Assembly: GCF_006516955.1 (NCBI RefSeq)
Contig: NZ_VHLG01000003.1
Location: 1 to 64,000, forward strand
Length of the DNA stretch: 64,000 nucleotides
Origin: Martelella alba
GTDB lineage: Bacteria > Pseudomonadota > Alphaproteobacteria > Rhizobiales > Rhizobiaceae
Direction of reading: 5' to 3'
Part shown: positions 1-64,000 of the stretch, piece after piece
How positions within the stretch are numbered: position 1 is the first letter of the stretch
Layout of the letters: the number at the start of each line of letters is the position of its first letter
Notes under the pieces: generated by a model
Database searches by the model: none
What the model was told of the DNA's origin: nothing
The model's input: the letters and a program-made list of their open reading frames with translations, nothing else
Position numbers and translations under genes: made by a program

Positions 1-91
1 CGGGCTACGCCCTCCCGGCGGTCTCATGCGCACGCCACAAGTGGCCGACTTTTGCTCCGCCACGTGGCCGGATTTTACTCCGCCGTTGACA
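1..91. mobile_element. Right end of an IS21-family insertion sequence (element continues left of the window)
   Basis: Positions 41-62 and 64-85 are two tandem 22-base copies (18 of 22 identical) that begin GTGGCCG and end CTCCGCC. They are followed by TTGACA, whose last base is position 91. Tandem subterminal repeats with a tip of the TG...CA type are characteristic of IS21-family (istA/istB) ends in proteobacteria. The reading frame changes character exactly after position 91, where recognisable TrbI sequence begins. The transposase genes would lie to the left and are not visible. The family assignment rests on end structure only. Confidence 0.7.
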
Positions 92-1045
92 CCGAAGAAC
101 TATGGCGACGTCCCCAGGCTCGGTCCACCACTGCCGGGCGATCTCGGCCGTCCGATCCTCAGCGCGCAGAACGGCGGGCATTCGGTCCCGGCACCGGCCG
201 TCGCTGCGCCTGACCAGGGCGTCAGCGAGGAAGAACGCCGGCGCCTTCAGGAGATCGAGGCCGCCCGCACGGCCAAGCTCTTCGCCCAGACTGATGTGAG
301 GCCCGGCAGCGCCTCAACCGCCACCACCATCGCGCCGGGCAGCGCGACGCCGGACCTTAACAGCCTCGGCCTCGCGCCGCAGCCCACAACGCCCACGGCG
401 CAGGATCGGCAACAGGCCTTCCTCGACAAGGCAACCGACAAGCGCACCGTCTCGCCCGATCGTGTCGCGGCACCTGCATCGGCCAATATCCTCCAGGCCG
501 GCGCGGTCATCCCGGCGGCCCTCATCTCCGGCATCCGCTCCGATCTGCCCGGACAGATCACCGCGCAGGTGACCGAGAATGTCTATGACAGCCCAACGGG
601 GCAAATCCTGCTCGTGCTGCAGGGCACGCGCGTCATCGGCCAGTACGACAACGGCGTCGGCTTCGGTCAGCGCCGCGTGCTTCTGGTGTGGACCCGATTG
701 ATCTTCCCGAATGGCCGGTCAATTGTGCTGGAACGCCAGCCCGGTGCGGACAGCCAGGGCTTTGCCGGCCTCGAAGATGGCGTCGACTACCATTGGGGGG
801 AGTTGTTCAAGGGTGCTGCGGTCCTTTCGACAATCCTGAGCATCGGCGCGGAAGCGGGCTCTTCCAGCGACGAGAGCACGATCGAGCGTGCGCTCCGCCA
901 GGGCACCTCCGACAGTATCAGCCAGACCGGTCGTCAGATTGTGCAGCGCCAACTTAATATTGCGCCCACGTTGACCATCCGACCAGGCTTCCCCGTGCGG
1001 GTGCTGGTAACGCGCGACCTTGTCCTCGAACCCTATGGAGGCTGA
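92..1045 (+). pseudogene. trbI: Conjugal transfer protein TrbI (VirB10-like), 5'-truncated by an IS end
   Basis: TrbI is the VirB10-type inner-to-outer-membrane scaffold of the trb type IV secretion channel. The 318 remaining codons show the Pro-rich periplasmic linker containing LGPPLPGDLGRPIL, then the conserved beta-barrel domain with QGTRVIGQYDNGV, WTRLIFPNG and the C-terminal FPVRVLVTRDLVLEPYG. Full-length TrbI is about 380-420 residues and starts with a cytoplasmic tail and one membrane helix; both are missing here. An ATG at 26 lies inside the IS end and would add 22 IS-encoded residues that do not resemble TrbI. Without the membrane anchor the protein should not work as a channel scaffold. 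The DUF2274 gene follows two bases after the stop, as is usual for this module. Confidence 0.85.
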
Positions 1046-1047
1046 CC

Positions 1048-1311
1048 ATGACCAAACTGAAACTTGGACCACTCGCCGACGACAAGCCGGTCAAGGTTAC
1101 GCTGGAGCTGCCCGCCGGACTGCACCGCGACTTGGCTGTCTATGCGGATATCCTCGCTCGAGATGCCGGCCAGCCCGCCGCTGATCCAGTTCGTCTGATC
1201 GTTCCCATGCTGGAGCGGTTCATCGCGACGGATCGCGGCTTTGCAAAGGCGCGCCGGACCTCGGGAAAGGATTCTCAGCAGGCCGCGACCCAGCCGCCAA
1301 GCGGGACTTAG
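1048..1311 (+). CDS. DUF2274 domain protein, trb-module accessory
   Basis: This 87-residue soluble protein has the features of the DUF2274 family: KLKLGPL near the start, then VKVTLELPAGLHRDLAVYA and a middle segment ending RLIVPMLERFIATDRGF. Genes of this family usually follow trbI in alphaproteobacterial and betaproteobacterial integrative conjugative elements. The central part resembles a ribbon-helix-helix-like fold, so DNA binding is conceivable, but the function is not established. It starts two bases after the trbI stop, so the pair is translationally coupled. Its 3' end overlaps the 3' end of the opposite-strand LysR gene by about 90 bases. Confidence 0.8.
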   Translation: MTKLKLGPLADDKPVKVTLELPAGLHRDLAVYADILARDAGQPAADPVRLIVPMLERFIATDRGFAKARRTSGKDSQQAATQPPSGT

Positions 1312-2185
1312 CCATCTGACGCGCCATGCTGATCATACGGCGACTAGCGGGATTGTCGTTATATGGCGACCAGACCGCACTGAACGGCAGCACTTCGCCC
1401 CGGATCGGCCGGTAGACCACGCCTGGAAACAACGCAGCTGTCGTTGCTTCGCTCGCAATAGCTATCCCTCGGCCGATTGCGACCAACGTCATTAGGTTAT
1501 CGCGGCCAACATATTGTGCTTCTATATCCGGGTGACGACCGAAATCTGCGAGGCGTCGCACGAGGTAATTACGAATTTCCGGCCCTGGGGCAGCGTTGCT
1601 TACGATGAAATGCGCATCCACTACCTGTGCCCATTCGACTTCGTCGGCTTGTGTGAGCGGATGCTCGGAAGGGAGGACCAAAAATATACGTTCGCTCCAG
1701 AGGTGCGCGGAATCGCAATCCCTCCATGCCGAAGTTCCCGTTACAAATGCGATGTCGAGCTTGAGTTGACGCAACGAGGAAACATGTTCTGATGGGTTTC
1801 CGTTGATAAACTCGATCGACACACCTTTGTGGTATCTGTTATAGGAATAGAGTAAGTCACGAAGAAATCCGGACGAGAGGGATGAGAATATTCCGATTTT
1901 AATTTGGCCGCTCTCTGAGCGTCCAATAGCAGCAACATCGTTGGCGCCATCACTCACACTCTGCAGAGCTATTCGTGCCTGAGACAGAAAACGTTGGCCT
2001 GCGAAGGTCAGTGTCACACCGGTCGTCCTGCGATGGAAAAGCGAGGCGCCCAACTCGTCTTCCAAATCACGGATACGGCGGCTAATCGCTGATTCCTGTA
2101 TTCCAAGTGCGAGGCCAGCCTTGCGAAAACTTCCATGTTCCGCCGCCTTCACGAAATAGCATAGATGACGAAGGCCGGCTATCAT
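1220..2185 (-). CDS. LysR-family transcriptional regulator
   Basis: The protein has 321 residues. The N-terminal winged helix-turn-helix reads LRHLCYFVKAAEHGSFRKAG and then ESAISRRIRDLEDELGASLF, typical of LysR regulators. The C-terminal part is the periplasmic-binding-protein-like effector domain. The start is taken at the ATG at 2185, seven codons inside the longest frame, because homologous LysR proteins begin close to the helix-turn-helix. The roughly 35-residue Ser/Arg/Pro-rich tail after the effector domain is longer than usual and is the part that overlaps the DUF2274 gene. Its target is unknown; it lies beside the conjugation module and may belong to the mobile element. Confidence 0.85.
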   Translation of the reverse strand: MIAGLRHLCYFVKAAEHGSFRKAGLALGIQESAISRRIRDLEDELGASLFHRRTTGVTLTFAGQRFLSQARIALQSVSDGANDVAAIGRSESGQIKIGIFSSLSSGFLRDLLYSYNRYHKGVSIEFINGNPSEHVSSLRQLKLDIAFVTGTSAWRDCDSAHLWSERIFLVLPSEHPLTQADEVEWAQVVDAHFIVSNAAPGPEIRNYLVRRLADFGRHPDIEAQYVGRDNLMTLVAIGRGIAIASEATTAALFPGVVYRPIRGEVLPFSAVWSPYNDNPASRRMISMARQMAKSRLAAGSRPAENPFPRSGAPLQSRDPSR

Positions 2186-2345
2186 TAGAGGCCACGTGCC
2201 ACCCAATCGGGTTCATTCTCAACGTAAGTTTGATGGCCAGCCTTCTGTCCTCGGCATGTCTTTCTGTCTTCGCCGTACTTAGTGTTTGGAGGAAAATCGG
2301 ATCCTATGGAAAAGACGGTGGATTCGAACGCAACTGCCGCCGTTC

Positions 2346-3566
2346 TCATGGCTGTTTGCCAGCGCATTGCCGAAGCACTTCCTGTAGATCCTGTACGACG
2401 GCTTCCGGATTTTCGTAATATCCGAAATGGCCGCCACGAGGATGTGCATTCATGTAGACCGTGTTGAAGAACGAAGCGCGGGGACCAGAAGCGAAAAGCG
2501 CGGCGCGGTCTTCGGTCTTCACGCCTGGAGGGTTTTCTCCGCCCAGGAAGGTGATGCCCACCGGTGCCTCCACAACGGGTTGGCGGTCGTGCGAGGGCGC
2601 CCATGGGTAGCGTGCCGCGTCCGCATAGGCACGCATCGAGGACCCTGCCGTTCCCGTGACCCAGTAGATCGTCGCATTGGCCAGCATGTGTTCGCGGGAA
2701 AAGACCCGTTCGGGGTCACCTGTCACCTTGCCATCGCCGTCGCGCGTGTCGCCCCAGGCCCGCCAACGTTCCAGCAGCCAGGCCAGCAGGCCAACCGGGG
2801 AATCATTTAACCCGTAGGCCATGGTCTGCGGGTCAAGCACGTGTACTGCGAAATGCGCCGCGAACTTGGTGACTGCGGGCGAGACTTTGGCCCCCGTATC
2901 CCAAGCCCGCGCCGCCACGTTCCACGGCATCTGTGTGCCGAACTGGTCCAGCAGCATTGGGTGCATGATGTGAATGCCGTAAAGGCTTTCGGCGTATTTG
3001 TGCCCCAGTTGCGAGGCGATCAGCGCGCCCCAGTCACCGCCGCTGGCCGCATAGCGCTCGAAGCCCAGCACATCGGTCATCAGCCGGTGCCATAGGTCCG
3101 CGATCTGCCAGAAAGTCAGGCCCGCACGCGGGACTGTGCCGGAAAAGCCATAGCCGGGCAGGGATGGGATAATCAGCTCGAACGCCTCGGTGGGATCACC
3201 GCCATGGGCAGCAGGGTCGGTCAGCGGGCCGATTACGCGTTCCATGTCCCAGAACGACCAGGGCCAACCGTGGGTCAAGATCAGCGGCTTTGGGGCAGGG
3301 CCTTTGCCGGGGATACTCAGGTAGTGGATCGGAATACCGTCAATCTTGACCCGCCAATTGTCATAGGCATTGATCCGTGCCTCGACCGCGCGCCAATCGA
3401 AACTTTCGACCCAGTCCCGGGCGAGGGATCTCAGATATCCTTCTTCGACGCCATAGGACCAATCGCTATTGCCGGGGTCATCCGGCCATCGTGTGGCGCG
3501 AATGCGGGCCACCATGTCATCCAGCACGTTTTGAGCAACGTGGATCGGGTATAAGGTCGGGGTCAT
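2346..3566 (-). CDS. Epoxide hydrolase (alpha/beta hydrolase with N-terminal EHN domain)
   Basis: This 406-residue protein matches microsomal/juvenile-hormone-type epoxide hydrolases. The N-terminal 110 residues form the EHN lid domain with DWRAVEARINAYDNW. The alpha/beta-hydrolase core follows with the oxyanion-hole HGWPWSF, the nucleophile Asp178 in SGGDWGA, and the catalytic His380 in GGHFGYYENPE. The expected reaction is hydrolysis of an epoxide to a vicinal diol through an ester with the Asp. It is the last gene of a minus-strand operon with a short-chain dehydrogenase and a MarR regulator and starts 16 bases after the MarR stop. The substrate is unknown. Its operon and position inside the island suggest cargo for detoxification or catabolism of a xenobiotic. 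Confidence 0.88.
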   Translation of the reverse strand: MTPTLYPIHVAQNVLDDMVARIRATRWPDDPGNSDWSYGVEEGYLRSLARDWVESFDWRAVEARINAYDNWRVKIDGIPIHYLSIPGKGPAPKPLILTHGWPWSFWDMERVIGPLTDPAAHGGDPTEAFELIIPSLPGYGFSGTVPRAGLTFWQIADLWHRLMTDVLGFERYAASGGDWGALIASQLGHKYAESLYGIHIMHPMLLDQFGTQMPWNVAARAWDTGAKVSPAVTKFAAHFAVHVLDPQTMAYGLNDSPVGLLAWLLERWRAWGDTRDGDGKVTGDPERVFSREHMLANATIYWVTGTAGSSMRAYADAARYPWAPSHDRQPVVEAPVGITFLGGENPPGVKTEDRAALFASGPRASFFNTVYMNAHPRGGHFGYYENPEAVVQDLQEVLRQCAGKQP

Positions 3567-3582
3567 GTCTTTACATTTCCAA

Positions 3583-4035
3583 TCACTTCTTGACGGCGGC
3601 GGCGATGCGCCGGGCCACGGCGATCAGCGCGTCGCGCTCTTCGGGGCGCACATGCTGCAGGGCCCGCTCGCGAATGGCGGCGGCATGCACGGGACGCGTC
3701 AATGCGAGCGCTTGGGCGCCCGCCTCGGTCAAAGTCGCACATGCCGCGCCCTCGATCTGGTCGCGCGTGACCAGCCCGCGCTCTTCCATGCGGCGCAACT
3801 GGTGCGAAACGCGGCTCTTGTCCCAGCCAAGCGAGGCCAGCAGGTCGCGCTGCGCCAGACGGCCGTCACCCAACTCGTCCAGCCGCGAGAGGATCGCGAA
3901 ATCCGCACCGGAAAGTGCAGTGCGTGCGGTGATGTCCCGCCCGACCGCCTGGCAGGCCTCGTCCCCCAGCATCTTGATTGCGTGCCAAAGGGCCTGTTCC
4001 TCGTCCGTGAGGCTATTGGCGGAGGGCTCAGTCAT
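3583..4035 (-). CDS. MarR-family transcriptional regulator
   Basis: The 150-residue protein has the MarR winged helix: LSGADFAILSRLDEL, then QRDLLASLGWDKSRVSHQLRRMEERGLV and a wing containing CATLTEAG. The start is the ATG at 4035, which overlaps the stop of the upstream dehydrogenase gene by eight bases and so indicates translational coupling. A longer frame to 4083 would run deep into that gene and is less likely. MarR proteins generally repress their own operon and are released by small phenolic or aromatic ligands. The two identical palindromes ahead of the operon at 4812-4852 are the obvious candidate sites. Confidence 0.88.
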   Translation of the reverse strand: MTEPSANSLTDEEQALWHAIKMLGDEACQAVGRDITARTALSGADFAILSRLDELGDGRLAQRDLLASLGWDKSRVSHQLRRMEERGLVTRDQIEGAACATLTEAGAQALALTRPVHAAAIRERALQHVRPEERDALIAVARRIAAAVKK

Positions 4036-4798
4036 AGGTTTTGACCGGGAAGCGGCCGGCGAAACCTTTGAACATCTCGGCATAGGGTTCCGCAGCGGCG
4101 TGAAATGCTTCGCTGTCGGTCATCCCATAGCCGATGAAATCCTCCTCGGTTTCGGTGAGGCGCGCGAAGATGGCATCAGCGAAATCATTGAGCGGCACGC
4201 CATGGCTGGCCCCGGGACCAGCCAGCGCGGTTTGCACGGCAGGCGGGGCGATTTCCACCACGCGACACGGTGTTCCCTGCAGCGCGTGGCGCAGGGTGAC
4301 GGTATAGCTGTGAAGCGCGGCCTTGCAGGCGGCATAAACGGGAGCAAAGGGCTGCGGAACATAGGCGCCGCCGGAGGTGACATTCGCGACTAGCGAAGGG
4401 CGCCCGGTTGCCAAGAGGTGCGGCACCAATAGATGGTTCAGGTGCACCGGACCAGACAGGAGCACGTCAATTTCCGCCTGTCTTTCGGTCCAAGGGGCAT
4501 CGTCCTCTGCAAGCGCGACCCGCCGCTGAATACCGGCATTGTTGATGACTATGTTCAGAAAGGGGTGTTCGCGGTGCAGTTGCGCCGCCAAGGCCGAACG
4601 GTCTTCAGCCCTGCTCATGTCGTTCGCGATCGTCAGCAGTCCGGGGTGCGCCGCCGCTGCTTCGTCAAGACGTTGTTGCGATCGGCCCGTGACAATCACG
4701 GTGCTGCCTGCACTCAAGAACCGAGACGCCAAAGCAAGGCCAATGCCGGTGCTTCCGCCAGTAATGAGTGCTGTGGAATTGGATGATGCTATGGGCAT
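4028..4798 (-). CDS. Short-chain dehydrogenase/reductase (SDR)
   Basis: This 256-residue classical SDR shows the cofactor-binding TGGSTGIG near residue 15, the NNAG structural motif, and the catalytic Tyr-Lys pair in YAACK preceded by the catalytic Ser in NVTSGGAY. It probably oxidises or reduces a hydroxyl/carbonyl group with NAD(P). The start is the ATG at 4798; an upstream ATG at 4879 would translate through the twin palindromic operator and is rejected. It is first in the SDR-MarR-epoxide hydrolase operon. An alcohol dehydrogenase next to an epoxide hydrolase fits stepwise conversion of an epoxide to a diol and then a ketone, but this is inference. Confidence 0.87.
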   Translation of the reverse strand: MPIASSNSTALITGGSTGIGLALASRFLSAGSTVIVTGRSQQRLDEAAAAHPGLLTIANDMSRAEDRSALAAQLHREHPFLNIVINNAGIQRRVALAEDDAPWTERQAEIDVLLSGPVHLNHLLVPHLLATGRPSLVANVTSGGAYVPQPFAPVYAACKAALHSYTVTLRHALQGTPCRVVEIAPPAVQTALAGPGASHGVPLNDFADAIFARLTETEEDFIGYGMTDSEAFHAAAEPYAEMFKGFAGRFPVKTYD

Positions 4799-4811
4799 GA
4801 TTGACCTCTCG

Positions 4812-4852
4812 GTTGATGTGTCAACATAAGATGCACTGGTTGATGTGTCAAC
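4812..4852. promoter_or_regulatory. Twin palindromic operator upstream of the SDR-MarR-epoxide hydrolase operon
   Basis: The 14-base sequence GTTGATGTGTCAAC occurs twice without change, at 4812-4825 and 4839-4852, 27 bases apart. Each copy is an inverted repeat, GTTGA-N4-TCAAC. The downstream copy ends 14 bases before the chosen SDR start codon on the minus strand. Two identical dyads between promoter and start are typical of MarR autorepression. The assignment to the MarR protein of this operon is inference from position. Confidence 0.65.
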
Positions 4853-5022
4853 TCTTGAGGCGAAGGATGAGCGAAACACGTCTTGGCCCCGCCCGTCACG
4901 CTTTCGCGGCAGATACGGGCTCAGGCTCCGCGCACTATCTGTCTATCCCGAACGGACGTCACACGCGGTGACCAGAGGAGAAAATGCCCAAAACAGTTTG
5001 CTTGCCAAAATGCGGGGGCGGT

Positions 5023-5856
5023 TTAGTCTGACGGAAAATCGGTCGTTCTGCTCAGATTCTGCCAACTCAAAAGTTCATCTCGTCGCGCCTTGTTTGCGGC
5101 TTCGATGGCGCCAACTGCGTCGGTTCCCAAGGCTAAACGCAGGGGAGGGTTGTCCATGCCAGGGATACTAAAGATGACCTCTGCGGCCCGCTTCGGATCG
5201 CCTGGTTGCTTGCCATTATAAATGTGCTGCATGCGGGCGGCTACGCCGACCTCGGCGTCATATTCCGGGCGCCCGTTTCTGATCGTCGTCGAAGTGCCCG
5301 CGAAATCTGTGCGAAAACCACCGGGCTCAACGATCGTGACACGGACACCTATCAACTCCATTTCCCGCTTGAGGACCTCGGAAAAGCCCTCCACGCCCCA
5401 TTTCGCGGCAGAATATGCCGATCGCCCCGGCGCGCCCAAGCGCCCACCCACCGAGGAAAGCTGAATGATGTGGCCTGACCGCTGCGCCCGCATATGGGGA
5501 ATGGCAGCCTTCGTCATGATGATGGTGCCGAAGAGGTTGGTCTCGATCTCACGCCGGACGTCCACGAGCGACGTATCCTCGACCGATCCGATGTTACCAA
5601 AGCCTGCATTGTTCACCAGCATGTCCAGACGACCGAAGTGCTCGATGGCAAGGCGAACCGCCGCGTCGGCCTGCTCCGGCTCTGTTACGTCCAGCTTCGT
5701 AGCGACGAGTTGTCCGGGGCGCCCCGTGTTCAGGCCGTCGAGAGCGGCCGGATTGCGTGCGGTCGCCAAAAGATTGTCACCCGCATCCAATATTTTTTCG
5801 GCCAAGGCACGACCAAGTCCGCGCGAGCTTCCGGTGACAAGCCAAGTTCTTTGCAT
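5023..5856 (-). CDS. Short-chain dehydrogenase/reductase (SDR)
   Basis: The 277-residue protein has the classical SDR set: VTGSSRGLGRALAE at the N-terminus, LDVTEPEQ for the cofactor acidic residue, NNAGFGNIG, the catalytic Ser in QLSSVGGRLG, and YSAAKWGVEGF with the Tyr-x3-Lys pair. PGGFRTDFAG follows, as in many SDRs of the carbonyl/ketosteroid reductase type. The start at 5856 places the Rossmann motif at the usual distance; the longer frame to 5958 would cross the promoter region. It is transcribed away from the LysR gene at 5972, a common regulator-target arrangement. The substrate is unknown. Confidence 0.86.
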   Translation of the reverse strand: MQRTWLVTGSSRGLGRALAEKILDAGDNLLATARNPAALDGLNTGRPGQLVATKLDVTEPEQADAAVRLAIEHFGRLDMLVNNAGFGNIGSVEDTSLVDVRREIETNLFGTIIMTKAAIPHMRAQRSGHIIQLSSVGGRLGAPGRSAYSAAKWGVEGFSEVLKREMELIGVRVTIVEPGGFRTDFAGTSTTIRNGRPEYDAEVGVAARMQHIYNGKQPGDPKRAAEVIFSIPGMDNPPLRLALGTDAVGAIEAANKARRDELLSWQNLSRTTDFPSD

Positions 5857-5971
5857 CTGATTTCTCCATCTTTTTTGGCCAATTTCCGTTGCCAAATCAG
5901 ATAGGCTTGCTGCAGTTCCCAGATAAGTGGCACAATCGCGCATGATATGGTGAAACAATTAGGACAATTGC

Positions 5972-6853
5972 ATGGTCGATTTGGCACAGCTTCGTGCAGT
6001 GCGCTCGGTCGCGCAGCGCCAAGGATTTCGTGCCGCTGCAACTGATCTGGGCATGTCGCGCTCGGCGTTAAGCCACTGCATAGCGGCGCTTGAGAAGCAA
6101 TTGGGAGTACGGATCTTCCACCGAACCACTCGTAGCGTGACGCTGACCGAGGCGGGAGAGGCTTTTCTCAAAGAGATAGAGGAGCCGCTTGGGAACCTTT
6201 TGATTGCAGTCGAAAATGCTGGGAACACTGGCGGCGAACCTCAAGGCACACTGAGGCTCAATGCGTCGCTCGGCGCGGCGCGACAGATCATGACGCCTAT
6301 ATTGTTGGAGTTTCTCCGACAGTACCCGAAGGTTACAATTGATCTTGTCACCGAGGGGAAACCTATCGACGTAATCGAGGCGGGCTTTGATGCGGGGATA
6401 AGACTGGCTGAGCTAGTTCCCAAGGATATGATTGCGATTCCTTTGGGGCCAGAGCAGAGATTTGCCGTGGTTGCGACCCCTGAATACTTCAGGCGTCATC
6501 CGCCGCCTGCTACACCTGCGGATTTGAAGGAGCATCATTGCCTTAGAACCCGGCTTCCGGATGGGGGGCTCTATCGTTGGGAGTTTGAACGGCGTGGCGA
6601 GCGGGTCAACTTGGATGGCGTTGGGCAGCTCATTCTCGATGAACCATTGCTGACACTTGAGGCGGTTCGGGCAGGTTTTGGTGTCGCCTATTTGAGTGAG
6701 TGGAACGTGTCGGAAGATCTGGCCAGCGGTCGGCTTGTTAGGGTTCTTGACGATTGGACGCGACCTTATCCCGGCCTGTGTCTCTACTATTCCGGCCGGC
6801 GCCATATGCCCCCAGTGCTCCGCGCAATGGTGGACATGCTACGGGATCGCTAA
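5972..6853 (+). CDS. LysR-family transcriptional regulator, divergent to an SDR gene
   Basis: The 293-residue protein carries the LysR helix-turn-helix ([38 protein letters not shown]) in two adjacent stretches and the usual effector domain with [22 protein letters not shown]. It belongs to the group of LysR regulators that control divergently transcribed oxidoreductases. The 115-base space to the SDR gene at 5856 is the expected shared regulatory region, although no convincing T-N11-A site was picked out. It is the last complete gene before the presumed island end. Confidence 0.86.
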
Positions 6854-7240
6854 TTATCTGATTTATCAGAAAAATAAAGTTATGATGTCGTTGGCTTATA
6901 AAGGACCAGAGCCTACTTTGGACGGTGTGAGGCTGCTTATCGTGTCTTTATGCGATGCGATACGTCTGCCAAAGTAATACTCAGCTTTCGTCTTGGCCTT
7001 CAAAACGCGCGGGAAGCCACCAATATACTATCCGTGATAGCCACAGGCGCGAGTCCGCTCCTGCGTGTCCTCTTCAAAAAGCTCGATAAGACAGCCAGCC
7101 GTGGCAAACTTTTGTTTACGCAGCTACCTGAAAAAGTCGCTTAAGATCGATGCATGTCCCCGCCACCATCTTTACTTGCTTGGTAACTTCGCCGACGTCG
7201 GCCGGGCCCACCGGTCGGCCATCAGGGCGCAAGTTGTGAT
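6854..7240. other. Gene-free island margin
   Basis: This stretch is more AT-rich than its surroundings and has only short frames without recognisable motifs or good ribosome-binding sites. A 64-codon frame at 6950-7144 looks like chance. I see no RNA gene, terminator or repeat here. It lies between the last cargo gene and the tandem tRNA-end sequences, so it is probably non-coding island DNA. Confidence 0.5.
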
Positions 7241-7263
7241 CAGATCCTGCCCCCGCAACCAAT
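7241..7263 (+). repeat. att-like repeat, copy 1 (3' end of tRNA-fMet)
   Basis: The 23 bases here match 7365-7387 at 22 positions; both contain ATCCTGCCCCCGCAACCAAT. The sequence is the 3' strand of the T stem, the acceptor stem, the discriminator base and CCA of an initiator tRNA. No other part of the tRNA is present upstream of this copy. It is most simply an old or secondary attachment site left by integration into the 3' end of a tRNA-fMet gene. Confidence 0.65.
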
Positions 7264-7342
7264 CTCACCAAAACCAGACGCGATGATCGCTGGCGCGAAG
7301 ACTTCATCTTCGCTGGCGATGGTAGCTCGTCGTCCTTCGGAC

Positions 7343-7387
<45 letters not shown>

Positions 7388-7388
7388 A

Positions 7389-7421
7389 AAGGCCCGTTAA
7401 CGCAATGCGTTAGCGGGCCTT
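7389..7421 (+). terminator. Terminator hairpin downstream of the tRNA-fMet fragment
   Basis: AAGGCCCGTTAACGC at 7389-7403 pairs, with a central mismatch, with GCGTTAGCGGGCCTT at 7407-7421 around a three-base loop. Only a weak T-rich stretch follows. In an uninterrupted chromosome it would terminate the tRNA-fMet transcript. Confidence 0.55.
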
Positions 7422-7510
7422 GCCCGTTTCTGGCTTCTCAATTCCAATCTTCAAATCGTCAACATCGTCACCCGGTCGTCACCGTGAAAGACATTCTGGG
7501 TGATTGGAAT

Positions 7511-8160
7511 GTAAGCGCTCATTTCTCGTAAGCCTCCGGTGAAGGCCGTCTTGCGAGACTGGCGTGAACATTGGAAGTCCTAGTGCAAACACTAGGAGTA
7601 GTCCTATGACCAAACATTCGATTGAAGTGATCACGTCTGTCGAGCGCCGTCGGCGCTGGTCACGCGAGGACAAGGAGCGGCTGGTTGCCGCCTGCCTTGA
7701 GCCTGGTGCGGTTCTTTCCGAGATTGCGCGATCGGCCGGCATCCACGTGAGCCAGCTCTTTCGTTGGCGCAAGGAACTGTGCCGGATCGAGGAGCCGTCG
7801 ACGCTGGGATCGAGCACCTTGGTGCCCGTGATCGTTTCGGAGGCCGCACCGGCAGTCCCGCCTGCTGCCTCAGAAGCGCCGGCCTCATCGCATCCTCGCC
7901 GGAAACGCAGCGATGTCACGATTGATCTGGGCCGCGGTCGTCGTGTCCGCGTGGATAGCGACATCGACACGGAGGCACTGGCGATGATCCTGTTTGAGAA
8001 GTTCGCCCAGCATCAACCGCTCACCCAGCGCGTCTTGGATCATATCGGCCATCGCAACTCCTGTCTGAAGGTTGGGTTGCAACTACACTATCCAATCTGT
8101 CAGGGGCTTCCGTTTAAAGCCAGCCCCAGTCACCGCGATAGCGGTTTAGCTCAATCCTGA
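7511..8160 (+). mobile_element. Deleted IS66-family remnant
   Basis: The remnant begins with GTAAGCG at 7511, the usual tip of IS66-family left ends, and a leader of about 95 bases precedes a TnpA-like frame. No matching CGCTTAC right end is found before the next gene, and the TnpB and most of the TnpC genes are absent. The element is therefore internally deleted and immobile. It lies about 90 bases outside the terminator that follows the tRNA fragment, so it may have inserted into the chromosome side of the island junction. Confidence 0.65.
7606..8160 (+). pseudogene. tnpA: IS66 tnpA fused to a fragment of tnpC by internal deletion
   Basis: The frame starts with MTKHSIEVITSVERRRRWS and carries the TnpA helix-turn-helix (LEPGAVLSEIARSAGIHVSQ, then LFRWRKEL). 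Around residue 120 it should end with a short DxDxEALxRVL-type tail. It instead passes from DIDTEALAMIL into FEKFAQHQPL, which is a segment of the IS66 transposase TnpC, and then into unrelated sequence. The simplest reading is a deletion joining tnpA and tnpC in frame, followed by a second break. The product should have no transposase activity. Confidence 0.65.
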
Positions 8161-8304
8161 ATGCCGATGGGTTCTAGTGGTTCAGGCACAGCGTTGCAGA
8201 CCTCCGCCTCTGTCGAAGGCCTGTGATTGCAGGTCTGGCTCTTGACTGCTTTGCTAGAATCAAACCGAACTGATTCTATTGGCATATTTCACGGAGTGAC
8301 CTTC

Positions 8305-9423
8305 ATGTGTTTTGAGGCGCGGGTAAATGCGGTGATCGATGACGCGATCGCACAGAAGCGCATTGTCGGGGCGACGATCCTTTTTGCGCGTGGCGGTGAG
8401 CTGCTGTTTCGGCGCGCCGCAGGCTTTGCCGATCGTGAGACAGAGCGGCCCGTAGCGCTTGATACGATCTACCGGCTGGCATCCGTCACCAAACCGGTTG
8501 TTGCCACCGCCGCGCTTGCCATGATCGATGCCGGACTTTTCGCCCTGGATGACAAAGTGTCGGATCGTCTGCCGTGGTTTCACCCGAAAGGGCCCGACGG
8601 GCAGCAGGCTGATATCCGCATCCGTCATCTTCTGACGCATACATCGGGTCTTGATTACACAGGTGGCGCTGCGGTTCTGCCCAAGGGCGAGGCGGCCAAT
8701 AGCGGGTTGACGGATACTGATCTTGGCTTTGAGGAAAATTTCGCCCGGCTGAACGATGTGCCGCTCAATTTCGCGCCCGGTTCTGCCTGGGCCTATTCGG
8801 TGGCAATCGATATTCTCGGCGCGTTGATTGCTCACACCACCGGGGCAACGCTGGAAGCGGCGGTGGTGAAATATGTCATCGGTCCGCTTGGCATGACAGA
8901 TACGCGCTTTTCGGTGACAGATGAGACCCGCCTTGCAACGCCCTATGCCGATCACAAGCCGGAGCCCGTGAAAATGCGCCGCCTGCATAGTGTTGCCGAT
9001 CGTTATGGTCAGGTCCATGGCTTTTCACCGGGGCGGATCTTCAATCCGAAAGCCTTCCAGTCCGGCGGTGCGGGGATGGCGGGCACGGCCGGTGATCTGC
9101 TGAGCCTGCTCTCAAGCTATGTCTTGCCGTCTTCGACGCTGCTGAAAGCGGAAACGGCCCGGTCGGCATTGCAGAACCAGATTGCGCCGGAAGCCGTCGG
9201 ACCGGGCACCGGGTTCGGTTTTATCGGCTCGGTGGTGAGCGATGCAGAGGCAAACGGTAAGAACCTGCCCACCGGAGCGGTAACCTGGGGCGGGGTCTAC
9301 GGCAATTGCTGGTCGATTGATCCGAGTAGCGGTACGGTCGGCGTCATCATGACCAATACGGCGATGGAAGGCTGCAATGGCGCTTTCCCGGATGATATCT
9401 GGAAGGCCTTTTACTCCGCCTGA
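8305..9423 (+). CDS. Serine hydrolase of the beta-lactamase/penicillin-binding-protein (class C-like) family
   Basis: The protein has 372 residues from the ATG at 8305. It contains the nucleophile SxxK motif as SVTK, preceded by the conserved IYRLA, and HLLTHTSGLDY, which is typical of EstB/class C-like esterases and D-aminopeptidases. The second motif Tyr appears as YSV in AWAYSVAIDILG. There is no obvious signal peptide, so it is probably cytoplasmic. The likely role is an esterase or peptidase on small substrates; activity against beta-lactams cannot be inferred. It converges with dxr, with a 13-base overlap of the 3' ends. An ATG at 8227 would add 26 poorly conserved residues. Confidence 0.82.
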   Translation: MCFEARVNAVIDDAIAQKRIVGATILFARGGELLFRRAAGFADRETERPVALDTIYRLASVTKPVVATAALAMIDAGLFALDDKVSDRLPWFHPKGPDGQQADIRIRHLLTHTSGLDYTGGAAVLPKGEAANSGLTDTDLGFEENFARLNDVPLNFAPGSAWAYSVAIDILGALIAHTTGATLEAAVVKYVIGPLGMTDTRFSVTDETRLATPYADHKPEPVKMRRLHSVADRYGQVHGFSPGRIFNPKAFQSGGAGMAGTAGDLLSLLSSYVLPSSTLLKAETARSALQNQIAPEAVGPGTGFGFIGSVVSDAEANGKNLPTGAVTWGGVYGNCWSIDPSSGTVGVIMTNTAMEGCNGAFPDDIWKAFYSA

Positions 9424-10583
9424 GCTTTGAGGTGGTCTGCGGCGCGGCGACGCGCCTCGGCATCGGCGGCATAGATATCCTCGATCGAAGCGGCTGCGGG
9501 AAGAGCCTGCATTGCGTTCATCACCTTCCCGGTGATTTCGGCCATTTCAAGAAAGCCGCAGCGACCGGCGATAAAGGCTTCAAGCGCGACTTCCTTGGCC
9601 GCGTTCAGCACGGCGCCCTGCAATCCGCCGCGTTCCATGGCGGTGCGGGCGAGGCGCAGCGCGGGGAAGCGCGTCTCGTCCGGTGCTTCGAAATCAAGCC
9701 GGGCCAGCCGCGCGAAATCCAGCCGTTCGACCGAGAGCGACGGGCGGGCGGGATAGGCCAGCGCATAGCCGATGGCAGTGCGCATGTCGGGGCTGCCGAG
9801 CTGGGCCAGCACCGAGCCGTCCGCATAGCCGACCATGGAATGGATGATCGATTGCGGGTGAACGATCACCTCGACCTGATCCGGCCGCAGGCGGAACAGA
9901 TGCATCGCCTCGATCATTTCCAGCGCCTTGTTGAACATGGAGGCGCTGTCGATGGAAATTTTGAGCCCCATCGACCAGTTCGGATGCGCCCGTGCCGTTG
10001 CCGCATCGACATTGCGCATTTCGGCAAGGCTTTTCGTGCGGAATGGCCCGCCCGATGCGGTGATGATGACCCGCTCCAGTGCCTTGCGCTGGTTCTCCTC
10101 CAGTACCTGGAAGATGGCGGAATGCTCGCTGTCGACAGGCAAGAGCCTGCCGCCGCCATCGGCAACCGCCTGCATGAACAGCGGTCCGGCCGAAACGAGG
10201 CATTCCTTGTTGGCAAGGGCGATATCGGCGCCGGCCTTTGCTGCGGCAAGGGCGGGCTTCAGGCCGGCGGTGCCGACAATGGCGGCCATGACGATATCAT
10301 TATCCATGGCGGCAGCCTCCATCAGGCCGGTTTCACCGGCCATGGCGGTGACGGCGCTGCCGGAAAGTGCCTCTTTCAGCGCTGCATAGCGTTCAGGATC
10401 TGCAGTGACGGCGGCTCTGGCGCGATGTGTGATGGCTGAGGCTGCAAGCGTATCAATGTTGGAGTGGCCGGTGATGGCTGTGACTTCAAAGCGCTCTGCG
10501 CCGCCGAGCTGATCGATAACGTCGAGTGTGTTGATGCCGATGGATCCGGTTGCACCGAAAATCGCAATACGTCGCTGTGTCAT
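9411..10583 (-). CDS. dxr: 1-deoxy-D-xylulose 5-phosphate reductoisomerase
   Basis: Dxr converts 1-deoxy-D-xylulose 5-phosphate to 2-C-methyl-D-erythritol 4-phosphate with NADPH, the first committed step of the MEP isoprenoid pathway. The 390-residue length is usual. The N-terminal NADPH-binding GATGSIG, the metal-binding DSEHSAIFQ, the ITASGGPFR loop, PNWSMG(L)KIS and the HPQSIIHSMV segment are all present. It stands alone, without uppS or cdsA next to it. A strong hairpin in the likely 5' leader lies at 10607-10651. Confidence 0.95.
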   Translation of the reverse strand: MTQRRIAIFGATGSIGINTLDVIDQLGGAERFEVTAITGHSNIDTLAASAITHRARAAVTADPERYAALKEALSGSAVTAMAGETGLMEAAAMDNDIVMAAIVGTAGLKPALAAAKAGADIALANKECLVSAGPLFMQAVADGGGRLLPVDSEHSAIFQVLEENQRKALERVIITASGGPFRTKSLAEMRNVDAATARAHPNWSMGLKISIDSASMFNKALEMIEAMHLFRLRPDQVEVIVHPQSIIHSMVGYADGSVLAQLGSPDMRTAIGYALAYPARPSLSVERLDFARLARLDFEAPDETRFPALRLARTAMERGGLQGAVLNAAKEVALEAFIAGRCGFLEMAEITGKVMNAMQALPAAASIEDIYAADAEARRRAADHLKAQAE

Positions 10584-10606
10584 GATCAGAAATTCAAACC
10601 TTCAAA

Positions 10607-10651
10607 ACCTGTTGCTGATGGCCTAGCCCAAAAGACGGCCGAGCAACAGGT
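10607..10651 (-). promoter_or_regulatory. Stem-loop in the putative dxr leader
   Basis: ACCTGTTGCT at 10607-10616 is perfectly complementary to AGCAACAGGT at 10642-10651, and GGCC blocks inside the loop can extend the pairing. The structure begins 24 bases upstream of the dxr start codon. No T-run follows on either strand, so it is not a plain intrinsic terminator. A leader or regulatory role is inferred only from position. Confidence 0.35.
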
Positions 10652-10861
10652 CTGTCTTTGATCTCGTCCGGTCTTTGGAAGGGTTTTGCGCGGATTGGGC
10701 CTGATTATCCCGGCTGGATGGAGCCCGGGGAGGGTGGATCTGGCCGCAGGGACTGGAAAAGCGGCGAGCGAACGACTATCACTGACCGACAGCTGTGAGC
10801 CTTTCAAGAAAGGTTTGTTGCCGGAAAATGAACAGTAATCATATGGGCAGGGAAACGGGTG

Positions 10862-11743
10862 ATGGTCGAGGCAATCAAGCGCATCGGTGTTATCGGCGCG
10901 GGTTCAATGGGATGCGGCGTTGCCCATGTTTGTGCTGCGGCTGGCTATGACGTGCAGCTGATTGATCGAGACATGGAGCAGATCGAGCGCGGGCTGGCGA
11001 CGATCAACGGCAATCTTGCGCGACAGGTGACAAGCGGCAAGCTGTCTGATGACGATCGCAAGAAGGCCCTGTCAAGGATCACCGGTTCCGTTGATCTTCA
11101 GGATCTCGCATCCTGCGACCTCGTGCTTGAGGCGATTACCGAGGAAGAGGATGCCAAGCGCAAGCTGTGGCAGAAGATCTGCCCGATCCTGAAGCCGGAC
11201 GCGCTTATGGCAACCAATACATCCACCTTTTCGATCACGCGTCTCGCCGCTGTCACGGATCGGCCGGAACGCTTCATGGGGGTGCATTTCATGAATCCGG
11301 CGCCGGTGATGGATCTGGTGGAGCTGGTGCGCGGCATTGCCACCGATGAGGCGACCTATGAGGCCGCCAAGGCCTTTGTCACCTCGCTTGGCAAGACCCC
11401 GACCGTGTCTGAGGATTTTCCCGCCTTCATCGTCAACCGCATTCTGCTGCCGATGATCAACGAGGCGATCTATGTCCTTTATGAAGGTGTCGGTTCGGTT
11501 GATTCCATCGATACAGCGATGAAACTCGGCGCGCGCCACCCCATGGGGCCGTTGGAACTCGCTGACTTTATCGGCCTTGATACCTGCCTTGCCATCATGC
11601 AGAACCTTTACGAAGGCCTGTCTGATGGCAAATACCGTCCCTGTCCGCTGCTAGTCAAATATGTCGATGCCGGCTGGCTCGGCCGCAAATCCGGTCGCGG
11701 CTTTTATGATTATCGCGGCGATGAACCGGTGCCGACCCGATAA
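10862..11743 (+). CDS. 3-hydroxyacyl-CoA (3-hydroxybutyryl-CoA) dehydrogenase
   Basis: The 293-residue protein has the FAD-independent NAD-binding signature IGVIGAGSMGCGVAHVCA at the N-terminus and the C-terminal dehydrogenase domain. The catalytic His is in MGVHFMNPAPVM and the pathway signature is NRILLPMINEA. It should oxidise (S)-3-hydroxyacyl-CoA to 3-oxoacyl-CoA with NAD in fatty-acid or butanoate metabolism. The length is that of the stand-alone enzyme (Hbd/PaaH type), not the large fused beta-oxidation enzyme. The ATG at 10862 directly follows an in-frame GTG, which could be used as well. It converges with the downstream MerR gene. Confidence 0.9.
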   Translation: MVEAIKRIGVIGAGSMGCGVAHVCAAAGYDVQLIDRDMEQIERGLATINGNLARQVTSGKLSDDDRKKALSRITGSVDLQDLASCDLVLEAITEEEDAKRKLWQKICPILKPDALMATNTSTFSITRLAAVTDRPERFMGVHFMNPAPVMDLVELVRGIATDEATYEAAKAFVTSLGKTPTVSEDFPAFIVNRILLPMINEAIYVLYEGVGSVDSIDTAMKLGARHPMGPLELADFIGLDTCLAIMQNLYEGLSDGKYRPCPLLVKYVDAGWLGRKSGRGFYDYRGDEPVPTR

Positions 11744-11749
11744 GCGCTG

Positions 11750-12157
11750 CTATTGCGCCGACGCGCAGGAGGGGCAGCCCGAAAGCTCATCCAGGATCGG
11801 GCAGTCGGGACGGTTGTCGCCATGGCAATGGTCAGCGAGATGTCTGAGCGTGGCCTTCAGGCTTTGAAGCTTGGCAAGCTTTTCCTCGATCTCGGTAATC
11901 TTGCTCAGCGCCAGGCGTTTCACCTCGGCGCTTTCACGGCCGTCATCGTCATAAAGTGAGAGCAGCTGGCGGCATTCTTCCACGGAAAAACCGAGATCGC
12001 GGGCGCGGTGGATGAAGCCAAGCCGCTGGACATGGGACTGGGAATAGTCGCGATAGCCGTTTTCAGCCCTGTCGGCGACGACAAGGCCGATATCCTCATA
12101 ATAGCGGATGGTTTTGGCCGGCAGACCCGAACGTTCCGCAGCAGTGCCGATATTCAT
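11750..12157 (-). CDS. hmrR: Cu(I)-responsive MerR-family regulator (CueR/HmrR type)
   Basis: The 135-residue regulator begins with the MerR helix-turn-helix MNIGTAAERSGLPAKTIRYY, followed by a dimerisation helix. Near the C-terminus are Cys111 and Cys119 in CHGDNRPDC, the spacing that in CueR coordinates one Cu(I) ion between two cysteines. A further Cys pair, CPSC, sits in the tail. It should activate copper export genes by untwisting a promoter with an over-long spacer. No copper ATPase is next to it, so its targets must lie elsewhere. A matching dyad is found just ahead of its own start. Confidence 0.9.
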   Translation of the reverse strand: MNIGTAAERSGLPAKTIRYYEDIGLVVADRAENGYRDYSQSHVQRLGFIHRARDLGFSVEECRQLLSLYDDDGRESAEVKRLALSKITEIEEKLAKLQSLKATLRHLADHCHGDNRPDCPILDELSGCPSCASAQ

Positions 12158-12170
12158 GACGCAGACTCCA

Positions 12171-12191
12171 ACATTCCAGTCTTTGGAATGT
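12171..12191 (-). promoter_or_regulatory. CueR/HmrR-type operator-promoter dyad
   Basis: ACATTCCA and TGGAATGT form a perfect inverted repeat around five bases. This resembles the CueR consensus, in which CCTTCCA and TGGAAGG arms flank a short centre. It is 14 bases upstream of the hmrR start and oriented for minus-strand transcription, suggesting autoregulation. The neighbouring dehydrogenase gene ends at 12212 and reads towards it. Confidence 0.65.
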
Positions 12192-12211
12192 AGGCGCGTG
12201 GCCGATGAATT

Positions 12212-13078
12212 TCAATCGCCGGAGAGGGCGGTGCGCACCATCGCCGAGAGATCTTCATCGCCATGGCCTGCCTCAAGGCAATCGGCATAGCTTTTGCGCG
12301 CGGCATCGATGGCCGGGGTGTCGATGCCGAGACTGTCGGCGACCGCGGCAAACAGGGTGGCATCTTTCAGGGCGCCGGTAACGGGGAAGCCGACGGATGT
12401 GTCCTGGCCGAGAATACGCGGTGTGCGGCCCTTCAGCGCCGGTGAACCCGACGGGCTGGTCACGAGAATGTCCAGCATCTTTTCCACGCTGAGACCGGCT
12501 TTCTTGCCCGTCATCATCGCTTCCTTCAGCACTTCCCAATAGCCGCAGAGCATCATGTTGTTGACGATCTTGGCGGCGGCGCCCGTGCCAAGTGATCCGG
12601 TGTGATGGATGCGGTCGGAGAGTGTTTCGGCGACGGCCAAAAACCGGTCGAAATCGATCTTCGCGCCGCCGATATAAAGCCCGGCCTTGCCTGCCGCGAT
12701 CAGTTCCGGTCCACCGGAGATCGGCGCGTCGATGGCGGTGCCGCCCTTGGCCTTGATGGCGGCCGAGGCGTCGCGCAGCACGGTCGGGCTGACGGTGGAG
12801 GTTTCCACCACCAGCTTGCCGGGCAGCGAAGTGGCGGTCAGCGTGTCCAGCACGCCTTTCACCGCCGCGTCATTGATCAGCGAGGTGATGATGATATCGG
12901 CCTCGCGCGCCATGACGGTGAGCGAGCGGGCAACCGTGCTGCCGGTTTCGGCGGCCAGTGCATCCGGTACGCCGGAGCGGTTCCACAAGACGACGCTGAA
13001 GCCGTTTGCGGCAAGCCGTCTTGCCATGGCCGAACCCATGCGGCCGGTGCCGCAAATGCCGATTACCTCACCCGTCAT
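12212..13078 (-). CDS. NAD(P)-dependent oxidoreductase of the 3-hydroxyisobutyrate dehydrogenase family
   Basis: This 288-residue beta-hydroxyacid dehydrogenase has the Rossmann motif GICGTGRMGSAMARRL, the VVETSTVSP segment, the substrate-binding DAPISGGPE and the catalytic Lys in GAAAKIVNNMM. The C-terminal helical domain has DTSVGFPVTGALKDATL. Family members act on 3-hydroxyisobutyrate, tartronate semialdehyde, glyoxylate/succinic semialdehyde or gluconate derivatives. The exact substrate cannot be decided. It ends 54 bases before the hmrR start and is probably transcribed separately from it. Confidence 0.82.
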   Translation of the reverse strand: MTGEVIGICGTGRMGSAMARRLAANGFSVVLWNRSGVPDALAAETGSTVARSLTVMAREADIIITSLINDAAVKGVLDTLTATSLPGKLVVETSTVSPTVLRDASAAIKAKGGTAIDAPISGGPELIAAGKAGLYIGGAKIDFDRFLAVAETLSDRIHHTGSLGTGAAAKIVNNMMLCGYWEVLKEAMMTGKKAGLSVEKMLDILVTSPSGSPALKGRTPRILGQDTSVGFPVTGALKDATLFAAVADSLGIDTPAIDAARKSYADCLEAGHGDEDLSAMVRTALSGD

Positions 13079-13093
13079 GCTGTCATCCTTCCG

Positions 13094-14677
<1,584 letters not shown>

Positions 14678-14770
14678 TTTGACAAAATCCTGTTAATTGG
14701 CCGCATATCTAACGATTTCGGCCCGCATATGCAATTGACCCGTGACTTCGTGATGGCAAGAGTAAAATCC

Positions 14771-15235
14771 ATGAACAAGATGCTTGATGATTTACCCGCC
14801 CTGAAGCTGAAACGCCTGGACAATGCCAAAGGCATTGAGCCGCCCGCTTATGAAACTGCGGGCTCGGCAGGCATGGATATCCGTGCCGCGATTGATGAAC
14901 CGCTGACGCTGGCGCCGGGAAAACGCGCGCTGGTGCCGACCGGCTTCGTCTTTGAAATCCCGGAAGGCTTTGAGGCGCAGGTTCGCCCGCGCTCGGGCCT
15001 TGCGATCAAGAACGGCATTACCTGCCTCAACAGTCCCGGCACGATCGACAGTGATTATCGCGGTGAGGTCAAGGTCATCCTGATCAATCACGGTGACGCC
15101 GATTTCGTTATCGAACGCGGCATGCGTATTGCCCAGATCGTGATTGCACCGGTCACCCAGCTGAAAATCGCGCTTGTCAGCGACGTCACCGATACGCTGC
15201 GCGGTTCCGGCGGCTTCGGCTCCACCGGGGTCTGA
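14771..15235 (+). CDS. dut: Deoxyuridine 5'-triphosphate nucleotidohydrolase (dUTPase)
   Basis: The enzyme hydrolyses dUTP to dUMP and pyrophosphate, keeping uracil out of DNA. All five trimeric-dUTPase motifs are visible in order: [45 protein letters not shown] and the C-terminal [10 protein letters not shown]. The 154-residue length is usual. The ATG at 14771 is chosen because homologues start about 35 residues before motif 1; an in-frame ATG at 14753 is possible. The methyltransferase gene begins three bases after its stop. Confidence 0.94.
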
Positions 15236-15238
15236 CGG

Positions 15239-15835
15239 GTGAGCGAAGACCGCACCTTTGATTTCTACAACAAAGAGGCCTCCGTCTATGCGGGGGCCTC
15301 TCGCGTTTCAAACGCTGAACGCCTGAGCGGTTTTCTCAAAGCGCTGCCGCCGGGCGCCAGCATCCTTGAGCTTGGCTGCGGTGCGGGTTTCGACAGCGCC
15401 TTCATGCTGGCGGCGGGATTTGACGTCACGCCCAGCGATGGTTCCCCTGAAATGGTCCGCGAGGCCGAGGCTCGGCTTGGCCGGCCGGTGCGCCTCATAC
15501 CGTTCGAGGCGCTGGAAGATGCTGCTTGTTATGACGGCATCTGGGCCAATGCCTGCCTTCTCCATGTCCCGCGGGATCGGCTGGCGGGTGTCTTTATGCG
15601 TATCTTCACCGCCATGCGGGCGGGCGGATTGTTTTATGCCAGCTACAAGACGGGCAAACCCGAAGGGTTTGACGCTTATGGGCGCTATTACAATTATCCC
15701 GAACGGGACGCGTTATTGATGCAGTATCAGGCGGCGGGTTTTCGCGACATTCGGATCGAAGCGCGGGCCGGCGGCGGTTATGGCGGCGAAAAGGTCGACT
15801 GGCTGTATATTTTTGCAACAAGGCCGAATGTGTAA
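15239..15835 (+). CDS. Class I SAM-dependent methyltransferase
   Basis: The 198-residue protein has the Rossmann methyltransferase motif I ILELGCGAGFDSAFML, motif II with DVTPSDGSPEMVREAEAR, and the post-motif YDGIWANACLLHVPR. The start is GTG at 15239, three bases after the dut stop, so the two genes are probably co-transcribed. The C-terminal part with EKVDWLYIFATRP is typical of small tellurite-resistance/UbiE-like methyltransferases. The substrate is unknown. Confidence 0.83.
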   Translation: MSEDRTFDFYNKEASVYAGASRVSNAERLSGFLKALPPGASILELGCGAGFDSAFMLAAGFDVTPSDGSPEMVREAEARLGRPVRLIPFEALEDAACYDGIWANACLLHVPRDRLAGVFMRIFTAMRAGGLFYASYKTGKPEGFDAYGRYYNYPERDALLMQYQAAGFRDIRIEARAGGGYGGEKVDWLYIFATRPNV

Positions 15836-15910
15836 GACGTTTCAGGCCAAGGCATGATTTTGAAGTTCCGGTCTTTGTAGTAGCGTGACATGTCTGCGGG
15901 AGGTGCGGCC

Positions 15911-17179
15911 ATGGAGATGATCGAGATATTCGAGCGGCTTGGACTGGCACTGGCGATTGGTGCTCTGGTTGGCATGGAACGCGGCTGGCAGGAGCGTGAG
16001 CTGCCGGCGGGCGGGCGGGCAGCGGGCATCCGCACCTTCGCGCTGTCCGGTTTTTTAGGCGGCGTTTCCGGCTATCTTCAGGGCATTACCGGCCCGGTTT
16101 TGCCGGCCATGCTGCTGGCGGGCTTTGTTCTGGCTTTCGTCGTCTTTTCCTATCGTGCGGCCACGCCACGCAATGATTTCAGCGTCACCGGCGTGGTGGC
16201 GGCGCTGATCGTCTTTGCGCTTGGCGTGGTGTCGGTGACCGGTGATATGCGCATCGCCGCTGCCGGGGCGGTGGTCACCACAGGCTTCCTGGCGGCGCGG
16301 CACAGCCTGCATGGCTTTCTGCGCGCCATGACCTGGACGGAATTGCGTTCGGCGCTGGTCCTGCTCGCCATGACCTTCGTAGCGCTGCCGCTTCTGCCTG
16401 ATCACCCGGTGGACCCCTGGGGCGCCTTCAATCCATTCACCGTCTGGCTGATGACAGTGATGATCGCGGCGCTTTCCTATGCGGGCTACGTGGCGATGCG
16501 GGTTGGCGGGCCGGATCGCGGGATTCTCTTCGCCGGTGCCGCAGGAGGCGTCGTCTCGTCAACGGCGACAACGCTTTCCTTCGCCCGGATATCCATGAGT
16601 GAGACCGGGCTGTCGCGCCAGCTTGCGGGTGCGGCTGCGCTTGCGGGTGGGCTGTCGCTGGTGCGCTGCTTCATCATCGCGGTGGCGGTCGACCCGGTTC
16701 TGGCGGCACCTCTTGCCTCAGGCCTTGCGCCGGGTCTCGTCATCTTTGTCGTTGCGGGGCTTTTGCTCAATGCCCGAAAGTCAGCGTCTGGCGGCGGACA
16801 TGAGCTGGAGCTCAAAAACCCGTTCGAGCTGGGGATGGTGCTGCGCTTTGGCGCATTGCTTGGCGCCATCGGTTTCATCTCCAAGCTACTGGTGCAGTTT
16901 CTTGGCCCCTCCAGCATCATCATCATCGCACTCGTTTCGGGTATTCCCGATCTGGATGCGATCACGCTTTCAACCGCGCATCTGGCCGGAAATTCTGTTC
17001 CGATCGAAACGGCTTCGCTGGCGATCTTGCTGGCGGTGACCGCAAATCTCGTCACCAAAATGGTGCTTGCCATTTCAAGCGGCACGCCGACCTATGGCCG
17101 CCTGCTCGGTGGGCTCACCATGACAGTGATCGTCGCTGGCGGCATCGGGATTGCCGTTGCGCTCAAGATTTTGTTCTGA
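15911..17179 (+). CDS. MgtC/SapB-type membrane protein with DUF4010 domain
   Basis: The 422-residue polytopic protein starts with an MgtC/SapB-like N-terminal domain (LALAIGALVGMERGWQER, then GIRTFALSGFLGGVSGYL). A DUF4010 domain follows with many membrane helices, including GILFAGAAGGVVSSTATTLS and AHLAGNSVPIETASLAILL. Such proteins are inner-membrane proteins of unclear function; MgtC itself inhibits ATP synthase and is linked to magnesium limitation. The start at 15911 is preceded by GGGAGG. An ATG at 15890 lies upstream but lacks a good ribosome-binding site. Confidence 0.8.
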   Translation: MEMIEIFERLGLALAIGALVGMERGWQERELPAGGRAAGIRTFALSGFLGGVSGYLQGITGPVLPAMLLAGFVLAFVVFSYRAATPRNDFSVTGVVAALIVFALGVVSVTGDMRIAAAGAVVTTGFLAARHSLHGFLRAMTWTELRSALVLLAMTFVALPLLPDHPVDPWGAFNPFTVWLMTVMIAALSYAGYVAMRVGGPDRGILFAGAAGGVVSSTATTLSFARISMSETGLSRQLAGAAALAGGLSLVRCFIIAVAVDPVLAAPLASGLAPGLVIFVVAGLLLNARKSASGGGHELELKNPFELGMVLRFGALLGAIGFISKLLVQFLGPSSIIIIALVSGIPDLDAITLSTAHLAGNSVPIETASLAILLAVTANLVTKMVLAISSGTPTYGRLLGGLTMTVIVAGGIGIAVALKILF

Positions 17180-17185
17180 GCGCGG

Positions 17186-17644
17186 TCACAGCGGTGGAAG
17201 CCGTCGTTTGACCGGGCTGGACTTGATGATCGAGGTGCTGGTCGCCGCCTTTTCGATCAGCGGGTCGAGCATATCGTCAAGTTCCTGCATCGAGCGGAAG
17301 ACAAGCCGGATGAAGAAACAGTCGTCACCTGTCACCTTGTCGCATTCGATCACCAGCGGCATGGCCTCGATCAGGCTCTGGATGATATGCAGCATTCCCG
17401 GAAGCGGCTTTACCCGAACGAAGGCTTCCATAGGATAACCGACGGCCGCAAGATCAATCTCGGCGGCATAGCCACTAATGATGCCGCGCTCTTCAAGCCT
17501 TCGGATCCGCTCGGCAGCGCTGGGCGAGGAAAGGCCGGCAAGGGCCGCTAGCTCCTTCAGCGACAGCCGCGCATTGCCGGCAAGAGCTGCCAGCAGCTTG
17601 CTATCCGTCTCGTCGAGCGCTGTAGTACGATTAGGTGAAGACAT
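17186..17644 (-). CDS. Lrp/AsnC-family transcriptional regulator
   Basis: The 152-residue regulator has the AsnC helix-turn-helix (DETDSKLLAALAGNARLSLK and LAGLSSPSAAERIRRLEERG) and the RAM ligand domain with AFVRVKPLPG and ECDKVTGDDCFFIRLVFRS. Lrp proteins sense amino acids. It is divergent from an EamA-type exporter at 17753 across an AT-rich 108-base gap, which suggests that it regulates the exporter. The ATG at 17644 is favoured over a TTG five codons upstream. Confidence 0.88.
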   Translation of the reverse strand: MSSPNRTTALDETDSKLLAALAGNARLSLKELAALAGLSSPSAAERIRRLEERGIISGYAAEIDLAAVGYPMEAFVRVKPLPGMLHIIQSLIEAMPLVIECDKVTGDDCFFIRLVFRSMQELDDMLDPLIEKAATSTSIIKSSPVKRRLPPL

Positions 17645-17752
17645 TAATTTTCCGAACAATCGTAATTAAGTGGTATTTTAGACCTAATATAGTCCGTTTA
17701 AAATTGTTTGGCATTCAAATAATCTGAGGGTCTCACTCAACGGAGAACATAT

Positions 17753-18679
17753 ATGAGCCCGTCAGAACGAACCGGAGCCATGCAGATGCTGGTGGCTATG
17801 GCGACCGCCGGTACGGTCGGCCTATTCGTCGTTTTCGCGCATCTTCCAGTGGTCAGTATCGTTTTCTGGCGCTGCATTCTGGGCGGCACAATCCTGTTCG
17901 GGGTCTGTGCACGGCTGGGTTATCTCACTATGGCTGGGCTTGATCGTCGGCGCATCGTCTTCATGATGCTTGGCGGCCTCGCCATTCTGGGAAACTGGCT
18001 GTTTCTCTTTGCCGCCTATGCCCGTGCGCCGATTTCGGTAACGGCGACAGTTTACAATACCCAGCCCTTCATGATGGTCATTCTCGGCGCGCTGTTTCTC
18101 GGCGAGCGGCTGACGGCAAGCCGGATTATATGGCTTGCAGCGGGCTTTGCCGGCGTGGTGGTGATCACCGGCGGCCCCTTTACCGGCGCTGCCGTATCTC
18201 AAACCTATCTGATCGGGGTTGGCTTTGCGTTTGTCTCGGCCTTTTTCTATGCGCTTTCGGCGATTTTCACCAAGGCGCTGAAGGGGGTACCGCCGCATCT
18301 GATCGCGCTGGTTCATATGGGGCTCTCGGCATTGCTCCTGCTGCCCTTTGTCAGCTGGACTGTCTGGCCGCAGACAATGCTGTCCTGGGGCTCGGTGGCT
18401 GCGCTTGGCATCATCCATACGGGCCTTGTCTATGTCCTGCTTTATGCTGGTTTTCAGAAGTTGCCAACCGTCATCAGCGGCGCATTGTCCTTCGTCTACC
18501 CGGTGGTGGCGATCATCGCCGACGCTTTGGTTTTCGGACATGTCTTCAGCGCTCCGCAGATGCTTGGCGCTGCCCTGATTTTCATCAGCGCGGCTGCCAC
18601 AACATTTGGCTGGCCGCTTATCCCGGCACGTTTTCGGCTGCACGGTCGGGCGGCAAACAAGCTGGCCAAAGCTGATTGA
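17753..18679 (+). CDS. EamA/DMT-superfamily exporter
   Basis: This 308-residue integral membrane protein shows two EamA repeats of about five helices each, the second starting near YLIGVGFAFVSAFFYALSAI. YNTQPFMMVILGALFLGERL and LSFVYPVVAIIADALVFGH are typical repeat signatures. Family members export amino acids or small metabolites (RhaT/YdcZ/RarD-like). The divergent Lrp regulator suggests an amino-acid substrate, which is inference. GGAGAA lies eight bases before the ATG. Confidence 0.85.
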   Translation: MSPSERTGAMQMLVAMATAGTVGLFVVFAHLPVVSIVFWRCILGGTILFGVCARLGYLTMAGLDRRRIVFMMLGGLAILGNWLFLFAAYARAPISVTATVYNTQPFMMVILGALFLGERLTASRIIWLAAGFAGVVVITGGPFTGAAVSQTYLIGVGFAFVSAFFYALSAIFTKALKGVPPHLIALVHMGLSALLLLPFVSWTVWPQTMLSWGSVAALGIIHTGLVYVLLYAGFQKLPTVISGALSFVYPVVAIIADALVFGHVFSAPQMLGAALIFISAAATTFGWPLIPARFRLHGRAANKLAKAD

Positions 18680-18857
18680 CTATCATCAAATTTTGCGGGG
18701 GATGGCCAGCTTCGAAAGGTTTCAGGAATGAATTTGCTCACTATCAAAGAAAATGAGTATCAAATTCCTGCGGCCCTGCTGGCTGATCTGTTTCATACCT
18801 CGAATTGTCCGCTCCTGAACCCTAACTAAGGAGAAAGTTCACTAGGGAGCATCATCC

Positions 18858-19826
18858 ATGGAACAGAACGGCAAACCTGGTCGCGGGAAAATCTATTCCT
18901 CAATCCTTGAAACGATTGGCGATACGCCGCTGGTCCGGCTCGACAAGCTGGCCAAAGAGAAGGGCGTGAAGGCCAATCTTCTGGCCAAGCTCGAATTTTT
19001 CAACCCGATTGCATCGGTCAAGGACCGTATCGGCGTTGCGATGATCGAAGCGCTGGAAGCCGAGGGCAAGATCACGCCCGGCAAGACGGTTCTGGTCGAG
19101 CCGACCTCTGGCAATACCGGCATTGCGCTTGCCTTTGCCGCCGCGGCCAAGGGTTACCGCCTGATCCTGACCATGCCGGAATCCATGTCGATCGAGCGTC
19201 GCAAGATGGTCGCCCTGCTTGGCGCCGAGCTGGTTCTGACCGAGCCTGCCAAGGGCATGAAGGGCGCGATCGCCAAGGCTGAAGAACTGGTGGCCGATCT
19301 GCCGGATGCGATCATCCCGCAGCAGTTTGAAAACCCGGCCAATCCGGCGGCCCATCGCAAGACGACGGCGGAAGAGATCTGGAATGACACCGATGGCGCG
19401 GTTGACATCTTCGTTGCCGGGATCGGCACGGGCGGCACCATTACCGGTGTCGGCCAGGTGCTGAAGGAAAAGAAACCCTCGGTCCGGGTCGTCGCGGTTG
19501 AGCCGACGGCCTCGCCGGTTCTGTCCGGTGGCGCGCCGTCGCCGCACAAGATCCAGGGCATTGGCGCCGGGTTCGTGCCGGGCGTGCTGGACACCAAGGT
19601 CTATGACGAGATCATTACGGTTTCCAACGAAGATGCCTTTGAAAATGCCCGCAATGTCGCCCGCATCGAGGGCGTTCCGGTCGGCATTTCCTCCGGTGCG
19701 GCGCTGACGGCTGCCATTGAGCTTGGCAAGCGCCCGGAAAATGAAGGCAAGAACATCGTCATCATCATCCCGTCCTTTGCCGAACGCTATCTCTCGACGG
19801 CACTGTTCGACGGTCTGGGTGAGTGA
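18858..19826 (+). CDS. cysK: Cysteine synthase A (O-acetylserine sulfhydrylase)
   Basis: CysK makes L-cysteine from O-acetylserine and sulfide with pyridoxal phosphate. The 322-residue protein has the PLP lysine Lys55 in NPIASVKDR, the substrate loop [12 protein letters not shown], the phosphate-binding [12 protein letters not shown] and the C-terminal [13 protein letters not shown]. Its terminator hairpin has been split by an inserted 204-base element at 19876-20079. Confidence 0.94.
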
Positions 19827-19853
19827 CGCTTCCATTGCGGCTGACGGAAATGT

Positions 19854-19875
19854 CGGGTCGCCTGAGGCGGCCCGT
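19854..19875 (+). repeat. Left copy of the duplicated cysK terminator stem
   Basis: These 22 bases, CGGGTCGCC-TGAG-GCGGCCCG plus T, are identical to 20080-20101. This copy starts 28 bases after the cysK stop and has no T-run. It reads as the proximal half of a target-site duplication flanking the inserted element. Confidence 0.75.
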
Positions 19876-20079
19876 GAGATTGCTGACACAGTCATTCAGA
19901 TTGCCTGTTTGGGGTGAGGCCCCCTCCGTCGTCATCCCCGTGCTCGTCACGGGGATCCAGGCGCATAAGGGCATTGGATTATAAGAGTCTTTCGCCGTGC
20001 AGACGCATTGCAGCTGGATATCTGTGCCAGGCACAGATATGACGCCAGTGGGGTTTGGAACGTTTTCGCAACAGTCTGA
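19876..20079 (+). mobile_element. MITE-like non-coding element, copy A (204 bp)
   Basis: This element matches 42176-42385 in reverse orientation along its whole length. It starts AGATTGCTGACA and ends with the imperfect inverse TGTTGCG...AGTCT-type tip. It carries two hairpins: TCCCCGTG-CTCGT-CACGGGGA at 19935-19955 and ATATCTGTG...CACAGATAT at 20018-20040. It has no credible gene; the open frames through it are chance translations of the palindromes. It is flanked by an exact 22-base direct repeat of the host terminator stem. It is probably a non-autonomous transposable element, but no cognate transposase is in the window. Confidence 0.7.
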
Positions 20080-20101
20080 CGGGTCGCCTGAGGCGGCCCG
20101 T
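20080..20101 (+). terminator. Right copy of the cysK terminator stem with T-run
   Basis: CGGGTCGCC and GGCGGCCCG pair (one G-T wobble) around TGAG and are followed by TTTTCG. It is oriented for cysK, whose stop is now 253 bases upstream because of the inserted element. Confidence 0.65.
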
Positions 20102-20106
20102 TTTCG

Positions 20107-21033
20107 TTACAGGTCATGCAGAACATAGGCGGCCTTGACCGCGGCGGAGGCGCGGTTTTCCACGCCGAGCTTCACATAGATCTGTTCCAGATGTTTGTTC
20201 ACGGTGCGGGCTGAAAGGCCGAGAATATCGGCAATATCGCGATTGGCCTTGCCCTTGGCGATCCACAGCAGCACTTCGGATTCGCGCACCGTCAGCGGAA
20301 AAGTCTGCCGCAGCACCTCGTCATCGGCAACCGGGTTGGCCGGTGTGATCCGGAACAGAAGCTCATCGGCATTGATCCGTTCGAGAAGCGCCAGCTGAAA
20401 CAGTTTCTTGCCATCGCGTGCGATGGGCAGAAGCGGGGCAGCCGCTCCTGCCGCAGCCTCGTGGCGACGGGCTTTCAGGATTGCCCCGACCTCGGATGTG
20501 AGCCAGGCGACATCGATATCACCACCGATCGCGTCATGGATAAGCCGGCTTGCCTGCGGCGTCAGCCAGAGCGGGCGTCCCGCGCCATTGGTTGCCATCA
20601 GATGGCGGCCAGCCGCGTCGAGGGCGATCCGCGCACTCTGGGTGGAGCGGGCATTGGAAAGATGGACGCGGATGCGCGCGCGTAATTCGTCGATATTGAT
20701 CGGCTTGGTCAGATAATCGACGCCACCTGATTCCAGCGCATGGACGATATGCTCCGTCTCCGATAGCCCAGTCATGAAAATCACCGGGATCGTGTGGGCA
20801 GGGCCGGCCTTCAGCCGCCGGCAGGTCTCGAACCCGTCCATCTTCGGCATCACCGCATCCATCAGAACGATATCGGGTGAGAGCTTTTCGACAATGGAAA
20901 GTGCGTTTGCGCCCGAGGTAGCGATCAGCACCGAATAGCCGCTTTCCTCCAGCGCTTCCGTCAGGAAGGAAAGCGTTTCGGGACTATCGTCCACCAGCAA
21001 TACAATGTCACGGGCTCTTACGGCCTCAGCCAT
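20107..21033 (-). CDS. Response regulator with REC and LuxR-type DNA-binding domains
   Basis: The 308-residue protein has an N-terminal receiver domain (acidic pocket Asp15/Asp16, phospho-acceptor Asp59 in DIVLMDAVMPKMDG, conserved Lys in YLTKPINIDEL). A middle linker of about 110 residues follows, then a C-terminal LuxR helix-turn-helix (LTVRESEVLLWIAKGKANRD, then LSARTVNKHLEQIYVKLGV). Its start overlaps the end of the hybrid kinase gene by eight bases, so the two are co-translated and almost certainly a cognate pair. The long linker is unlike simple NarL regulators, which have little between the two domains. The targets are unknown; the nearby urea-uptake genes are candidates. Confidence 0.9.
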   Translation of the reverse strand: MAEAVRARDIVLLVDDSPETLSFLTEALEESGYSVLIATSGANALSIVEKLSPDIVLMDAVMPKMDGFETCRRLKAGPAHTIPVIFMTGLSETEHIVHALESGGVDYLTKPINIDELRARIRVHLSNARSTQSARIALDAAGRHLMATNGAGRPLWLTPQASRLIHDAIGGDIDVAWLTSEVGAILKARRHEAAAGAAAPLLPIARDGKKLFQLALLERINADELLFRITPANPVADDEVLRQTFPLTVRESEVLLWIAKGKANRDIADILGLSARTVNKHLEQIYVKLGVENRASAAVKAAYVLHDL

Positions 21034-24000
21034 GATCGCGCTCCACCCCCTGTTTCGCGTCGTTCAATTCGTCCAGATGTTGCTTTAGGAATTTTCGAAA
21101 ACCGTCAAGGTCGAACACGTCGATATAGGCGCTGGCTTCAGCACTGAAGGCTTTCAGCGCCGGTTCATCTGCCTCAACTGCGGCGAGGCGGTCGCGAATG
21201 CCCCGGACATAGCCGATCTCGCCAAGTTCGATCAGCGCCTGCAGGATCTGCGGGTCCGGAACCGCAACACTCAGTTCCGCTTCTGCCGTCTTGGGCAAGG
21301 GCGGATCGCCGCGGATCCAGTGGAGCCCCAGCTGCGCGGCAAGCACGTCGTAAAGCCGCTTCAGATCCAGAGGTTTGGACAATGTCGCATTATGGCTATC
21401 ATCGCCATGGCCAAGCACGGCGTCGTCACCGATATTGGCTGACAGCATCACGATCGGCCTCGCCACGCCGCGTTCACGCAAGCCGGTTGCCAGCTGCCAG
21501 CCGGTCATGCCGGGCATGCGGATATCGATGAGGAATAGGTCAGGCTCGCCTGCTTCCAGCGCCTGAAGACAGGTCGCACCGCTTGCGACCGCGACAACGC
21601 CGAAGCCGAGCGGTTCGAGAATATCACGCATCATGGCGCGATGTTCCTCATTGTCGTCGACCACCATGATGGTGCGCCGGACGCCGGCATAGCCGGTGAT
21701 CGCCTGTTCGGCGTGGGTGGCGTTTTCGGCACGTTCAAGCGAGGCCAGCATCATCCGCACGGTAAAGGTTGTCCCCTTGCCGGGCCTGCTTGAAACCATG
21801 ATTTCGCCACCCAGCGTGTTGACCAGAAGTTGGGTGATGGTCAGTCCGAGCCCGAGGCCCGGCTTGGTCGTGTCGTTTTCACTGCCCCGTTCGAAAGGTT
21901 CGAAAATGCGGACGATATCGGATTCGGCAATGCCGTCACCGGTATCGCTAACGATGAACGTGGCGACCTGATTGCGATATTGCGCAGAAAAACGGATCGC
22001 GCCGCTATCGGTGAATTTCACCGCATTGGAGAGAAGATTGACCAGGATCTGGCGCAGCCGTTTCTCATCGGTTCTGACGTAAAGGGGCAGGGCGGTGCTT
22101 CTGTCATGCTCGAAACTGAGGCCCTTGGCCCGGGCCTGCGGGGCAAACATGTCGATGATCTGATCAAGGAAGTCGGTGAGGTTGATCTCGTTGGCATAGA
22201 CCTGCAACCGGCCGGATTCGATCCGGGAAATATCGAGCAAGCCGTCGATCAGCCCGGAGAGATAGTCGGCGGACCGGCGGATCGACTTGATCGCCGGCTG
22301 ACGGGCTTCAGGGATGGCCGGGTCGCGCTCGAGAAGCTGGGCATAGCCGAGCACGGCGTTGAGCGGCGTTCTGAGTTCATGGCTGAGGCCGACGACATAA
22401 CGGCTCTTTGCGCGGTTGGCGGCTTCCGCCGTTTCCTTGGCGGCCTGGAGTGCCGCGTCGGTTTTCTCATGCGCGGCGATTTCTTTCAAAAGCAGCGTGG
22501 TCTGGCGCGAGGATTCCTCTTCCGCCACCTTGCGGCTGTCATGGGCGAGCACGAAGAACCAGCTGACAATACCGGCAATCAGCGCGAAGACGAAGAAGAC
22601 GATCAGCGTCGCACCATAGATAACATCGGCAGTTTCCGGTGTGGCGCGCACCATCTGGACAGCGATCATCGCCAGGATCGCGCCGATGACGGTAACGGAT
22701 ATAGCAACGGTGATCGTATAACGTCCGAGCCGGCTGGAAAGCGCCTGCACGGCGCGGTCTGGCAGAAGCTTGGCCGCGACAAAGCCGATCTGCGCATTCA
22801 TCCGGGCTTTCGGTTTGCACAGGTCATGGCAACGGCTGTCGAGTGAGCAGCAGAGCGAACAGATCGGTCCGGCATAAGCGGGGCACCAGGCCATATCCTC
22901 CGGCTCGAAAGGATGTTCACAGATGGAGCAGGTGATCGAGGTTCGCGACTGCCAGCCCTTGCGTGGCTTGCGTGCGAGATAATAGCGCCCGCCCGTGGCA
23001 AAGGCCATTGCCGGCGAGATGACGAGGGCGACGCCGAGAGCGATAAAGGGCGCGAAGCCTGCGGCAAGCGTGCCGAAAAGACCGAAATGGGCGAAAAGCG
23101 CGATCGCACCTGACGCGGCCATGGTGCCAAGCCCGACCGGATTGATATCGTAAAGATGGGCGCGTTTGAACTCTATGCCCGGCGGCGACAGCCCCAGTGG
23201 CTTGTTGATGAAAAGATCTGCGGCGATGGTCGACAGCCAGGCCATGGCGACAATGGCAAAAACGCTGAAAGCCGATTCCAGCAGCCGGTAGATGCCAAGC
23301 TGCATCAAAAGAAGCGCAATCGCGACATTGAAAATCAGCCAGACAACGCGGCCGGGATGGCTGTGGGTGAGGCGTGAGAAGAAATTCGACCAGGCCAGCG
23401 ACCCGGCATAGGCATTCATCACATTGATCTTCAGCTGGGAGACCACAACGAAAGCCGCCATCAGAAAGAGGGCGGCATAGTGGTTCGGGATCATGTAACC
23501 GAAGGCGGTGAGATACATATGGGCGGGGTCGGCGGCATAATCAGCCGGTGTTCCTGCGGTAAGCGCCAGCACGGCGAGAAAGGATCCGGCCATCAGTTTC
23601 GGCACGCCGACCAGCACCCAGCCGGGGCCGGCCAGAAAGACCGCGAGCCGGTGATAGAAGCGATGCCGTCCGGTTGCCGGCAGAAAGCGGAGGAAGTCGA
23701 CCTGCTCGCCGATCTGCGGCAAAAGCGCGAAGATGACGCCGGCGGCAGCAGCAAAACCGGCAAGCGAGAACGGCGCGGCAAAGCCCGGCGGGGCCGGCTC
23801 CTGCGACAGGCCGGCAAAGCTGCGCCAGATCTGGAATTTCTCGACATCCATGAAGGCGATGAAGATGAAGGGCGCGATGTTGAGCACGATCCAGAAGGGC
23901 TGCGTGATGAGCTGAAAGCGCGAGATCATCTGCACGCCATGGGTGACCAGCGGGATCACCAGAACGGCGGAGATGATGTAGCTGATCCAGATCGGGATGC

Positions 24001-24436
24001 CGAAGGCGAGCTCCAGCGCGCCTGACATGATCGAGGCTTCGATGGCAAACAGAATGAAGGTGAAGCTTGCATAGATCAGCGAGGTGACGGTGGAGCCGAT
24101 ATAGCCGAAAGAGGCGCCGCGGGTGAGAAGATCGATATCGACGCCGTGGCGGATCGCGTAACGGGTGATCGGCCAGCCGACGACCAGCATGACAAGGGCG
24201 GCGACCAGTGCGGCAAAGAACGCATTGGTGGTGCCATGCGACAGTGTGATCGCCCCACCGACGGCCTCCAGCGCCAGAAAGGAGATCGCACCGATCGCGG
24301 TCTGTGAAATCCGGGTCGAGGAGAACCGCCTTGCGCTCTTGGCCGTGAAGCGCAACGCATAATCCTCAAGCGTCTGGTTGGCGACCCAGCGGTTATATTC
24401 ACGCCGGATCGGAATGATGCGTTGGCGGGCTGTCAT
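21026..24436 (-). CDS. Hybrid sensor histidine kinase with an NCS1-type transporter-like sensor domain
   Basis: This 1136-residue protein begins with about 480 residues resembling nucleobase:cation symporter-1 (cytosine/allantoin/hydantoin permeases), including a dozen membrane helices and LTRGASFGYIGS. Next is a Cys-rich segment around residues 500-550 (CSICEHPF, CPAYAGPICSLCC) that could bind a metal, then two more membrane helices and a coiled-coil linker. The HisKA box has His686 in LSHELRTPLNAVLGYAQLLE. The ATPase domain has N and G boxes, DTGDGIAESD and GLGLGLTI. A receiver domain follows with Asp971 in LIDIRMPGM, and the roughly 100-residue tail is unassigned. The design suggests sensing of a transported or bound nitrogen compound. 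The cognate regulator overlaps its 3' end. Confidence 0.9.
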   Translation of the reverse strand: MTARQRIIPIRREYNRWVANQTLEDYALRFTAKSARRFSSTRISQTAIGAISFLALEAVGGAITLSHGTTNAFFAALVAALVMLVVGWPITRYAIRHGVDIDLLTRGASFGYIGSTVTSLIYASFTFILFAIEASIMSGALELAFGIPIWISYIISAVLVIPLVTHGVQMISRFQLITQPFWIVLNIAPFIFIAFMDVEKFQIWRSFAGLSQEPAPPGFAAPFSLAGFAAAAGVIFALLPQIGEQVDFLRFLPATGRHRFYHRLAVFLAGPGWVLVGVPKLMAGSFLAVLALTAGTPADYAADPAHMYLTAFGYMIPNHYAALFLMAAFVVVSQLKINVMNAYAGSLAWSNFFSRLTHSHPGRVVWLIFNVAIALLLMQLGIYRLLESAFSVFAIVAMAWLSTIAADLFINKPLGLSPPGIEFKRAHLYDINPVGLGTMAASGAIALFAHFGLFGTLAAGFAPFIALGVALVISPAMAFATGGRYYLARKPRKGWQSRTSITCSICEHPFEPEDMAWCPAYAGPICSLCCSLDSRCHDLCKPKARMNAQIGFVAAKLLPDRAVQALSSRLGRYTITVAISVTVIGAILAMIAVQMVRATPETADVIYGATLIVFFVFALIAGIVSWFFVLAHDSRKVAEEESSRQTTLLLKEIAAHEKTDAALQAAKETAEAANRAKSRYVVGLSHELRTPLNAVLGYAQLLERDPAIPEARQPAIKSIRRSADYLSGLIDGLLDISRIESGRLQVYANEINLTDFLDQIIDMFAPQARAKGLSFEHDRSTALPLYVRTDEKRLRQILVNLLSNAVKFTDSGAIRFSAQYRNQVATFIVSDTGDGIAESDIVRIFEPFERGSENDTTKPGLGLGLTITQLLVNTLGGEIMVSSRPGKGTTFTVRMMLASLERAENATHAEQAITGYAGVRRTIMVVDDNEEHRAMMRDILEPLGFGVVAVASGATCLQALEAGEPDLFLIDIRMPGMTGWQLATGLRERGVARPIVMLSANIGDDAVLGHGDDSHNATLSKPLDLKRLYDVLAAQLGLHWIRGDPPLPKTAEAELSVAVPDPQILQALIELGEIGYVRGIRDRLAAVEADEPALKAFSAEASAYIDVFDLDGFRKFLKQHLDELNDAKQGVERDHG

Positions 24437-24581
24437 GAACGGTCAGGGCACCTGGCAGAAAAGCGAACAAGCCCTGATTGTTTACATGATCTCAGCGAAA
24501 GGCAAGAGTGCACTGCGCTTCAAGCGCATAAGCCTGTATGAACGGACGGAGGATGCAGCGCCGGGCGGCGCACATTTCGTT

Positions 24582-25664
24582 TCAGAACCGCCGCTGGCCG
24601 CGATAGATCGTGCCGTGGCGATGGCCAGCGGCGCCAGAGAGCGGCTCAAACAGCGCCCGGCAGGCCTGGATACCGCGCCCGACGATGACCACGCCGTCGC
24701 CGGCCACGATCTTGAGATCCGGTTCCGGTTCGGAATAGACGGTGCCGTCCTGCCGGTGGATCTGGACGATGAAGAACTGGCCTTCGGTGCGTTTTTCGAT
24801 CTGGGCGACCGTAAGCCCGGTCAGAGCGCCGCGCTCCGGCGCCACGACCACCTGAAGTTCGAGCCCCAGGCCGCGCAGCTGGCGTTCGAGCGTCTGCATC
24901 TCGCTGGAGGCATGCAGGATCTTTTCCGTGCGTGGATAGAGAATGAGTTCAGCGATCCGCTCCGCGCCGATATGGGTCGGCATCACCACCCGGTCCGCTC
25001 CCGCCTGGATCAGTTTGGTTTCGGTGGTCGCCATCTCGCCGCGGGCGATGATCTCGATCTTCGGATTGAGCGCGCGGGCTGAAAGCGTGATGAAGACATT
25101 GGCGGCATCATTGGGAAGCACCGTCGCCAGTGCGCGGGCCCTGTCAACGCCGGCCGTGGTGAGTGATGTCTCGTCGGTGGCATCGCCGACAATGGCGAGA
25201 AAGCCCAGCTCGCGGACATTATCGGCAAGGCGTTCATTGCGCTCGATGATGACGAAGGGCAGGCCAGCCATGTTGAGCTCGCGCGCCAGCATCACGCCGA
25301 TCCGGCCATAGCCGACGATGATGACATGATTGGAGAGATGTTCGATTTCCTTGATCATCCGTCTCGTTCCGAATAGCTGCTGCAATTGATTGATGGTGAG
25401 AAACTGGACCAGCGCACCGGTCAGTACGATCGATCCGGTGCAGCCGAGGATCATGGTCATCACGGTGATGGCATGAAGATAGGCGGTGTCGATCGGGTGC
25501 ACTTCGCCATAGCCGACCGTATAGACGGTCAGCAGGACCATGTAGAAGGAATCGGGAAAGCTCCAGCCGGCGTGGTGATAGGCAGCCGTGGCCGCCGCGA
25601 TCACGGCCAGCATGAAAATCACCGTCGAAACCAGTGTTCGTCCCGGCGAACCGAAAACGCCCAT
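24582..25664 (-). CDS. Two-helix potassium channel with TrkA-N (RCK) domain
   Basis: The 360-residue protein has two N-terminal membrane helices flanking the K+ selectivity filter TVGYGE in MVLLTVYTVGYGEVHPID. A cytosolic RCK/TrkA-N domain follows, whose Rossmann motif is VIIVGYGRIGVMLARELN, then a TrkA-C domain near the C-terminus (LTGLTVAQIEKR). It should be an inner-membrane, ligand-gated K+ channel of the MthK/Kch type. The start is taken at the ATG at 25664; the longest frame begins at 25733. It lies between the kinase gene and the divergent urtA, with no obvious functional link to either. Confidence 0.87.
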   Translation of the reverse strand: MGVFGSPGRTLVSTVIFMLAVIAAATAAYHHAGWSFPDSFYMVLLTVYTVGYGEVHPIDTAYLHAITVMTMILGCTGSIVLTGALVQFLTINQLQQLFGTRRMIKEIEHLSNHVIIVGYGRIGVMLARELNMAGLPFVIIERNERLADNVRELGFLAIVGDATDETSLTTAGVDRARALATVLPNDAANVFITLSARALNPKIEIIARGEMATTETKLIQAGADRVVMPTHIGAERIAELILYPRTEKILHASSEMQTLERQLRGLGLELQVVVAPERGALTGLTVAQIEKRTEGQFFIVQIHRQDGTVYSEPEPDLKIVAGDGVVIVGRGIQACRALFEPLSGAAGHRHGTIYRGQRRF

Positions 25665-25898
25665 GCCTGCCCCTTGCTGCCAATAAGTGTCGCCGCCGGA
25701 AGCATAGCCGATGATTGCGCTGCCGCAAGACAATACCGGTCGTGCGGCATTGATGCTGCCGTTGCTTCGCGCGACCTACGTCAAATGACGTATGGGGCTT
25801 GGCGGCTGTCTCGCCGATAGTTGGCACGAACGCCGAACGGGCGTTTCGGTTTCGTTGCCGTGCTTGTCGCGCGGGATGTAAAACAGAGGGGAAATCAG

Positions 25899-27200
25899 AT
25901 GAATTTCACGAAGGGCCTCAAGAGCGCCATCGTCGGCGCGACGATGGCAGCCGGTGTTCTGACGGGCACCGCACATGCCCAGGAAGACACGATCAAGGTA
26001 GGCATTCTCCATTCGCTGTCCGGTACGATGGCGATTTCTGAAACCACGCTGAAGGACGCCATGCTGATGCTCATCGACGAGCAGAATGCAAAGGGCGGCC
26101 TGCTGGGCAAGAAGCTTGAACCCGTCGTCGTCGACCCGGCTTCCGACTGGCCGATGTTTGCCGAAAAGGCCCGTGAGCTGATCTCGCAGGACAAGGTTGA
26201 CGTCGTGTTCGGTTGCTGGACGTCTGCTTCGCGCAAGTCGGTTCTGCCGGTTTTCGAAGAACTCGACAGCATTCTCTTCTACCCCGTTCAGTACGAGGGT
26301 GAAGAAAGCTCGCGCAACGTCTTCTACACCGGTGCCGCGCCGAACCAGCAGGCCATTCCCGCCGTCGACTATCTGATGAACGAGGAAGGTGTCGAGCGCT
26401 GGGTTCTGGAAGGCACCGACTATGTCTATCCGCGCACGACCAACAAGATCCTGGAAGCCTATCTCAAGGCCCATGGCGTCGCTGATGAAGACATCATGAT
26501 CAACTACACGCCGTTCGGCTTCGCCGATTGGCAGACTGAGGTGGCCGCGATCAAGAATTTCGGCGCCGCGGGCAAGAAAACCGCCGTGGTCTCCACCATC
26601 AATGGTGATGCCAATGTCCCCTTCTACAAGGAACTCGGCAATCAGGGCATCAAGGCCGAAGATATTCCGGTTGTTGCCTTCTCGGTCGGTGAAGAAGAGC
26701 TTGCCGGTCTTGATACCACGAACCTGGTCGGCCATCTGGCTGCCTGGAACTACTTCGAATCCGTCGATTCCGACGCCAATTATGACTTCATCGATGCCTG
26801 GCACAAATATACCGGCGACGACAATCGCGTGACCAATGACCCGATGGAAGCCCATTATATCGGCTTCAACATGTGGGTTAAGGCCGTTGAAAAGGCCGGC
26901 ACGACCGATCCTGACAAGGTGATCGATGCCATGGTCGGCGTTTCCGTTCCGAACCTGTCCGGCGGCTATTCGACGATGATGCCGAACCACCACATCACCA
27001 AGCCGGTCATGATCGGTGAGATCCAGGATGATGGTCAGTTCGATATCGTCTACCAGACCCCCGGTCTTGTCCCCGGCGATGCCTGGTCCGACTATCTGCC
27101 CGATTCCAAGAACCTGATCTCGGATTGGCGCGCGCCTCTGTCCTGCGGCAACTTCAATGTCGCGACCGGCAAGTGCGGCGGCATGGCTGCTGCGAACTAA
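25899..27200 (+). CDS. urtA: Urea ABC transporter, substrate-binding protein
   Basis: UrtA is the periplasmic receptor of the high-affinity urea transporter. The 433-residue precursor begins with a signal peptide (MNFTKGLKSAIVGATMAAG, cleaved after AHAQ-like residues). Family landmarks are IKVGILHSLSGTMAISE, FGCWTSASRKSVLPVFE, LFYPVQYEGEESS and the C-terminal CGNFNVATGKCGG. The ATG at 25899 has AGAGGGGA upstream; a frame open to 25821 is rejected because it precedes the signal peptide. It heads the urtABCDE operon. Confidence 0.95.
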   Translation: MNFTKGLKSAIVGATMAAGVLTGTAHAQEDTIKVGILHSLSGTMAISETTLKDAMLMLIDEQNAKGGLLGKKLEPVVVDPASDWPMFAEKARELISQDKVDVVFGCWTSASRKSVLPVFEELDSILFYPVQYEGEESSRNVFYTGAAPNQQAIPAVDYLMNEEGVERWVLEGTDYVYPRTTNKILEAYLKAHGVADEDIMINYTPFGFADWQTEVAAIKNFGAAGKKTAVVSTINGDANVPFYKELGNQGIKAEDIPVVAFSVGEEELAGLDTTNLVGHLAAWNYFESVDSDANYDFIDAWHKYTGDDNRVTNDPMEAHYIGFNMWVKAVEKAGTTDPDKVIDAMVGVSVPNLSGGYSTMMPNHHITKPVMIGEIQDDGQFDIVYQTPGLVPGDAWSDYLPDSKNLISDWRAPLSCGNFNVATGKCGGMAAAN

Positions 27201-27302
27201 GACCTCTTGACGGTGGGAACCACTGCCGGGCGCGATCTGCTCGCGCCCGGCAAACGAGGATACGGCCTTCCGTTTTGGATGGTCGTCGAAGAGGGGACGC
27301 AC

Positions 27303-28943
27303 ATGTCGATTTTTTCGCGCATGCCTGGTTTCAGTCATTTTCTATTTTTACTGTTTGTTACTCTGATATGTGCGTCCCTGCCTGCCCGGGCCGCCGATGA
27401 CCCCCGGGCGCTGATCAATCAGTTCGCAACCGCTTCTGGTTTCGACGCCATCGAGAAAAATGTTCAGGATCTTGCTGCAACCGGCGACCCGGCCATCGTT
27501 CCGGCCCTGAAAGCGCTTTCCGATGGTGATCTTTATGCTCGCAAGGATGATGGTGCCGTCTTCATCACCTCGAAAGGCTCGTCCAGCCGTGATCTGCTGC
27601 TCGCCGATCCGCTGACGGGGGAGCCTGCCGGAGAGGCATCCAAGCGCGATCTCGAAAAAATCAAGGTCAATAACAGTCTACGCCGCTCGATTGATGCCGC
27701 CCTTGCCGGACTGACGCTGATGAGCCCGGATCCTTCCGTGCGTCTTTCGGCGGCCCAGTCGATGCTGAAGGCGCCCTCGGAAGACAATCTTGCCCTGATC
27801 GAGCAGGCGCTTGCAAAAGAAGACAACAAGGACATCACCGCGACGCTGAAACAGGCCGAGGCGATTGCCATTCTCAATTCAGGCCGTTCTGATGCGGAAA
27901 AGAGCAAGGCGATCGAAAATGTCGCTGCGATCGGCGGTCGCGATGCGATTTCCATTCTGCTGGCCGCCCGTCCGAGCCTCGATGAAAGCCTTCAGGCCGA
28001 AGTGGATGCGGCCCAGAAAAAGATAGAGAAAAAGCTCGCCTTCTGGGATGCGCTGCAAAATGTCTGGTACGGCCTGTCGCTCGGCTCGGTCCTGCTGCTG
28101 GCGGCAATCGGCCTTGCCATCACCTTCGGCGTCATGGGTGTCATCAATATGGCGCATGGCGAAATGGTCATGCTCGGTGCCTATTCCACCTATATGGTGC
28201 AGGAGGTGATCCGCAATCATTTCCCCGGTCTCTTCGACTGGTCGCTGGCAATTGCCCTGCCGGTCGCCTTCATCATCACCGGTGCTGTCGGCCTGATCAT
28301 CGAACGCGGCGTGATCCGCTTTCTCTATGGCCGGCCGCTGGAAACGCTGCTGGCCACCTGGGGCGTGTCGCTGATCCTGCAGCAGGGCGTCAGAACCATT
28401 TTCGGTCCCACCAATCGCGAGGTTGGCAACCCGTCATGGATGTCCGGCTCGTTTGATCTCGGCGGTCTCGTGATCACCTGGAGCCGTCTGTGGATCATTC
28501 TTTTCTCGCTTGCTGTCTTCTTCGGATTGCTTGTGCTGATGAAACGCTCGGCCTTCGGCCTGCAGATGCGTGCCGTGACCCAGAACCGCCGCATGGCCGG
28601 CTCCATGGGGATCCGCACCGCCTGGGTGGATGCCTTCACCTTCGCGCTCGGCTCCGGTGTCGCCGGTCTTGCCGGTGTCGCACTGTCGCAGATCGACAAT
28701 GTCTCACCCAATCTCGGCCAGTCCTACATCATTGACTCATTCATGGTCGTGGTCTTCGGCGGGGTCGGCAATCTCTGGGGTACCTTTGTCGGTGCCTTCT
28801 CGCTCGGCATTCTCAACAAGTTCCTGGAGCCCTATGCCGGTGCTGTGCTGGGCAAAATCCTGGTGCTCGTTCTCATCATCCTCTTCATCCAGAAACGACC
28901 GCGCGGCCTGTTCGCGCTCAAGGGAAGGGCGATTGAAGCATGA
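27303..28943 (+). CDS. urtB: Urea ABC transporter, permease UrtB
   Basis: The 546-residue protein starts with a signal-like segment (LFVTLICASLPARA). A periplasmic helical repeat domain of about 230 residues follows, which is characteristic of UrtB and absent from plain LivH permeases. The LivH-like permease domain comes next with LGSVLLLAAIGLAITFGVMG, VINMAHGEMVMLGAY and FGGVGNLWGTFVGAFSLG. The ATG at 27303, after GGGGACGC, is chosen over 27207 because the upstream part is unlike the family. The gene overlaps urtC by four bases. Confidence 0.94.
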   Translation: MSIFSRMPGFSHFLFLLFVTLICASLPARAADDPRALINQFATASGFDAIEKNVQDLAATGDPAIVPALKALSDGDLYARKDDGAVFITSKGSSSRDLLLADPLTGEPAGEASKRDLEKIKVNNSLRRSIDAALAGLTLMSPDPSVRLSAAQSMLKAPSEDNLALIEQALAKEDNKDITATLKQAEAIAILNSGRSDAEKSKAIENVAAIGGRDAISILLAARPSLDESLQAEVDAAQKKIEKKLAFWDALQNVWYGLSLGSVLLLAAIGLAITFGVMGVINMAHGEMVMLGAYSTYMVQEVIRNHFPGLFDWSLAIALPVAFIITGAVGLIIERGVIRFLYGRPLETLLATWGVSLILQQGVRTIFGPTNREVGNPSWMSGSFDLGGLVITWSRLWIILFSLAVFFGLLVLMKRSAFGLQMRAVTQNRRMAGSMGIRTAWVDAFTFALGSGVAGLAGVALSQIDNVSPNLGQSYIIDSFMVVVFGGVGNLWGTFVGAFSLGILNKFLEPYAGAVLGKILVLVLIILFIQKRPRGLFALKGRAIEA

Positions 28944-30118
28944 TTACCGCCTTTGTACTCCGCGCGCTTGACCGCAAGATCGTCATCGCCATCGGCGTGC
29001 TGATCGCCATTGCCCTGATCGTGCCGGCGCTGATGCTGCTGTTGCCGGCATCGAGCCCCTTCCACATGCCGACCTATATGGTCTCGCTCGCCGGCAAATA
29101 TCTCTGCTATGCGCTTCTGGCACTGTCGCTGGATCTGGTCTGGGGCTTTTGCGGCATTCTCTCGCTCGGCCATGGCGCATTCTTCGCGCTCGGCGGCTAT
29201 TCCATGGGCATGTATCTGATGCGCCAGATCGGGTCGCGCGGTGTCTATGGCGATCCGATTCTGCCCGATTTCATGGTGTTCCTGAACTGGAAGGCGCTGC
29301 CATGGTTCTGGTACGGCTTCGACATGTTCTGGTTTGCGGCGCTGATGGTGCTGCTGGTGCCGGGTGCACTGGCCTTTGTTTTCGGCTGGTTTGCCTTCCG
29401 CTCCCGCGTCAACGGCGTCTATCTCTCGATCATTACCCAGGCCATGACCTATGCGCTGCTGCTCGCCTTCTTCCGCAATGATATGGGTTTCGGCGGCAAT
29501 AATGGTCTGACCGATTTCAAGGATATTCTCGGCTTTTCCGTCAGCGCCGATGCAACGCGGGCCGCACTCTTTGCCGCCTCGGCGCTGTTTCTGGCGCTCG
29601 GACTTCTGATTTCCTCGGCGATCGTGCGCTCCAAATACGGCAAGGTGCTGGTTGGTGTGCGTGATTCGGAGGCGCGCGTGCGCTTTCTCGGCTACCGGGT
29701 GGAGAATTACAAACTCTTCGCCTTTGTCGTCTCCGCGATGATGGCCGGTGTTGCCGGCGCGCTTTATGTGCCGCAGGTCGGCATCATCAATCCGGGTGAG
29801 TTTGCGCCTGCCAATTCCATTGAAGTAGTGATCTGGACGGCCGTCGGCGGCCGGGCAACACTGATCGGACCGATCATCGGCGCGGTGCTGGTCAATTTCG
29901 GCAAGACCATCTTCACCGGTCTGTTTCCCGAATTCTGGCTGTTTGCTCTGGGTGGTCTGTTCGTCGCAGTCACCCTGTTCCTGCCACGCGGAATTGTCGG
30001 CACGATGGGCGGCAAGCTGAAGCCCGCCGGACGCGCTGAGGCGGGCGCGATGGCTAAGATCAAGCAATCCGAGGCGCTGGAAGACGGCGTTGAGACCCAA
30101 GGGGAGGCTGCGCGATGA
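28940..30118 (+). CDS. urtC: Urea ABC transporter, permease UrtC
   Basis: This 392-residue LivM-like inner-membrane permease forms the channel with UrtB. Signatures are LSLDLVWGFCGILSLGHGAF, FGGNNGLTDFKDILGF and the EAA-like cytoplasmic loop RDSEARVRFLGYRVENYKLF. Start and stop overlap the neighbouring urtB and urtD by four bases each, so the operon is translationally coupled. Confidence 0.94.
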   Translation: MITAFVLRALDRKIVIAIGVLIAIALIVPALMLLLPASSPFHMPTYMVSLAGKYLCYALLALSLDLVWGFCGILSLGHGAFFALGGYSMGMYLMRQIGSRGVYGDPILPDFMVFLNWKALPWFWYGFDMFWFAALMVLLVPGALAFVFGWFAFRSRVNGVYLSIITQAMTYALLLAFFRNDMGFGGNNGLTDFKDILGFSVSADATRAALFAASALFLALGLLISSAIVRSKYGKVLVGVRDSEARVRFLGYRVENYKLFAFVVSAMMAGVAGALYVPQVGIINPGEFAPANSIEVVIWTAVGGRATLIGPIIGAVLVNFGKTIFTGLFPEFWLFALGGLFVAVTLFLPRGIVGTMGGKLKPAGRAEAGAMAKIKQSEALEDGVETQGEAAR

Positions 30119-30873
30119 GCCCGCAGGAAAAACGTGCCAAGAGCCTGCTCTATCTCGACAATGTCTCGGTTTCCTTCGACGGTTTCAAGGCGCTGAACAA
30201 GCTCTCATTCGTTATCGAGCCGGGCGAACTTCGCGCTGTGATTGGGCCCAATGGCGCTGGCAAGACGACGATGATGGATATCATCACCGGCAAGACACGG
30301 CCTGACGAAGGTGAGGTCTTCTTCGCCGACACGGTGGATCTGACCCGTCGCGACGAGGCCGATATCGCCCAGCTTGGCATTGGCCGAAAATTCCAGAAAC
30401 CAACGGTTTTTGAAGGTCACACGGTCTGGGACAATCTTGAGCTGGCGCTCAATCGAAGGCGCGGCGTGTTTTCGACGCTGCTCTATCGCCTGACCGGTGA
30501 GGATCATGACCGGATCGAGGAAATCCTCGACATCATCCGGATGAGTGCGCGCAAGGACGAGCTTGCCGCCAATCTTTCGCATGGCCAGAAACAATGGCTG
30601 GAGATCGGCATGCTGTTGGCGCAGGAGCCGAAGCTTTTGCTGGTCGATGAACCGGTCGCCGGCATGACCGATGCCGAAACGGTGGAGACCGCGCGGCTTT
30701 TACGCGAAATCGCCAAGGACCGCTCCGTGGTCGTGGTTGAGCATGATATGGGCTTTGTCCGCGACCTTGGCGTCAAGGTGACCTGCCTTGCCGAAGGCTC
30801 TGTTCTGGCAGAAGGTTCGATCGATTATGTTTCGAATGATCCGAAAGTCATTGAAAACTATCTGGGACGGTAG
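30115..30873 (+). CDS. urtD: Urea ABC transporter, ATP-binding protein UrtD
   Basis: This 252-residue LivG-type ATPase has Walker A GPNGAGKTTMMD, the signature NLSHGQKQWLEIGMLLAQ and Walker B LLLVDEPVAGMTDAE, followed by the H-loop VVVEHDMGFVRDL. The last residues YLGR match the usual UrtD end. Unlike the other junctions in this operon, 225 bases separate it from urtE, and a short frame fills that gap. Confidence 0.94.
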   Translation: MSPQEKRAKSLLYLDNVSVSFDGFKALNKLSFVIEPGELRAVIGPNGAGKTTMMDIITGKTRPDEGEVFFADTVDLTRRDEADIAQLGIGRKFQKPTVFEGHTVWDNLELALNRRRGVFSTLLYRLTGEDHDRIEEILDIIRMSARKDELAANLSHGQKQWLEIGMLLAQEPKLLLVDEPVAGMTDAETVETARLLREIAKDRSVVVVEHDMGFVRDLGVKVTCLAEGSVLAEGSIDYVSNDPKVIENYLGR

Positions 30874-30874
30874 G

Positions 30875-31105
30875 ATGAATATTTCTTCTGTCCGCTGCTT
30901 TTCACATTTTCGCCCTGCGGCAGCCGGGGACCTGGATTTGCGGCGCTGGATTTCTTCCAATCGGGATCCGGTGGCCCCTGATGAAACGGTCGAGCCGCCC
31001 CTGAATTTCATGGCTCGATCGGGCTCCAAGGTCCGCTATCCCCTGTCGCAGGGTCTTTTTATCGGTGCATATGTCACAAAGGCCGGGAGTGAAATCCGAT
31101 GCTGA
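30875..31105 (+). CDS. Possible small protein between urtD and urtE
   Basis: An ATG one base after the urtD stop opens a 76-codon frame that ends seven bases inside urtE, as if to couple translation across the gap. The predicted protein starts MNISSVRCFSHF and has no signal peptide, membrane helix or familiar motif. No strong ribosome-binding site is needed if it is coupled to urtD. It could equally be a chance frame in a spacer. Confidence 0.25.
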   Translation: MNISSVRCFSHFRPAAAGDLDLRRWISSNRDPVAPDETVEPPLNFMARSGSKVRYPLSQGLFIGAYVTKAGSEIRC

Positions 31106-31794
31106 AGATCGACAACGTCAATCTCCATTATGGCGCGGCGCAGGCGTTGCGCGGGGTTTCACTTGAGGCCGAAATGGGCAAGATCACCTGCGTTCTGGGG
31201 CGCAATGGCGTCGGAAAGTCTTCGCTGCTGCGCGCCGTGACAGGCCAGCATCCGGTCTCCGGCGGGACAATCCACTTCAACGATCAGGAACTGAGCGGGC
31301 TTGCGCCCTATGTACGGGCCAAGCTCGGCGTCGGCTATGTGCCGCAGGGGCGCGAGATCTTTCCACTTTTGACTGTTCAGGAAAATCTGGAGACTGGTTT
31401 TGCGCCGCTTCCCGCTTCCCAGCGCACCATTCCCGATGACATTTTCAGCCTGTTTCCGGTGCTGCAATCCATGCTGAAGCGCCGGGGCGGTGATCTGTCT
31501 GGCGGACAGCAGCAGCAGCTTGCCATTGGCAGGGCCATGGTTACGCGGCCGAAAATTCTCGTGCTGGACGAGCCGACGGAGGGCATTCAGCCCTCGATCA
31601 TCAAGGATATCGGCCGGGCGATCCGCTATTTGCGCGATTCCACCGGCATGGCGATCCTGCTGGTCGAGCAATATCTCGATTTCTGCCGTGAACTGGCCGA
31701 TCAGGTCTATATTATGGACCGTGGCGAGATCGTGCATCAAGGCCCTGCCGAAACCCTTGATACGCCGGAAGCACGCCGACATCTGACGGTTTGA
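31099..31794 (+). CDS. urtE: Urea ABC transporter, ATP-binding protein UrtE
   Basis: This 231-residue LivF-type ATPase has Walker A GRNGVGKSSLLRAV, the Q-loop region VPQGREIFPLLTVQENLE, the signature DLSGGQQQQLAIGRAMVT, Walker B ILVLDEPTEGIQPS and the H-loop LLVEQYLDF. It completes the urea importer. A terminator-like hairpin at 32074-32109 lies before ureD. Confidence 0.94.
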   Translation: MLKIDNVNLHYGAAQALRGVSLEAEMGKITCVLGRNGVGKSSLLRAVTGQHPVSGGTIHFNDQELSGLAPYVRAKLGVGYVPQGREIFPLLTVQENLETGFAPLPASQRTIPDDIFSLFPVLQSMLKRRGGDLSGGQQQQLAIGRAMVTRPKILVLDEPTEGIQPSIIKDIGRAIRYLRDSTGMAILLVEQYLDFCRELADQVYIMDRGEIVHQGPAETLDTPEARRHLTV

Positions 31795-32073
31795 AACCAT
31801 TTACTGTGGCCCTCTTTCGCCGTCGCAGGGTGCTCGGCCTGGCGATGGATTATTCTTGCGCAATATGTGGAATTTTCTGGTCTTTTTTGCCATGAACACC
31901 TCAAAATGCGTCGTAGAGCCGGTTTTGCGACTAGAATGTTGGATTATTCTTTCAATTTTGTCCTGACTTTTTTCACCTGTAGGCGGTGCGGGTGATGCTT
32001 CCATTCGCACTCTGCAGCGTTTTTAAGCGACGCCTGGTAAGGCCTGCTTTGTGCCGTGCCGGAAAAAGAGGCG

Positions 32074-32109
32074 ATGCCCTGTTCTGATCGTTTTAGATCG
32101 GGCATTTTT
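32074..32109 (+). terminator. Likely terminator between urtE and ureD
   Basis: ATGCCC at 32074-32079 pairs with GGGCAT at 32100-32105, with an inner GATC/GATC pairing and a following TTTTT run. It would separate the urt and ure transcripts, leaving ureD with its own promoter. Confidence 0.45.
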
Positions 32110-32114
32110 GAAGA

Positions 32115-32130
32115 CGGCATGAAACTTGCT
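32115..32130 (+). promoter_or_regulatory. Possible sigma-54 promoter upstream of ureD
   Basis: CGGCATGAAACTTGCT has GG and GC exactly ten bases apart and differs at two conserved positions from the sigma-54 consensus TGGCACG-N4-TTGCW. It lies 79 bases before the ureD start and directly after a likely terminator. Nitrogen-controlled urease genes are often sigma-54/NtrC dependent. The rest of the 31795-32208 gap is AT-rich and shows no gene. Confidence 0.35.
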
Positions 32131-32208
32131 TTGACCTCTTGCAGAAAACAATTTTGCATGAGGAAACGGCATGGGCAACGCATCTGGTTGCGACAGGGAG
32201 GCGCATTT

Positions 32209-33048
32209 ATGGAGGTCGAGGAACAACTGCTGGAACCGGTCATGACGCCACGGCCACAGCGGACTTTCGGTAAAGGCGAGCTTGTTGCAAAGCTTGCCGC
32301 GGGGCGGACCCGCATTGATCAACTCTATCAGGAGGGGGCGGCGAAGATACGTCTTCCTGAAAGCTTCGATGAACGTATGGAAGCGGTTCTGATCAATACG
32401 TCGGGCGGGCTGACCGGCGGCGATCAGCTGCGCTGGGTCGTCGAAGCCCGCGATGGTACATCTGTCACGGTGACCACGCAGGCCTGCGAGAAGATCTACC
32501 GATCCGACAGTGGTCCGGCGATGATCGATGCCGAAATCGCGGTCGGCGAGAATGCCCGTCTGGACTGGCTGCCGCAGGAAACCATTCTGTTTGACGAGGC
32601 GGCATTGAATCGCCGCCTTGATGTCGATCTCGCGGAGACAGCGGAATTCGTTGCTGTGGAAGCGGTGCTGCTCGGCCGCAAGGCCATGGGCGAGGCGGTT
32701 GGCATGGGGCATTTCCGTGATCGCTGGCGTGTCCGGCGCGGCGGGCAATTGCTGCATGCCGAAGATGTGCGCATGACCGGTGATATCGAACATCTTGTGG
32801 CGCAGTCGGCGATTCTCGGCGGTGAGGTGGCCTTTGCCACTCTGCTCTATTGCGGTGCGCGCACGGAAGCGCTTCTGCCGAAACTGCGTGATGTTCTGGG
32901 TGATGCCGGGGCCGGTGCCAGTGCGTGGAACGGCAAGCTGGTCGCCCGGATTGTGGCCGCCGACGGTTACGCCTTGCGAAAATTGCTGATTCCGGCGCTA
33001 AAGGTCTTGCGCGAGGATCAAATCATGCCGAAAGTCTGGCATCTCTAG
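32209..33048 (+). CDS. ureD: Urease accessory protein UreD
   Basis: UreD is a scaffold of the UreDFG chaperone complex that delivers nickel to apo-urease. The 279-residue protein has the typical LINTSGGLTGGDQLRW, VTTQACEKIYRS and ARLDWLPQETILFDEAALNR. The ATG at 32209 is preceded by AGGGAGG; upstream in-frame ATGs back to 32056 would translate the promoter region. Confidence 0.93.
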   Translation: MEVEEQLLEPVMTPRPQRTFGKGELVAKLAAGRTRIDQLYQEGAAKIRLPESFDERMEAVLINTSGGLTGGDQLRWVVEARDGTSVTVTTQACEKIYRSDSGPAMIDAEIAVGENARLDWLPQETILFDEAALNRRLDVDLAETAEFVAVEAVLLGRKAMGEAVGMGHFRDRWRVRRGGQLLHAEDVRMTGDIEHLVAQSAILGGEVAFATLLYCGARTEALLPKLRDVLGDAGAGASAWNGKLVARIVAADGYALRKLLIPALKVLREDQIMPKVWHL

Positions 33049-33131
33049 TGATATGGGGTTCGCACCGGATTTAACATATCCGGTCGTGCGAAGCGGCGGG
33101 ATGCCGTGACAGTTGAGGAACAGGAACAAGC

Positions 33132-33434
33132 ATGAATCTGACGCCGAGAGAAAAGGACAAGCTGCTCATCTCCATGGCCGCCATGGTGGCGCGGCGCCGG
33201 CTGGAACGGGGCGTCAAGCTCAACTGGCCGGAGGCAATTGCGCTGATCACCGATTTCGTGGTCGAGGGCGCGCGTGACGGCCGTCCGGTGGCCGAGCTGA
33301 TGGAGGCCGGTGCCCATGTGCTGACCCGTGAACAGGTGATGGAAGGCGTCTCGGAAATGATCCATGATGTCCAGGTCGAGGCGACCTTCCCGGATGGCAC
33401 CAAGCTGGTTACGGTTCACGAGCCGATCCGGTAA
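33132..33434 (+). CDS. ureA: Urease subunit gamma
   Basis: UreA is the small structural subunit of urease. The 100-residue protein begins [20 protein letters not shown] and contains [20 protein letters not shown] and the C-terminal [15 protein letters not shown], all typical. It lies 83 bases after ureD and 22 bases before a GFA-type gene. Confidence 0.95.
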
Positions 33435-33456
33435 GAATTGGCCGGAGGAGGGGGCG

Positions 33457-33816
33457 ATGAGCACAAAGCATTATCACGGTAGCTGTCAGTGCGGCGCGGT
33501 TGATTTCGATGTCGATATCGATCTTGGCTTTACCGCTGTGTGCAACTGTTCGCGTTGCCGCCGCCTCGGCTCGGTTCTGGCCTTCACATCGCCATCCGAC
33601 TTCACCTTGAACAGCGGCGCTGATGTGCTGACGGACTATCTTTTCAACAAGCACACGATCCGCCATCAATTCTGCAGTGTCTGCGGTATTGAGGCCTTCG
33701 CTTTCGGGAAGGTGCCCGGCGATGGCAGTGAGATGGTGGCGGTCAATGTCAATTGCCTCGATGGTGTGGATGCGCGTTCTCTGCCGTCCAAGCCTTTCGA
33801 TGGCGCATCGCTTTAG
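33457..33816 (+). CDS. GFA/CENP-V-type zinc protein inside the urease operon
   Basis: This 119-residue protein has the complete GFA (glutathione-dependent formaldehyde-activating enzyme/CENP-V) zinc pattern: [17 protein letters not shown] and [13 protein letters not shown] domains bind two zinc ions and may bind glutathione, but most are uncharacterised. It sits between ureA and ureB, 22 bases after ureA, so it is co-transcribed with urease. It is not part of the urease enzyme; small passenger genes of this sort occur between ure genes in several Rhizobiales. Confidence 0.83.
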
Positions 33817-33848
33817 CGCGATGGCGAAATGAGCGGAGCAACGAAAAA

Positions 33849-34154
33849 ATGATCCCAGGTGAAGTGATTACCGCCGCAGGCGATATCGAGATCAATGCCG
33901 GTCTGGAAACAGTGACACTGACGGTTTCCAATACCGGTGACCGGCCGGTGCAGGTCGGCAGCCATTATCATTTCTATGAAACCAATGCCGGGCTTGATTT
34001 CGAGCGCGACAAGGCCCGCGGCATGCGGCTCGATATTCCAGCCGGTACAGCGGTGCGTTTCGAGCCGGGCCAGACCCGTGATGTGACCCTTGTGCCTTTC
34101 GCCGGAAACAGGACGGTTTACGGTTTTCGCCAGCAGGTTATGGGCAAGCTCTAG
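33849..34154 (+). CDS. ureB: Urease subunit beta
   Basis: The 101-residue protein matches Ure[38 protein letters not shown], then [20 protein letters not shown] and [16 protein letters not shown]. It assembles with UreA and UreC into the trimer of heterotrimers. The start at 33849 is unambiguous because the family begins MIPGE. Confidence 0.95.
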
Positions 34155-34171
34155 AGGCGCGGGGCCGGCAG

Positions 34172-34660
34172 ATGGGGAGGCGATGTTGTGATGGTGTGCC
34201 GGTGCGGATGCTGTGCACGGGGGTGATGCTGCTGCTGCCGGTTGCCGCCATGGCTGGTGACGCGCTTGCCTGCGGTGCGGCGGCGACGCCTGCTGAACGT
34301 CTCAACTGTGCCGAGGACGTGTTCAGGGAAAGCGATGAAAGCCTGTCGAGTTCCTTTGCTGCGACGCTGCTTTTGGCCGGGCGTCTCGACGGGAGCCTGC
34401 CGAAAGGTCAAAGCGGGGCTGCGGCTTCCTTGATGCGGTCGCAGCGGGCCTGGGTTGATTATCGCGACAGCGCATGCACGTCGCGGGGGTTTTTATTTCG
34501 CGGCACGGAGGATGAGACATTCATCGTTTCGCGCTGCATGAATGAATTGACGCTTGAGCGGCTTCACTGTCTTGACCGGATGCAGAAAGTGATATTGCTC
34601 CGGCTTGAGGGCGAACAGGCTGACAAGGGGAAATCCGCCTTCCGTTCCCCGGTGAACTGA
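34172..34660 (+). CDS. LprI-like (DUF1311) secreted protein in the urease operon
   Basis: The 162-residue frame has an N-terminal signal peptide ([18 protein letters not shown], cleavage near AMA-GDALA). The lysozyme-inhibitor LprI/DUF1311 pattern follows: paired cysteines, [18 protein letters not shown] and a C-terminal [13 protein letters not shown]. It is expected in the periplasm; whether it inhibits lysozyme is not known. The ATG at 34172 and an inner ATG at 34208 are both possible starts. It lies between ureB and ureC and looks like a passenger gene of the operon. Confidence 0.75.
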
Positions 34661-34781
34661 GGCACATATCGAAAATATCTCTGCGGCCGCGTCCGAGTGG
34701 CTGGCGGTTATGATCAGAAATGGGATGGAGCGCGCCTGTGAATGGCGCGGATCCGTCGGAACAACCAGAGGGAAGCTGTCC

Positions 34782-36494
34782 ATGCCTTTCAAAATGTCCC
34801 GCGCCGCCTATGCCGGCATGTTCGGCCCGACCACCGGCGACAAGGTCCGTCTTGCCGATACCGAGCTTTTCATCGAGGTCGAGAAGGACTTCACCCATTA
34901 TGGTGACGAGGTGAAGTTTGGCGGCGGCAAGGTGATCCGCGATGGCATGGGGCAGTCGCAGGCAACACGGGCCGAAGGCGCAGTCGATACTGTGATCACC
35001 AATGCGCTGATCATTGATCACTGGGGCATCGTCAAGGCCGATATCGGCATCAAGGACGGTCGCATCGTTGCCATCGGCAAGGCGGGCAATCCGGACACGC
35101 AAAAGGGGGTCGATATCATCGTCGGCCCCGGTACCGAGGCGATTGCGGCCGAGGGCAAGATCATCACCGCTGGCGGCATGGACGCGCATATCCATTTCAT
35201 CTGCCCGCAGCAGATCGAGGAAGCGCTGATGTCTGGCCTCACCTGCATGCTGGGCGGTGGCACAGGCCCGGCGCATGGCACGCTCGCCACCACCTGCACG
35301 CCCGGCCCCTGGCATATTGAGCGCATGATCGAGGCGGCGGATGCTTTCCCCATGAACCTCGCCTTTGCCGGCAAGGGCAATGCCTCGCTGCCGGGTGCGC
35401 TTGAGGAAATGGTGCTGGGCGGCGCTGCGGCACTGAAGCTGCACGAGGACTGGGGCACCACGCCTGCGGCGATCGACAACTGCCTCGCCGTTGCCGACCG
35501 GTATGACGTTCAGGTTATGATTCACACCGATACGCTGAACGAGAGCGGCTTTGTCGAGGATACGGTCAATGCATTCAAGGGCCGTACCATTCACGCTTTC
35601 CACACGGAAGGCGCCGGTGGCGGCCATGCACCCGATATTATCAAGATCTGCGGCCAGTCGAATGTCATTCCGTCATCGACCAACCCGACCCGGCCCTACA
35701 CACAGAACACCATTGCCGAACATCTCGACATGCTGATGGTCTGCCATCACCTGTCCTCGTCGATCCCGGAAGATATCGCCTTTGCCGAAAGCCGCATCCG
35801 CAAGGAAACCATCGCGGCAGAAGACATTCTTCACGACATGGGCGCGTTTTCGATCATCTCGTCCGACAGCCAGGCCATGGGCCGTGTCGGCGAAGTGGCG
35901 ATCCGCACCTGGCAGACGGCCGACAAGATGAAGCGTCAGCGCGGACGCCTGGCGGAAGAAACCGGCGATAACGACAATTTCCGCGTCAAGCGCTACATCG
36001 CCAAATATACGATCAACCCGGCAATCGCCCATGGTCTTTCCCATGAAATCGGCTCGGTTGAAGTCGGCAAGCGGGCGGATCTGGTGATGTGGAGCCCGGC
36101 CATGTTCTCGGTCAAGCCGGATCTGGTTCTGCTTGGCGGCATGATCGCAGCTGCCCCGATGGGTGATCCCAATGCCTCGATCCCGACGCCGCAGCCGATG
36201 CATTATCGCTACATGTTCGGTGCCTATGGCAAGGCGCGGACCAATTCCTCCGTCACCTTCGTCTCCGAGGCCTCGCTTGATGCCGGCCTGTCACACAAGC
36301 TTGGCGTTGCCAAGCAGCTGGTTGCGGTGAAAAACACCCGCGGCGGCATCTCCAAGGCCTCCATGGTGCATAACAGCGCCACGCCGGAAATCTCCGTCGA
36401 CCCGGAAACCTATGCGGTGCACGCCAATGGCGAACTTCTGACCTGCGAACCGGCCACCGTTCTGCCGATGGCGCAGCGTTATTTCCTGTTCTGA
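34782..36494 (+). CDS. ureC: Urease subunit alpha (catalytic)
   Basis: UreC hydrolyses urea to ammonia and carbamate at a dinuclear nickel centre. The 570-residue protein has every active-site residue: His136 and His138 in [11 protein letters not shown], the carbamylated Lys219 in LKLHEDWG, His248 in [11 protein letters not shown], the [12 protein letters not shown] loop, CHHL on the mobile flap and Asp362 in SSDSQAMGR. The start [20 protein letters not shown] is conserved. Maturation requires ureEFG, which lie 6 kb downstream. Confidence 0.97.
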
Positions 36495-36503
36495 GGCGGC
36501 GCG

Positions 36504-37115
36504 GTGTCGATCGCCTGGGAATTGTTCATTCCGGCCTGTTTCGCACTGAACTGTGCGCCGGGGCCGAACAATATGCTGGCCTTTTCCAATGGCGCCCGGC
36601 TCGGTATCGTGCCGGGGATCATCGGCGGCACGGGGCGGATCCCGGCCTTTACCATGCTGATCGCGATCACGGTCGTCGGGCTTGGAGCGGTGCTGGCCGC
36701 CTCGGCAACCGCTTTCACCGTGGTGAAGCTGATCGGTGCGGTCTATCTTGTTTATGTCGGGGTGCAGATCTTGCGTAAGGCGCGCGCGCTTGCCGAAATG
36801 CAGGCAAGCGCGGTCCGGCTGATCGATCTGGCGAAGCGCGATTTTTCGATCGCGATCACCAATCCCAAGGCGATTGCCATCTTCACCGCCTTCTTTCCGC
36901 AATTTGTTACCCCCGGCGATGCGGTCTGGCACCAGCTTGCCCTTCTGGGGGTGGCCTTTCTGGTGATGGAGGTCGTGGCCGTGGCGCTTTACGTGCTGGC
37001 CGGGGCATTGCTTGGCCGTTTCATCAAATCCAACCGCATCTTCGTCAATCTCAACCGGCTGGTTGGTTTTGCGATGATTTTCGCCGGTGGATCCATGGCG
37101 ATTTCGCGCCACTGA
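36504..37115 (+). CDS. LysE/RhtB-family amino-acid exporter
   Basis: This 203-residue membrane protein has the LysE signature in ALNCAPGPNNMLAFSNGARLG and AFTVVKLIGAVYLVYVGVQ, with six predicted helices. The start is GTG at 36504, nine bases after the ureC stop, so it is likely co-transcribed with urease. Export of a basic or neutral amino acid is expected, but the substrate cannot be named. A link to ammonia handling would be speculation. Confidence 0.83.
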   Translation: MSIAWELFIPACFALNCAPGPNNMLAFSNGARLGIVPGIIGGTGRIPAFTMLIAITVVGLGAVLAASATAFTVVKLIGAVYLVYVGVQILRKARALAEMQASAVRLIDLAKRDFSIAITNPKAIAIFTAFFPQFVTPGDAVWHQLALLGVAFLVMEVVAVALYVLAGALLGRFIKSNRIFVNLNRLVGFAMIFAGGSMAISRH

Positions 37116-37232
37116 TCCATCGCAATTGGTTCTGTCGATATCAGCAACTTTCATTGAAACCTCCATTTCGCGTCATTGACCGGGCAATGGCCGCCGACGG
37201 ATAATCCGCGTCCTCAACGGCAGGGGCGTGTG

Positions 37233-38096
37233 ATGGATATTCGGAAATTGAACGATGATGACCGGGCCATAGTGGTGGCTTTTCTTGAAGCCCATGCCGC
37301 AGACAGTATGTTCCTGCTTTCCAACATTGCCCGTTGCGGCCTTATTCAACCGGACCGGCCCTATGGCGGGGATTATTGGGGTGCCTTCGATGGCGGGGCG
37401 TTCCGTGGCGTGATCGCGCAGATGTGGAATGGCAATGTGATGATGCAGGCGCCGGAGAAGGACGTGCTTGATGCGCTGGCATCTGGCGTCCGCAACAGCA
37501 TGGAACGGCGTGTCGCCGGGCTTCTCGGCCCTGACGATCAGGCCTGTGCGGTGATGTCGGCGTTCGCCCTTGAGGACGCGGACTATGCGAGCAATTCTGC
37601 TGAGCGCCTGTTTCAGCTGGATCCGGATCGCCTCATCATGCCGCCATCTTCGAAAGACGTTGCCATGACCGCCTGGCAGAATGCCGATCCGGCGCTGATG
37701 ACGCGCTGGCTTGTCGATTACAATCTCGAAGCGCTCGGGGCGACGCCGGGCGTGGAGCTGGAAACGGGGATCAGGCTGGCGGTGAGCCAGGGCGCGGCGC
37801 TTGAGCGTTTTGTGCTTCTCGCAAATGGCGTGCCGGTTGCACTTGCCGGCTTTAATGCGAGCTACAGAGTGATGAAGCAGTTGGGGCCGGTCTGGACACC
37901 GCCGCTGCTGCGTGGTCGCGGCTATGCCCGGCAGTTGGTCGCCCTGATGGTGCGCGAGGCTTTTGATCAGGGCGCCGAGCAGATGATCCTGTTCACCAAC
38001 AGCCCCGCGGCCGCGCGCGCCTATCAGGCTGTCGGCTTTGCTCAGATCGGCCGCTATCGCCTGGCCTTGCTGGCCACGCCGGTTTCGGTTTCCTGA
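37233..38096 (+). CDS. GNAT-family N-acetyltransferase
   Basis: The 287-residue protein begins MDIRKLNDDDRAIVVAFLEA and ends in a GNAT fold: VALAGFNASYRVMKQLGPVWTPPLLRGRGYARQLV carries the acetyl-CoA-binding RGRGYA loop, and NSPAAARAYQAVGFAQIGRY is the usual motif B. The N-terminal 140 residues are an extra domain. The acceptor substrate is unknown. It follows the LysE gene and appears to be the last gene of this transcription unit. Confidence 0.8.
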   Translation: MDIRKLNDDDRAIVVAFLEAHAADSMFLLSNIARCGLIQPDRPYGGDYWGAFDGGAFRGVIAQMWNGNVMMQAPEKDVLDALASGVRNSMERRVAGLLGPDDQACAVMSAFALEDADYASNSAERLFQLDPDRLIMPPSSKDVAMTAWQNADPALMTRWLVDYNLEALGATPGVELETGIRLAVSQGAALERFVLLANGVPVALAGFNASYRVMKQLGPVWTPPLLRGRGYARQLVALMVREAFDQGAEQMILFTNSPAAARAYQAVGFAQIGRYRLALLATPVSVS

Positions 38097-38220
38097 ATCG
38101 GAAAATTAGCCTATTTGTCGCACCGCCGACCCTTGCGTATGCCACCCACCAGACCCACCTAGGATGGTGAAGGGGGCGTTGGGGAGTTTTGCTATGCACT
38201 TTCTGCATGGCAGCCATTAC

Positions 38221-38237
38221 ATTAGAATTATTCTAAA
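38221..38237. promoter_or_regulatory. Irr-type iron control element (ICE box)
   Basis: ATTAGAATTATTCTAAA contains the perfect dyad TTAGAA-N3-TTCTAA, which fits the rhizobial ICE consensus TTTAGAA-N3-TTCTAAA bound by the haem-responsive regulator Irr. It lies about 90 bases ahead of the peroxiredoxin gene, in its promoter region. Assignment to Irr is based on consensus only. Confidence 0.55.
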
Positions 38238-38327
38238 ATATGGCTTTATTCTTTCCTGATTTCCGTTAAGATTGCGCCAGCCCTTTAGAGGACTTCCAGT
38301 CCCCGAAATTTGAAGCAGGAGAAGACG

Positions 38328-38867
38328 ATGCTCGGCAAGAAAGTTCCGAATGTAACCTTCCACACGCGTGTTCGCGATGAATCGATTGAAGGTCCGAATC
38401 CCTTCCGCTGGGAAGACAAGACCAGCGATGATTATTTCAAGGGCAAGAAGGTTATTCTGTTCTCGCTGCCCGGCGCTTTCACCCCGACCTGCTCGACCTA
38501 CCAGCTTCCCGATTTCGAAAAGCTGGCAGCAGAGTTCAAGTCGCTCGGCATTGACGAAATCTACTGCATGTCGGTCAACGACGCCTTTGTCATGAATGCC
38601 TGGGCCAAGGGCCAGAACCTTGCAAATGTTAAGGTCATCCCGGATGGTTCGGGTGAGTTTACCCGTAAGATGGGCATGCTCGTCAACAAGGACAATCTCG
38701 GTTTCGGTATGCGCTCCTGGCGCTACGCTGCCATCATCAATGATGGTGTTGTCGAGAAGTGGTTCGAGGAAGAAGGTTTCTCCGATCTGTGCGAGAGCGA
38801 TCCCTATGGCGTATCGTCGCCGCAGAACATTCTTGAAGCCCTCAAGGGCGACGCCAAGGCCGCCTGA
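38328..38867 (+). CDS. Peroxiredoxin (Prx5/AhpE-like redoxin)
   Basis: This 179-residue cytosolic peroxiredoxin of the Prx5 group has the peroxidatic Cys55 in LPGAFTPTCSTYQLP and RSWRYAAIINDGVVEKWF near the C-terminus. No obvious resolving Cys is seen at the Prx5 position other than Cys in FSDLCESDPYG, so it may use that residue or glutathione/glutaredoxin. It reduces peroxides. The ATG at 38328 follows GCAGGAGAAGACG. It is monocistronic: an ICE-like box precedes it and a strong terminator follows. Confidence 0.88.
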   Translation: MLGKKVPNVTFHTRVRDESIEGPNPFRWEDKTSDDYFKGKKVILFSLPGAFTPTCSTYQLPDFEKLAAEFKSLGIDEIYCMSVNDAFVMNAWAKGQNLANVKVIPDGSGEFTRKMGMLVNKDNLGFGMRSWRYAAIINDGVVEKWFEEEGFSDLCESDPYGVSSPQNILEALKGDAKAA

Positions 38868-38898
38868 TCGGTTCTGGCAGATAGATTTCTGAAAAAAG

Positions 38899-38927
38899 AA
38901 GGCGGACGGGAAACCGGCCGCCTTTTT
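38899..38927 (+). terminator. Intrinsic terminator of the peroxiredoxin gene
   Basis: AAGGCGG at 38899-38905 pairs with CCGCCTT at 38918-38924, with additional CGG/CCG pairing in the loop, and a T-run ends the structure. It lies 32 bases after the peroxiredoxin stop. Confidence 0.8.
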
Positions 38928-38946
38928 TGTCGCGCGGCTTCTGTGC

Positions 38947-39843
38947 CTAAGCTTCGCCGGGCGCCATCTCGTCAACGACGGCAATGAAGTGGCGGATAAC
39001 GGGCTCGGGGTCATTGGCGCGCGTATACATCCAGACCTCCATTTCTTCACTGACGTCATCAATCTCCAGAAATGTAATGCCCTCGCTGGCATTCTTGCAT
39101 AATGCCTCCGAGATCACGGCAACACCGAGATTGGCATCGACAAGGCTCAGCATGGTCAACGGGCTTGAGGCGAAAAGATAGTGGCGCGGCTGCCGGGGCA
39201 GGGTGCCGTAGATCGGCTGGACATCGCCATTGATATTTTCGGTCTGCAGGCTGATCAGCGTTTCCTGCGCGACGCAGGTGATGGAGACATGCTTTTCACC
39301 CGCCAGCGGGTGCTCATGCGAGACGGCGAGAAGATAGCGGAAGCCCGTCAGCCGGTGCCGGTCGAACTGGGCGTGAAGCTCGGTATCGAAGTGCCGTGCG
39401 GCGAAGGCGATATCGATCTCGCCATTGGCGAGCGCGCGCGCCTGCTCAAAGGGGTGGATCTCGCTCACCTTGATGTCGACGGCGGGAAACCGGCTGGAAA
39501 AGCGCCGGATGAACGGCGCGGTGACGCCAGAGGCAAGCGCCGTTGCCGAACCTGCGAGATGCAGCGTCCCAAGCTTGCCTTCGCTGGCCTGATGAACACG
39601 CTCGATGGCGCTGTCGAGTCTTTCGAGAATAGCGATGGCCTCGCTACGGAACACAGCACCCGTTGTCGTCAGTTCAACACCGGATCGATCACGGGTGAAA
39701 AGCTGGGTTCCGAGTTCCTCCTCCAGCGACTTGATATGCATGCTGAGCGCTGGCTGCACGATGTGGAGCCGTTCTGCCGCATGACCAAAATGAAGCTCCT
39801 CACACAGAACGACGAAGGAGCGTAACTGTTTGATACTCGTCAT
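38947..39843 (-). CDS. LysR-family transcriptional regulator, divergent to an amidohydrolase gene
   Basis: The 298-residue protein has the LysR helix-turn-helix (QLRSFVVLCEELHFGHAAER, then VQPALSMHIKSLEEELGTQLF) and an effector domain. It is of the AlsR/CatM-like group, which recognises small carboxylic acids. A 17-base perfect palindrome lies 15 bases upstream of its start, in the space shared with the amidohydrolase-permease pair. That layout suggests control of those genes. The exact start (39843 or 39849) is uncertain. Confidence 0.86.
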   Translation of the reverse strand: MTSIKQLRSFVVLCEELHFGHAAERLHIVQPALSMHIKSLEEELGTQLFTRDRSGVELTTTGAVFRSEAIAILERLDSAIERVHQASEGKLGTLHLAGSATALASGVTAPFIRRFSSRFPAVDIKVSEIHPFEQARALANGEIDIAFAARHFDTELHAQFDRHRLTGFRYLLAVSHEHPLAGEKHVSITCVAQETLISLQTENINGDVQPIYGTLPRQPRHYLFASSPLTMLSLVDANLGVAVISEALCKNASEGITFLEIDDVSEEMEVWMYTRANDPEPVIRHFIAVVDEMAPGEA

Positions 39844-39857
39844 TTCCATCAATTATC

Positions 39858-39874
39858 ATGATCAATATGATCAT
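39858..39874. promoter_or_regulatory. Perfect palindrome between the LysR and amidohydrolase genes
   Basis: ATGATCA-ATA-TGATCAT is a perfect 17-base dyad. It lies in the 284-base divergent region, close to the LysR start. LysR proteins bind such sites for autoregulation and divergent activation. The spacing is not the textbook T-N11-A, so the match is to symmetry rather than to a known consensus. Confidence 0.5.
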
Positions 39875-40127
39875 ATCAATCTATTTTTCAATATCGTAAT
39901 TTGGGCCTAGGTTGATCTTGCCAACAGGGACAGGGACGTTCACTCCCGGCATGGAAACGACACGCAGAAGCGTCGCCACCTGCCTTCGGGTGTTCCCGCC
40001 GCCCCTGTCTGATGGCCGCCGATATTTGAGAAGAGGCGCAGCTCCCATGCGCCAGACCGCTGAAGCGATGCTCGGCGGTGCAGGTCTCGGCTGGCCTTGC
40101 GGCACCAGGAAAAGAAGGAACAAAAAA

Positions 40128-41087
40128 ATGAAAAAGATTGGTCTCGAAGAACATTTCATCATCCCCGAGCTCGTTCCGCATCTTGAGGATACGTATCAGA
40201 ACATCAACAAGTCACTGGCCAGCCGCGCCGTGCCACGGCTGCAGCAGCTGGGTGACGAACGCATCGCCATCATGGATGAAGCCGGTCTCGACTTCGCAGT
40301 GCTTTCGATTGCCGGCCCCGGCGTGCAGATCGAACCGGATGCCGGCAAGGCAACGGCCTATGCCCGTAAAGCCAACGATGTTCTTGCCGAGGCGATGCAG
40401 AAATATCCGAAGCGCTATGGCGGCCTTGCCCATCTCGCCATGCAGGATCCGGCCGAGGCCGCGCGCGAGCTTGAACGCTCGGTCAAGGATCTGAAAATGC
40501 AGGGCGCGATGATCAACGGTCAGACGCTCGGCCTTTATCTCGACAATCCCTGCTATGACGAATTCTGGAGTGTTGCTGCTGCGCTGAAAGCACCTGTCTA
40601 TCTGCATCCGGGCAATCCGGTGCAGATGCCGATCACATATGAAGGTGCCAAGGCGCTTTATGGCCCGTTCTGGGGCTGGATGGCCGAGACCGGTTCACAT
40701 GTGCTGCGCATGGTCGTCAACGGCGTTTTCGATCGCCACCCCGATGCCCGCATGATCCTCGGCCATATGGGCGAGACGCTGCCATTCCTGATGTGGCGTT
40801 TCGACAGCCGCCTGCCGACGGCCTATATGAATGTCGAATTGCAGCATGAGCCGACCTATTACATTCGCAAGAACATCACCTGCACGACATCCGGTGTCTG
40901 CGATGACGTGGCACTGCGCTGCGCACTCGATAATCTCGGCGAGGATAATGTGATGTTCTCGGCTGACTATCCCTTCGAGAGCCTGAAGGCAGCCTGTGAC
41001 TGGGTTGATGCGGCCGATATCGGCGCGGAGCGGCTGGAAAAGGTCACCCACAGAAACGCTGAAACCATCCTTCTCGGATTGAAATAA
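40128..41087 (+). CDS. Amidohydrolase-superfamily protein (ACMSD/gamma-resorcylate decarboxylase-like)
   Basis: This 319-residue TIM-barrel protein belongs to the amidohydrolase-2 family of metal-dependent decarboxylases and hydrolases. The N-terminal metal/substrate residues are in GLEEHFIIPEL, the metal His in VYLHPGNPVQMP, the second His in LGHMGETLPF and the Asp in MFSADYPFESLK. This is the pattern of 2,6- and 2,3-dihydroxybenzoate decarboxylases. It probably decarboxylates or hydrolyses an aromatic or lactone-type acid. AAGAAGGAAC precedes the ATG. It is paired with a KdgT-like permease 70 bases downstream and faces a LysR gene. Confidence 0.82.
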   Translation: MKKIGLEEHFIIPELVPHLEDTYQNINKSLASRAVPRLQQLGDERIAIMDEAGLDFAVLSIAGPGVQIEPDAGKATAYARKANDVLAEAMQKYPKRYGGLAHLAMQDPAEAARELERSVKDLKMQGAMINGQTLGLYLDNPCYDEFWSVAAALKAPVYLHPGNPVQMPITYEGAKALYGPFWGWMAETGSHVLRMVVNGVFDRHPDARMILGHMGETLPFLMWRFDSRLPTAYMNVELQHEPTYYIRKNITCTTSGVCDDVALRCALDNLGEDNVMFSADYPFESLKAACDWVDAADIGAERLEKVTHRNAETILLGLK

Positions 41088-41157
41088 CAAGAAGGTGCGG
41101 GGCTGGCTGCGGATCTGCCGCCGGCCGGCTTCCGCCCCGCTTTTCTGGAGGCTTGCC

Positions 41158-42120
41158 ATGAAACTTCTGGCATCTATGCAGAAGGTTCCCGCGGGAACCC
41201 TCAATGTACCCATGGCGATCACCGCCGTCATTCACACATTTTTCCCGTCAGCGCTGAACATAGGCGGCACGACCACCGCGCTTTTTGCAACCGGTACGAC
41301 GACGCTGATCGGCGTCATGCTGTTTCTCACCGGGACACAGTTCAAGCTTAATCAGGTGGCGCCGACCTTCAAGCGCGGCTTTGTCCTGCTGGTGGCCAAA
41401 CTGCTGATCGGCATTATCGGCTCGCTGATTGTTGTGCATTATCTTGCCCCTCAGGGTATCTGGGGCATGTCCACCATTGCGCTGGTGGCAGCGCTTACGG
41501 CCACCAATCCCGGCATCTATCTTGCCATCTGCGGCAAGCAGGGCGATGGGATCGATACGGCCGCATTTGGTCTTCTGAACCTTATTTCAGTACCCGCGAT
41601 CGGTGTCTTCTGCATGGGGCTCGGGGCTGGCGGTGGTTTTCAGCCGATGATCCTGGTGCAGGTTCTCGTACCCTTTCTGGTCGGCATGCTGGTCGGCAAT
41701 CTTGATGATGACCTGTCGACCTTCCTGCGTCCGGGCAGTGCGATTGTCCTGCCCTTCCTCGGCTTCTGCTTCGGCTCGGCGATCGATCTGAAGCTGGTTG
41801 TCTCGGCCGGCATGTCGGGGTTGATGCTCACGGCCTTCTATCTAATCGTCAATGTGCCGATCCTGTTGGCTGTCGATCGTTTTATCCTGCGCCGTCCCGG
41901 CTATGCAGCCATGGGGGTTGCCAGTGCCGCTGGCGTCTCGACAGCTGTGCCACCGCTCTATGCGGCAATCGATCCGAGCTTTGCCCCTTATGTTTCGGTT
42001 TCGGTTGCCCAGATCGCCATGATCGTTGTCATCACCTCGTTCCTGATGCCGGTTGTCGCTGGCTGGTTCCGCAAGATGCCGGAGAAAGAGCCGGGCCATG
42101 CCGCAGCGGTGCATTCGTGA
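41158..42120 (+). CDS. KdgT-family (2-keto-3-deoxygluconate permease-like) transporter
   Basis: This 320-residue membrane protein has about ten helices and the KdgT signatures MQKVPAGTLNVPM, LFLTGTQFKLNQVAP, ALTATNPGIYLAICGKQGD and ASAAGVSTAVPPLYAAIDP. Family members are proton symporters for 2-keto-3-deoxygluconate. Coupling to an amidohydrolase rather than to kdgK/kdgA suggests a different sugar-acid or aromatic-acid substrate here. GGAGG stands ten bases before the ATG. Confidence 0.82.
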   Translation: MKLLASMQKVPAGTLNVPMAITAVIHTFFPSALNIGGTTTALFATGTTTLIGVMLFLTGTQFKLNQVAPTFKRGFVLLVAKLLIGIIGSLIVVHYLAPQGIWGMSTIALVAALTATNPGIYLAICGKQGDGIDTAAFGLLNLISVPAIGVFCMGLGAGGGFQPMILVQVLVPFLVGMLVGNLDDDLSTFLRPGSAIVLPFLGFCFGSAIDLKLVVSAGMSGLMLTAFYLIVNVPILLAVDRFILRRPGYAAMGVASAAGVSTAVPPLYAAIDPSFAPYVSVSVAQIAMIVVITSFLMPVVAGWFRKMPEKEPGHAAAVHS

Positions 42121-42152
42121 ATGCCGGATTACCAGTGCAATCCTTCAGCAAC

Positions 42153-42175
42153 AGGCACGTGATAGCCACGTGCCT
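42153..42175 (+). repeat. Left copy of the duplicated hairpin flanking element B
   Basis: AGGCACGTG and CACGTGCCT form a perfect stem around five bases, 33 bases after the KdgT-like stop. The 23-base unit recurs with six changes at 42386-42408, on the other side of the inserted element. The four bases before it are CAAC. Confidence 0.65.
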
Positions 42176-42385
42176 CAGACTGTTGACAAACCTCGCAACC
42201 TTTTCTGACGTCATGCCTGTGCTTGGTCCACAGGCATCCAGCCAGCGCGCGTCCGCGCGGCGAAAGAACTTTTCTATTCAATGTCTTATGAACCTGGATC
42301 CCCGTGACGAGCACGGGGATGACGACGGGGGGGGGCGGCCATTCCACCCCGAACAGGCAATCTGAACGACTTTGTCAGCAATCTG
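42176..42385 (-). mobile_element. MITE-like non-coding element, copy B (210 bp)
   Basis: This is the reverse-oriented relative of 19876-20079. Its tips are CAGACTGTTGACAAAC at 42176 and, on the other strand at 42385, CAGATTGCTGACAAAG: inverted repeats that match at 13 of 16 positions. Internal hairpins are TCCCCGTG...CACGGGGA at 42299-42319 and ATGCCTGTG...CACAGGCAT at 42213-42237. A run of G at about 42327-42335 marks the variable part. Flanking 23-base repeats indicate insertion into a hairpin. The open frames here are translations of the palindromes. Confidence 0.7.
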
Positions 42386-42408
42386 GGGCACGTAATCACT
42401 ACTTGCCT
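42386..42408 (+). repeat. Right copy of the duplicated hairpin flanking element B
   Basis: These 23 bases match 42153-42175 at 17 positions; the changes have destroyed the palindrome in this copy. The next four bases are GTTG, complementary to the CAAC left of the other copy. Joining the two flanks across one hairpin copy restores a longer perfect stem, CAACAGGCACGTG with CACGTGCCTGTTG. Confidence 0.6.
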
Positions 42409-42527
42409 GTTGTGCTGTGAAAAGAGGCGGCTGTCACATTAACTTGATCCAAACCGGTTTGCTGCTAAGAATGTAATTCTTGACTTTTTACCGTGGCTTC
42501 TGGTCACGCGCCTTTATTGGGTAAAAA

Positions 42528-43094
42528 ATGCAACGGATATCATCCTATATTCCCGCCGGAACCGATGACCGGCCCGTCGCTGGTCGGGTTGTTCTCACCC
42601 ATGATCAGCGTCATCTGCGGCGCAAGCTCCTGCCTCTTGAAAATGGCGGCAGCGTCATGCTCGATCTCAAAGATGCCGTGCTGTTTGCCAGTGGCGATCG
42701 CCTGGAACTCGATAATGGCGATCTGATCGAGATTGTTGCCGCCCCGGAAGAAGTCTTCGAGATCCGCCCGCAAAACGCATTGCATCTGGTCGAACTGGCC
42801 TGGCATCTCGGCAATCGCCATCTGCCAGCCCAGATCGAGGAGAACCGTATCCTGATCCTGCGTGATCATGTCATCCGGCAGATGCTGGAAGGTCTGGGCG
42901 CCTCTGTCACCGATATTGTCGCGCCTTTTCATCCGGTGCGTGGCGCCTATCACAGCCATGACCATGGGCATGAACACAGTCATTCCCATGCGCATAGTCA
43001 CGATCATCACCATGATGATGATCACCAGCATGGCGACGACCACCATCACCATCACGGAGATCATGACCATTCCGGCCACCACCATCATGGCTGA
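42528..43094 (+). CDS. ureE: Urease accessory protein UreE with His-rich tail
   Basis: UreE is the nickel metallochaperone that feeds urease maturation. The 188-residue protein has the peptide-binding N-terminal domain ([20 protein letters not shown]) and the metal-binding domain ([20 protein letters not shown] with the conserved His). The last 47 residues hold 25 histidines with Asp, Gly and Ser, a nickel store like that of the Klebsiella protein but longer. The stop overlaps the ureF start by eight bases. The promoter must lie in 42409-42527, downstream of the inserted element. Confidence 0.94.
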
Positions 43095-43764
43095 CAATCC
43101 GGGTCTTTCCGGATCGGCACTCCTGCGCCTGCTTGCCTGGCTGTCGCCAGCCTTTCCGCTTGGCGGCTTTGCCTATTCGGGCGGGCTTGAAAAGGCGATT
43201 GACGATCAGTTGCTCACGACGCCGGGCGATCTGGCGCCCTGGCTCGAAACCGCCTTGTCGTACGGCTTTCTGTGGAACGATGCGGTGCTTCTTGCTGCAA
43301 GCCATCGGGCGGATGGCGACGCGGCGGCGCTTGGCGACGTTGCAAATCTTGCCGCAGCCCTTGCGGGCTCCAGGGAACGTTATCTGGAGACGACGGCGCT
43401 CGGCGCTGCCTTTGTCAGCGCTGCCAGTGCCTGGCCGGCGCCGGCGCTTGATGCGCTTTGCGGCGCCGTGGCGCTGCCGGTCGCCTTCGGTGCGATTGCC
43501 GGCAGCCATGGCATGGAGCTGGTCAGCGTCTGTCAGGGCTATCTGCAATCACAGGTCTCGCAGCTGATTTCCGCGGCAATCCGGCTGTCGCTGCTGGGGC
43601 AGACGGCAGGCCTTGCGACACTGGCGGCGCTGGAAGAGCCGATCATGGTTGCTGCCATGCGGGCGGCGGCCAGCTCTCTGGACGATCTCGGCGGCTGCAG
43701 CTTTGCAGCCGATATCGCGACGCTGCGGCACGAGACGCAGCATTCACGGCTTTTCCGGTCCTGA
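43087..43764 (+). CDS. ureF: Urease accessory protein UreF
   Basis: UreF is an all-helical protein that binds UreD and gates UreG GTPase activity during nickel insertion. The 225-residue protein contains [20 protein letters not shown], then [34 protein letters not shown] and [15 protein letters not shown], which are family hallmarks. The ATG at 43087 overlaps the end of ureE; the longer frame to 42862 is antisense-like reading of the ureE His tail in another frame. Confidence 0.94.
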
Positions 43765-43821
43765 GACGCGGACCCATATTCGCGCCGCCGCACGCGGCGC
43801 TAACCTGTGACGAGGCAATGA

Positions 43822-44433
43822 ATGACTTCTGAAAACGGACCTTTGAGGGTTGGAATCGGCGGACCGGTCGGCTCCGGCAAGACGGCGCTGACGGAAAAGC
43901 TCTGCAAGGCGATGGCGAAGGACTATTCCGTCGCTGTCGTCACCAATGATATCTATACGCGTGAAGATGCCGATGCGCTTGTGCGCATGCAGGCGCTTTC
44001 TTCCGATCGCATTGTCGGTGTCGAGACGGGCGGTTGCCCGCATACCGCCATTCGCGAGGATGCGACCATCAATCTCCAGGCCATTGCCGAACTGAATACG
44101 CGCATCCCCGGCCTTGATCTGATCTTCATCGAATCAGGCGGCGATAATCTGGCGGCGACTTTCTCTCCGGATCTGGCCGATATCACCATCTATGTGATTT
44201 CGGTCGCCCAGGGGGAGGAAATCCCGCGCAAGGGCGGGCCGGGTATCACCCGGTCTGATCTTTTGATCATCAACAAGAAGGATCTGGCGCCCTATGTCGA
44301 GGTCAATCTTGACGTGATGGCCAACGATGCCAGCCGCATGCGCTCCGGTGGCCCGGTGGTGTTCACCGACCTCAAGCGCGGTGATGGTGTTCCGGATATT
44401 GTCGCCTTTCTCAAGCATGTCGGTGGTCTGTGA
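43822..44433 (+). CDS. ureG: Urease accessory GTPase UreG
   Basis: The 203-residue SIMIBI GTPase powers nickel insertion into urease. The P-loop is [17 protein letters not shown], followed by [13 protein letters not shown], the metal-binding [17 protein letters not shown] (Cys-Pro-His), [19 protein letters not shown] and the base-specificity [11 protein letters not shown] strong terminator follows 28 bases after the stop. Confidence 0.96.
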
Positions 44434-44460
44434 GCGGCCGACGATCAATGTGATCACGTG

Positions 44461-44496
44461 AAAACGGCCCGGAACCAGATTGGTCCGGGCCGTTTT
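44461..44496 (+). terminator. Intrinsic terminator of ureEFG
   Basis: AAAACGGCCCGGA pairs with TCCGGGCCGTTTT around a ten-base loop, giving a 13-base-pair stem whose 3' arm ends in a T-run. The symmetric A-run allows termination from either strand, but the nearest upstream gene on the plus strand is ureG. Confidence 0.85.
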
Positions 44497-44575
44497 CCCT
44501 GAAAGATCAGAGCGTATCCATGGGTTCGATTATCGTGTCCACGGCGCTCTGAGCTGATCGCATGATCGGCGCTGC

Positions 44576-45262
44576 TCACACGCGGCGGAGCGCGTCCATA
44601 TCCTCAATCTCGATGATGCGACCATGTACGTTGACGCCGAGCTCCTTCAGCGAGGCGAAGGCGCGGGACAGGGCTTCGGGTGCCAGACCCAGCTTGCCGG
44701 CGAGAAGGCTCTTCTGGAAGGAGAGGCGGAAGGAGGCCGGTGCATCCTGGCCTTCGCAGTTTTCCAGAATGAAGTTTGCGACGCGCTGAACTGCGGTGTT
44801 GAGCCGGTCATTGGCGATGCATTCCATGGTTTCTTCCAGCTGGCCGGAGAGCGAGGAGGCGATTGCACGGGCAATCATGCCATTGTCGTTTTCAGCGATG
44901 GAGCGGACCTTGTTGAGGTCGTAGCGGGCGAGCATCGCCTTGTCGGCAGCCTGGGCGTGATATTCATAGGTGTCACCGCCGAAAATCAGTTCATCGCCGA
45001 AACTGTCGCCCGGACCGCAGACGCGGATATCGGCTTCGCGGCCTTCACTGCTCTGGCGGTAAAGCCGGACATAGCCGGACAGGACCGAATAGAAATGCGT
45101 GGCGCGGTCGCCTTCGCAGAATACAACATCACGCGGATAGCAATTGGCGAAGGTGGCGCATTCCATCAGCCGGTTCATGGTCGCCATATCCATCGAAGAT
45201 GTCAGCTTGGTCTCCACGAACAGTGTTTTCTTGCGTTCGTTCAGCAAAAGGGTCCTATTCAC
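44576..45262 (-). CDS. Crp/Fnr-family transcriptional regulator
   Basis: The 228-residue protein has an N-terminal cyclic-nucleotide-like beta-roll (FYSVLSGYVRLYRQSSEGRE, PGDSFGDELIFGG), a long dimerisation helix and a C-terminal winged helix in which LGLAPEALSRAFASLKELG is the recognition helix. Its E-x-x-SR pattern is that of FNR-class proteins, which read TTGAT half sites. It lacks the N-terminal four-Cys cluster of oxygen-sensing FNR/FnrN; Cys residues are scattered. A perfect TTGAT-N4-ATCAA site lies 383 bases upstream. Confidence 0.87.
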   Translation of the reverse strand: MNRTLLLNERKKTLFVETKLTSSMDMATMNRLMECATFANCYPRDVVFCEGDRATHFYSVLSGYVRLYRQSSEGREADIRVCGPGDSFGDELIFGGDTYEYHAQAADKAMLARYDLNKVRSIAENDNGMIARAIASSLSGQLEETMECIANDRLNTAVQRVANFILENCEGQDAPASFRLSFQKSLLAGKLGLAPEALSRAFASLKELGVNVHGRIIEIEDMDALRRV

Positions 45263-45644
45263 TTGCCTGTCTCCTTAGTACCGGCCCCGCGGCGACCGTG
45301 ATTGCCTGTTCATGACATGAAGGCACCGGAACACGCCGCAATGCTGCCGGATGCCGGCGATAGGGGTCCGTTTGTCTTGGGAATTACGGGCCGATCCGCC
45401 AAATATAGTTCCACCTGTTTCTGTCGTTTCGGATTTTGCCTGACCCGACAGATGAATTACGAAGCAGAAAACCGTCCCGGCGAAGCAGGCGGGAAAAGTG
45501 CGCTGCGACCTCCCAATCGCAAAATCCCTTTTCCTCTGCAGCAACATGGCTGGCCGGTCTAAAGACCGTTCCGGCCTGTGCGCTTCTGCCGTTCGCCGGT
45601 TTTCTGCTGTAACTGGAACGTAATTCGGGGCGGGATGTGAGTAT

Positions 45645-45658
45645 TTGATTTCAATCAA
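45645..45658. promoter_or_regulatory. FNR/FixK-type box (anaerobox)
   Basis: TTGATTTCAATCAA matches the consensus TTGAT-N4-ATCAA at all ten conserved positions. Its nearest target is the Crp/Fnr gene on the minus strand. The distance of 383 bases to the start codon is long for direct activation, so the controlled transcript is uncertain. Confidence 0.6.
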
Positions 45659-45720
45659 TTGCCCCGCTCTATTTTGACAATTGCGGAAATTGCTTCAGCG
45701 CAATCTGCCTAAGGCCAAGA

Positions 45721-45748
45721 AAAAGGCCGGTGGATGACCGGCCTTTTT
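45721..45748 (-). terminator. Terminator downstream of the RND permease gene
   Basis: AAAGGCCGG and CCGGCCTTT pair around TGGATGA, with A and T runs on both sides so that it can act in either direction. It begins 22 bases after the stop codon of the RND permease on the minus strand. Confidence 0.8.
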
Positions 45749-45769
45749 CAATCGTTTTTATTCGTGGTT

Positions 45770-48700
45770 TCAGGCGCTTCCACCCGTGGTTGGCGCCGTA
45801 GGCCCCGTATTGCCGCTATGCTTTTCCGCATCTATCCGGTCGAGTCGTTTTTCTAATTTCTCAAGACTGGCGCGCTGGCCCTCAACAAGATCACCCAGCA
45901 TTGTGGAAGTATAGACCACGTCATCGTCATCGCGCCTGCCAATGAAGCGTCCGAAGAGCCAGCGGAACAGCCTGGCAAGATCATCCATGGCCATGAAGAA
46001 AGCCGGGACCACCAGCAGGCTGAGCACGGTGGAAACGATAATGCCGCCAATGACGGCAATCGCCATTGGCGCGCGGAAGGCAGCTCCTTCGCCGACGCCA
46101 AGCGCTGCCGGGAGCATGCCAGCAGACATGGCGATCGAGGTCATGACGATCGGGCGCGCCCGCTTCCGTCCGGCCTCCACCAATGCCGCACGCCGGTCGA
46201 GCCCGTGCCAGATCGCCTCCTTGGCAAAATCCACCAGCAGAATGGCGTTCTTTGTCACGATGCCCATCAGCATCAGAATGCCGATCATCACCGGCATGGA
46301 GAGCGGGTTGTTGGTGAGGATCAGGGCGGCGGCCACACCGCCCAGCGCCAGCGGCAGTGACAGCAGGATGGTAAAGGGCTGGATCACATCCTTGAACAGG
46401 AGAATCAGTACGGCCAGCACCAGAAACAGCCCCAGAAGCATGGCATTGATGAAGCTCTGCTGCATCTCGGCCAGGATCTTGGCATCCCCGCTTTCGGCAA
46501 GCTTCACCGTGGAAGGTATTTCCGTGCTTTCGACAATGTCACGGAAGCTTTGTGTTGCCGGATCCAGCGCCACGCCCTGCGGCAGATCGGCGCCGATCGC
46601 CACGACCCGGTGGCGATCATTGCGTTTTATCGTGCTCACCCCTTCGGAATAACTGACATCGGCGACCACCGAGAGCGGCACCAGCGTGCCATCCGACGTC
46701 TTCACCTTGAGCGCGCGAATGGCGGAGAGGTCCTTTCTGAGCGTGGTGCTGGACTGCACCCTGATCGGGATCTGCCGGTCATCAAGCGAGATCTTCGGCA
46801 GGTTGGCATCGATATCGCCAACCGTTGCCACCCGCACGGTCTCGGCAATCTGCGCTGGTGTCACACCGAGCCGGGCTGCAATTTCGCCCTTGGGCCGGAT
46901 CTTCAGTTCCGGGCGGGGCAGGGCGCCCTCGTTCGAGACCTTGGACAATAGCGGATCATCGCGCAGCTTCTGCTCTAAAAGCCCGACGGCCTTTTGTAGA
47001 TCGGCCTCATTGTCGGAGAGGAAGTTGAACTCGATATCACGCTCGCCGCGGTCATTCAGCTTGGTGATTCTGAGGTCCGGTATATCGTCAAGGGCGGCGA
47101 AAACGCGGCTCTCGATCTGCCATTGCGGGATCTGGCGGCCGGATGCAGGCAGTTTCGGCAGATAGGGGCCGATCAGCGGCAGGCCGCCGAATATATCGTT
47201 GACGATCGCCTCGGGCAGCGAGTGGCTGAGATTTTCCAGCGTCACGGTCAGCGTCGCCCGGCGATATTCGAGCTCACCGGTTGGTGAGGCGCCGCCGAGA
47301 ACGGTTACGCTTTCGACACCGTCAAAATCCTTGATACGGTCATAGATGAGGTCGGTGACTTCTTCCGTGTCGGCAAGTTGCGCATTCGGCGGCAGTTCCA
47401 CTGACAGCACGATGCGAGACGCATCTTCCGGCGGCATGAAACTGCCCGGTACTTTCGACAGGAAGAACATCGAAACGATCAGGACGATGATCGCCATGGC
47501 GATCGTCGGGTAGCGCCAGCGGGTCGTCCAGCGCACGGCGCTCGTATAGGCGCGCAGTACCCGGCCGTCATGGTGTTCGCTGTCCTCGCTTATGGTTTTC
47601 GCCGGCTGCAGCAGATAAGCTGCCATCACCGGCGTGATGAGGCGGGCCACCACCAGTGAGAAGAACACCGCAAAGGCGACCGTGAGGCCGAACTGAATGA
47701 AGTACTGACCGGGAATGCCCGGCATGAAGGAGACGGGCGCGAAGACGGCAATGATAGTGAAGGAGGTAGCGATCACCGCAAGGCCGATCTCGTCAGCCGC
47801 ATCAAGGGCGGCGCGATAGGGCGTCTTGCCCATGCGGATATGCCGCTCGATATTCTCCACTTCGACAATCGCGTCATCGACCAGAATACCGGTCGCCAGC
47901 GTCAGCGAAATGAGGCTGACAAGGTTCAGCGAAAAGCCCATCAGATCCATGATCCAGAAGGTCGGGATCACCGAAAAGGGCAGCGCCACCGCCGCAATCA
48001 GCGTCGCCCGCCAGTTATGCAGAAACAGGAAGACGACGATGATGGCAAGGATCGCACCCTCGTAAAGCGTATCGAGCGCGGCGGTGTAATTCCCCTTGGT
48101 GAAATAGACCGCATCATCGATCAGGCGGATCTGCACATCGGGGTTTTCGGCGCGGACTTTTTCGAGTGCCGCATCGACGGATTCGGCAACGCTGACCTCG
48201 CTTGCGCCCTTGGAGCGGAACACGCCGAAGGAGACCACCGGTGCGCCGTTATAGCGCGAGAATGTGCGTGGCTCCTCATAGGTGTCGGTGACGGTGCCGA
48301 GATCGGAAAGCCTGGCAAAGCGGCCATTGCCGAGCGCAATCGTGCTTTCCTTCAGCTCCGTAACGGAGCGGGCGTCACCCAGTGTGCGGATCGCCTGTTC
48401 CGCACCGGCAACCTGGCCACGGCCGGATCCTGTATCGGCATTGGTGCGTCTCAGCTGGGTATTGAGATCGGAGGCCGTGATGCCATAGCTTGCAAGCTTG
48501 TTGTCATCAAGCGCAATCAGCACTTCGCGGTCAGCACCGCCATAACGATCGACCTTGCCGACGCCTTTCAGCCCCTGCAATGCGCGGCTCACCGTGTCAT
48601 CGACAAACCAGGAAAGTTCCTCAAGCGACATGTTGGGTGAGGAGACCGCGAAAGTCTGGATCGCCTGGCCTTCAACATCGATCTTGGTGATGACCGGCGT

Positions 48701-49072
48701 TTCGGCATTGGCGGGCAGGTCGGAGCTGATGCGGTCGATCGCGTCCTTGACATCGCGCAGCGCGTCATCGGGATCGACCTCCATGCGGAACAGCACGGAG
48801 GTGATCGAAAGGCCGTCGGAAATGGTCGAGCCCAGTTCGTCGACACCATTGACGCTGGCAATGGCGTCCTCGATCTTCTTGGTGACCTGCATCTCCAGCT
48901 CGGCGGGTGCAGCCCCGCTCTGGGTTACACTGACCGAGACGACCGGCACGTCGATATTGGGAAAGCGGGTGATCGGCAGGTCGCGAAAGGCATTGAAACC
49001 CAGAAAAAGAAGCAGACCGAGCATCAACAGGGGCGCAACCGGATTGCGGATCGCCCAGGCGGAAAAGTTCAT
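45770..49072 (-). CDS. RND-family multidrug efflux permease
   Basis: This 1100-residue inner-membrane proton-driven transporter has twelve helices in two halves, each followed by a large periplasmic loop. It starts MNFSAWAIRNPVAPLLMLGL and carries TGILVDDAIVEVENIERHIR (the proton-relay acidic pair) and AILLVDFAKEA with IVTKNAILL in helices 10-11. The length and the start are those of the AcrB/MexF-like HAE1 group rather than CusA. It is the second gene of an operon with the adaptor 12 bases upstream. No outer-membrane channel gene is present. The last 60 residues are a hydrophilic tail with ASLEKLEKRLDRIDAEK, possibly a coiled coil. Confidence 0.91.
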   Translation of the reverse strand: MNFSAWAIRNPVAPLLMLGLLLFLGFNAFRDLPITRFPNIDVPVVSVSVTQSGAAPAELEMQVTKKIEDAIASVNGVDELGSTISDGLSITSVLFRMEVDPDDALRDVKDAIDRISSDLPANAETPVITKIDVEGQAIQTFAVSSPNMSLEELSWFVDDTVSRALQGLKGVGKVDRYGGADREVLIALDDNKLASYGITASDLNTQLRRTNADTGSGRGQVAGAEQAIRTLGDARSVTELKESTIALGNGRFARLSDLGTVTDTYEEPRTFSRYNGAPVVSFGVFRSKGASEVSVAESVDAALEKVRAENPDVQIRLIDDAVYFTKGNYTAALDTLYEGAILAIIVVFLFLHNWRATLIAAVALPFSVIPTFWIMDLMGFSLNLVSLISLTLATGILVDDAIVEVENIERHIRMGKTPYRAALDAADEIGLAVIATSFTIIAVFAPVSFMPGIPGQYFIQFGLTVAFAVFFSLVVARLITPVMAAYLLQPAKTISEDSEHHDGRVLRAYTSAVRWTTRWRYPTIAMAIIVLIVSMFFLSKVPGSFMPPEDASRIVLSVELPPNAQLADTEEVTDLIYDRIKDFDGVESVTVLGGASPTGELEYRRATLTVTLENLSHSLPEAIVNDIFGGLPLIGPYLPKLPASGRQIPQWQIESRVFAALDDIPDLRITKLNDRGERDIEFNFLSDNEADLQKAVGLLEQKLRDDPLLSKVSNEGALPRPELKIRPKGEIAARLGVTPAQIAETVRVATVGDIDANLPKISLDDRQIPIRVQSSTTLRKDLSAIRALKVKTSDGTLVPLSVVADVSYSEGVSTIKRNDRHRVVAIGADLPQGVALDPATQSFRDIVESTEIPSTVKLAESGDAKILAEMQQSFINAMLLGLFLVLAVLILLFKDVIQPFTILLSLPLALGGVAAALILTNNPLSMPVMIGILMLMGIVTKNAILLVDFAKEAIWHGLDRRAALVEAGRKRARPIVMTSIAMSAGMLPAALGVGEGAAFRAPMAIAVIGGIIVSTVLSLLVVPAFFMAMDDLARLFRWLFGRFIGRRDDDDVVYTSTMLGDLVEGQRASLEKLEKRLDRIDAEKHSGNTGPTAPTTGGSA

Positions 49073-49084
49073 CGCTCCGGCCTC

Positions 49085-50275
49085 CTATTCGCTGGCAACC
49101 GGCGTGGCTTCGACCGGGTTGATCCGGTCGCCATCGCGCACATAGGCTCCTGCCCGGGCAACAATCCGGTCACCGGCTGCAAGACCTCCGGTGATCTCGA
49201 TGAAATCGCCATCCTGAATGCCGGTCGAAACCGTGACCACGGCAACCGTGTCGCCCTCGACCTTGCGCACCGTTACGCCCGCGCTCTCGACATTGACGGC
49301 CGTCAGCGGCACGGCAATATTCTCAGCCTCTTCCGTGACGATCTCGGCGCGGGCATACATGCCGGCACGCGCGGTTTCGGGGTCGTCAAGCGTGATGAAA
49401 ACGTCGGAAAGGCGGGTCGTCTCATCGACCACCGGTGAGACCAGCCGCACGGTGCCGGTCATGGGCTGGTCGTGGCCAACAAGGGTGATCCGCGCCTTTT
49501 GCCCGGCATGGACCTTGACGACGTCTTCTTCGGTGACCTGGGCATCAAGCTCGATCGCGCCGTCGCGGATGATGGTGAACATCGGTGTTGCCGAACCGCT
49601 GGCGATTGCGCCGATCTTGGCATTGCGTGCGGAGACAACGCCGGCCACCGGCGTCTTGATCCGGGTGCGGTCGAGCTTCAGGGCAATGTCATTGATCTCG
49701 GCCTCGGCAACCTTGATATCGGCTTCGGCGACGACAACCGCCTGGCGCGCAGCCGCCGCGGCAGCTTTCGCCTTCAGAGCGGCGGTCTCCGCCTCTTCCA
49801 TGGATTGCTGGGCGAGCGAACCCATCTGGTTCAGCCGGGCGGCGCGTTCATGCTGGCGGATGGCGTCTTTCTCGCTCGCCTCGGCTGCCTGCAATTCGGC
49901 CTTCAGCTGTTCCAGACCTGCTTCAGCCTTGGCCTTGGAGGCTTCGGCGCTGCTCTTGTTCAGTATCAGCGTGTCGTCCCGCAGGGTTGCCAGAACGGCG
50001 TCTTTGGCGACATGATCGCCAATATCGGCGTTAAGACTGAGTATCGACAAGCCATCCACCAGTGGCTGCACATAGACTTCCTCGACAGGCTGGATCGTGC
50101 CGGTGGCGATTACGCGGGCGGTCAATGGCCTGACTGTGACATCGGTAACGAAGATGGAGGGCAGATTCTGCTGCGCGGCGGGCGGCATATTGGCTTCTGC
50201 GGCACTGGCCTCATGACCGAGCGATACCACCATTCCGGCTGCGGCCAGAGCAAGCATCAGGTGTCCTGGAAACAT
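49085..50275 (-). CDS. RND efflux periplasmic adaptor (membrane fusion protein)
   Basis: The 396-residue protein has a signal peptide (MLALAAAGMVVSLGHEASA), a barrel-sandwich/lipoyl region (ATGTIQPVEEVYVQPLVDGL), a long coiled-coil hairpin rich in Ala/Glu/Lys (residues about 115-200) and the RTRIKTPVAGVVSARNAKIG return strand typical of AcrA-like adaptors. It links the RND pump to an outer-membrane channel. Two palindromes lie 240-270 bases upstream in its promoter region. The ATG at 50275 gives a complete signal peptide. Confidence 0.9.
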   Translation of the reverse strand: MFPGHLMLALAAAGMVVSLGHEASAAEANMPPAAQQNLPSIFVTDVTVRPLTARVIATGTIQPVEEVYVQPLVDGLSILSLNADIGDHVAKDAVLATLRDDTLILNKSSAEASKAKAEAGLEQLKAELQAAEASEKDAIRQHERAARLNQMGSLAQQSMEEAETAALKAKAAAAAARQAVVVAEADIKVAEAEINDIALKLDRTRIKTPVAGVVSARNAKIGAIASGSATPMFTIIRDGAIELDAQVTEEDVVKVHAGQKARITLVGHDQPMTGTVRLVSPVVDETTRLSDVFITLDDPETARAGMYARAEIVTEEAENIAVPLTAVNVESAGVTVRKVEGDTVAVVTVSTGIQDGDFIEITGGLAAGDRIVARAGAYVRDGDRINPVEATPVASE

Positions 50276-50641
50276 GCACTATACCTCGCTTCGCACCGCT
50301 TCCGGCGCGGGATTGGGCGTTTCAGGGGCGGAAGGGTCACAAGACGTGGTTGCCCGGTGTCTCCTTGCCTTCCGTCTATTGCGCGCAAGGGTGTCGGGCC
50401 TAAACGTGTTTCTCCGGTCCCCTCTCAGGCGGCAAGCGTGAGCACCATATGTCTCCAAACGCGAACCGCGTTCTGGAATTCGCGTTGTCTGCTGTCATAT
50501 TCAAGAGGGCGTCGTGTTAGAATGTTCTAAATTGAACCAGATGGTTCGATTTGATCCGAGGGTGATGCAAAAATGCCATACGCGCCACCCTTCCGGGCAG
50601 CGCGTATTAAACTCAATCAAAAATCTGACGCAGGCTGAAGC
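50276..50641. other. Promoter region of the RND efflux operon
   Basis: This 366-base gap contains no credible gene. It holds the two operator-like palindromes described separately and must contain the start of the minus-strand efflux transcript. The end of the pyrimidine-transporter transcript also falls here, but no good terminator hairpin was found for it. Confidence 0.5.
50517..50547. promoter_or_regulatory. Two adjacent operator-like palindromes upstream of the RND efflux operon
   Basis: TTAGAA-TG-TTCTAA spans 50517-50530 and GAACCA-GA-TGGTTC spans 50534-50547. The second has the size and symmetry of TetR-family operators that control RND pumps. The first resembles an Irr box but has a two-base instead of three-base spacer, so that identity is doubtful. 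No regulator gene is adjacent, so the controlling protein must be encoded elsewhere. Confidence 0.45.
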
Positions 50642-51643
50642 TTACTTGCCGAGCGCCTTATTGGTGATGTCCAGCGTATAGGCGCCTTCCGGCTCCTTGG
50701 TGATCGCTGGATTGTCGGGCGAGACGGCCGACAGCAGCGTGTGGACGGTTTCGTTATAGTCGTCGACATCCAGCGAACCGTCGGAACCGGCGGTCAGCTT
50801 GGCAACTTCACCCATCATATATTGCTGGTGTTCCAGCGTCTGGGCGCCGGTATCGTCATGCTCGATGACCATTTCGGCTGCTTCATCGGGATGTTCCTCG
50901 GCATATTTCCAGCCCTTCATCGAAGCGCGGACGAAGCGGGCCATCTTGTCTTCGAAGGCCGGATCCTGCAGTTTGTCTTCCATGACATAGAGGCCGTCTT
51001 CCAGCATGCCGACGCCTTCATCGCGATAGTTGAAGACCGTCAGCTGGTCCGGCGTGATGCCGGCATCGAGGACCTGGCCATATTCGTTATAGGTCATGGT
51101 GGAGATGCAGTCGGCCTGCTTCTGGATCAGCGGGTCGACGTTGAAGCCCTGCTTCAGCACGGTGACGCCATCGTCGCCGCCATCGGTACCAAGGCCAAGC
51201 TTGGCCATCCAGGCATAGAAGGGATATTCATTGCCGTAGAACCAGACGCCAAGTGTCTTGCCGGGGAAATCGGCCGGGCTTTCAATGCCGGTTTCCTTCA
51301 GGCAGGTCAGAAGCAGACCGGAATTCTTGAACGGCTGGGCGATATTGACGAGCGGCACGCCGCGTTCGCGGGCGGCAAGGGCTGCAGCCATCCAGTCGAC
51401 GATCACATCAGCGCCACCGCCGGCGATCACCTGTTCCGGAGCGATGTCAGGGCCGCCGGGCTTGATGGTGACGTCGAGGTCCTCATCGGTGTAATAGCCC
51501 TTGTCGAGCGCGACATAATAGCCGGCAAACTGGGCCTGCGTGACCCATTTCAGCTGCAGCGTGACCGGATCGGCGGCGAAGGCCTGACCGGCGAGAAGTG
51601 CAAAGACGCTTGCGGAAAGCGCCGAAATCAGTGTGGTTTTCAT
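50642..51643 (-). CDS. ABC transporter substrate-binding protein (NMT1/THI5-like), pyrimidine cluster
   Basis: The 333-residue periplasmic protein has a signal peptide (LISALSASVFALLAGQAFA) and an NMT1/THI5-like fold: VTLQLKWVTQAQFAGYYVAL, KPGGPDIAPEQVIAGGGADV and QKQADCISTMTYNEYGQVL. Relatives bind pyrimidine moieties such as HMP or nucleobases, or taurine and nitrate. Being last in a transcript with hydantoinase and carbamoyl-beta-alanine amidase, it probably binds uracil or a related pyrimidine or degradation product. It follows the two permease genes by about 35 bases. Confidence 0.87.
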   Translation of the reverse strand: MKTTLISALSASVFALLAGQAFAADPVTLQLKWVTQAQFAGYYVALDKGYYTDEDLDVTIKPGGPDIAPEQVIAGGGADVIVDWMAAALAARERGVPLVNIAQPFKNSGLLLTCLKETGIESPADFPGKTLGVWFYGNEYPFYAWMAKLGLGTDGGDDGVTVLKQGFNVDPLIQKQADCISTMTYNEYGQVLDAGITPDQLTVFNYRDEGVGMLEDGLYVMEDKLQDPAFEDKMARFVRASMKGWKYAEEHPDEAAEMVIEHDDTGAQTLEHQQYMMGEVAKLTAGSDGSLDVDDYNETVHTLLSAVSPDNPAITKEPEGAYTLDITNKALGK

Positions 51644-51677
51644 CTGTTCAGTTCCCCTTTGGTTGTTCTTCAGGCAC

Positions 51678-52541
51678 TCACCGGCCGGATCGGACGGATG
51701 GATGCCAGAACGTGACGACCCGCTGGATCAGCGCCACCAGGCCATAGAATGCGGAGCCGGCAAGTGCCGCCACCGCGATTTCAGCCCACACCATGTCGAT
51801 ATTGGCCCGGCCCACTTCCGTGGAGATCCGGAAACCCATGCCGACCGTGGGGGTGCCGAAAAACTCGGCCACGATGGCGCCGATCAGCGCCAGCGTGGAA
51901 TTGATCTTGAGTGCATTGAAGATGAAAGGCCAGGCTGCGGGCAGCCTCAGCTTCACCATGGTCTGCCACCAGGAGGCGGCATAGGTGCGCATCAGGTCGC
52001 GCTCCATATTGCCGGCCGAAGATAGGCCCTGAATGGTGTTGACCAGCATCGGAAAGAAGGTCGAGACGACCACGACCGCCGCCTTTGACTGCCAGTCAAA
52101 CCCGAACCACATCACCATGATCGGGGCGATGCCGACAATTGGCAGCGCCGAAACGAAATTGCCGAGCGGCAGAAGCCCGTTCTTGAGAAAGGGTGACCGG
52201 TCGATCAGAAGCGCGACGATGAAACCGGCGCCGCAGCCCATGATATAGCCGGAGAGAACCGATTTCAGAAAGGTCTGGCGGAAATCGGCAACAAGCGTCG
52301 GGATCGAGGTGATCAGCCGGTGCCAGATCGCCGTTGGTGCCGGCAGCAGGATCGGCGAGATGTTGAAGCCAAGCACGACGCCCTGCCACAACACGATGAT
52401 CGAGATGCCGAAGATGACTGGCACCAGGAACCAGGCAATGCGGTTGAAGGTGCGCGAGGAAAATTTCTGCCGCACCAGCCATTCATTGAAACCCCAGGCG
52501 ACGAGCCAGAAAATCAGCGCAAACCAGAAATATCCGATCAT
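51678..52541 (-). CDS. ABC transporter permease (SsuC/TauC-like), pyrimidine cluster
   Basis: This 287-residue permease has six predicted helices and the EAA loop in MRTYAASWWQTMVKLRLPAAWP. LPIVGIAPIMVMWFGFDWQS is the usual substrate-path segment. The ATG at 52541 overlaps the upstream permease stop by four bases. The longer frame to 52808 is an off-frame reading of the neighbour. Two distinct permeases suggest a heterodimeric channel. Confidence 0.88.
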   Translation of the reverse strand: MIGYFWFALIFWLVAWGFNEWLVRQKFSSRTFNRIAWFLVPVIFGISIIVLWQGVVLGFNISPILLPAPTAIWHRLITSIPTLVADFRQTFLKSVLSGYIMGCGAGFIVALLIDRSPFLKNGLLPLGNFVSALPIVGIAPIMVMWFGFDWQSKAAVVVVSTFFPMLVNTIQGLSSAGNMERDLMRTYAASWWQTMVKLRLPAAWPFIFNALKINSTLALIGAIVAEFFGTPTVGMGFRISTEVGRANIDMVWAEIAVAALAGSAFYGLVALIQRVVTFWHPSVRSGR

Positions 52542-53404
52542 GGCCGTGCCCCCATCCGCTTCAAAACGATGGTCTGCGTCACGCTGATGGCGGCAACCAG
52601 AACCGAGGCCAGGATTGCCGCCATGAACAGGGCGGCCCAGATCTGCACCGTCTGGCCGTAATAGGAACCGGACAGAAGCCGGGCGCCAAGCCCTGCGACA
52701 GCACCGGTCGGCAATTCGGCGATGATGGCGCCGACCAGCGAGATGGCGACGGCAATCTTCAGCGAGGTGAAGAGATAGGGCATGGCGGCCGGCAGTCTTA
52801 GCTTCCACAGGATCTGGCGCTGATTGGCATTATAGGTGTGCATCAGGTCCATCTGCAGCTGGTCCGGCGAGCGCAGGCCCTGCACCATGCCAACGGCGAC
52901 GGGAAAGAAGGACAAATAGGTCGAGATCAGCGCTTTCGGTAAAAGGCCGGTGATGTTGATCGCATTCAGCACCACGATCAGCATCGGCGCCACGGCGATG
53001 ATGGGGATGGTCTGGCTGGCGATGATCCACGGCATCATCGAACGGTCCATGGTGCGGTTATGGACGATGGCAATCGCCAGAAGCACCCCGAAGGACGCGC
53101 CGATGGCAAAGCCCACCAGCGTTGAGGACAGTGTCACCCAGGCGTGATAGACAAGGCTGCGTTTAGAGGTGATCTTGGTCTGAAACACCGTCTTCCACAT
53201 TTCGGTGGCTACCTGCTGCGGCGCAGGCAGGACCGGGCGTTTGGAATGATAGGTCTGCTCGACAAGCTCGGAGAAGGTCAGCGTCTGGTTGGACCGCCGC
53301 GCCTGATCCTCAACGAACTGGCGGTTCATGACGACAACAAAGACGCACCACAGCGCCAGAATGACGACGACAACGGTGGCGATGGGGAGGAAGCGCTCAC
53401 GCAT
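52538..53404 (-). CDS. ABC transporter permease (SsuC/TauC-like), pyrimidine cluster
   Basis: The 288-residue second permease has an N-terminal helix (LPIATVVVVILALWCVFVVV) followed by five more. The EAA loop is in MHTYNANQRQILWKLRLPAAMP. The ATG at 53404 follows GAGGTG and is favoured over a GTG at 53413. It pairs with the permease downstream. A 290-base gap with an inverted repeat element separates it from the truncated GNAT gene upstream, so the transporter operon may be interrupted there. Confidence 0.88.
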   Translation of the reverse strand: MRERFLPIATVVVVILALWCVFVVVMNRQFVEDQARRSNQTLTFSELVEQTYHSKRPVLPAPQQVATEMWKTVFQTKITSKRSLVYHAWVTLSSTLVGFAIGASFGVLLAIAIVHNRTMDRSMMPWIIASQTIPIIAVAPMLIVVLNAINITGLLPKALISTYLSFFPVAVGMVQGLRSPDQLQMDLMHTYNANQRQILWKLRLPAAMPYLFTSLKIAVAISLVGAIIAELPTGAVAGLGARLLSGSYYGQTVQIWAALFMAAILASVLVAAISVTQTIVLKRMGARP

Positions 53405-53495
53405 GGAAGGCACCTCGCAACCAGCAGAAAACGTCTAGGTCGTTGCCTTTCTGCTTTCTCCGGAGAGGGGTGGTTTGCACTGCGTTTGCAACGAT

Positions 53496-53635
53496 CGATC
53501 TCCCCCCTTGAGGGGGAGATGTCGCGAACGCGACAGAGGGGGGTAGGCGATGCATGCCGCAAGCTCCGGGTCTGCGGATAGGTTTCACCCCCCTCTGCCC
53601 CTGTCGGGGCATCTCCCCCTCAAGGGGGGAGATCG
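53496..53635. repeat. Inverted pair of 48-base palindromic repeats
   Basis: The left arm 53496-53543 and the right arm 53588-53635 are near-identical inverted copies separated by 44 bases. Each arm contains two hairpins: CTCCCCC...GGGGGAG, and a second stem that is GTCGCG/CGCGAC on the left but GCCCC/GGGGC on the right. The stem is therefore kept although its sequence differs. Such CTCCCCCTNGAGGGGGAG units are common interspersed repeats in Rhizobiales. It lies inside the transporter operon, between the GNAT remnant and a permease. Confidence 0.75.
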
Positions 53636-53692
53636 GTGGGAGCGCGTAAGCGGCGGGGAACGTGATCGTCTCGTCGGCTGGCAAAGCCTCAA

Positions 53693-54006
53693 TCATAACG
53701 ATGCCTCCCGAGGTTCGTTCTGTTCGGGCCAGCCATAGAGAACATCCGGAAGGCCTTCCTCGTTGTCGCCATCGGTGCGGTGACGTAGGCATCATCAGCC
53801 AGCGCTGAAAAACCTGCGATGCTCCCTTCCGCTTCAACCACAGAAACCGCGCGTTCAGTGAAGACCGCCTCGCGATGATGCCGTTCGACATCCGCGTGGT
53901 CGTACACACGCGGCATCCATTCCGTAGTGTCGATCCAGTTGTTGAGGATTACGGCGCAGGCGGCCATATCTTCGATCGTCGCGGCTCTGAGGACAAAATT
54001 ACTCAT
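53693..54006 (-). pseudogene. GNAT acetyltransferase with internal deletion and frameshift
   Basis: The frame starts MSNFVLRAATIEDMAACAVI and proceeds through FTERAVSVVEAEGSIAGFSA and LADDAYVTA as in small GNAT enzymes. Directly after that point the normal protein would have the acetyl-CoA-binding segment, but here the reading shifts by one base and continues in the other frame as DGDNEEGLPDVLYGWPEQ, the usual C-terminal end, stopping at 53693. About 50-60 codons including the cofactor loop are missing, so it is inactive. Its ATG overlaps the end of the ATPase gene. In frame it would run to a stop at 53689. Confidence 0.7.
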
Positions 54007-54787
54007 AGCTGTGCCCCGCTCTCAGGCCCTCGCGGACACGGTGGGCAATGGCCAGGAATTCGGCGCTTTCGCGGATATCGAGCGGGCGCTCCTTTGGCAG
54101 GGGCGAGTCGATGATATCGGTGACGCGGCCGGGACGCGGGCTCATCACCACGATCTTGGTGGATAGATAGACCGCCTCGGGGATCGAGTGGGTGACGAAA
54201 CAGATCGTCTTGTTGGTCGCCGCCCAGAGCTTTAAGAGCTGTTCGTTCAGATGGTCGCGGACGATTTCGTCCAGCGCGCCAAAGGGTTCGTCCATCAAGA
54301 GAAGATCGGCATCAAAGGCGAGAGCGCGGGCAATGGAGGCGCGCTGCTGCATGCCGCCGGAAAGCTGCCAGGGATATTTCTTGCCGAAGCCGGAAAGCTC
54401 CACCAGTTCCAGTACCTTTTCGATGCGCCGGGCCTGGTCGGCCTTTGTGTAGCCCATGATTTCCAGCGGCAGGGCGATGTTCTTTTCGATCGTGCGCCAG
54501 GGATAAAGGGCTGCGGCCTGAAACACATAGCCATAGGCGCGGTCGAGCCGGGCATTTTCCGGCGTGGTACCGTTGACGGTGATTTCGCCGGCGGTCTTCT
54601 GTTCAAGATCCGCAATCACCCGCAGAAAGGTGGTCTTGCCGCAGCCCGACGGGCCGATAAAGGAGACGAAATCGCCCTTCTTTACCTCGAGATTGACATC
54701 CTTCAGCGCGTGCACCGGTCCGTCATTGGTCTCGAAGGTGAGACAGAGATCTTTCGCCGAAACGACGGAAAAGGGTTCGCTGTTCAT
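53999..54787 (-). CDS. ABC transporter ATP-binding protein (TauB/SsuB-like), pyrimidine cluster
   Basis: The 262-residue ATPase has Walker A GPSGCGKTTFLRVI, the signature LSGGMQQRASIARALAF, Walker B LLLMDEPFGALDEIVRDHL and the H-loop FVTHSIPEAVYLS. It energises the two permeases encoded downstream. Its start overlaps the NUDIX gene by four bases and its stop overlaps the GNAT remnant by eight. Confidence 0.92.
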   Translation of the reverse strand: MNSEPFSVVSAKDLCLTFETNDGPVHALKDVNLEVKKGDFVSFIGPSGCGKTTFLRVIADLEQKTAGEITVNGTTPENARLDRAYGYVFQAAALYPWRTIEKNIALPLEIMGYTKADQARRIEKVLELVELSGFGKKYPWQLSGGMQQRASIARALAFDADLLLMDEPFGALDEIVRDHLNEQLLKLWAATNKTICFVTHSIPEAVYLSTKIVVMSPRPGRVTDIIDSPLPKERPLDIRESAEFLAIAHRVREGLRAGHSYE

Positions 54788-55224
54788 GCTTTTTGTTCCC
54801 GAAATTCCGCAAAACGGCGCGCAGCCAGCGGAAATAAGTGATTTTCAGTCAGTGCGGCGCGAAGTACATCGACATGACCGGTGACCGGCAGCCAGCGCGC
54901 TTCCTCGATTTCAGCCTGGATCCTGAAACGCGGTGCGGCAAACAGCGAAAAGGCCTCGGCCTCGACAATCAGGCCGGGCTCGTTGGCCGCCATTTCGCGA
55001 AACGTGCCTTCATAGCGGAAGGCTGCCTCGGAAAGATCAAGCGTCAGTTCTTCCATGAGCTCCCGCGTCAGCGCTGCAAGCGGCGTCTCGTCCCCATCAA
55101 TCTTGCCGCCGGGCTGCTGAAAGTGCAGTGTGCCGCGTTTGCGCACGGTGAGCATCTCACCATGCGCATTGATGATCATGGCAACGGCGATACGGAAATC
55201 CGCGGGCCGGTCATGAAGGGTCAT
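54784..55224 (-). CDS. NUDIX hydrolase
   Basis: The 146-residue protein has the NUDIX box, spread over GGKIDGDETPLAALTRELMEEL, in two stretches (GGKIDGDETPLAA and RELMEEL), which matches GX5EX7REUXEEXGU except at the terminal Gly-U position. It should hydrolyse a nucleoside diphosphate linked to another moiety, or a damaged nucleotide. It lies 12 bases after hydA and overlaps the ATPase gene. Its presence in a pyrimidine operon suggests nucleotide clean-up, but the substrate is unknown. Confidence 0.85.
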   Translation of the reverse strand: MTLHDRPADFRIAVAMIINAHGEMLTVRKRGTLHFQQPGGKIDGDETPLAALTRELMEELTLDLSEAAFRYEGTFREMAANEPGLIVEAEAFSLFAAPRFRIQAEIEEARWLPVTGHVDVLRAALTENHLFPLAARRFAEFREQKA

Positions 55225-55236
55225 GGGCTGCTCCGA

Positions 55237-56691
55237 TCAGACGCCGGACGGCGGAATGCCCGCCCGCTCGATCTTGCGCGGGGCGACCAGTTCCTTCCAG
55301 GTGGAAAGCGCCTTGTTGACAGCCGGATAGGGCTGGCGGGCAACGAATTTGCCCCAGCCTTCCTCGGTCTTCACCGTGGCTTCCTCGATCACGACCTTGC
55401 CACGCGACAGCGTGAAGCGCGGCAGGCCCTTCACATGCATGCCCTCGAACACATTATATTCGATCGCAGACTGCTGGCTTTCAGCGCTGATGGTCTTTTC
55501 GCGTTCCGGATCCCAGACGACCAGATCGGCATCGGCGCCAACAAGGACAGCACCCTTTTTCGGATACATGTTGAGGATCTTGGCGATATTGGTTGAGGTT
55601 GCGGCGACGAATTCGTTCATCGTCAGCCGGCCGGTGCCAACGCCATAGGTCCACAACAGCGGCAGCCGGTCCTCGACACCGCCGGTGCCATTCGGGATCT
55701 TGGTGAAATCGCCAACGCCGTAGCGCTTCTGCTGAGTGGTAAAGGCGCAGTGGTCGGTGGCAACGCAGGAGAGCGACCCCGCCTGCAGTCCGGCCCAGAG
55801 CGAGGCCTGATGTTGCTTGTTGCGGAATGGCGGCGACATGACGCGGCGGGCGGAATGATCCCAGTCCTTGTCGAAATATTCGCTCTCATCGAGAAGCAGA
55901 TGCTGGATCAGCGGCTCACCGTAAACGCGCATGCCCTTCTGGCGGGCGCGGCGGATGGCCTCATGGCTCTGTTCGCAGGATGTGTGAACGACATAGAGCG
56001 GAACACCGGCCATATCAGCGATCATGATGGCGCGGTTGGTGGCTTCGCCTTCAACTTCGGCAGGCCGCGAATAGGCGTGGCCTTCCGGGCCGTTATTGCC
56101 TTCCGCCAGCAGCTTGGCCGACATGGAGGCAACGACGTCGCCGTTTTCTGCATGTACCAGCGGCATGGCGCCAAGCTCGGCGCAGCGCTGGAAGGAGGCA
56201 AACATCTCGTCGTCATTCACCATCAGCGAGCCTTTATAGGCCATGAAGTGCTTGAAGGTGTTGATACCCTTGTCCTTGACGATGGTTTCCATCTCTTCAA
56301 AGACCTGTTTGTCCCACCAAGTGATCGCCATGTGGAAGGAGTAATCGCAATTGGCACGGGTCGATTTGTTGTCCCAGCGCTTCAGCGCATCCAGCAGCGA
56401 CTGGCCAGGGTCGGGCAGACAGAAATCGACCACCATGGTCGTGCCGCCCGCAAGACCGGCGCGGGTGCCGCTTTCGAAATCATCGGCCGAATAGGTGCCC
56501 ATGAACGGCATTTCGAGGTGGACATGCGGGTCGATGCCACCCGGCATGACGAAGCAGCCTTCGGCGTCGAGGATCTCGTCACCGGAAAGGTCAGGGCCGA
56601 TCTCGACGATCGTGCCGCCTTCGATCTTCACATCAGACTTATATGTCAGGTCAGCGGTGACAATTGTCCCGCCCTTGATCACTGTGCTCAT
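55237..56691 (-). CDS. hydA: Dihydropyrimidinase (hydantoinase)
   Basis: The enzyme opens the ring of 5,6-dihydrouracil or dihydrothymine to N-carbamoyl-beta-alanine/isobutyrate. The 484-residue TIM-barrel protein has the zinc-binding DPHVHLEMPF, the carbamylated Lys in KHFMAYKGSLM, His residues in PLVHAENGD and YVVHTSCEQS, and the substrate loop CVATDHCAFTTQQK. The start MSTVIKGGTIVTADLTYKSD is typical. It provides the second step of reductive pyrimidine degradation. Confidence 0.94.
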   Translation of the reverse strand: MSTVIKGGTIVTADLTYKSDVKIEGGTIVEIGPDLSGDEILDAEGCFVMPGGIDPHVHLEMPFMGTYSADDFESGTRAGLAGGTTMVVDFCLPDPGQSLLDALKRWDNKSTRANCDYSFHMAITWWDKQVFEEMETIVKDKGINTFKHFMAYKGSLMVNDDEMFASFQRCAELGAMPLVHAENGDVVASMSAKLLAEGNNGPEGHAYSRPAEVEGEATNRAIMIADMAGVPLYVVHTSCEQSHEAIRRARQKGMRVYGEPLIQHLLLDESEYFDKDWDHSARRVMSPPFRNKQHQASLWAGLQAGSLSCVATDHCAFTTQQKRYGVGDFTKIPNGTGGVEDRLPLLWTYGVGTGRLTMNEFVAATSTNIAKILNMYPKKGAVLVGADADLVVWDPEREKTISAESQQSAIEYNVFEGMHVKGLPRFTLSRGKVVIEEATVKTEEGWGKFVARQPYPAVNKALSTWKELVAPRKIERAGIPPSGV

Positions 56692-56748
56692 TACTGTTCC
56701 CTTTTAAATTTCCAACGGGCGGTTTTCCGCTTCTCGTTCTTCAAATCA

Positions 56749-56958
56749 TCAGGACCATCGCCAGTTTCTCGGCGGTGGTGTGTTTGCTGGTGTCGGTGCC
56801 GCCTGTGACGACGCTGTCACCTGAATGCTGCCGTGGCTTTTGCCCGGGCCGGCGGATTGGTTTGCCTTGACGTCAGATGCAACGGTCGAGGCTGGTCTGG
56901 CTCCGATATAGCCGATCGAGCGCAGCCCGGCTTTAGCGTCTTTCGTCGTGCTTTTCAC
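56749..56958 (-). CDS. Possible small protein between GNAT and hydA
   Basis: A GTG at 56958 overlaps the stop of the GNAT gene (GTGA), the same coupling seen between the amidase and the GNAT gene, and opens a 69-codon frame. The product starts MKSTTKDAKAGLRSIGYIG and is basic with a Pro/Ala-rich tail. It has no known motif. The remaining 57 bases before hydA look like an ordinary leader. It could be a chance frame. Confidence 0.25.
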   Translation of the reverse strand: MKSTTKDAKAGLRSIGYIGARPASTVASDVKANQSAGPGKSHGSIQVTASSQAAPTPANTPPPRNWRWS

Positions 56959-57458
56959 GATGCCACCCTTTGCTTCACGGGCTCCGGTGATGTCGCGCCC
57001 GCCGTCATATCCCTGGTCATGAACAGGCTGTAGGGGTTGTCTTCATAATCGGCGAAGGGACCGCACTGGGAAAAGCCGCGCGTGCGATACATCTGCACGG
57101 CCTCGGTGTTGAGCGGTCCCGTTTCAAGAAAGAGGTGTCTTACGTTTCTATCTCTCGCCAGCGTTTCGAGAAAATCCATGATACGGCCACCGAGACCACG
57201 ACCGCGCGCATCTTCAGCAACGAAGATGCGCTTCAGCTCGGCCGTGCCATCGGCAAGCCACTTGATTGCGCCACAACCCGCCGCGCGGCCATCAAGCCTG
57301 GCCACCACGAAGCTGATATCATCCTGCATCAATGCGTGGAGGTCGACGGCAAAATTGCCTTCCGGCGGGTAGAGCGTCGCCATATAGGCATCCGAACAGT
57401 CGAGAAGTGCTGTCACTTCCGCCTGATCGGGGCTTTCTATGGCGAGGACCAAGCTCAC
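56955..57458 (-). CDS. GNAT-family N-acetyltransferase in the pyrimidine operon
   Basis: The 167-residue protein has the GNAT core: CGAIKWLADGTAELKRIFVA, the acetyl-CoA-binding DARGRGLGGRIMDFLE, and LETGPLNTEAVQMYRTRGFS. The start is GTG at 57458, overlapping the stop of the upstream amidase by four bases. The longest frame to 57521 is not needed. Its acceptor is unknown; it is often found next to hydA-type genes in related bacteria. Confidence 0.85.
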   Translation of the reverse strand: MSLVLAIESPDQAEVTALLDCSDAYMATLYPPEGNFAVDLHALMQDDISFVVARLDGRAAGCGAIKWLADGTAELKRIFVAEDARGRGLGGRIMDFLETLARDRNVRHLFLETGPLNTEAVQMYRTRGFSQCGPFADYEDNPYSLFMTRDMTAGATSPEPVKQRVAS

Positions 57459-58708
57459 TCCACAATCTCCGCAGTTTTCAATACGGCCCTGAGCAGCACA
57501 TCGGCGCCCGCCGCCGCCCATTCCTTGGAAATGTCTTCCGCCTCGTTGTGGGACAGGCCGTCAACGCAGGGGCACATGACCATGGTGGTCGGCGCCAGCT
57601 TGGCTGCCCAGCAGGCATCATGACCCGCACCGGAGACGATGTCCATATGGCTGTAGCCGAGCTCAATGGCGGACTGGCGGACATTCTCGACAAGCTCAGG
57701 CGTGAAGGTGACCGGATCGAAATGCCCGACCGCCTCGACCGCGCAGCCAACGCCGAGTTCCTCGCAGATGGCTGCGGCCTGAGTCTCGATCTTGGCGCGC
57801 ATTGTGTCGAGCTTCTCCTGGTCGACCGTGCGGATATCGACCGTGAAGGTCACCGTTCCGGGCAGAACATTGCGCGAATTGGGCGAGAAAAACATCTGGC
57901 CGACGCCGCCAACGGCATTGGGCTGGCTTTCCATCGCCACTTTCTGCACCATTTCCAGGATCCGGGCCATGGCAAGCCCGGCATTGACGCGCATCGCCAT
58001 TGGTGTCGAGCCGGTATGGGCCTCCTTGCCGGAAAGCGTGAATTCCAGCCACCAGAGACCCTGACAGTGCGTGACGACGCCGATCTGCTTGTTTTCGGCC
58101 TCGAGGATCGGGCCCTGTTCGATGTGGTATTCGAAATAGGCATGCATCTTGCGCGCGCCGACTTCTTCATCGCCAACCCAGCCGATCCGCTTCAGCTCGT
58201 CGCCATAGGTCAGGCCTTCAGGATCCTTGCGGCCATAGGCATAGTCCATGGTGTGAACGCCAGCGAAAACGCCGGAGGCCAGCATGGCGGGCGCAAAGCG
58301 CGCGCCTTCTTCATTGGCCCAGTTGGTGACAACGATCGGATGCTTTGTCTTGATATCAAGGTCGTTCATGGTGCGCACCAGCTCAAGCGCCGAAAGCACG
58401 CCGAGTACGCCATCATATTTGCCGCCGGTCGGCTGTGTGTCGAGATGGCTTCCGACATAGACGGGAAGCGCGTCGGGGTCGGTGCCGGGGCGGGTCATGA
58501 ACATCGTGCCCATCTTGTCGACACCCATGGTGAGGCCCGCATCCTCACACCATGTCTGGAACAGCTTGCGGCCTTCAGCATCGGCGTCCGTCAGGGTCTG
58601 GCGATTATTGCCGCCGGCAATGCCGGGGCCGATCTTCGCCATGTCCATCAGGGCGTCCCAAAGGCGGTCGCCATTGATCCGCATATTCTCACCAAGTGCT
58701 GCAACCAT
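57455..58708 (-). CDS. N-carbamoyl-beta-alanine amidase (Zn-dependent carbamoylase/hydantoinase family)
   Basis: The 417-residue M20-like amidase has the metal ligands in VGSHLDTQPTGG, KYDGVLGVLSALE, TNWANEEGARFAP and YHIEQGPILE, and the dimer-interface HTGSTPMAMRVNA. It should release beta-alanine, CO2 and ammonia from N-carbamoyl-beta-alanine, the third step after dihydropyrimidine dehydrogenase and HydA. The ATG at 58708 is used. A RutR-like site lies 123 bases upstream. A gene name such as pydC/amaB would depend on confirming the substrate. Confidence 0.92.
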   Translation of the reverse strand: MVAALGENMRINGDRLWDALMDMAKIGPGIAGGNNRQTLTDADAEGRKLFQTWCEDAGLTMGVDKMGTMFMTRPGTDPDALPVYVGSHLDTQPTGGKYDGVLGVLSALELVRTMNDLDIKTKHPIVVTNWANEEGARFAPAMLASGVFAGVHTMDYAYGRKDPEGLTYGDELKRIGWVGDEEVGARKMHAYFEYHIEQGPILEAENKQIGVVTHCQGLWWLEFTLSGKEAHTGSTPMAMRVNAGLAMARILEMVQKVAMESQPNAVGGVGQMFFSPNSRNVLPGTVTFTVDIRTVDQEKLDTMRAKIETQAAAICEELGVGCAVEAVGHFDPVTFTPELVENVRQSAIELGYSHMDIVSGAGHDACWAAKLAPTTMVMCPCVDGLSHNEAEDISKEWAAAGADVLLRAVLKTAEIVE

Positions 58709-58830
58709 TACGCTGCTCCCCAATTCTCTGCTTTCGGCGTTTGTTATCAGTCGTTTGATCTGTCGTTTTTAGAAATTTCAAGTTGGCCGATGCTACGCCA
58801 TTGCTATTCTCGTGAAAACCGGCAAGGATT

Positions 58831-58846
58831 TTGACCGGTTGGTAAA
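58831..58846. promoter_or_regulatory. RutR-like operator between the amidase and rutR
   Basis: TTGACCGGTTGGTAAA matches the RutR consensus TTGACCA-NN-TGGTCAA at 12 of 14 defined positions. It lies in the divergent region between the pyrimidine-degradation transcript and the TetR gene. RutR releases DNA on binding uracil or thymine, so the site would allow pyrimidine induction. Confidence 0.65.
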
Positions 58847-58982
58847 CTTTACAACTTCCCCGCTGTCACTCAAGAGTGGAAAGTCAATTTCAGGCGACAT
58901 TTTTATAAAAAATAGCCTAAAGATTGGGCGTGATTTGTTTTTGTGCACATTGGTGCGGGTAATTGGAAAGCGAGGCGAAGGC

Positions 58983-59633
58983 ATGACGACAGCGAGGGCG
59001 GCCAGAACACAGCGGCGGACCCGGATACAGGAGGCCAAGGAGGAAGTGATTCTCGAAGCCGCACTCGATGTCTTTTCTGCCAATGGTTTCAAAGGGTCGA
59101 CGGTGGATCAGATTGCTGAGGCCGCGGGCATGTCGAAACCGAATGTGCTTTATTATTTCCGCACCAAGGAAGCGATGTTCTCAACGCTGATCGAGCGGGT
59201 CATGGAGGTGTGGCTGGCACCGCTGCGTTTCTTTGACGCAGGCTCCGATCCCGAAAGCGAAATCCGCTCCTATATCCGCCGCAAGCTGGAAATGGCACGG
59301 GATTTTCCGCGGGAGAGCCGGCTCTTTGCCAATGAGGTGCTGCAGGGTGCTCCCAATGTCGAGCCTATGCTGAAAGGCCCGCTGAAAGATCTGGTGGATG
59401 AAAAGGCCAAGGTGATCCGCACCTGGCAAAAGGCTGGAAAGCTGAGAAAGGTCGATCCCTATCACCTGATCTTCTCGATATGGGCAACGACGCAGCATTA
59501 CGCCGATTTCGACGTCCAGATCCGCGCCGTTCTCGGTGACGGGCTTTATGGCGAGGGACGTTATGAAGATGCAGCCCGCTATCTCGAAACACTCTTCGTC
59601 AAAGGGCTGGTGATTGACGGCCAGTCCGGTTGA
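58983..59633 (+). CDS. rutR: TetR-family pyrimidine-responsive regulator (RutR-like)
   Basis: The 216-residue protein has the TetR helix-turn-helix (EVILEAALDVFSANGFKGST, then VDQIAEAAGMSKPNVLYYF, then RTKEAMFSTLI). A ligand domain follows with RDFPRESRLFANEVLQGAP and HLIFSIWATTQHYADFDVQ, which are typical of RutR. It is expected to sense uracil/thymine. It is divergent from the degradation operon, with a RutR-like box in between. The ATG at 58983 after GAGGCGAAGG is chosen over a longer frame from 58812. Confidence 0.88.
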   Translation: MTTARAARTQRRTRIQEAKEEVILEAALDVFSANGFKGSTVDQIAEAAGMSKPNVLYYFRTKEAMFSTLIERVMEVWLAPLRFFDAGSDPESEIRSYIRRKLEMARDFPRESRLFANEVLQGAPNVEPMLKGPLKDLVDEKAKVIRTWQKAGKLRKVDPYHLIFSIWATTQHYADFDVQIRAVLGDGLYGEGRYEDAARYLETLFVKGLVIDGQSG

Positions 59634-59680
59634 GTCGCGGTGAGGGCGCGGCCCGGTTGCGCCAGGCATCGAAGTGAAAA

Positions 59681-59706
59681 AGGCCGGCGGAGCGATCCGC
59701 CGGCCT
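59681..59706 (-). terminator. Terminator of ctpA (also lies after rutR)
   Basis: AGGCCGGCGG and CCGCCGGCCT form a perfect ten-base-pair stem around six bases. Read on the minus strand it is followed by TTTTTC, so it terminates the ctpA transcript. It could slow transcription from rutR as well. Confidence 0.85.
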
Positions 59707-59739
59707 CTCGTCAATATCAGATCACGGAGGAATGAGGCT

Positions 59740-61152
59740 TTAGTTCGCCTTCTCGTCCGTCTTTGTGTCGTCTGTCTTGCTGTCCGTTGTTGCGGCCGCC
59801 TGGGTCTGCTGCTCTTCGCTCTGCAGCTCTTGTACTGCCTTGTTCGGGTCAGCAGGGTAGGACGGATCGGTTTTCGTGCCTTCGATGAGATCGATGGCAT
59901 ATTGCAACTGGACATCATCCTTCGGATCTTGTGGCACATAAGCAACCGAACCGGAGCCGGAATCCGTCTCATCGGCACCCTGAATGTGGCCGCGCAGGCT
60001 CGATTCGCCTTCCGGCACGACGAGATCCTTGATGTCGTCGGGAAGCTTCTGCTGGACGATAATGTCGGGCTCAATACCTGTGCCCTGGATCGATGTACCC
60101 GACGGCGTGTAGTAAAGCGCCGTCGTCAGGCGCAGCGAGCCCTCATTGCCGAGCGGCACGATGGTCTGGACGGACCCCTTGCCGAAGCTGCGGGTGCCGA
60201 CAAGCGTTGCGCGCTTGAGGTCATGCAGCGCACCGGCAACGATCTCAGATGCCGAAGCCGAGCCGCCATTGATCAGCACGATCAGCGGTTTGCCGTTGGT
60301 CAGATCGCCCGGACCGGCATCGAAGCGGCGGGTTTCCTGCGGGTTGCGCCCGCGTGTGGAGACCACCTCGCCACCGGTAAGGAACGTATCGGATACGGCC
60401 ACAGCCTGGTTCAGGAAGCCGCCCGGATTGAGGCGCAGGTCGAGGATATAGCCCTTCAGCTTGTCTTCCGGCACCTCGGACTGGATCTTCTCGATTGCAT
60501 CCTTGAGGTTTTCGTCAAGCTTCTCGTTCATGAAGGTCGAGATGCGGATATAGCCGACATCGTCGTTTTCGACACGGGCCTTGACCGAATTCATCGGGAT
60601 CACGCCGCGTACGATCGTCATGTCGATCGGCTTGTCGACCCCGTCGCGCATAATGGTGACATCAATCGGCTCGCCGACATTGCCACGCATCAAGTCCACA
60701 GCGTCGTTGAGCGACATGCCCCGCACGCTTTGATGATCGATCTCGATGATCTTGTCGCCTGCCATGACACCGGCCTTGGCAGCCGGTGTGTCGTCGATCG
60801 GGGCGACAACCTTGACGACTTCGTCTTCCATTGTGACTTCGATGCCGAGGCCGCCGAACTCACCCTTGGATTCGTCACGCATTTCCTCCGATTCTTCGGC
60901 GGTCATGTAGCTCGAATGCGGGTCAAGGCCGCTCAGCATGCCGTTAATGGCATCTTCGATCATTTTCTGCTCGTCGGGCGGCGTCACATACTGGGCGCGC
61001 ACGCGTTCGAACACGTCTCCAAACAGCGACATTTCCTTATAAGTGGAATCGTCGCCCGCTGCGCGTGCTGGGATGTCGGCCGAGAAAATGACCCCCGTTA
61101 CCGAAGCGCCAATCGCGACGCCAGCCAACAGAAGCGTAGCTCTACGTATCAT
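59740..61152 (-). CDS. ctpA: Carboxy-terminal processing protease, S41 family
   Basis: This 470-residue secreted or membrane-anchored protease has an N-terminal signal/anchor (MIRRATLLLAGVAIGASVTG), a PDZ domain near residues 90-170 (GGLGIEVTMEDEVVKVVAPI) and the S41 domain. The catalytic Ser is in LINGGSASASEIVAGAL and the Lys in GTRSFGKGSVQTIVP. A C-terminal Lys/Asp/Thr-rich tail follows. It processes cell-envelope proteins at their C-termini. The ATG at 61152 overlaps the end of the envC gene by 11 bases and has AAAGG upstream. Confidence 0.92.
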   Translation of the reverse strand: MIRRATLLLAGVAIGASVTGVIFSADIPARAAGDDSTYKEMSLFGDVFERVRAQYVTPPDEQKMIEDAINGMLSGLDPHSSYMTAEESEEMRDESKGEFGGLGIEVTMEDEVVKVVAPIDDTPAAKAGVMAGDKIIEIDHQSVRGMSLNDAVDLMRGNVGEPIDVTIMRDGVDKPIDMTIVRGVIPMNSVKARVENDDVGYIRISTFMNEKLDENLKDAIEKIQSEVPEDKLKGYILDLRLNPGGFLNQAVAVSDTFLTGGEVVSTRGRNPQETRRFDAGPGDLTNGKPLIVLINGGSASASEIVAGALHDLKRATLVGTRSFGKGSVQTIVPLGNEGSLRLTTALYYTPSGTSIQGTGIEPDIIVQQKLPDDIKDLVVPEGESSLRGHIQGADETDSGSGSVAYVPQDPKDDVQLQYAIDLIEGTKTDPSYPADPNKAVQELQSEEQQTQAAATTDSKTDDTKTDEKAN

Positions 61153-62548
61153 TGCGTGCCTTTCCATTTTTGTCTTCCGCCCACCAGGATTGCGAATCGA
61201 CCGGTTTTCCGTCATGCCGGAACTCAATGTAGAGTGTCGGCTTCTCCGTTTCCAGCGCTAGCGTTGCTGCACTTGCAACCCGTGTTGCGCCCATGGCCGC
61301 CAGGGGTTCGCCCGAGAAAATGAAGTCGCCCTGCCTTACCTTTAAACCATCCATGCCCGTCATGACGATATGGTAGCCGTCGCCGACATTGAGAATGACC
61401 ATCTCACCATAGCTGCGAAAACGACCTGCATAGACCACTGTACCATCGGCGGGTGCCGTTACCAGAGCACCGGGGCGTGTTTCGACTGTTATACCTGTCG
61501 CATTATGCCCGGTTCCATCCGGATCGCCGTAAGAGCGGAGGATTTTGCCGTCGACAGGCAGAATGAGACGATCTTTTAGATCAGAAAACGGATATGCGGG
61601 CGTAATGCGGTTTTTATCGGGCGGAATTGAGAGCGCCCGTTCGCGGGCCGCGTTTTTCTGCGCTTCCGTCATGCTGGATTGACGGGCTGCTTCTTCCGCC
61701 GCCAGCTTGGAGGCGTTTCGCGCGGAAGAGATCTCCGTCTCCAGCGAGGCGATCAGGCTGTTGAGGTCGGTGGCTTTGGCCGCAAGTGCTTCAGCCTGGC
61801 TTTGCTCTGCGGCGAGCGTATCTGCACTTTGCTGGCGCGAACGGTCGTTCTCCGCCATCAACAGGTCCATGCGCTTTTCCTCCTCGGCAATGGCGTCGAG
61901 GGATTGTGCCAGGCCATCACGCTCGCTGACCAGCTCCGTCTTGACCGATTGCAGCGCCTTCAGATCTGCCAGTACACCATCCAGCTTGTCGCGCAGTTCC
62001 GGCACGACGCCGTTCAAAAGGATGGCGGAGCGTACCGAGGCGAGCGCATCGCCCGGCGAAACCAGAAGGGCTGGCGGTGGATCACGCCCCATGCGCTGCA
62101 ACGCCGCCAGCACATCGGCCAGCACATCGCGCTCGGCGTTGAGCGACTGGTGAAGGGCGTCTTCCTTTGTCGTCAGGTCCGCTATCTTCTGCTCGCTGTC
62201 GCCGATTTTTTCCTCAAGCGCGCGCCGCCGGGCGGCCGAATCCACCAGGGCCTGTTTCAGGCTGGCATTGTCACCAGCGAATTTGTCGATCTCGGCCTGT
62301 AGCTGACTGATCCTGCCGGATGAAAGGGTGATGTTCTGCTGCAGCTTGTCAAGCTCGACCTGCTTTTCGTCGCGCTCGTCGGAGAGCTTGCTCACCAGCG
62401 CCTCGGCATCGCTGGTTTCCGTTCCTGCCGCATCGTCCGCCATGGCCGGAAGCTGGGGCAGGAGTGGCAGGCAGAAAACGGACAGCAAGGCGAGCGAAAG
62501 CAAGCGCTGCTGCGCTGCCCTGCCGATCCTGCCTGGCCATCTCATCTT
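61142..62548 (-). CDS. envC: EnvC-like murein hydrolase activator
   Basis: The 468-residue protein has a signal peptide (LLSLALLSVFCLPLLPQLPA), a long coiled-coil region (residues about 40-330, heptads such as LSDERDEKQVELDKLQQNIT) and a C-terminal LytM/M23 domain. That domain is degenerate: the usual HxH zinc pair is replaced in the LYIEFR segment, as expected for an EnvC-type activator of amidases rather than an active endopeptidase. It acts at the division site. It is co-transcribed with ctpA in many Rhizobiales. Confidence 0.88.
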   Translation of the reverse strand, partial: KMRWPGRIGRAAQQRLLSLALLSVFCLPLLPQLPAMADDAAGTETSDAEALVSKLSDERDEKQVELDKLQQNITLSSGRISQLQAEIDKFAGDNASLKQALVDSAARRRALEEKIGDSEQKIADLTTKEDALHQSLNAERDVLADVLAALQRMGRDPPPALLVSPGDALASVRSAILLNGVVPELRDKLDGVLADLKALQSVKTELVSERDGLAQSLDAIAEEEKRMDLLMAENDRSRQQSADTLAAEQSQAEALAAKATDLNSLIASLETEISSARNASKLAAEEAARQSSMTEAQKNAARERALSIPPDKNRITPAYPFSDLKDRLILPVDGKILRSYGDPDGTGHNATGITVETRPGALVTAPADGTVVYAGRFRSYGEMVILNVGDGYHIVMTGMDGLKVRQGDFIFSGEPLAAMGATRVASAATLALETEKPTLYIEFRHDGKPVDSQSWWAEDKNGKARNDT

Positions 62549-62650
62549 CATCGCCGCTCTTCTACCGATTTTCGGGTCGAGCTTTGACGGATAGCGGTTA
62601 ATGAAGACTAAACCAAGCCATTCCTGCCTGCTCAACAATGTGTGAGAGTT

Positions 62651-63133
62651 TCAGGCGCGGTGATAGGGATGACCGGCCATGAGTGTTACAGAGCGGTAGA
62701 GCTGTTCGGCCAGAAGGATGCGCACGATCTGGTGCGGCCAGGTCATGGCGCCGAAATTCACCGTCATACTGGCGCGTTCCCGCAGCGAAGGATCGAGACC
62801 ATCGGCGCCGCCAATGGCGAAGATGACTTCGCGCTTGCCGGAATCGCGGATCTTCTCGATGGCTCCGGCAAAACTTTCACTGTCATGCGATTTACCATGT
62901 TCATCCAGAAGGATCAGCACCGTGTCGGGTGCAAGGCTGCGCAGCAGAACATCCGCTTCTTCGCGCTTGCGCGTGTCGGCATTGCCGGCACGGCTCTCGC
63001 TCACTTCGTTGACGCGTGTAAACTCAATGCCGTGAGCGCGTCCCATCTTGGATAGCCGGTCGAGATAGCGTGCAACGAGCTCTTTTTCCGGGCCGGATTT
63101 CAGCCGCCCGACGGCGAATATACCGATCTGCAT
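62651..63133 (-). CDS. rlmH: 23S rRNA (pseudouridine1915-N3)-methyltransferase
   Basis: RlmH is a SPOUT-fold methyltransferase that modifies pseudouridine 1915 in helix 69 of 23S rRNA. The 160-residue protein starts MQIGIFAVGRLKSGPEKELV and carries LILLDEHGKSHDSESFA, FAIGGADGLD and the knot segment FGAMTWPHQIVRILLAEQLY. The ATG at 63133 is the family start; the frame upstream to 63337 is not conserved. Confidence 0.95.
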   Translation of the reverse strand: MQIGIFAVGRLKSGPEKELVARYLDRLSKMGRAHGIEFTRVNEVSESRAGNADTRKREEADVLLRSLAPDTVLILLDEHGKSHDSESFAGAIEKIRDSGKREVIFAIGGADGLDPSLRERASMTVNFGAMTWPHQIVRILLAEQLYRSVTLMAGHPYHRA

Positions 63134-63462
63134 AATGTTCAGTCTTTTCTGTTCCGGCTGCAATGCGACCCGACTGCGGGAGAAAACCGGTGTCGCCCGC
63201 TTCGTGCCGCGTCCTGCCCTTGCACAATCGCTCCGGCGAGAAAACGGTCTCGCGTTCCGCGCCGATGCGTCCCGGCAGGCTTTGGCCCATTCCGCTCTAG
63301 GCCGACAAAGAGGCTGATGCCCTACCGGCACACGCAAACCGTTGGACCGTCAAGCCAGACGGCCCCGATACATTGTTAACCTTGGCGCAAACAGCCTTCT
63401 CTGCCCGTCGCAAAACGATGCGATGCAGTTACATGCCCATCGTCGCGCCGGGCGCTGACGGC
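63134..63462. other. Intergenic region between rlmH and rsfS
   Basis: The 329 bases contain no convincing gene, RNA or strong hairpin. Short frames on both strands lack motifs. It presumably contains the rlmH promoter, the 3' end of the rsfS transcript or both. Confidence 0.4.
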
Positions 63463-63876
63463 CTAATGCAGTCTTCCTTCGCCCATTTCCGGTGCCGACC
63501 ACATCCGCTCGATATTGTAGAACTCGCGGACTTCGGGACGGAAGACGTGGACGATGATGTCACCGGTGTCGATCAGAACCCAATCACCGGCATCTGCGCC
63601 TTCGACGCGCGCCGGACCAAGACCGGCATCCTTGATGTCGCGGACCAGATGATCGCAGATCGCCACGACATGACGGTTCGAGCGGCCCGAAACCACGACC
63701 ATATGGTCGCCGAGCGCCGATTTGCCAGCAATGTCGATGGTGACAATATCTTCTGCTTTCGAATCCTCGAGGCTGTCGAGGACGACGGAGAGAGCCGCGT
63801 TGGCGGACTGTGTGCCGCTGTTGGCGCTCTTCGGACCGGCTTTGTCAGCCTTGTCCTTGGCGTGCAATGTTGTCAG
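63463..63876 (-). CDS. rsfS: Ribosome silencing factor (RsfS/Iojap)
   Basis: RsfS binds ribosomal protein L14 and blocks subunit joining under starvation. The conserved core is present: LSVVLDSLEDSKAEDIVTID, SALGDHMVVVSGRSNRHV, WVLIDTGDIIVHVFRPEVRE and FYNIERMW. No ATG lies before the core. Candidates are TTG at 63906, CTG at 63876 with AAAGGA seven bases upstream, and TTG at 63867. I take the CTG because of the ribosome-binding site and because it gives a start resembling MTTLHAK, but this is uncertain. rsfS before rlmH is the usual Rhizobiales order. Confidence 0.9.
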   Translation of the reverse strand: MTTLHAKDKADKAGPKSANSGTQSANAALSVVLDSLEDSKAEDIVTIDIAGKSALGDHMVVVSGRSNRHVVAICDHLVRDIKDAGLGPARVEGADAGDWVLIDTGDIIVHVFRPEVREFYNIERMWSAPEMGEGRLH

Positions 63877-64000
63877 GGGTCTTCCTTTCTTCAATGACCG
63901 GAACAAGCACGAAACACGACTCGTGTGCCAGAGCGAGCCGTGAAGGTAGAATACCTGCCAAATGGCCTGTCTTGCAAGATGTGTGGCGCATTGTGCTGAT

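Follow-up and report, generated by a model that had tools for sequence, protein, structure and literature searches.

A non-coding element in the cysK terminator

The window analyzed here is a stretch of 64,000 nucleotides from Martelella alba, in which cysK (18858-19826, plus strand; named from a reading of its translation) is followed by a convergent, response regulator-like gene on the minus strand (20107-21033; also read from its translation). The interval between them holds an exact 22-base direct repeat, CGGGTCGCCTGAGGCGGCCCGT, at 19854-19875 and 20080-20101 on the plus strand, with 204 bases in between; when extended, the repeat reaches 25 bases at 96% identity (19851-19875 and 20077-20101, spacing 226). 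CGGGTCGCCTGAGGCGGCCCGT forms a hairpin of nine pairs with a 21-base span. Behind the left copy stands GAGATTG, with no T-run, and the right copy runs into a T-run (TTTT, including the hairpin's last T), with TTTCG after its last T. An earlier note on this DNA had proposed that an element splits the cysK terminator, with the hairpin on both sides and the T-run kept by the right copy and missing from the left. The exact repeat and its recurrence elsewhere confirm the first point, and the sequence at cysK bears out the second, as do most other copies.

The intervening element, placed at 19876-20079 (plus strand) by the earlier note, is matched at 19877-20079 with E 1.3e-64 by a profile built from 26 copies, this one among them. 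Its left TIR, TGAGATTGCTGACACAG, lies at 19875-19891 (plus strand) and has its first T in common with the hairpin copy; in the orthologous copy of a second Martelella genome, G005, the left TIR reads TCAGATTGCTGACACAG. Its right TIR, TCAGACTGTTGCGAAAA on the minus strand, lies at 20063-20079. Between the TIRs stand two palindromes, A (19930-19959, plus strand) and C (20015-20044, minus strand), in inverted orientation to each other, and in the middle a hairpin B that begins GCCGTGCAGACGC (19994-20011, plus strand), imperfect here and better paired in other copies. Palindrome A has a CGTC head, a 9-bp stem starting with AT, a 5-nt loop, and a CCA tail, as in the description of CGTC-type REPs in PMC3733652. 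At ∼205-210 bp, elements of this class cannot accommodate a transposase gene, and only short open reading frames touch the present copy. Rfam models run over the window gave no match at the element, and a phage collection searched with it returned none. The window's one Rfam match at gathering level, to 5′ ureB sRNA (34935-35223, minus strand, 117.6 bits), may be due to urease coding sequence.

Copies in two Martelella genomes

Searches with the cysK-site stretch gave at least 42 matches in G000, the genome that contains the window (a draft assembly in 55 contigs), and likewise at least 42 in G005. Among 40 relatives, long matches were confined to G005, and those in the other relatives were short and limited to a palindrome. 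The profile, which used 26 of 30 copies (L066, L068, and L072 were left out with an unrecognized end, L065 was also left out, and L052 was kept with a wrong left start), detected 53 copies, 45 of them full, in 2,376,003 bases (1.18 Mb of G000 and 1.19 Mb of G005). A pattern for the TIRs, with up to two mismatches, matched 79 and 85 times in G000, versus 0 and 0 for the reversed pattern, and 42 and 43 times in G005, versus 0 and 1. At three mismatches, allowed in a search for an autonomous copy, the pattern was too loose, with at least 545 matches, 86 of them in known copies. Non-coding, ∼205-210 bp long, bounded by the imperfect TIRs TCAGAYTGYTGACAAAG, and present in many copies, the element is short, gene-less, and multicopy in the manner of a MITE. 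The arrangement at cysK is not a product of chance, as it recurs at other copies with a different hairpin each time.

Target hairpins and their duplication

By a lenient criterion of at least six pairs and a foot no more than 3 nt from the element, 44 of the 45 full copies have a hairpin on one side or the other (39 on the left and 40 on the right, with 35 having both), compared with 16% and 21% per side at 3000 random positions. Left and right flanks match each other directly in 30 of the 45, the cysK copy included, another five match only in inverted form, and ten match neither way, for which age is a likely cause. The threshold for a match was a score of 23, the 99th percentile of 2756 mismatched left/right flank pairs, and the maximum of 52 in that control probably reflects the inclusion of orthologous pairs. 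The duplications above threshold measure 19-29 bases, and their length follows the hairpin span closely (Pearson 0.87, Spearman 0.86, n = 30); the duplicated stretch is itself a single hairpin in 26 of the 30 cases, versus 107 of 5000 random stretches. Within the eight bases behind the hairpin, at least four Ts occur in 30 of 42 copies on the right and in 2 of 41 on the left; ahead of the left hairpin, at least four As stand in 30 of 41.

The earlier note had suggested a target duplication of about 22 bases, to be found at other copies too, and an element that aims at hairpins and retains the T-run on its far side. Flanking duplications are indeed present at those 30 copies, and hairpin targeting with the T-run kept is upheld by the other copies and by the five clean pairs of filled and empty sites described below. 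The duplication is real and long, but its length follows the hairpin instead of being fixed.

In ten of the 45 full copies the flanks are closer as reverse complements than directly, including the five that pass the threshold only that way; examples are G005_C23:379468, G005_C12:575746, G005_C23:63157, and G000_C33:303617. One hairpin copy seems to have been flipped during or after insertion in these cases. Inverted matches are softer than direct ones because a perfect hairpin nearly equals its own reverse complement, so that the match rests on the loops.

Filled and empty sites

When the 53 profile matches were compared with the counterpart genome, 31 had no synteny in the stretches compared, for 15 the counterpart site was not empty (in most cases the copy is shared, as at cysK), and seven were called empty. 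Five of the seven are clean, with flank matches that overlap by 19-23 bases on a single hairpin that is present twice in the filled version; the other two have an overlap of 5 and a gap of 55 at a partial copy. Both directions are represented in the window. A second copy of the MITE at 42175-42386 (minus strand) lies between a left hairpin at 42154-42174 and a right hairpin at 42387-42407 (both plus strand), the right one diverged and the pair under the duplication threshold, and the corresponding site in G005 is empty, with one 21-bp hairpin. At 59681-59703 (plus strand) the window itself has the empty site, one terminator-like hairpin, and G005 carries the MITE between two copies of that hairpin. 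Recombination of one hairpin copy with the other can also excise the MITE precisely and leave an empty site behind. The element is a dispersed, TIR-bounded unit with filled and empty versions of its sites, and the target hairpin stands on both sides when the site is filled.

These sites bear on a different mode of insertion, the replacement of the hairpin as in IS1272, in which the two flanking hairpins would be of independent origin. IS1272 and TnSha1 share with the system described here the transposase family and the choice of hairpin or terminator targets by structure, not sequence (PMC4923244, PMC5678879), and deletion at terminators has been reported for them (PMC4923244). In IS1272 the stem-loop is removed and no duplication is made, whereas the Martelella element has the whole stem-loop duplicated: in 30 of 45 cases (35 with the inverted ones) one flank repeats the hairpin of the other in a form particular to that locus, as mismatched flanks rarely do, and each of the five clean empty sites has that hairpin once. 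Neither deletion of the hairpin nor absence of a target duplication characterizes the element, and replacement is extremely improbable as its origin.

The insertion at cysK is common to G000 and G005; none of the 11 other genomes of the genus that were searched has the element within 500 bases downstream of cysK. The earlier note had expected relatives without the element to lack the doubled hairpin, and this holds for 10 of the 11 cysK loci; in G009, for instance, a cysK terminator very similar to that of G010 has a single hairpin with a T-run. The remaining genome, G010, has a hairpin, GGCGCGGGG..CCCCGCGC, twice in the ∼32-290 bases after the cysK stop (locus L024); some 235 bases separate the copies, and a T-run follows the second but not the first. 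They enclose a different element, which begins TCGGATCGTCGACGAAG and ends GTTTGTCAACAAACTGG, with recognizable TIRs and a CGTC REP pair inside. The doubled hairpin of G010 therefore marks a second insertion and does not contradict the expectation; the cysK terminator appears, from these comparisons, to have been hit twice independently within the genus. Other CGTC REPs occur further downstream of cysK without hairpin duplication, for example in G007, G008, and G009.

An IS1182-family insertion sequence with matching ends

When 297 genomes of the family were searched for the TIRs, the matches listed included two pairs with a spacing of about 1.5 kb. Between the TIRs of the first lies the gene of a 461-amino-acid transposase that scores 483.5 bits against the IS1182 model NF033551 (cut-off 270), and the TIRs of this insertion sequence, TCAGACTGCTGACAAAC, match those of the short element, TCAGAYTGYTGACAAAG, which makes the latter an IS1182-family MITE. 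The copy with the second pair (L242, in G047:C5) retains its two TIRs although its transposase gene is interrupted, and the 25-bp hairpin duplication around it has a single mismatch. At least ten plasmid records hold 80% or more of the insertion sequence, of which nine, from the alphaproteobacterial genera Rhizobium, Aminobacter, and Sphingobium, were used. All 12 copies with both ends readable, nine from plasmids and three from genomes, are flanked by a duplication of a whole hairpin, 18-25 bp long, exact in 11 and with a single mismatch in one; the insertion sequence and the MITE have the same kind of target and the same kind of duplication. The count leaves out copies with one end, plasmid match H27, distant matches (enterobacteria, L267, L287), and L262, which has a full transposase gene on a contig that ends 38 bases beyond it, so that its other end is unreadable. 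TIR matches cluster at contig ends in G045, G108, G146, G181, and G257, among the matches listed; copies of IS1182 with these ends probably break draft assemblies.

Target duplications above 18 bp are unusual in general, and IS1202-type elements make long ones. The earlier note had drawn its comparison with these elements, a comparison that fails at the level of the family, as the transposase between matching TIRs is of the IS1182 type; IS1202 as the family is ruled out by the same NCBIfam match. ISfinder lists variable direct repeats for IS1182. A fixed-length staggered insertion like that of IS1202, which merely prefers hairpins of coinciding length, would share the long duplications, but it is unlikely here. 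Duplication length depends on the target: it ranges over 19-29 bases in the MITE, where it tracks the hairpin span (r = 0.87), and over 18-25 in the insertion sequence. In the 12 copies of the insertion sequence the duplication begins and ends at the feet of the stem (11 by script and L323 by eye), and the transposase family differs.

An IS1182-type transposase probably mobilizes the MITE in trans, because the same TIRs bound an insertion sequence of that family and the same whole-hairpin duplications surround both. The transposase had a match in 14 of 26 genomes searched; neither G000, a draft, nor G005 was among them (0 of 2), and the other genomes of the genus that were searched yielded nothing, fragments, or, in the case of G008, a distant match (32%). 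The MITEs of G000 and G005 thus seem to be orphans, unless they depend on a transposase that this query missed.

Further MITEs with similar TIRs and other interiors, 114-221 bp long, were found in G008, of the same genus, and in G124, G256, and G257, of other genera. The 43 loci examined yielded 21 TIR pairs (13 in G008, five in G257, two in G124, and one in G256), of which 17 pass the duplication score. Most of these MITEs carry one or two CGTC-like palindromes, judged by eye, and a 133-bp element of G257 has none. Units of the form TIR-REP-REP-TIR with other stems are present in G008, G010, G124, and G256.

Palindromes in the interior

Both A and C have the features of CGTC REPs, namely a CGTC head, a stem of 8-9 bp beginning with AT, a loop of 4-5 nucleotides, and a CCA tail. 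In head, AT-starting 9-bp stem, short loop, and tail, and in forming an inverted pair, they resemble the CGTC-tagged REPs of PMC3733652, a class reported there to be without a dedicated transposase and with its mobility left open; here the REPs are packed between IS1182-type TIRs. A strict scan (loop 4-7) of the 2.38 Mb found 89 REPs, 84 inside MITEs and five outside, and none in a reversed control. A looser scan gave 417 matches, 86 inside MITEs, with 39 in the control. Both scans are partly circular, because the MITE profile itself contains the REPs. With 84 of 89 REPs inside the elements, IS1182 becomes a candidate carrier of CGTC REPs, and the packing is supported in the G000 and G005 stretches by this partly circular count and by the units of four other genomes.

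REP pairs at loci of other genomes of the same genus and family showed no clear TIRs by eye, and the link between REPs and IS1182 may therefore not be general. A dense cluster of CGTC REPs without clear TIRs also lies at L020:1644-2164 (G016, same family). Searching plasmids with the element returned 37 records, every one from Sinorhizobium, and the best 20 of the 37 cover 46-52% of the query at 71-74% identity. Four Sinorhizobium replicons (L227-L230) show the interior arrangement A-spacer-B-C and no TIRs recognizable by eye, so the interior is more widespread than the MITE; this suggests that the REP pair was captured between TIRs in another lineage.

Of the 26 pairs predicted from an alignment of 30 copies, three have both partners changed in some copies: two pairs in palindrome C, each in 13 of the 30, and one in hairpin B, in 7. 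The covariation term of the alignment is small. A structured interior with some compensatory changes, at copies that stand by terminator-like hairpins, is also what one would expect of an immobile regulatory or terminator cassette that homologous recombination, and no transposon, had spread. This origin is very unlikely in view of the TIRs, the locus-specific target duplications, and the alternation of filled and empty sites, and a host function in addition to mobility is possible.

Mechanism and comparison with known systems

The best explanation, to which we give a probability of about 0.9 from the sequence comparisons, is that the element is a TIR-bounded MITE that would be inserted at a hairpin by an IS1182 transposase acting in trans, with duplication of the whole hairpin. 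The transposase would insert the element at the 5′ feet of the stem-loop, presumably by cutting there, and repair would then copy the stem-loop, leaving a complete hairpin on each side; insertion at the feet followed by repair would make the duplication as long as the hairpin. With the A-run kept by the left copy and the T-run by the right, a bidirectional terminator would retain one working copy in each direction. The upstream gene would be expected still to terminate, with the element joining its 3′ untranslated RNA. The fuller proposal is that a structure-reading IS1182 transposase cuts the 5′ feet of an extruded hairpin, the hairpin setting the length and both directions keeping a terminator, and that the CGTC REP pairs are cargo of the MITE; we regard it as an even proposition.

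Duplication of a whole stem-loop has been drawn as pathway b in the legend of Fig. 13 of PMC5678879, as a hypothetical route, with removal of the stem-loop proposed there for IS1272. Among described MITEs, MITEPye1 of Paracoccus yeei is likewise non-autonomous, intergenic, and RNA-folding, with IS1182-type TIRs, but unlike the Martelella MITE it has 4-bp direct repeats and one to three copies per chromosome (PMC11578231); the words terminator and hairpin are absent from the main text of that article. YPAL/RU-2 of Yersinia is also structured (∼168 bp), with target duplications of 3-26 bp, filled and empty sites, and targets that span or adjoin dyad symmetries, as here (PMC2229807). It differs in its internal inverted repeats and in having no terminal IS-like TIRs, and its duplication length is not described there as tied to the hairpin (PMC2229807), whereas the Martelella MITE has TIRs at both ends. 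Full-text literature searches gave, among the matches listed, no whole-hairpin duplication by IS1182 elements and no comparable terminator-hairpin MITE, and the available sections of PMC3196728 and PMC10969869 hold nothing on either. It is already known that IS1182 elements target hairpins and, separately, that IS1182-type MITEs exist; new, as far as the literature searched tells, are a whole-hairpin duplication with a length dictated by the target, the use of such duplication by MITEs of high copy number, and the enclosure of CGTC REPs in these MITEs.

Natural evidence is thus provided for an insertion route that the literature searched had drawn without demonstrating it, in which an IS1182-type element duplicates a complete stem-loop, and the transposase would recognize a folded hairpin and not a sequence. 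A carrier is offered for the CGTC REPs, whose mobility was left open in PMC3733652. The arrangement suggests a low-cost strategy for a genomic parasite, namely insertion at gene ends with the stop signal probably kept.
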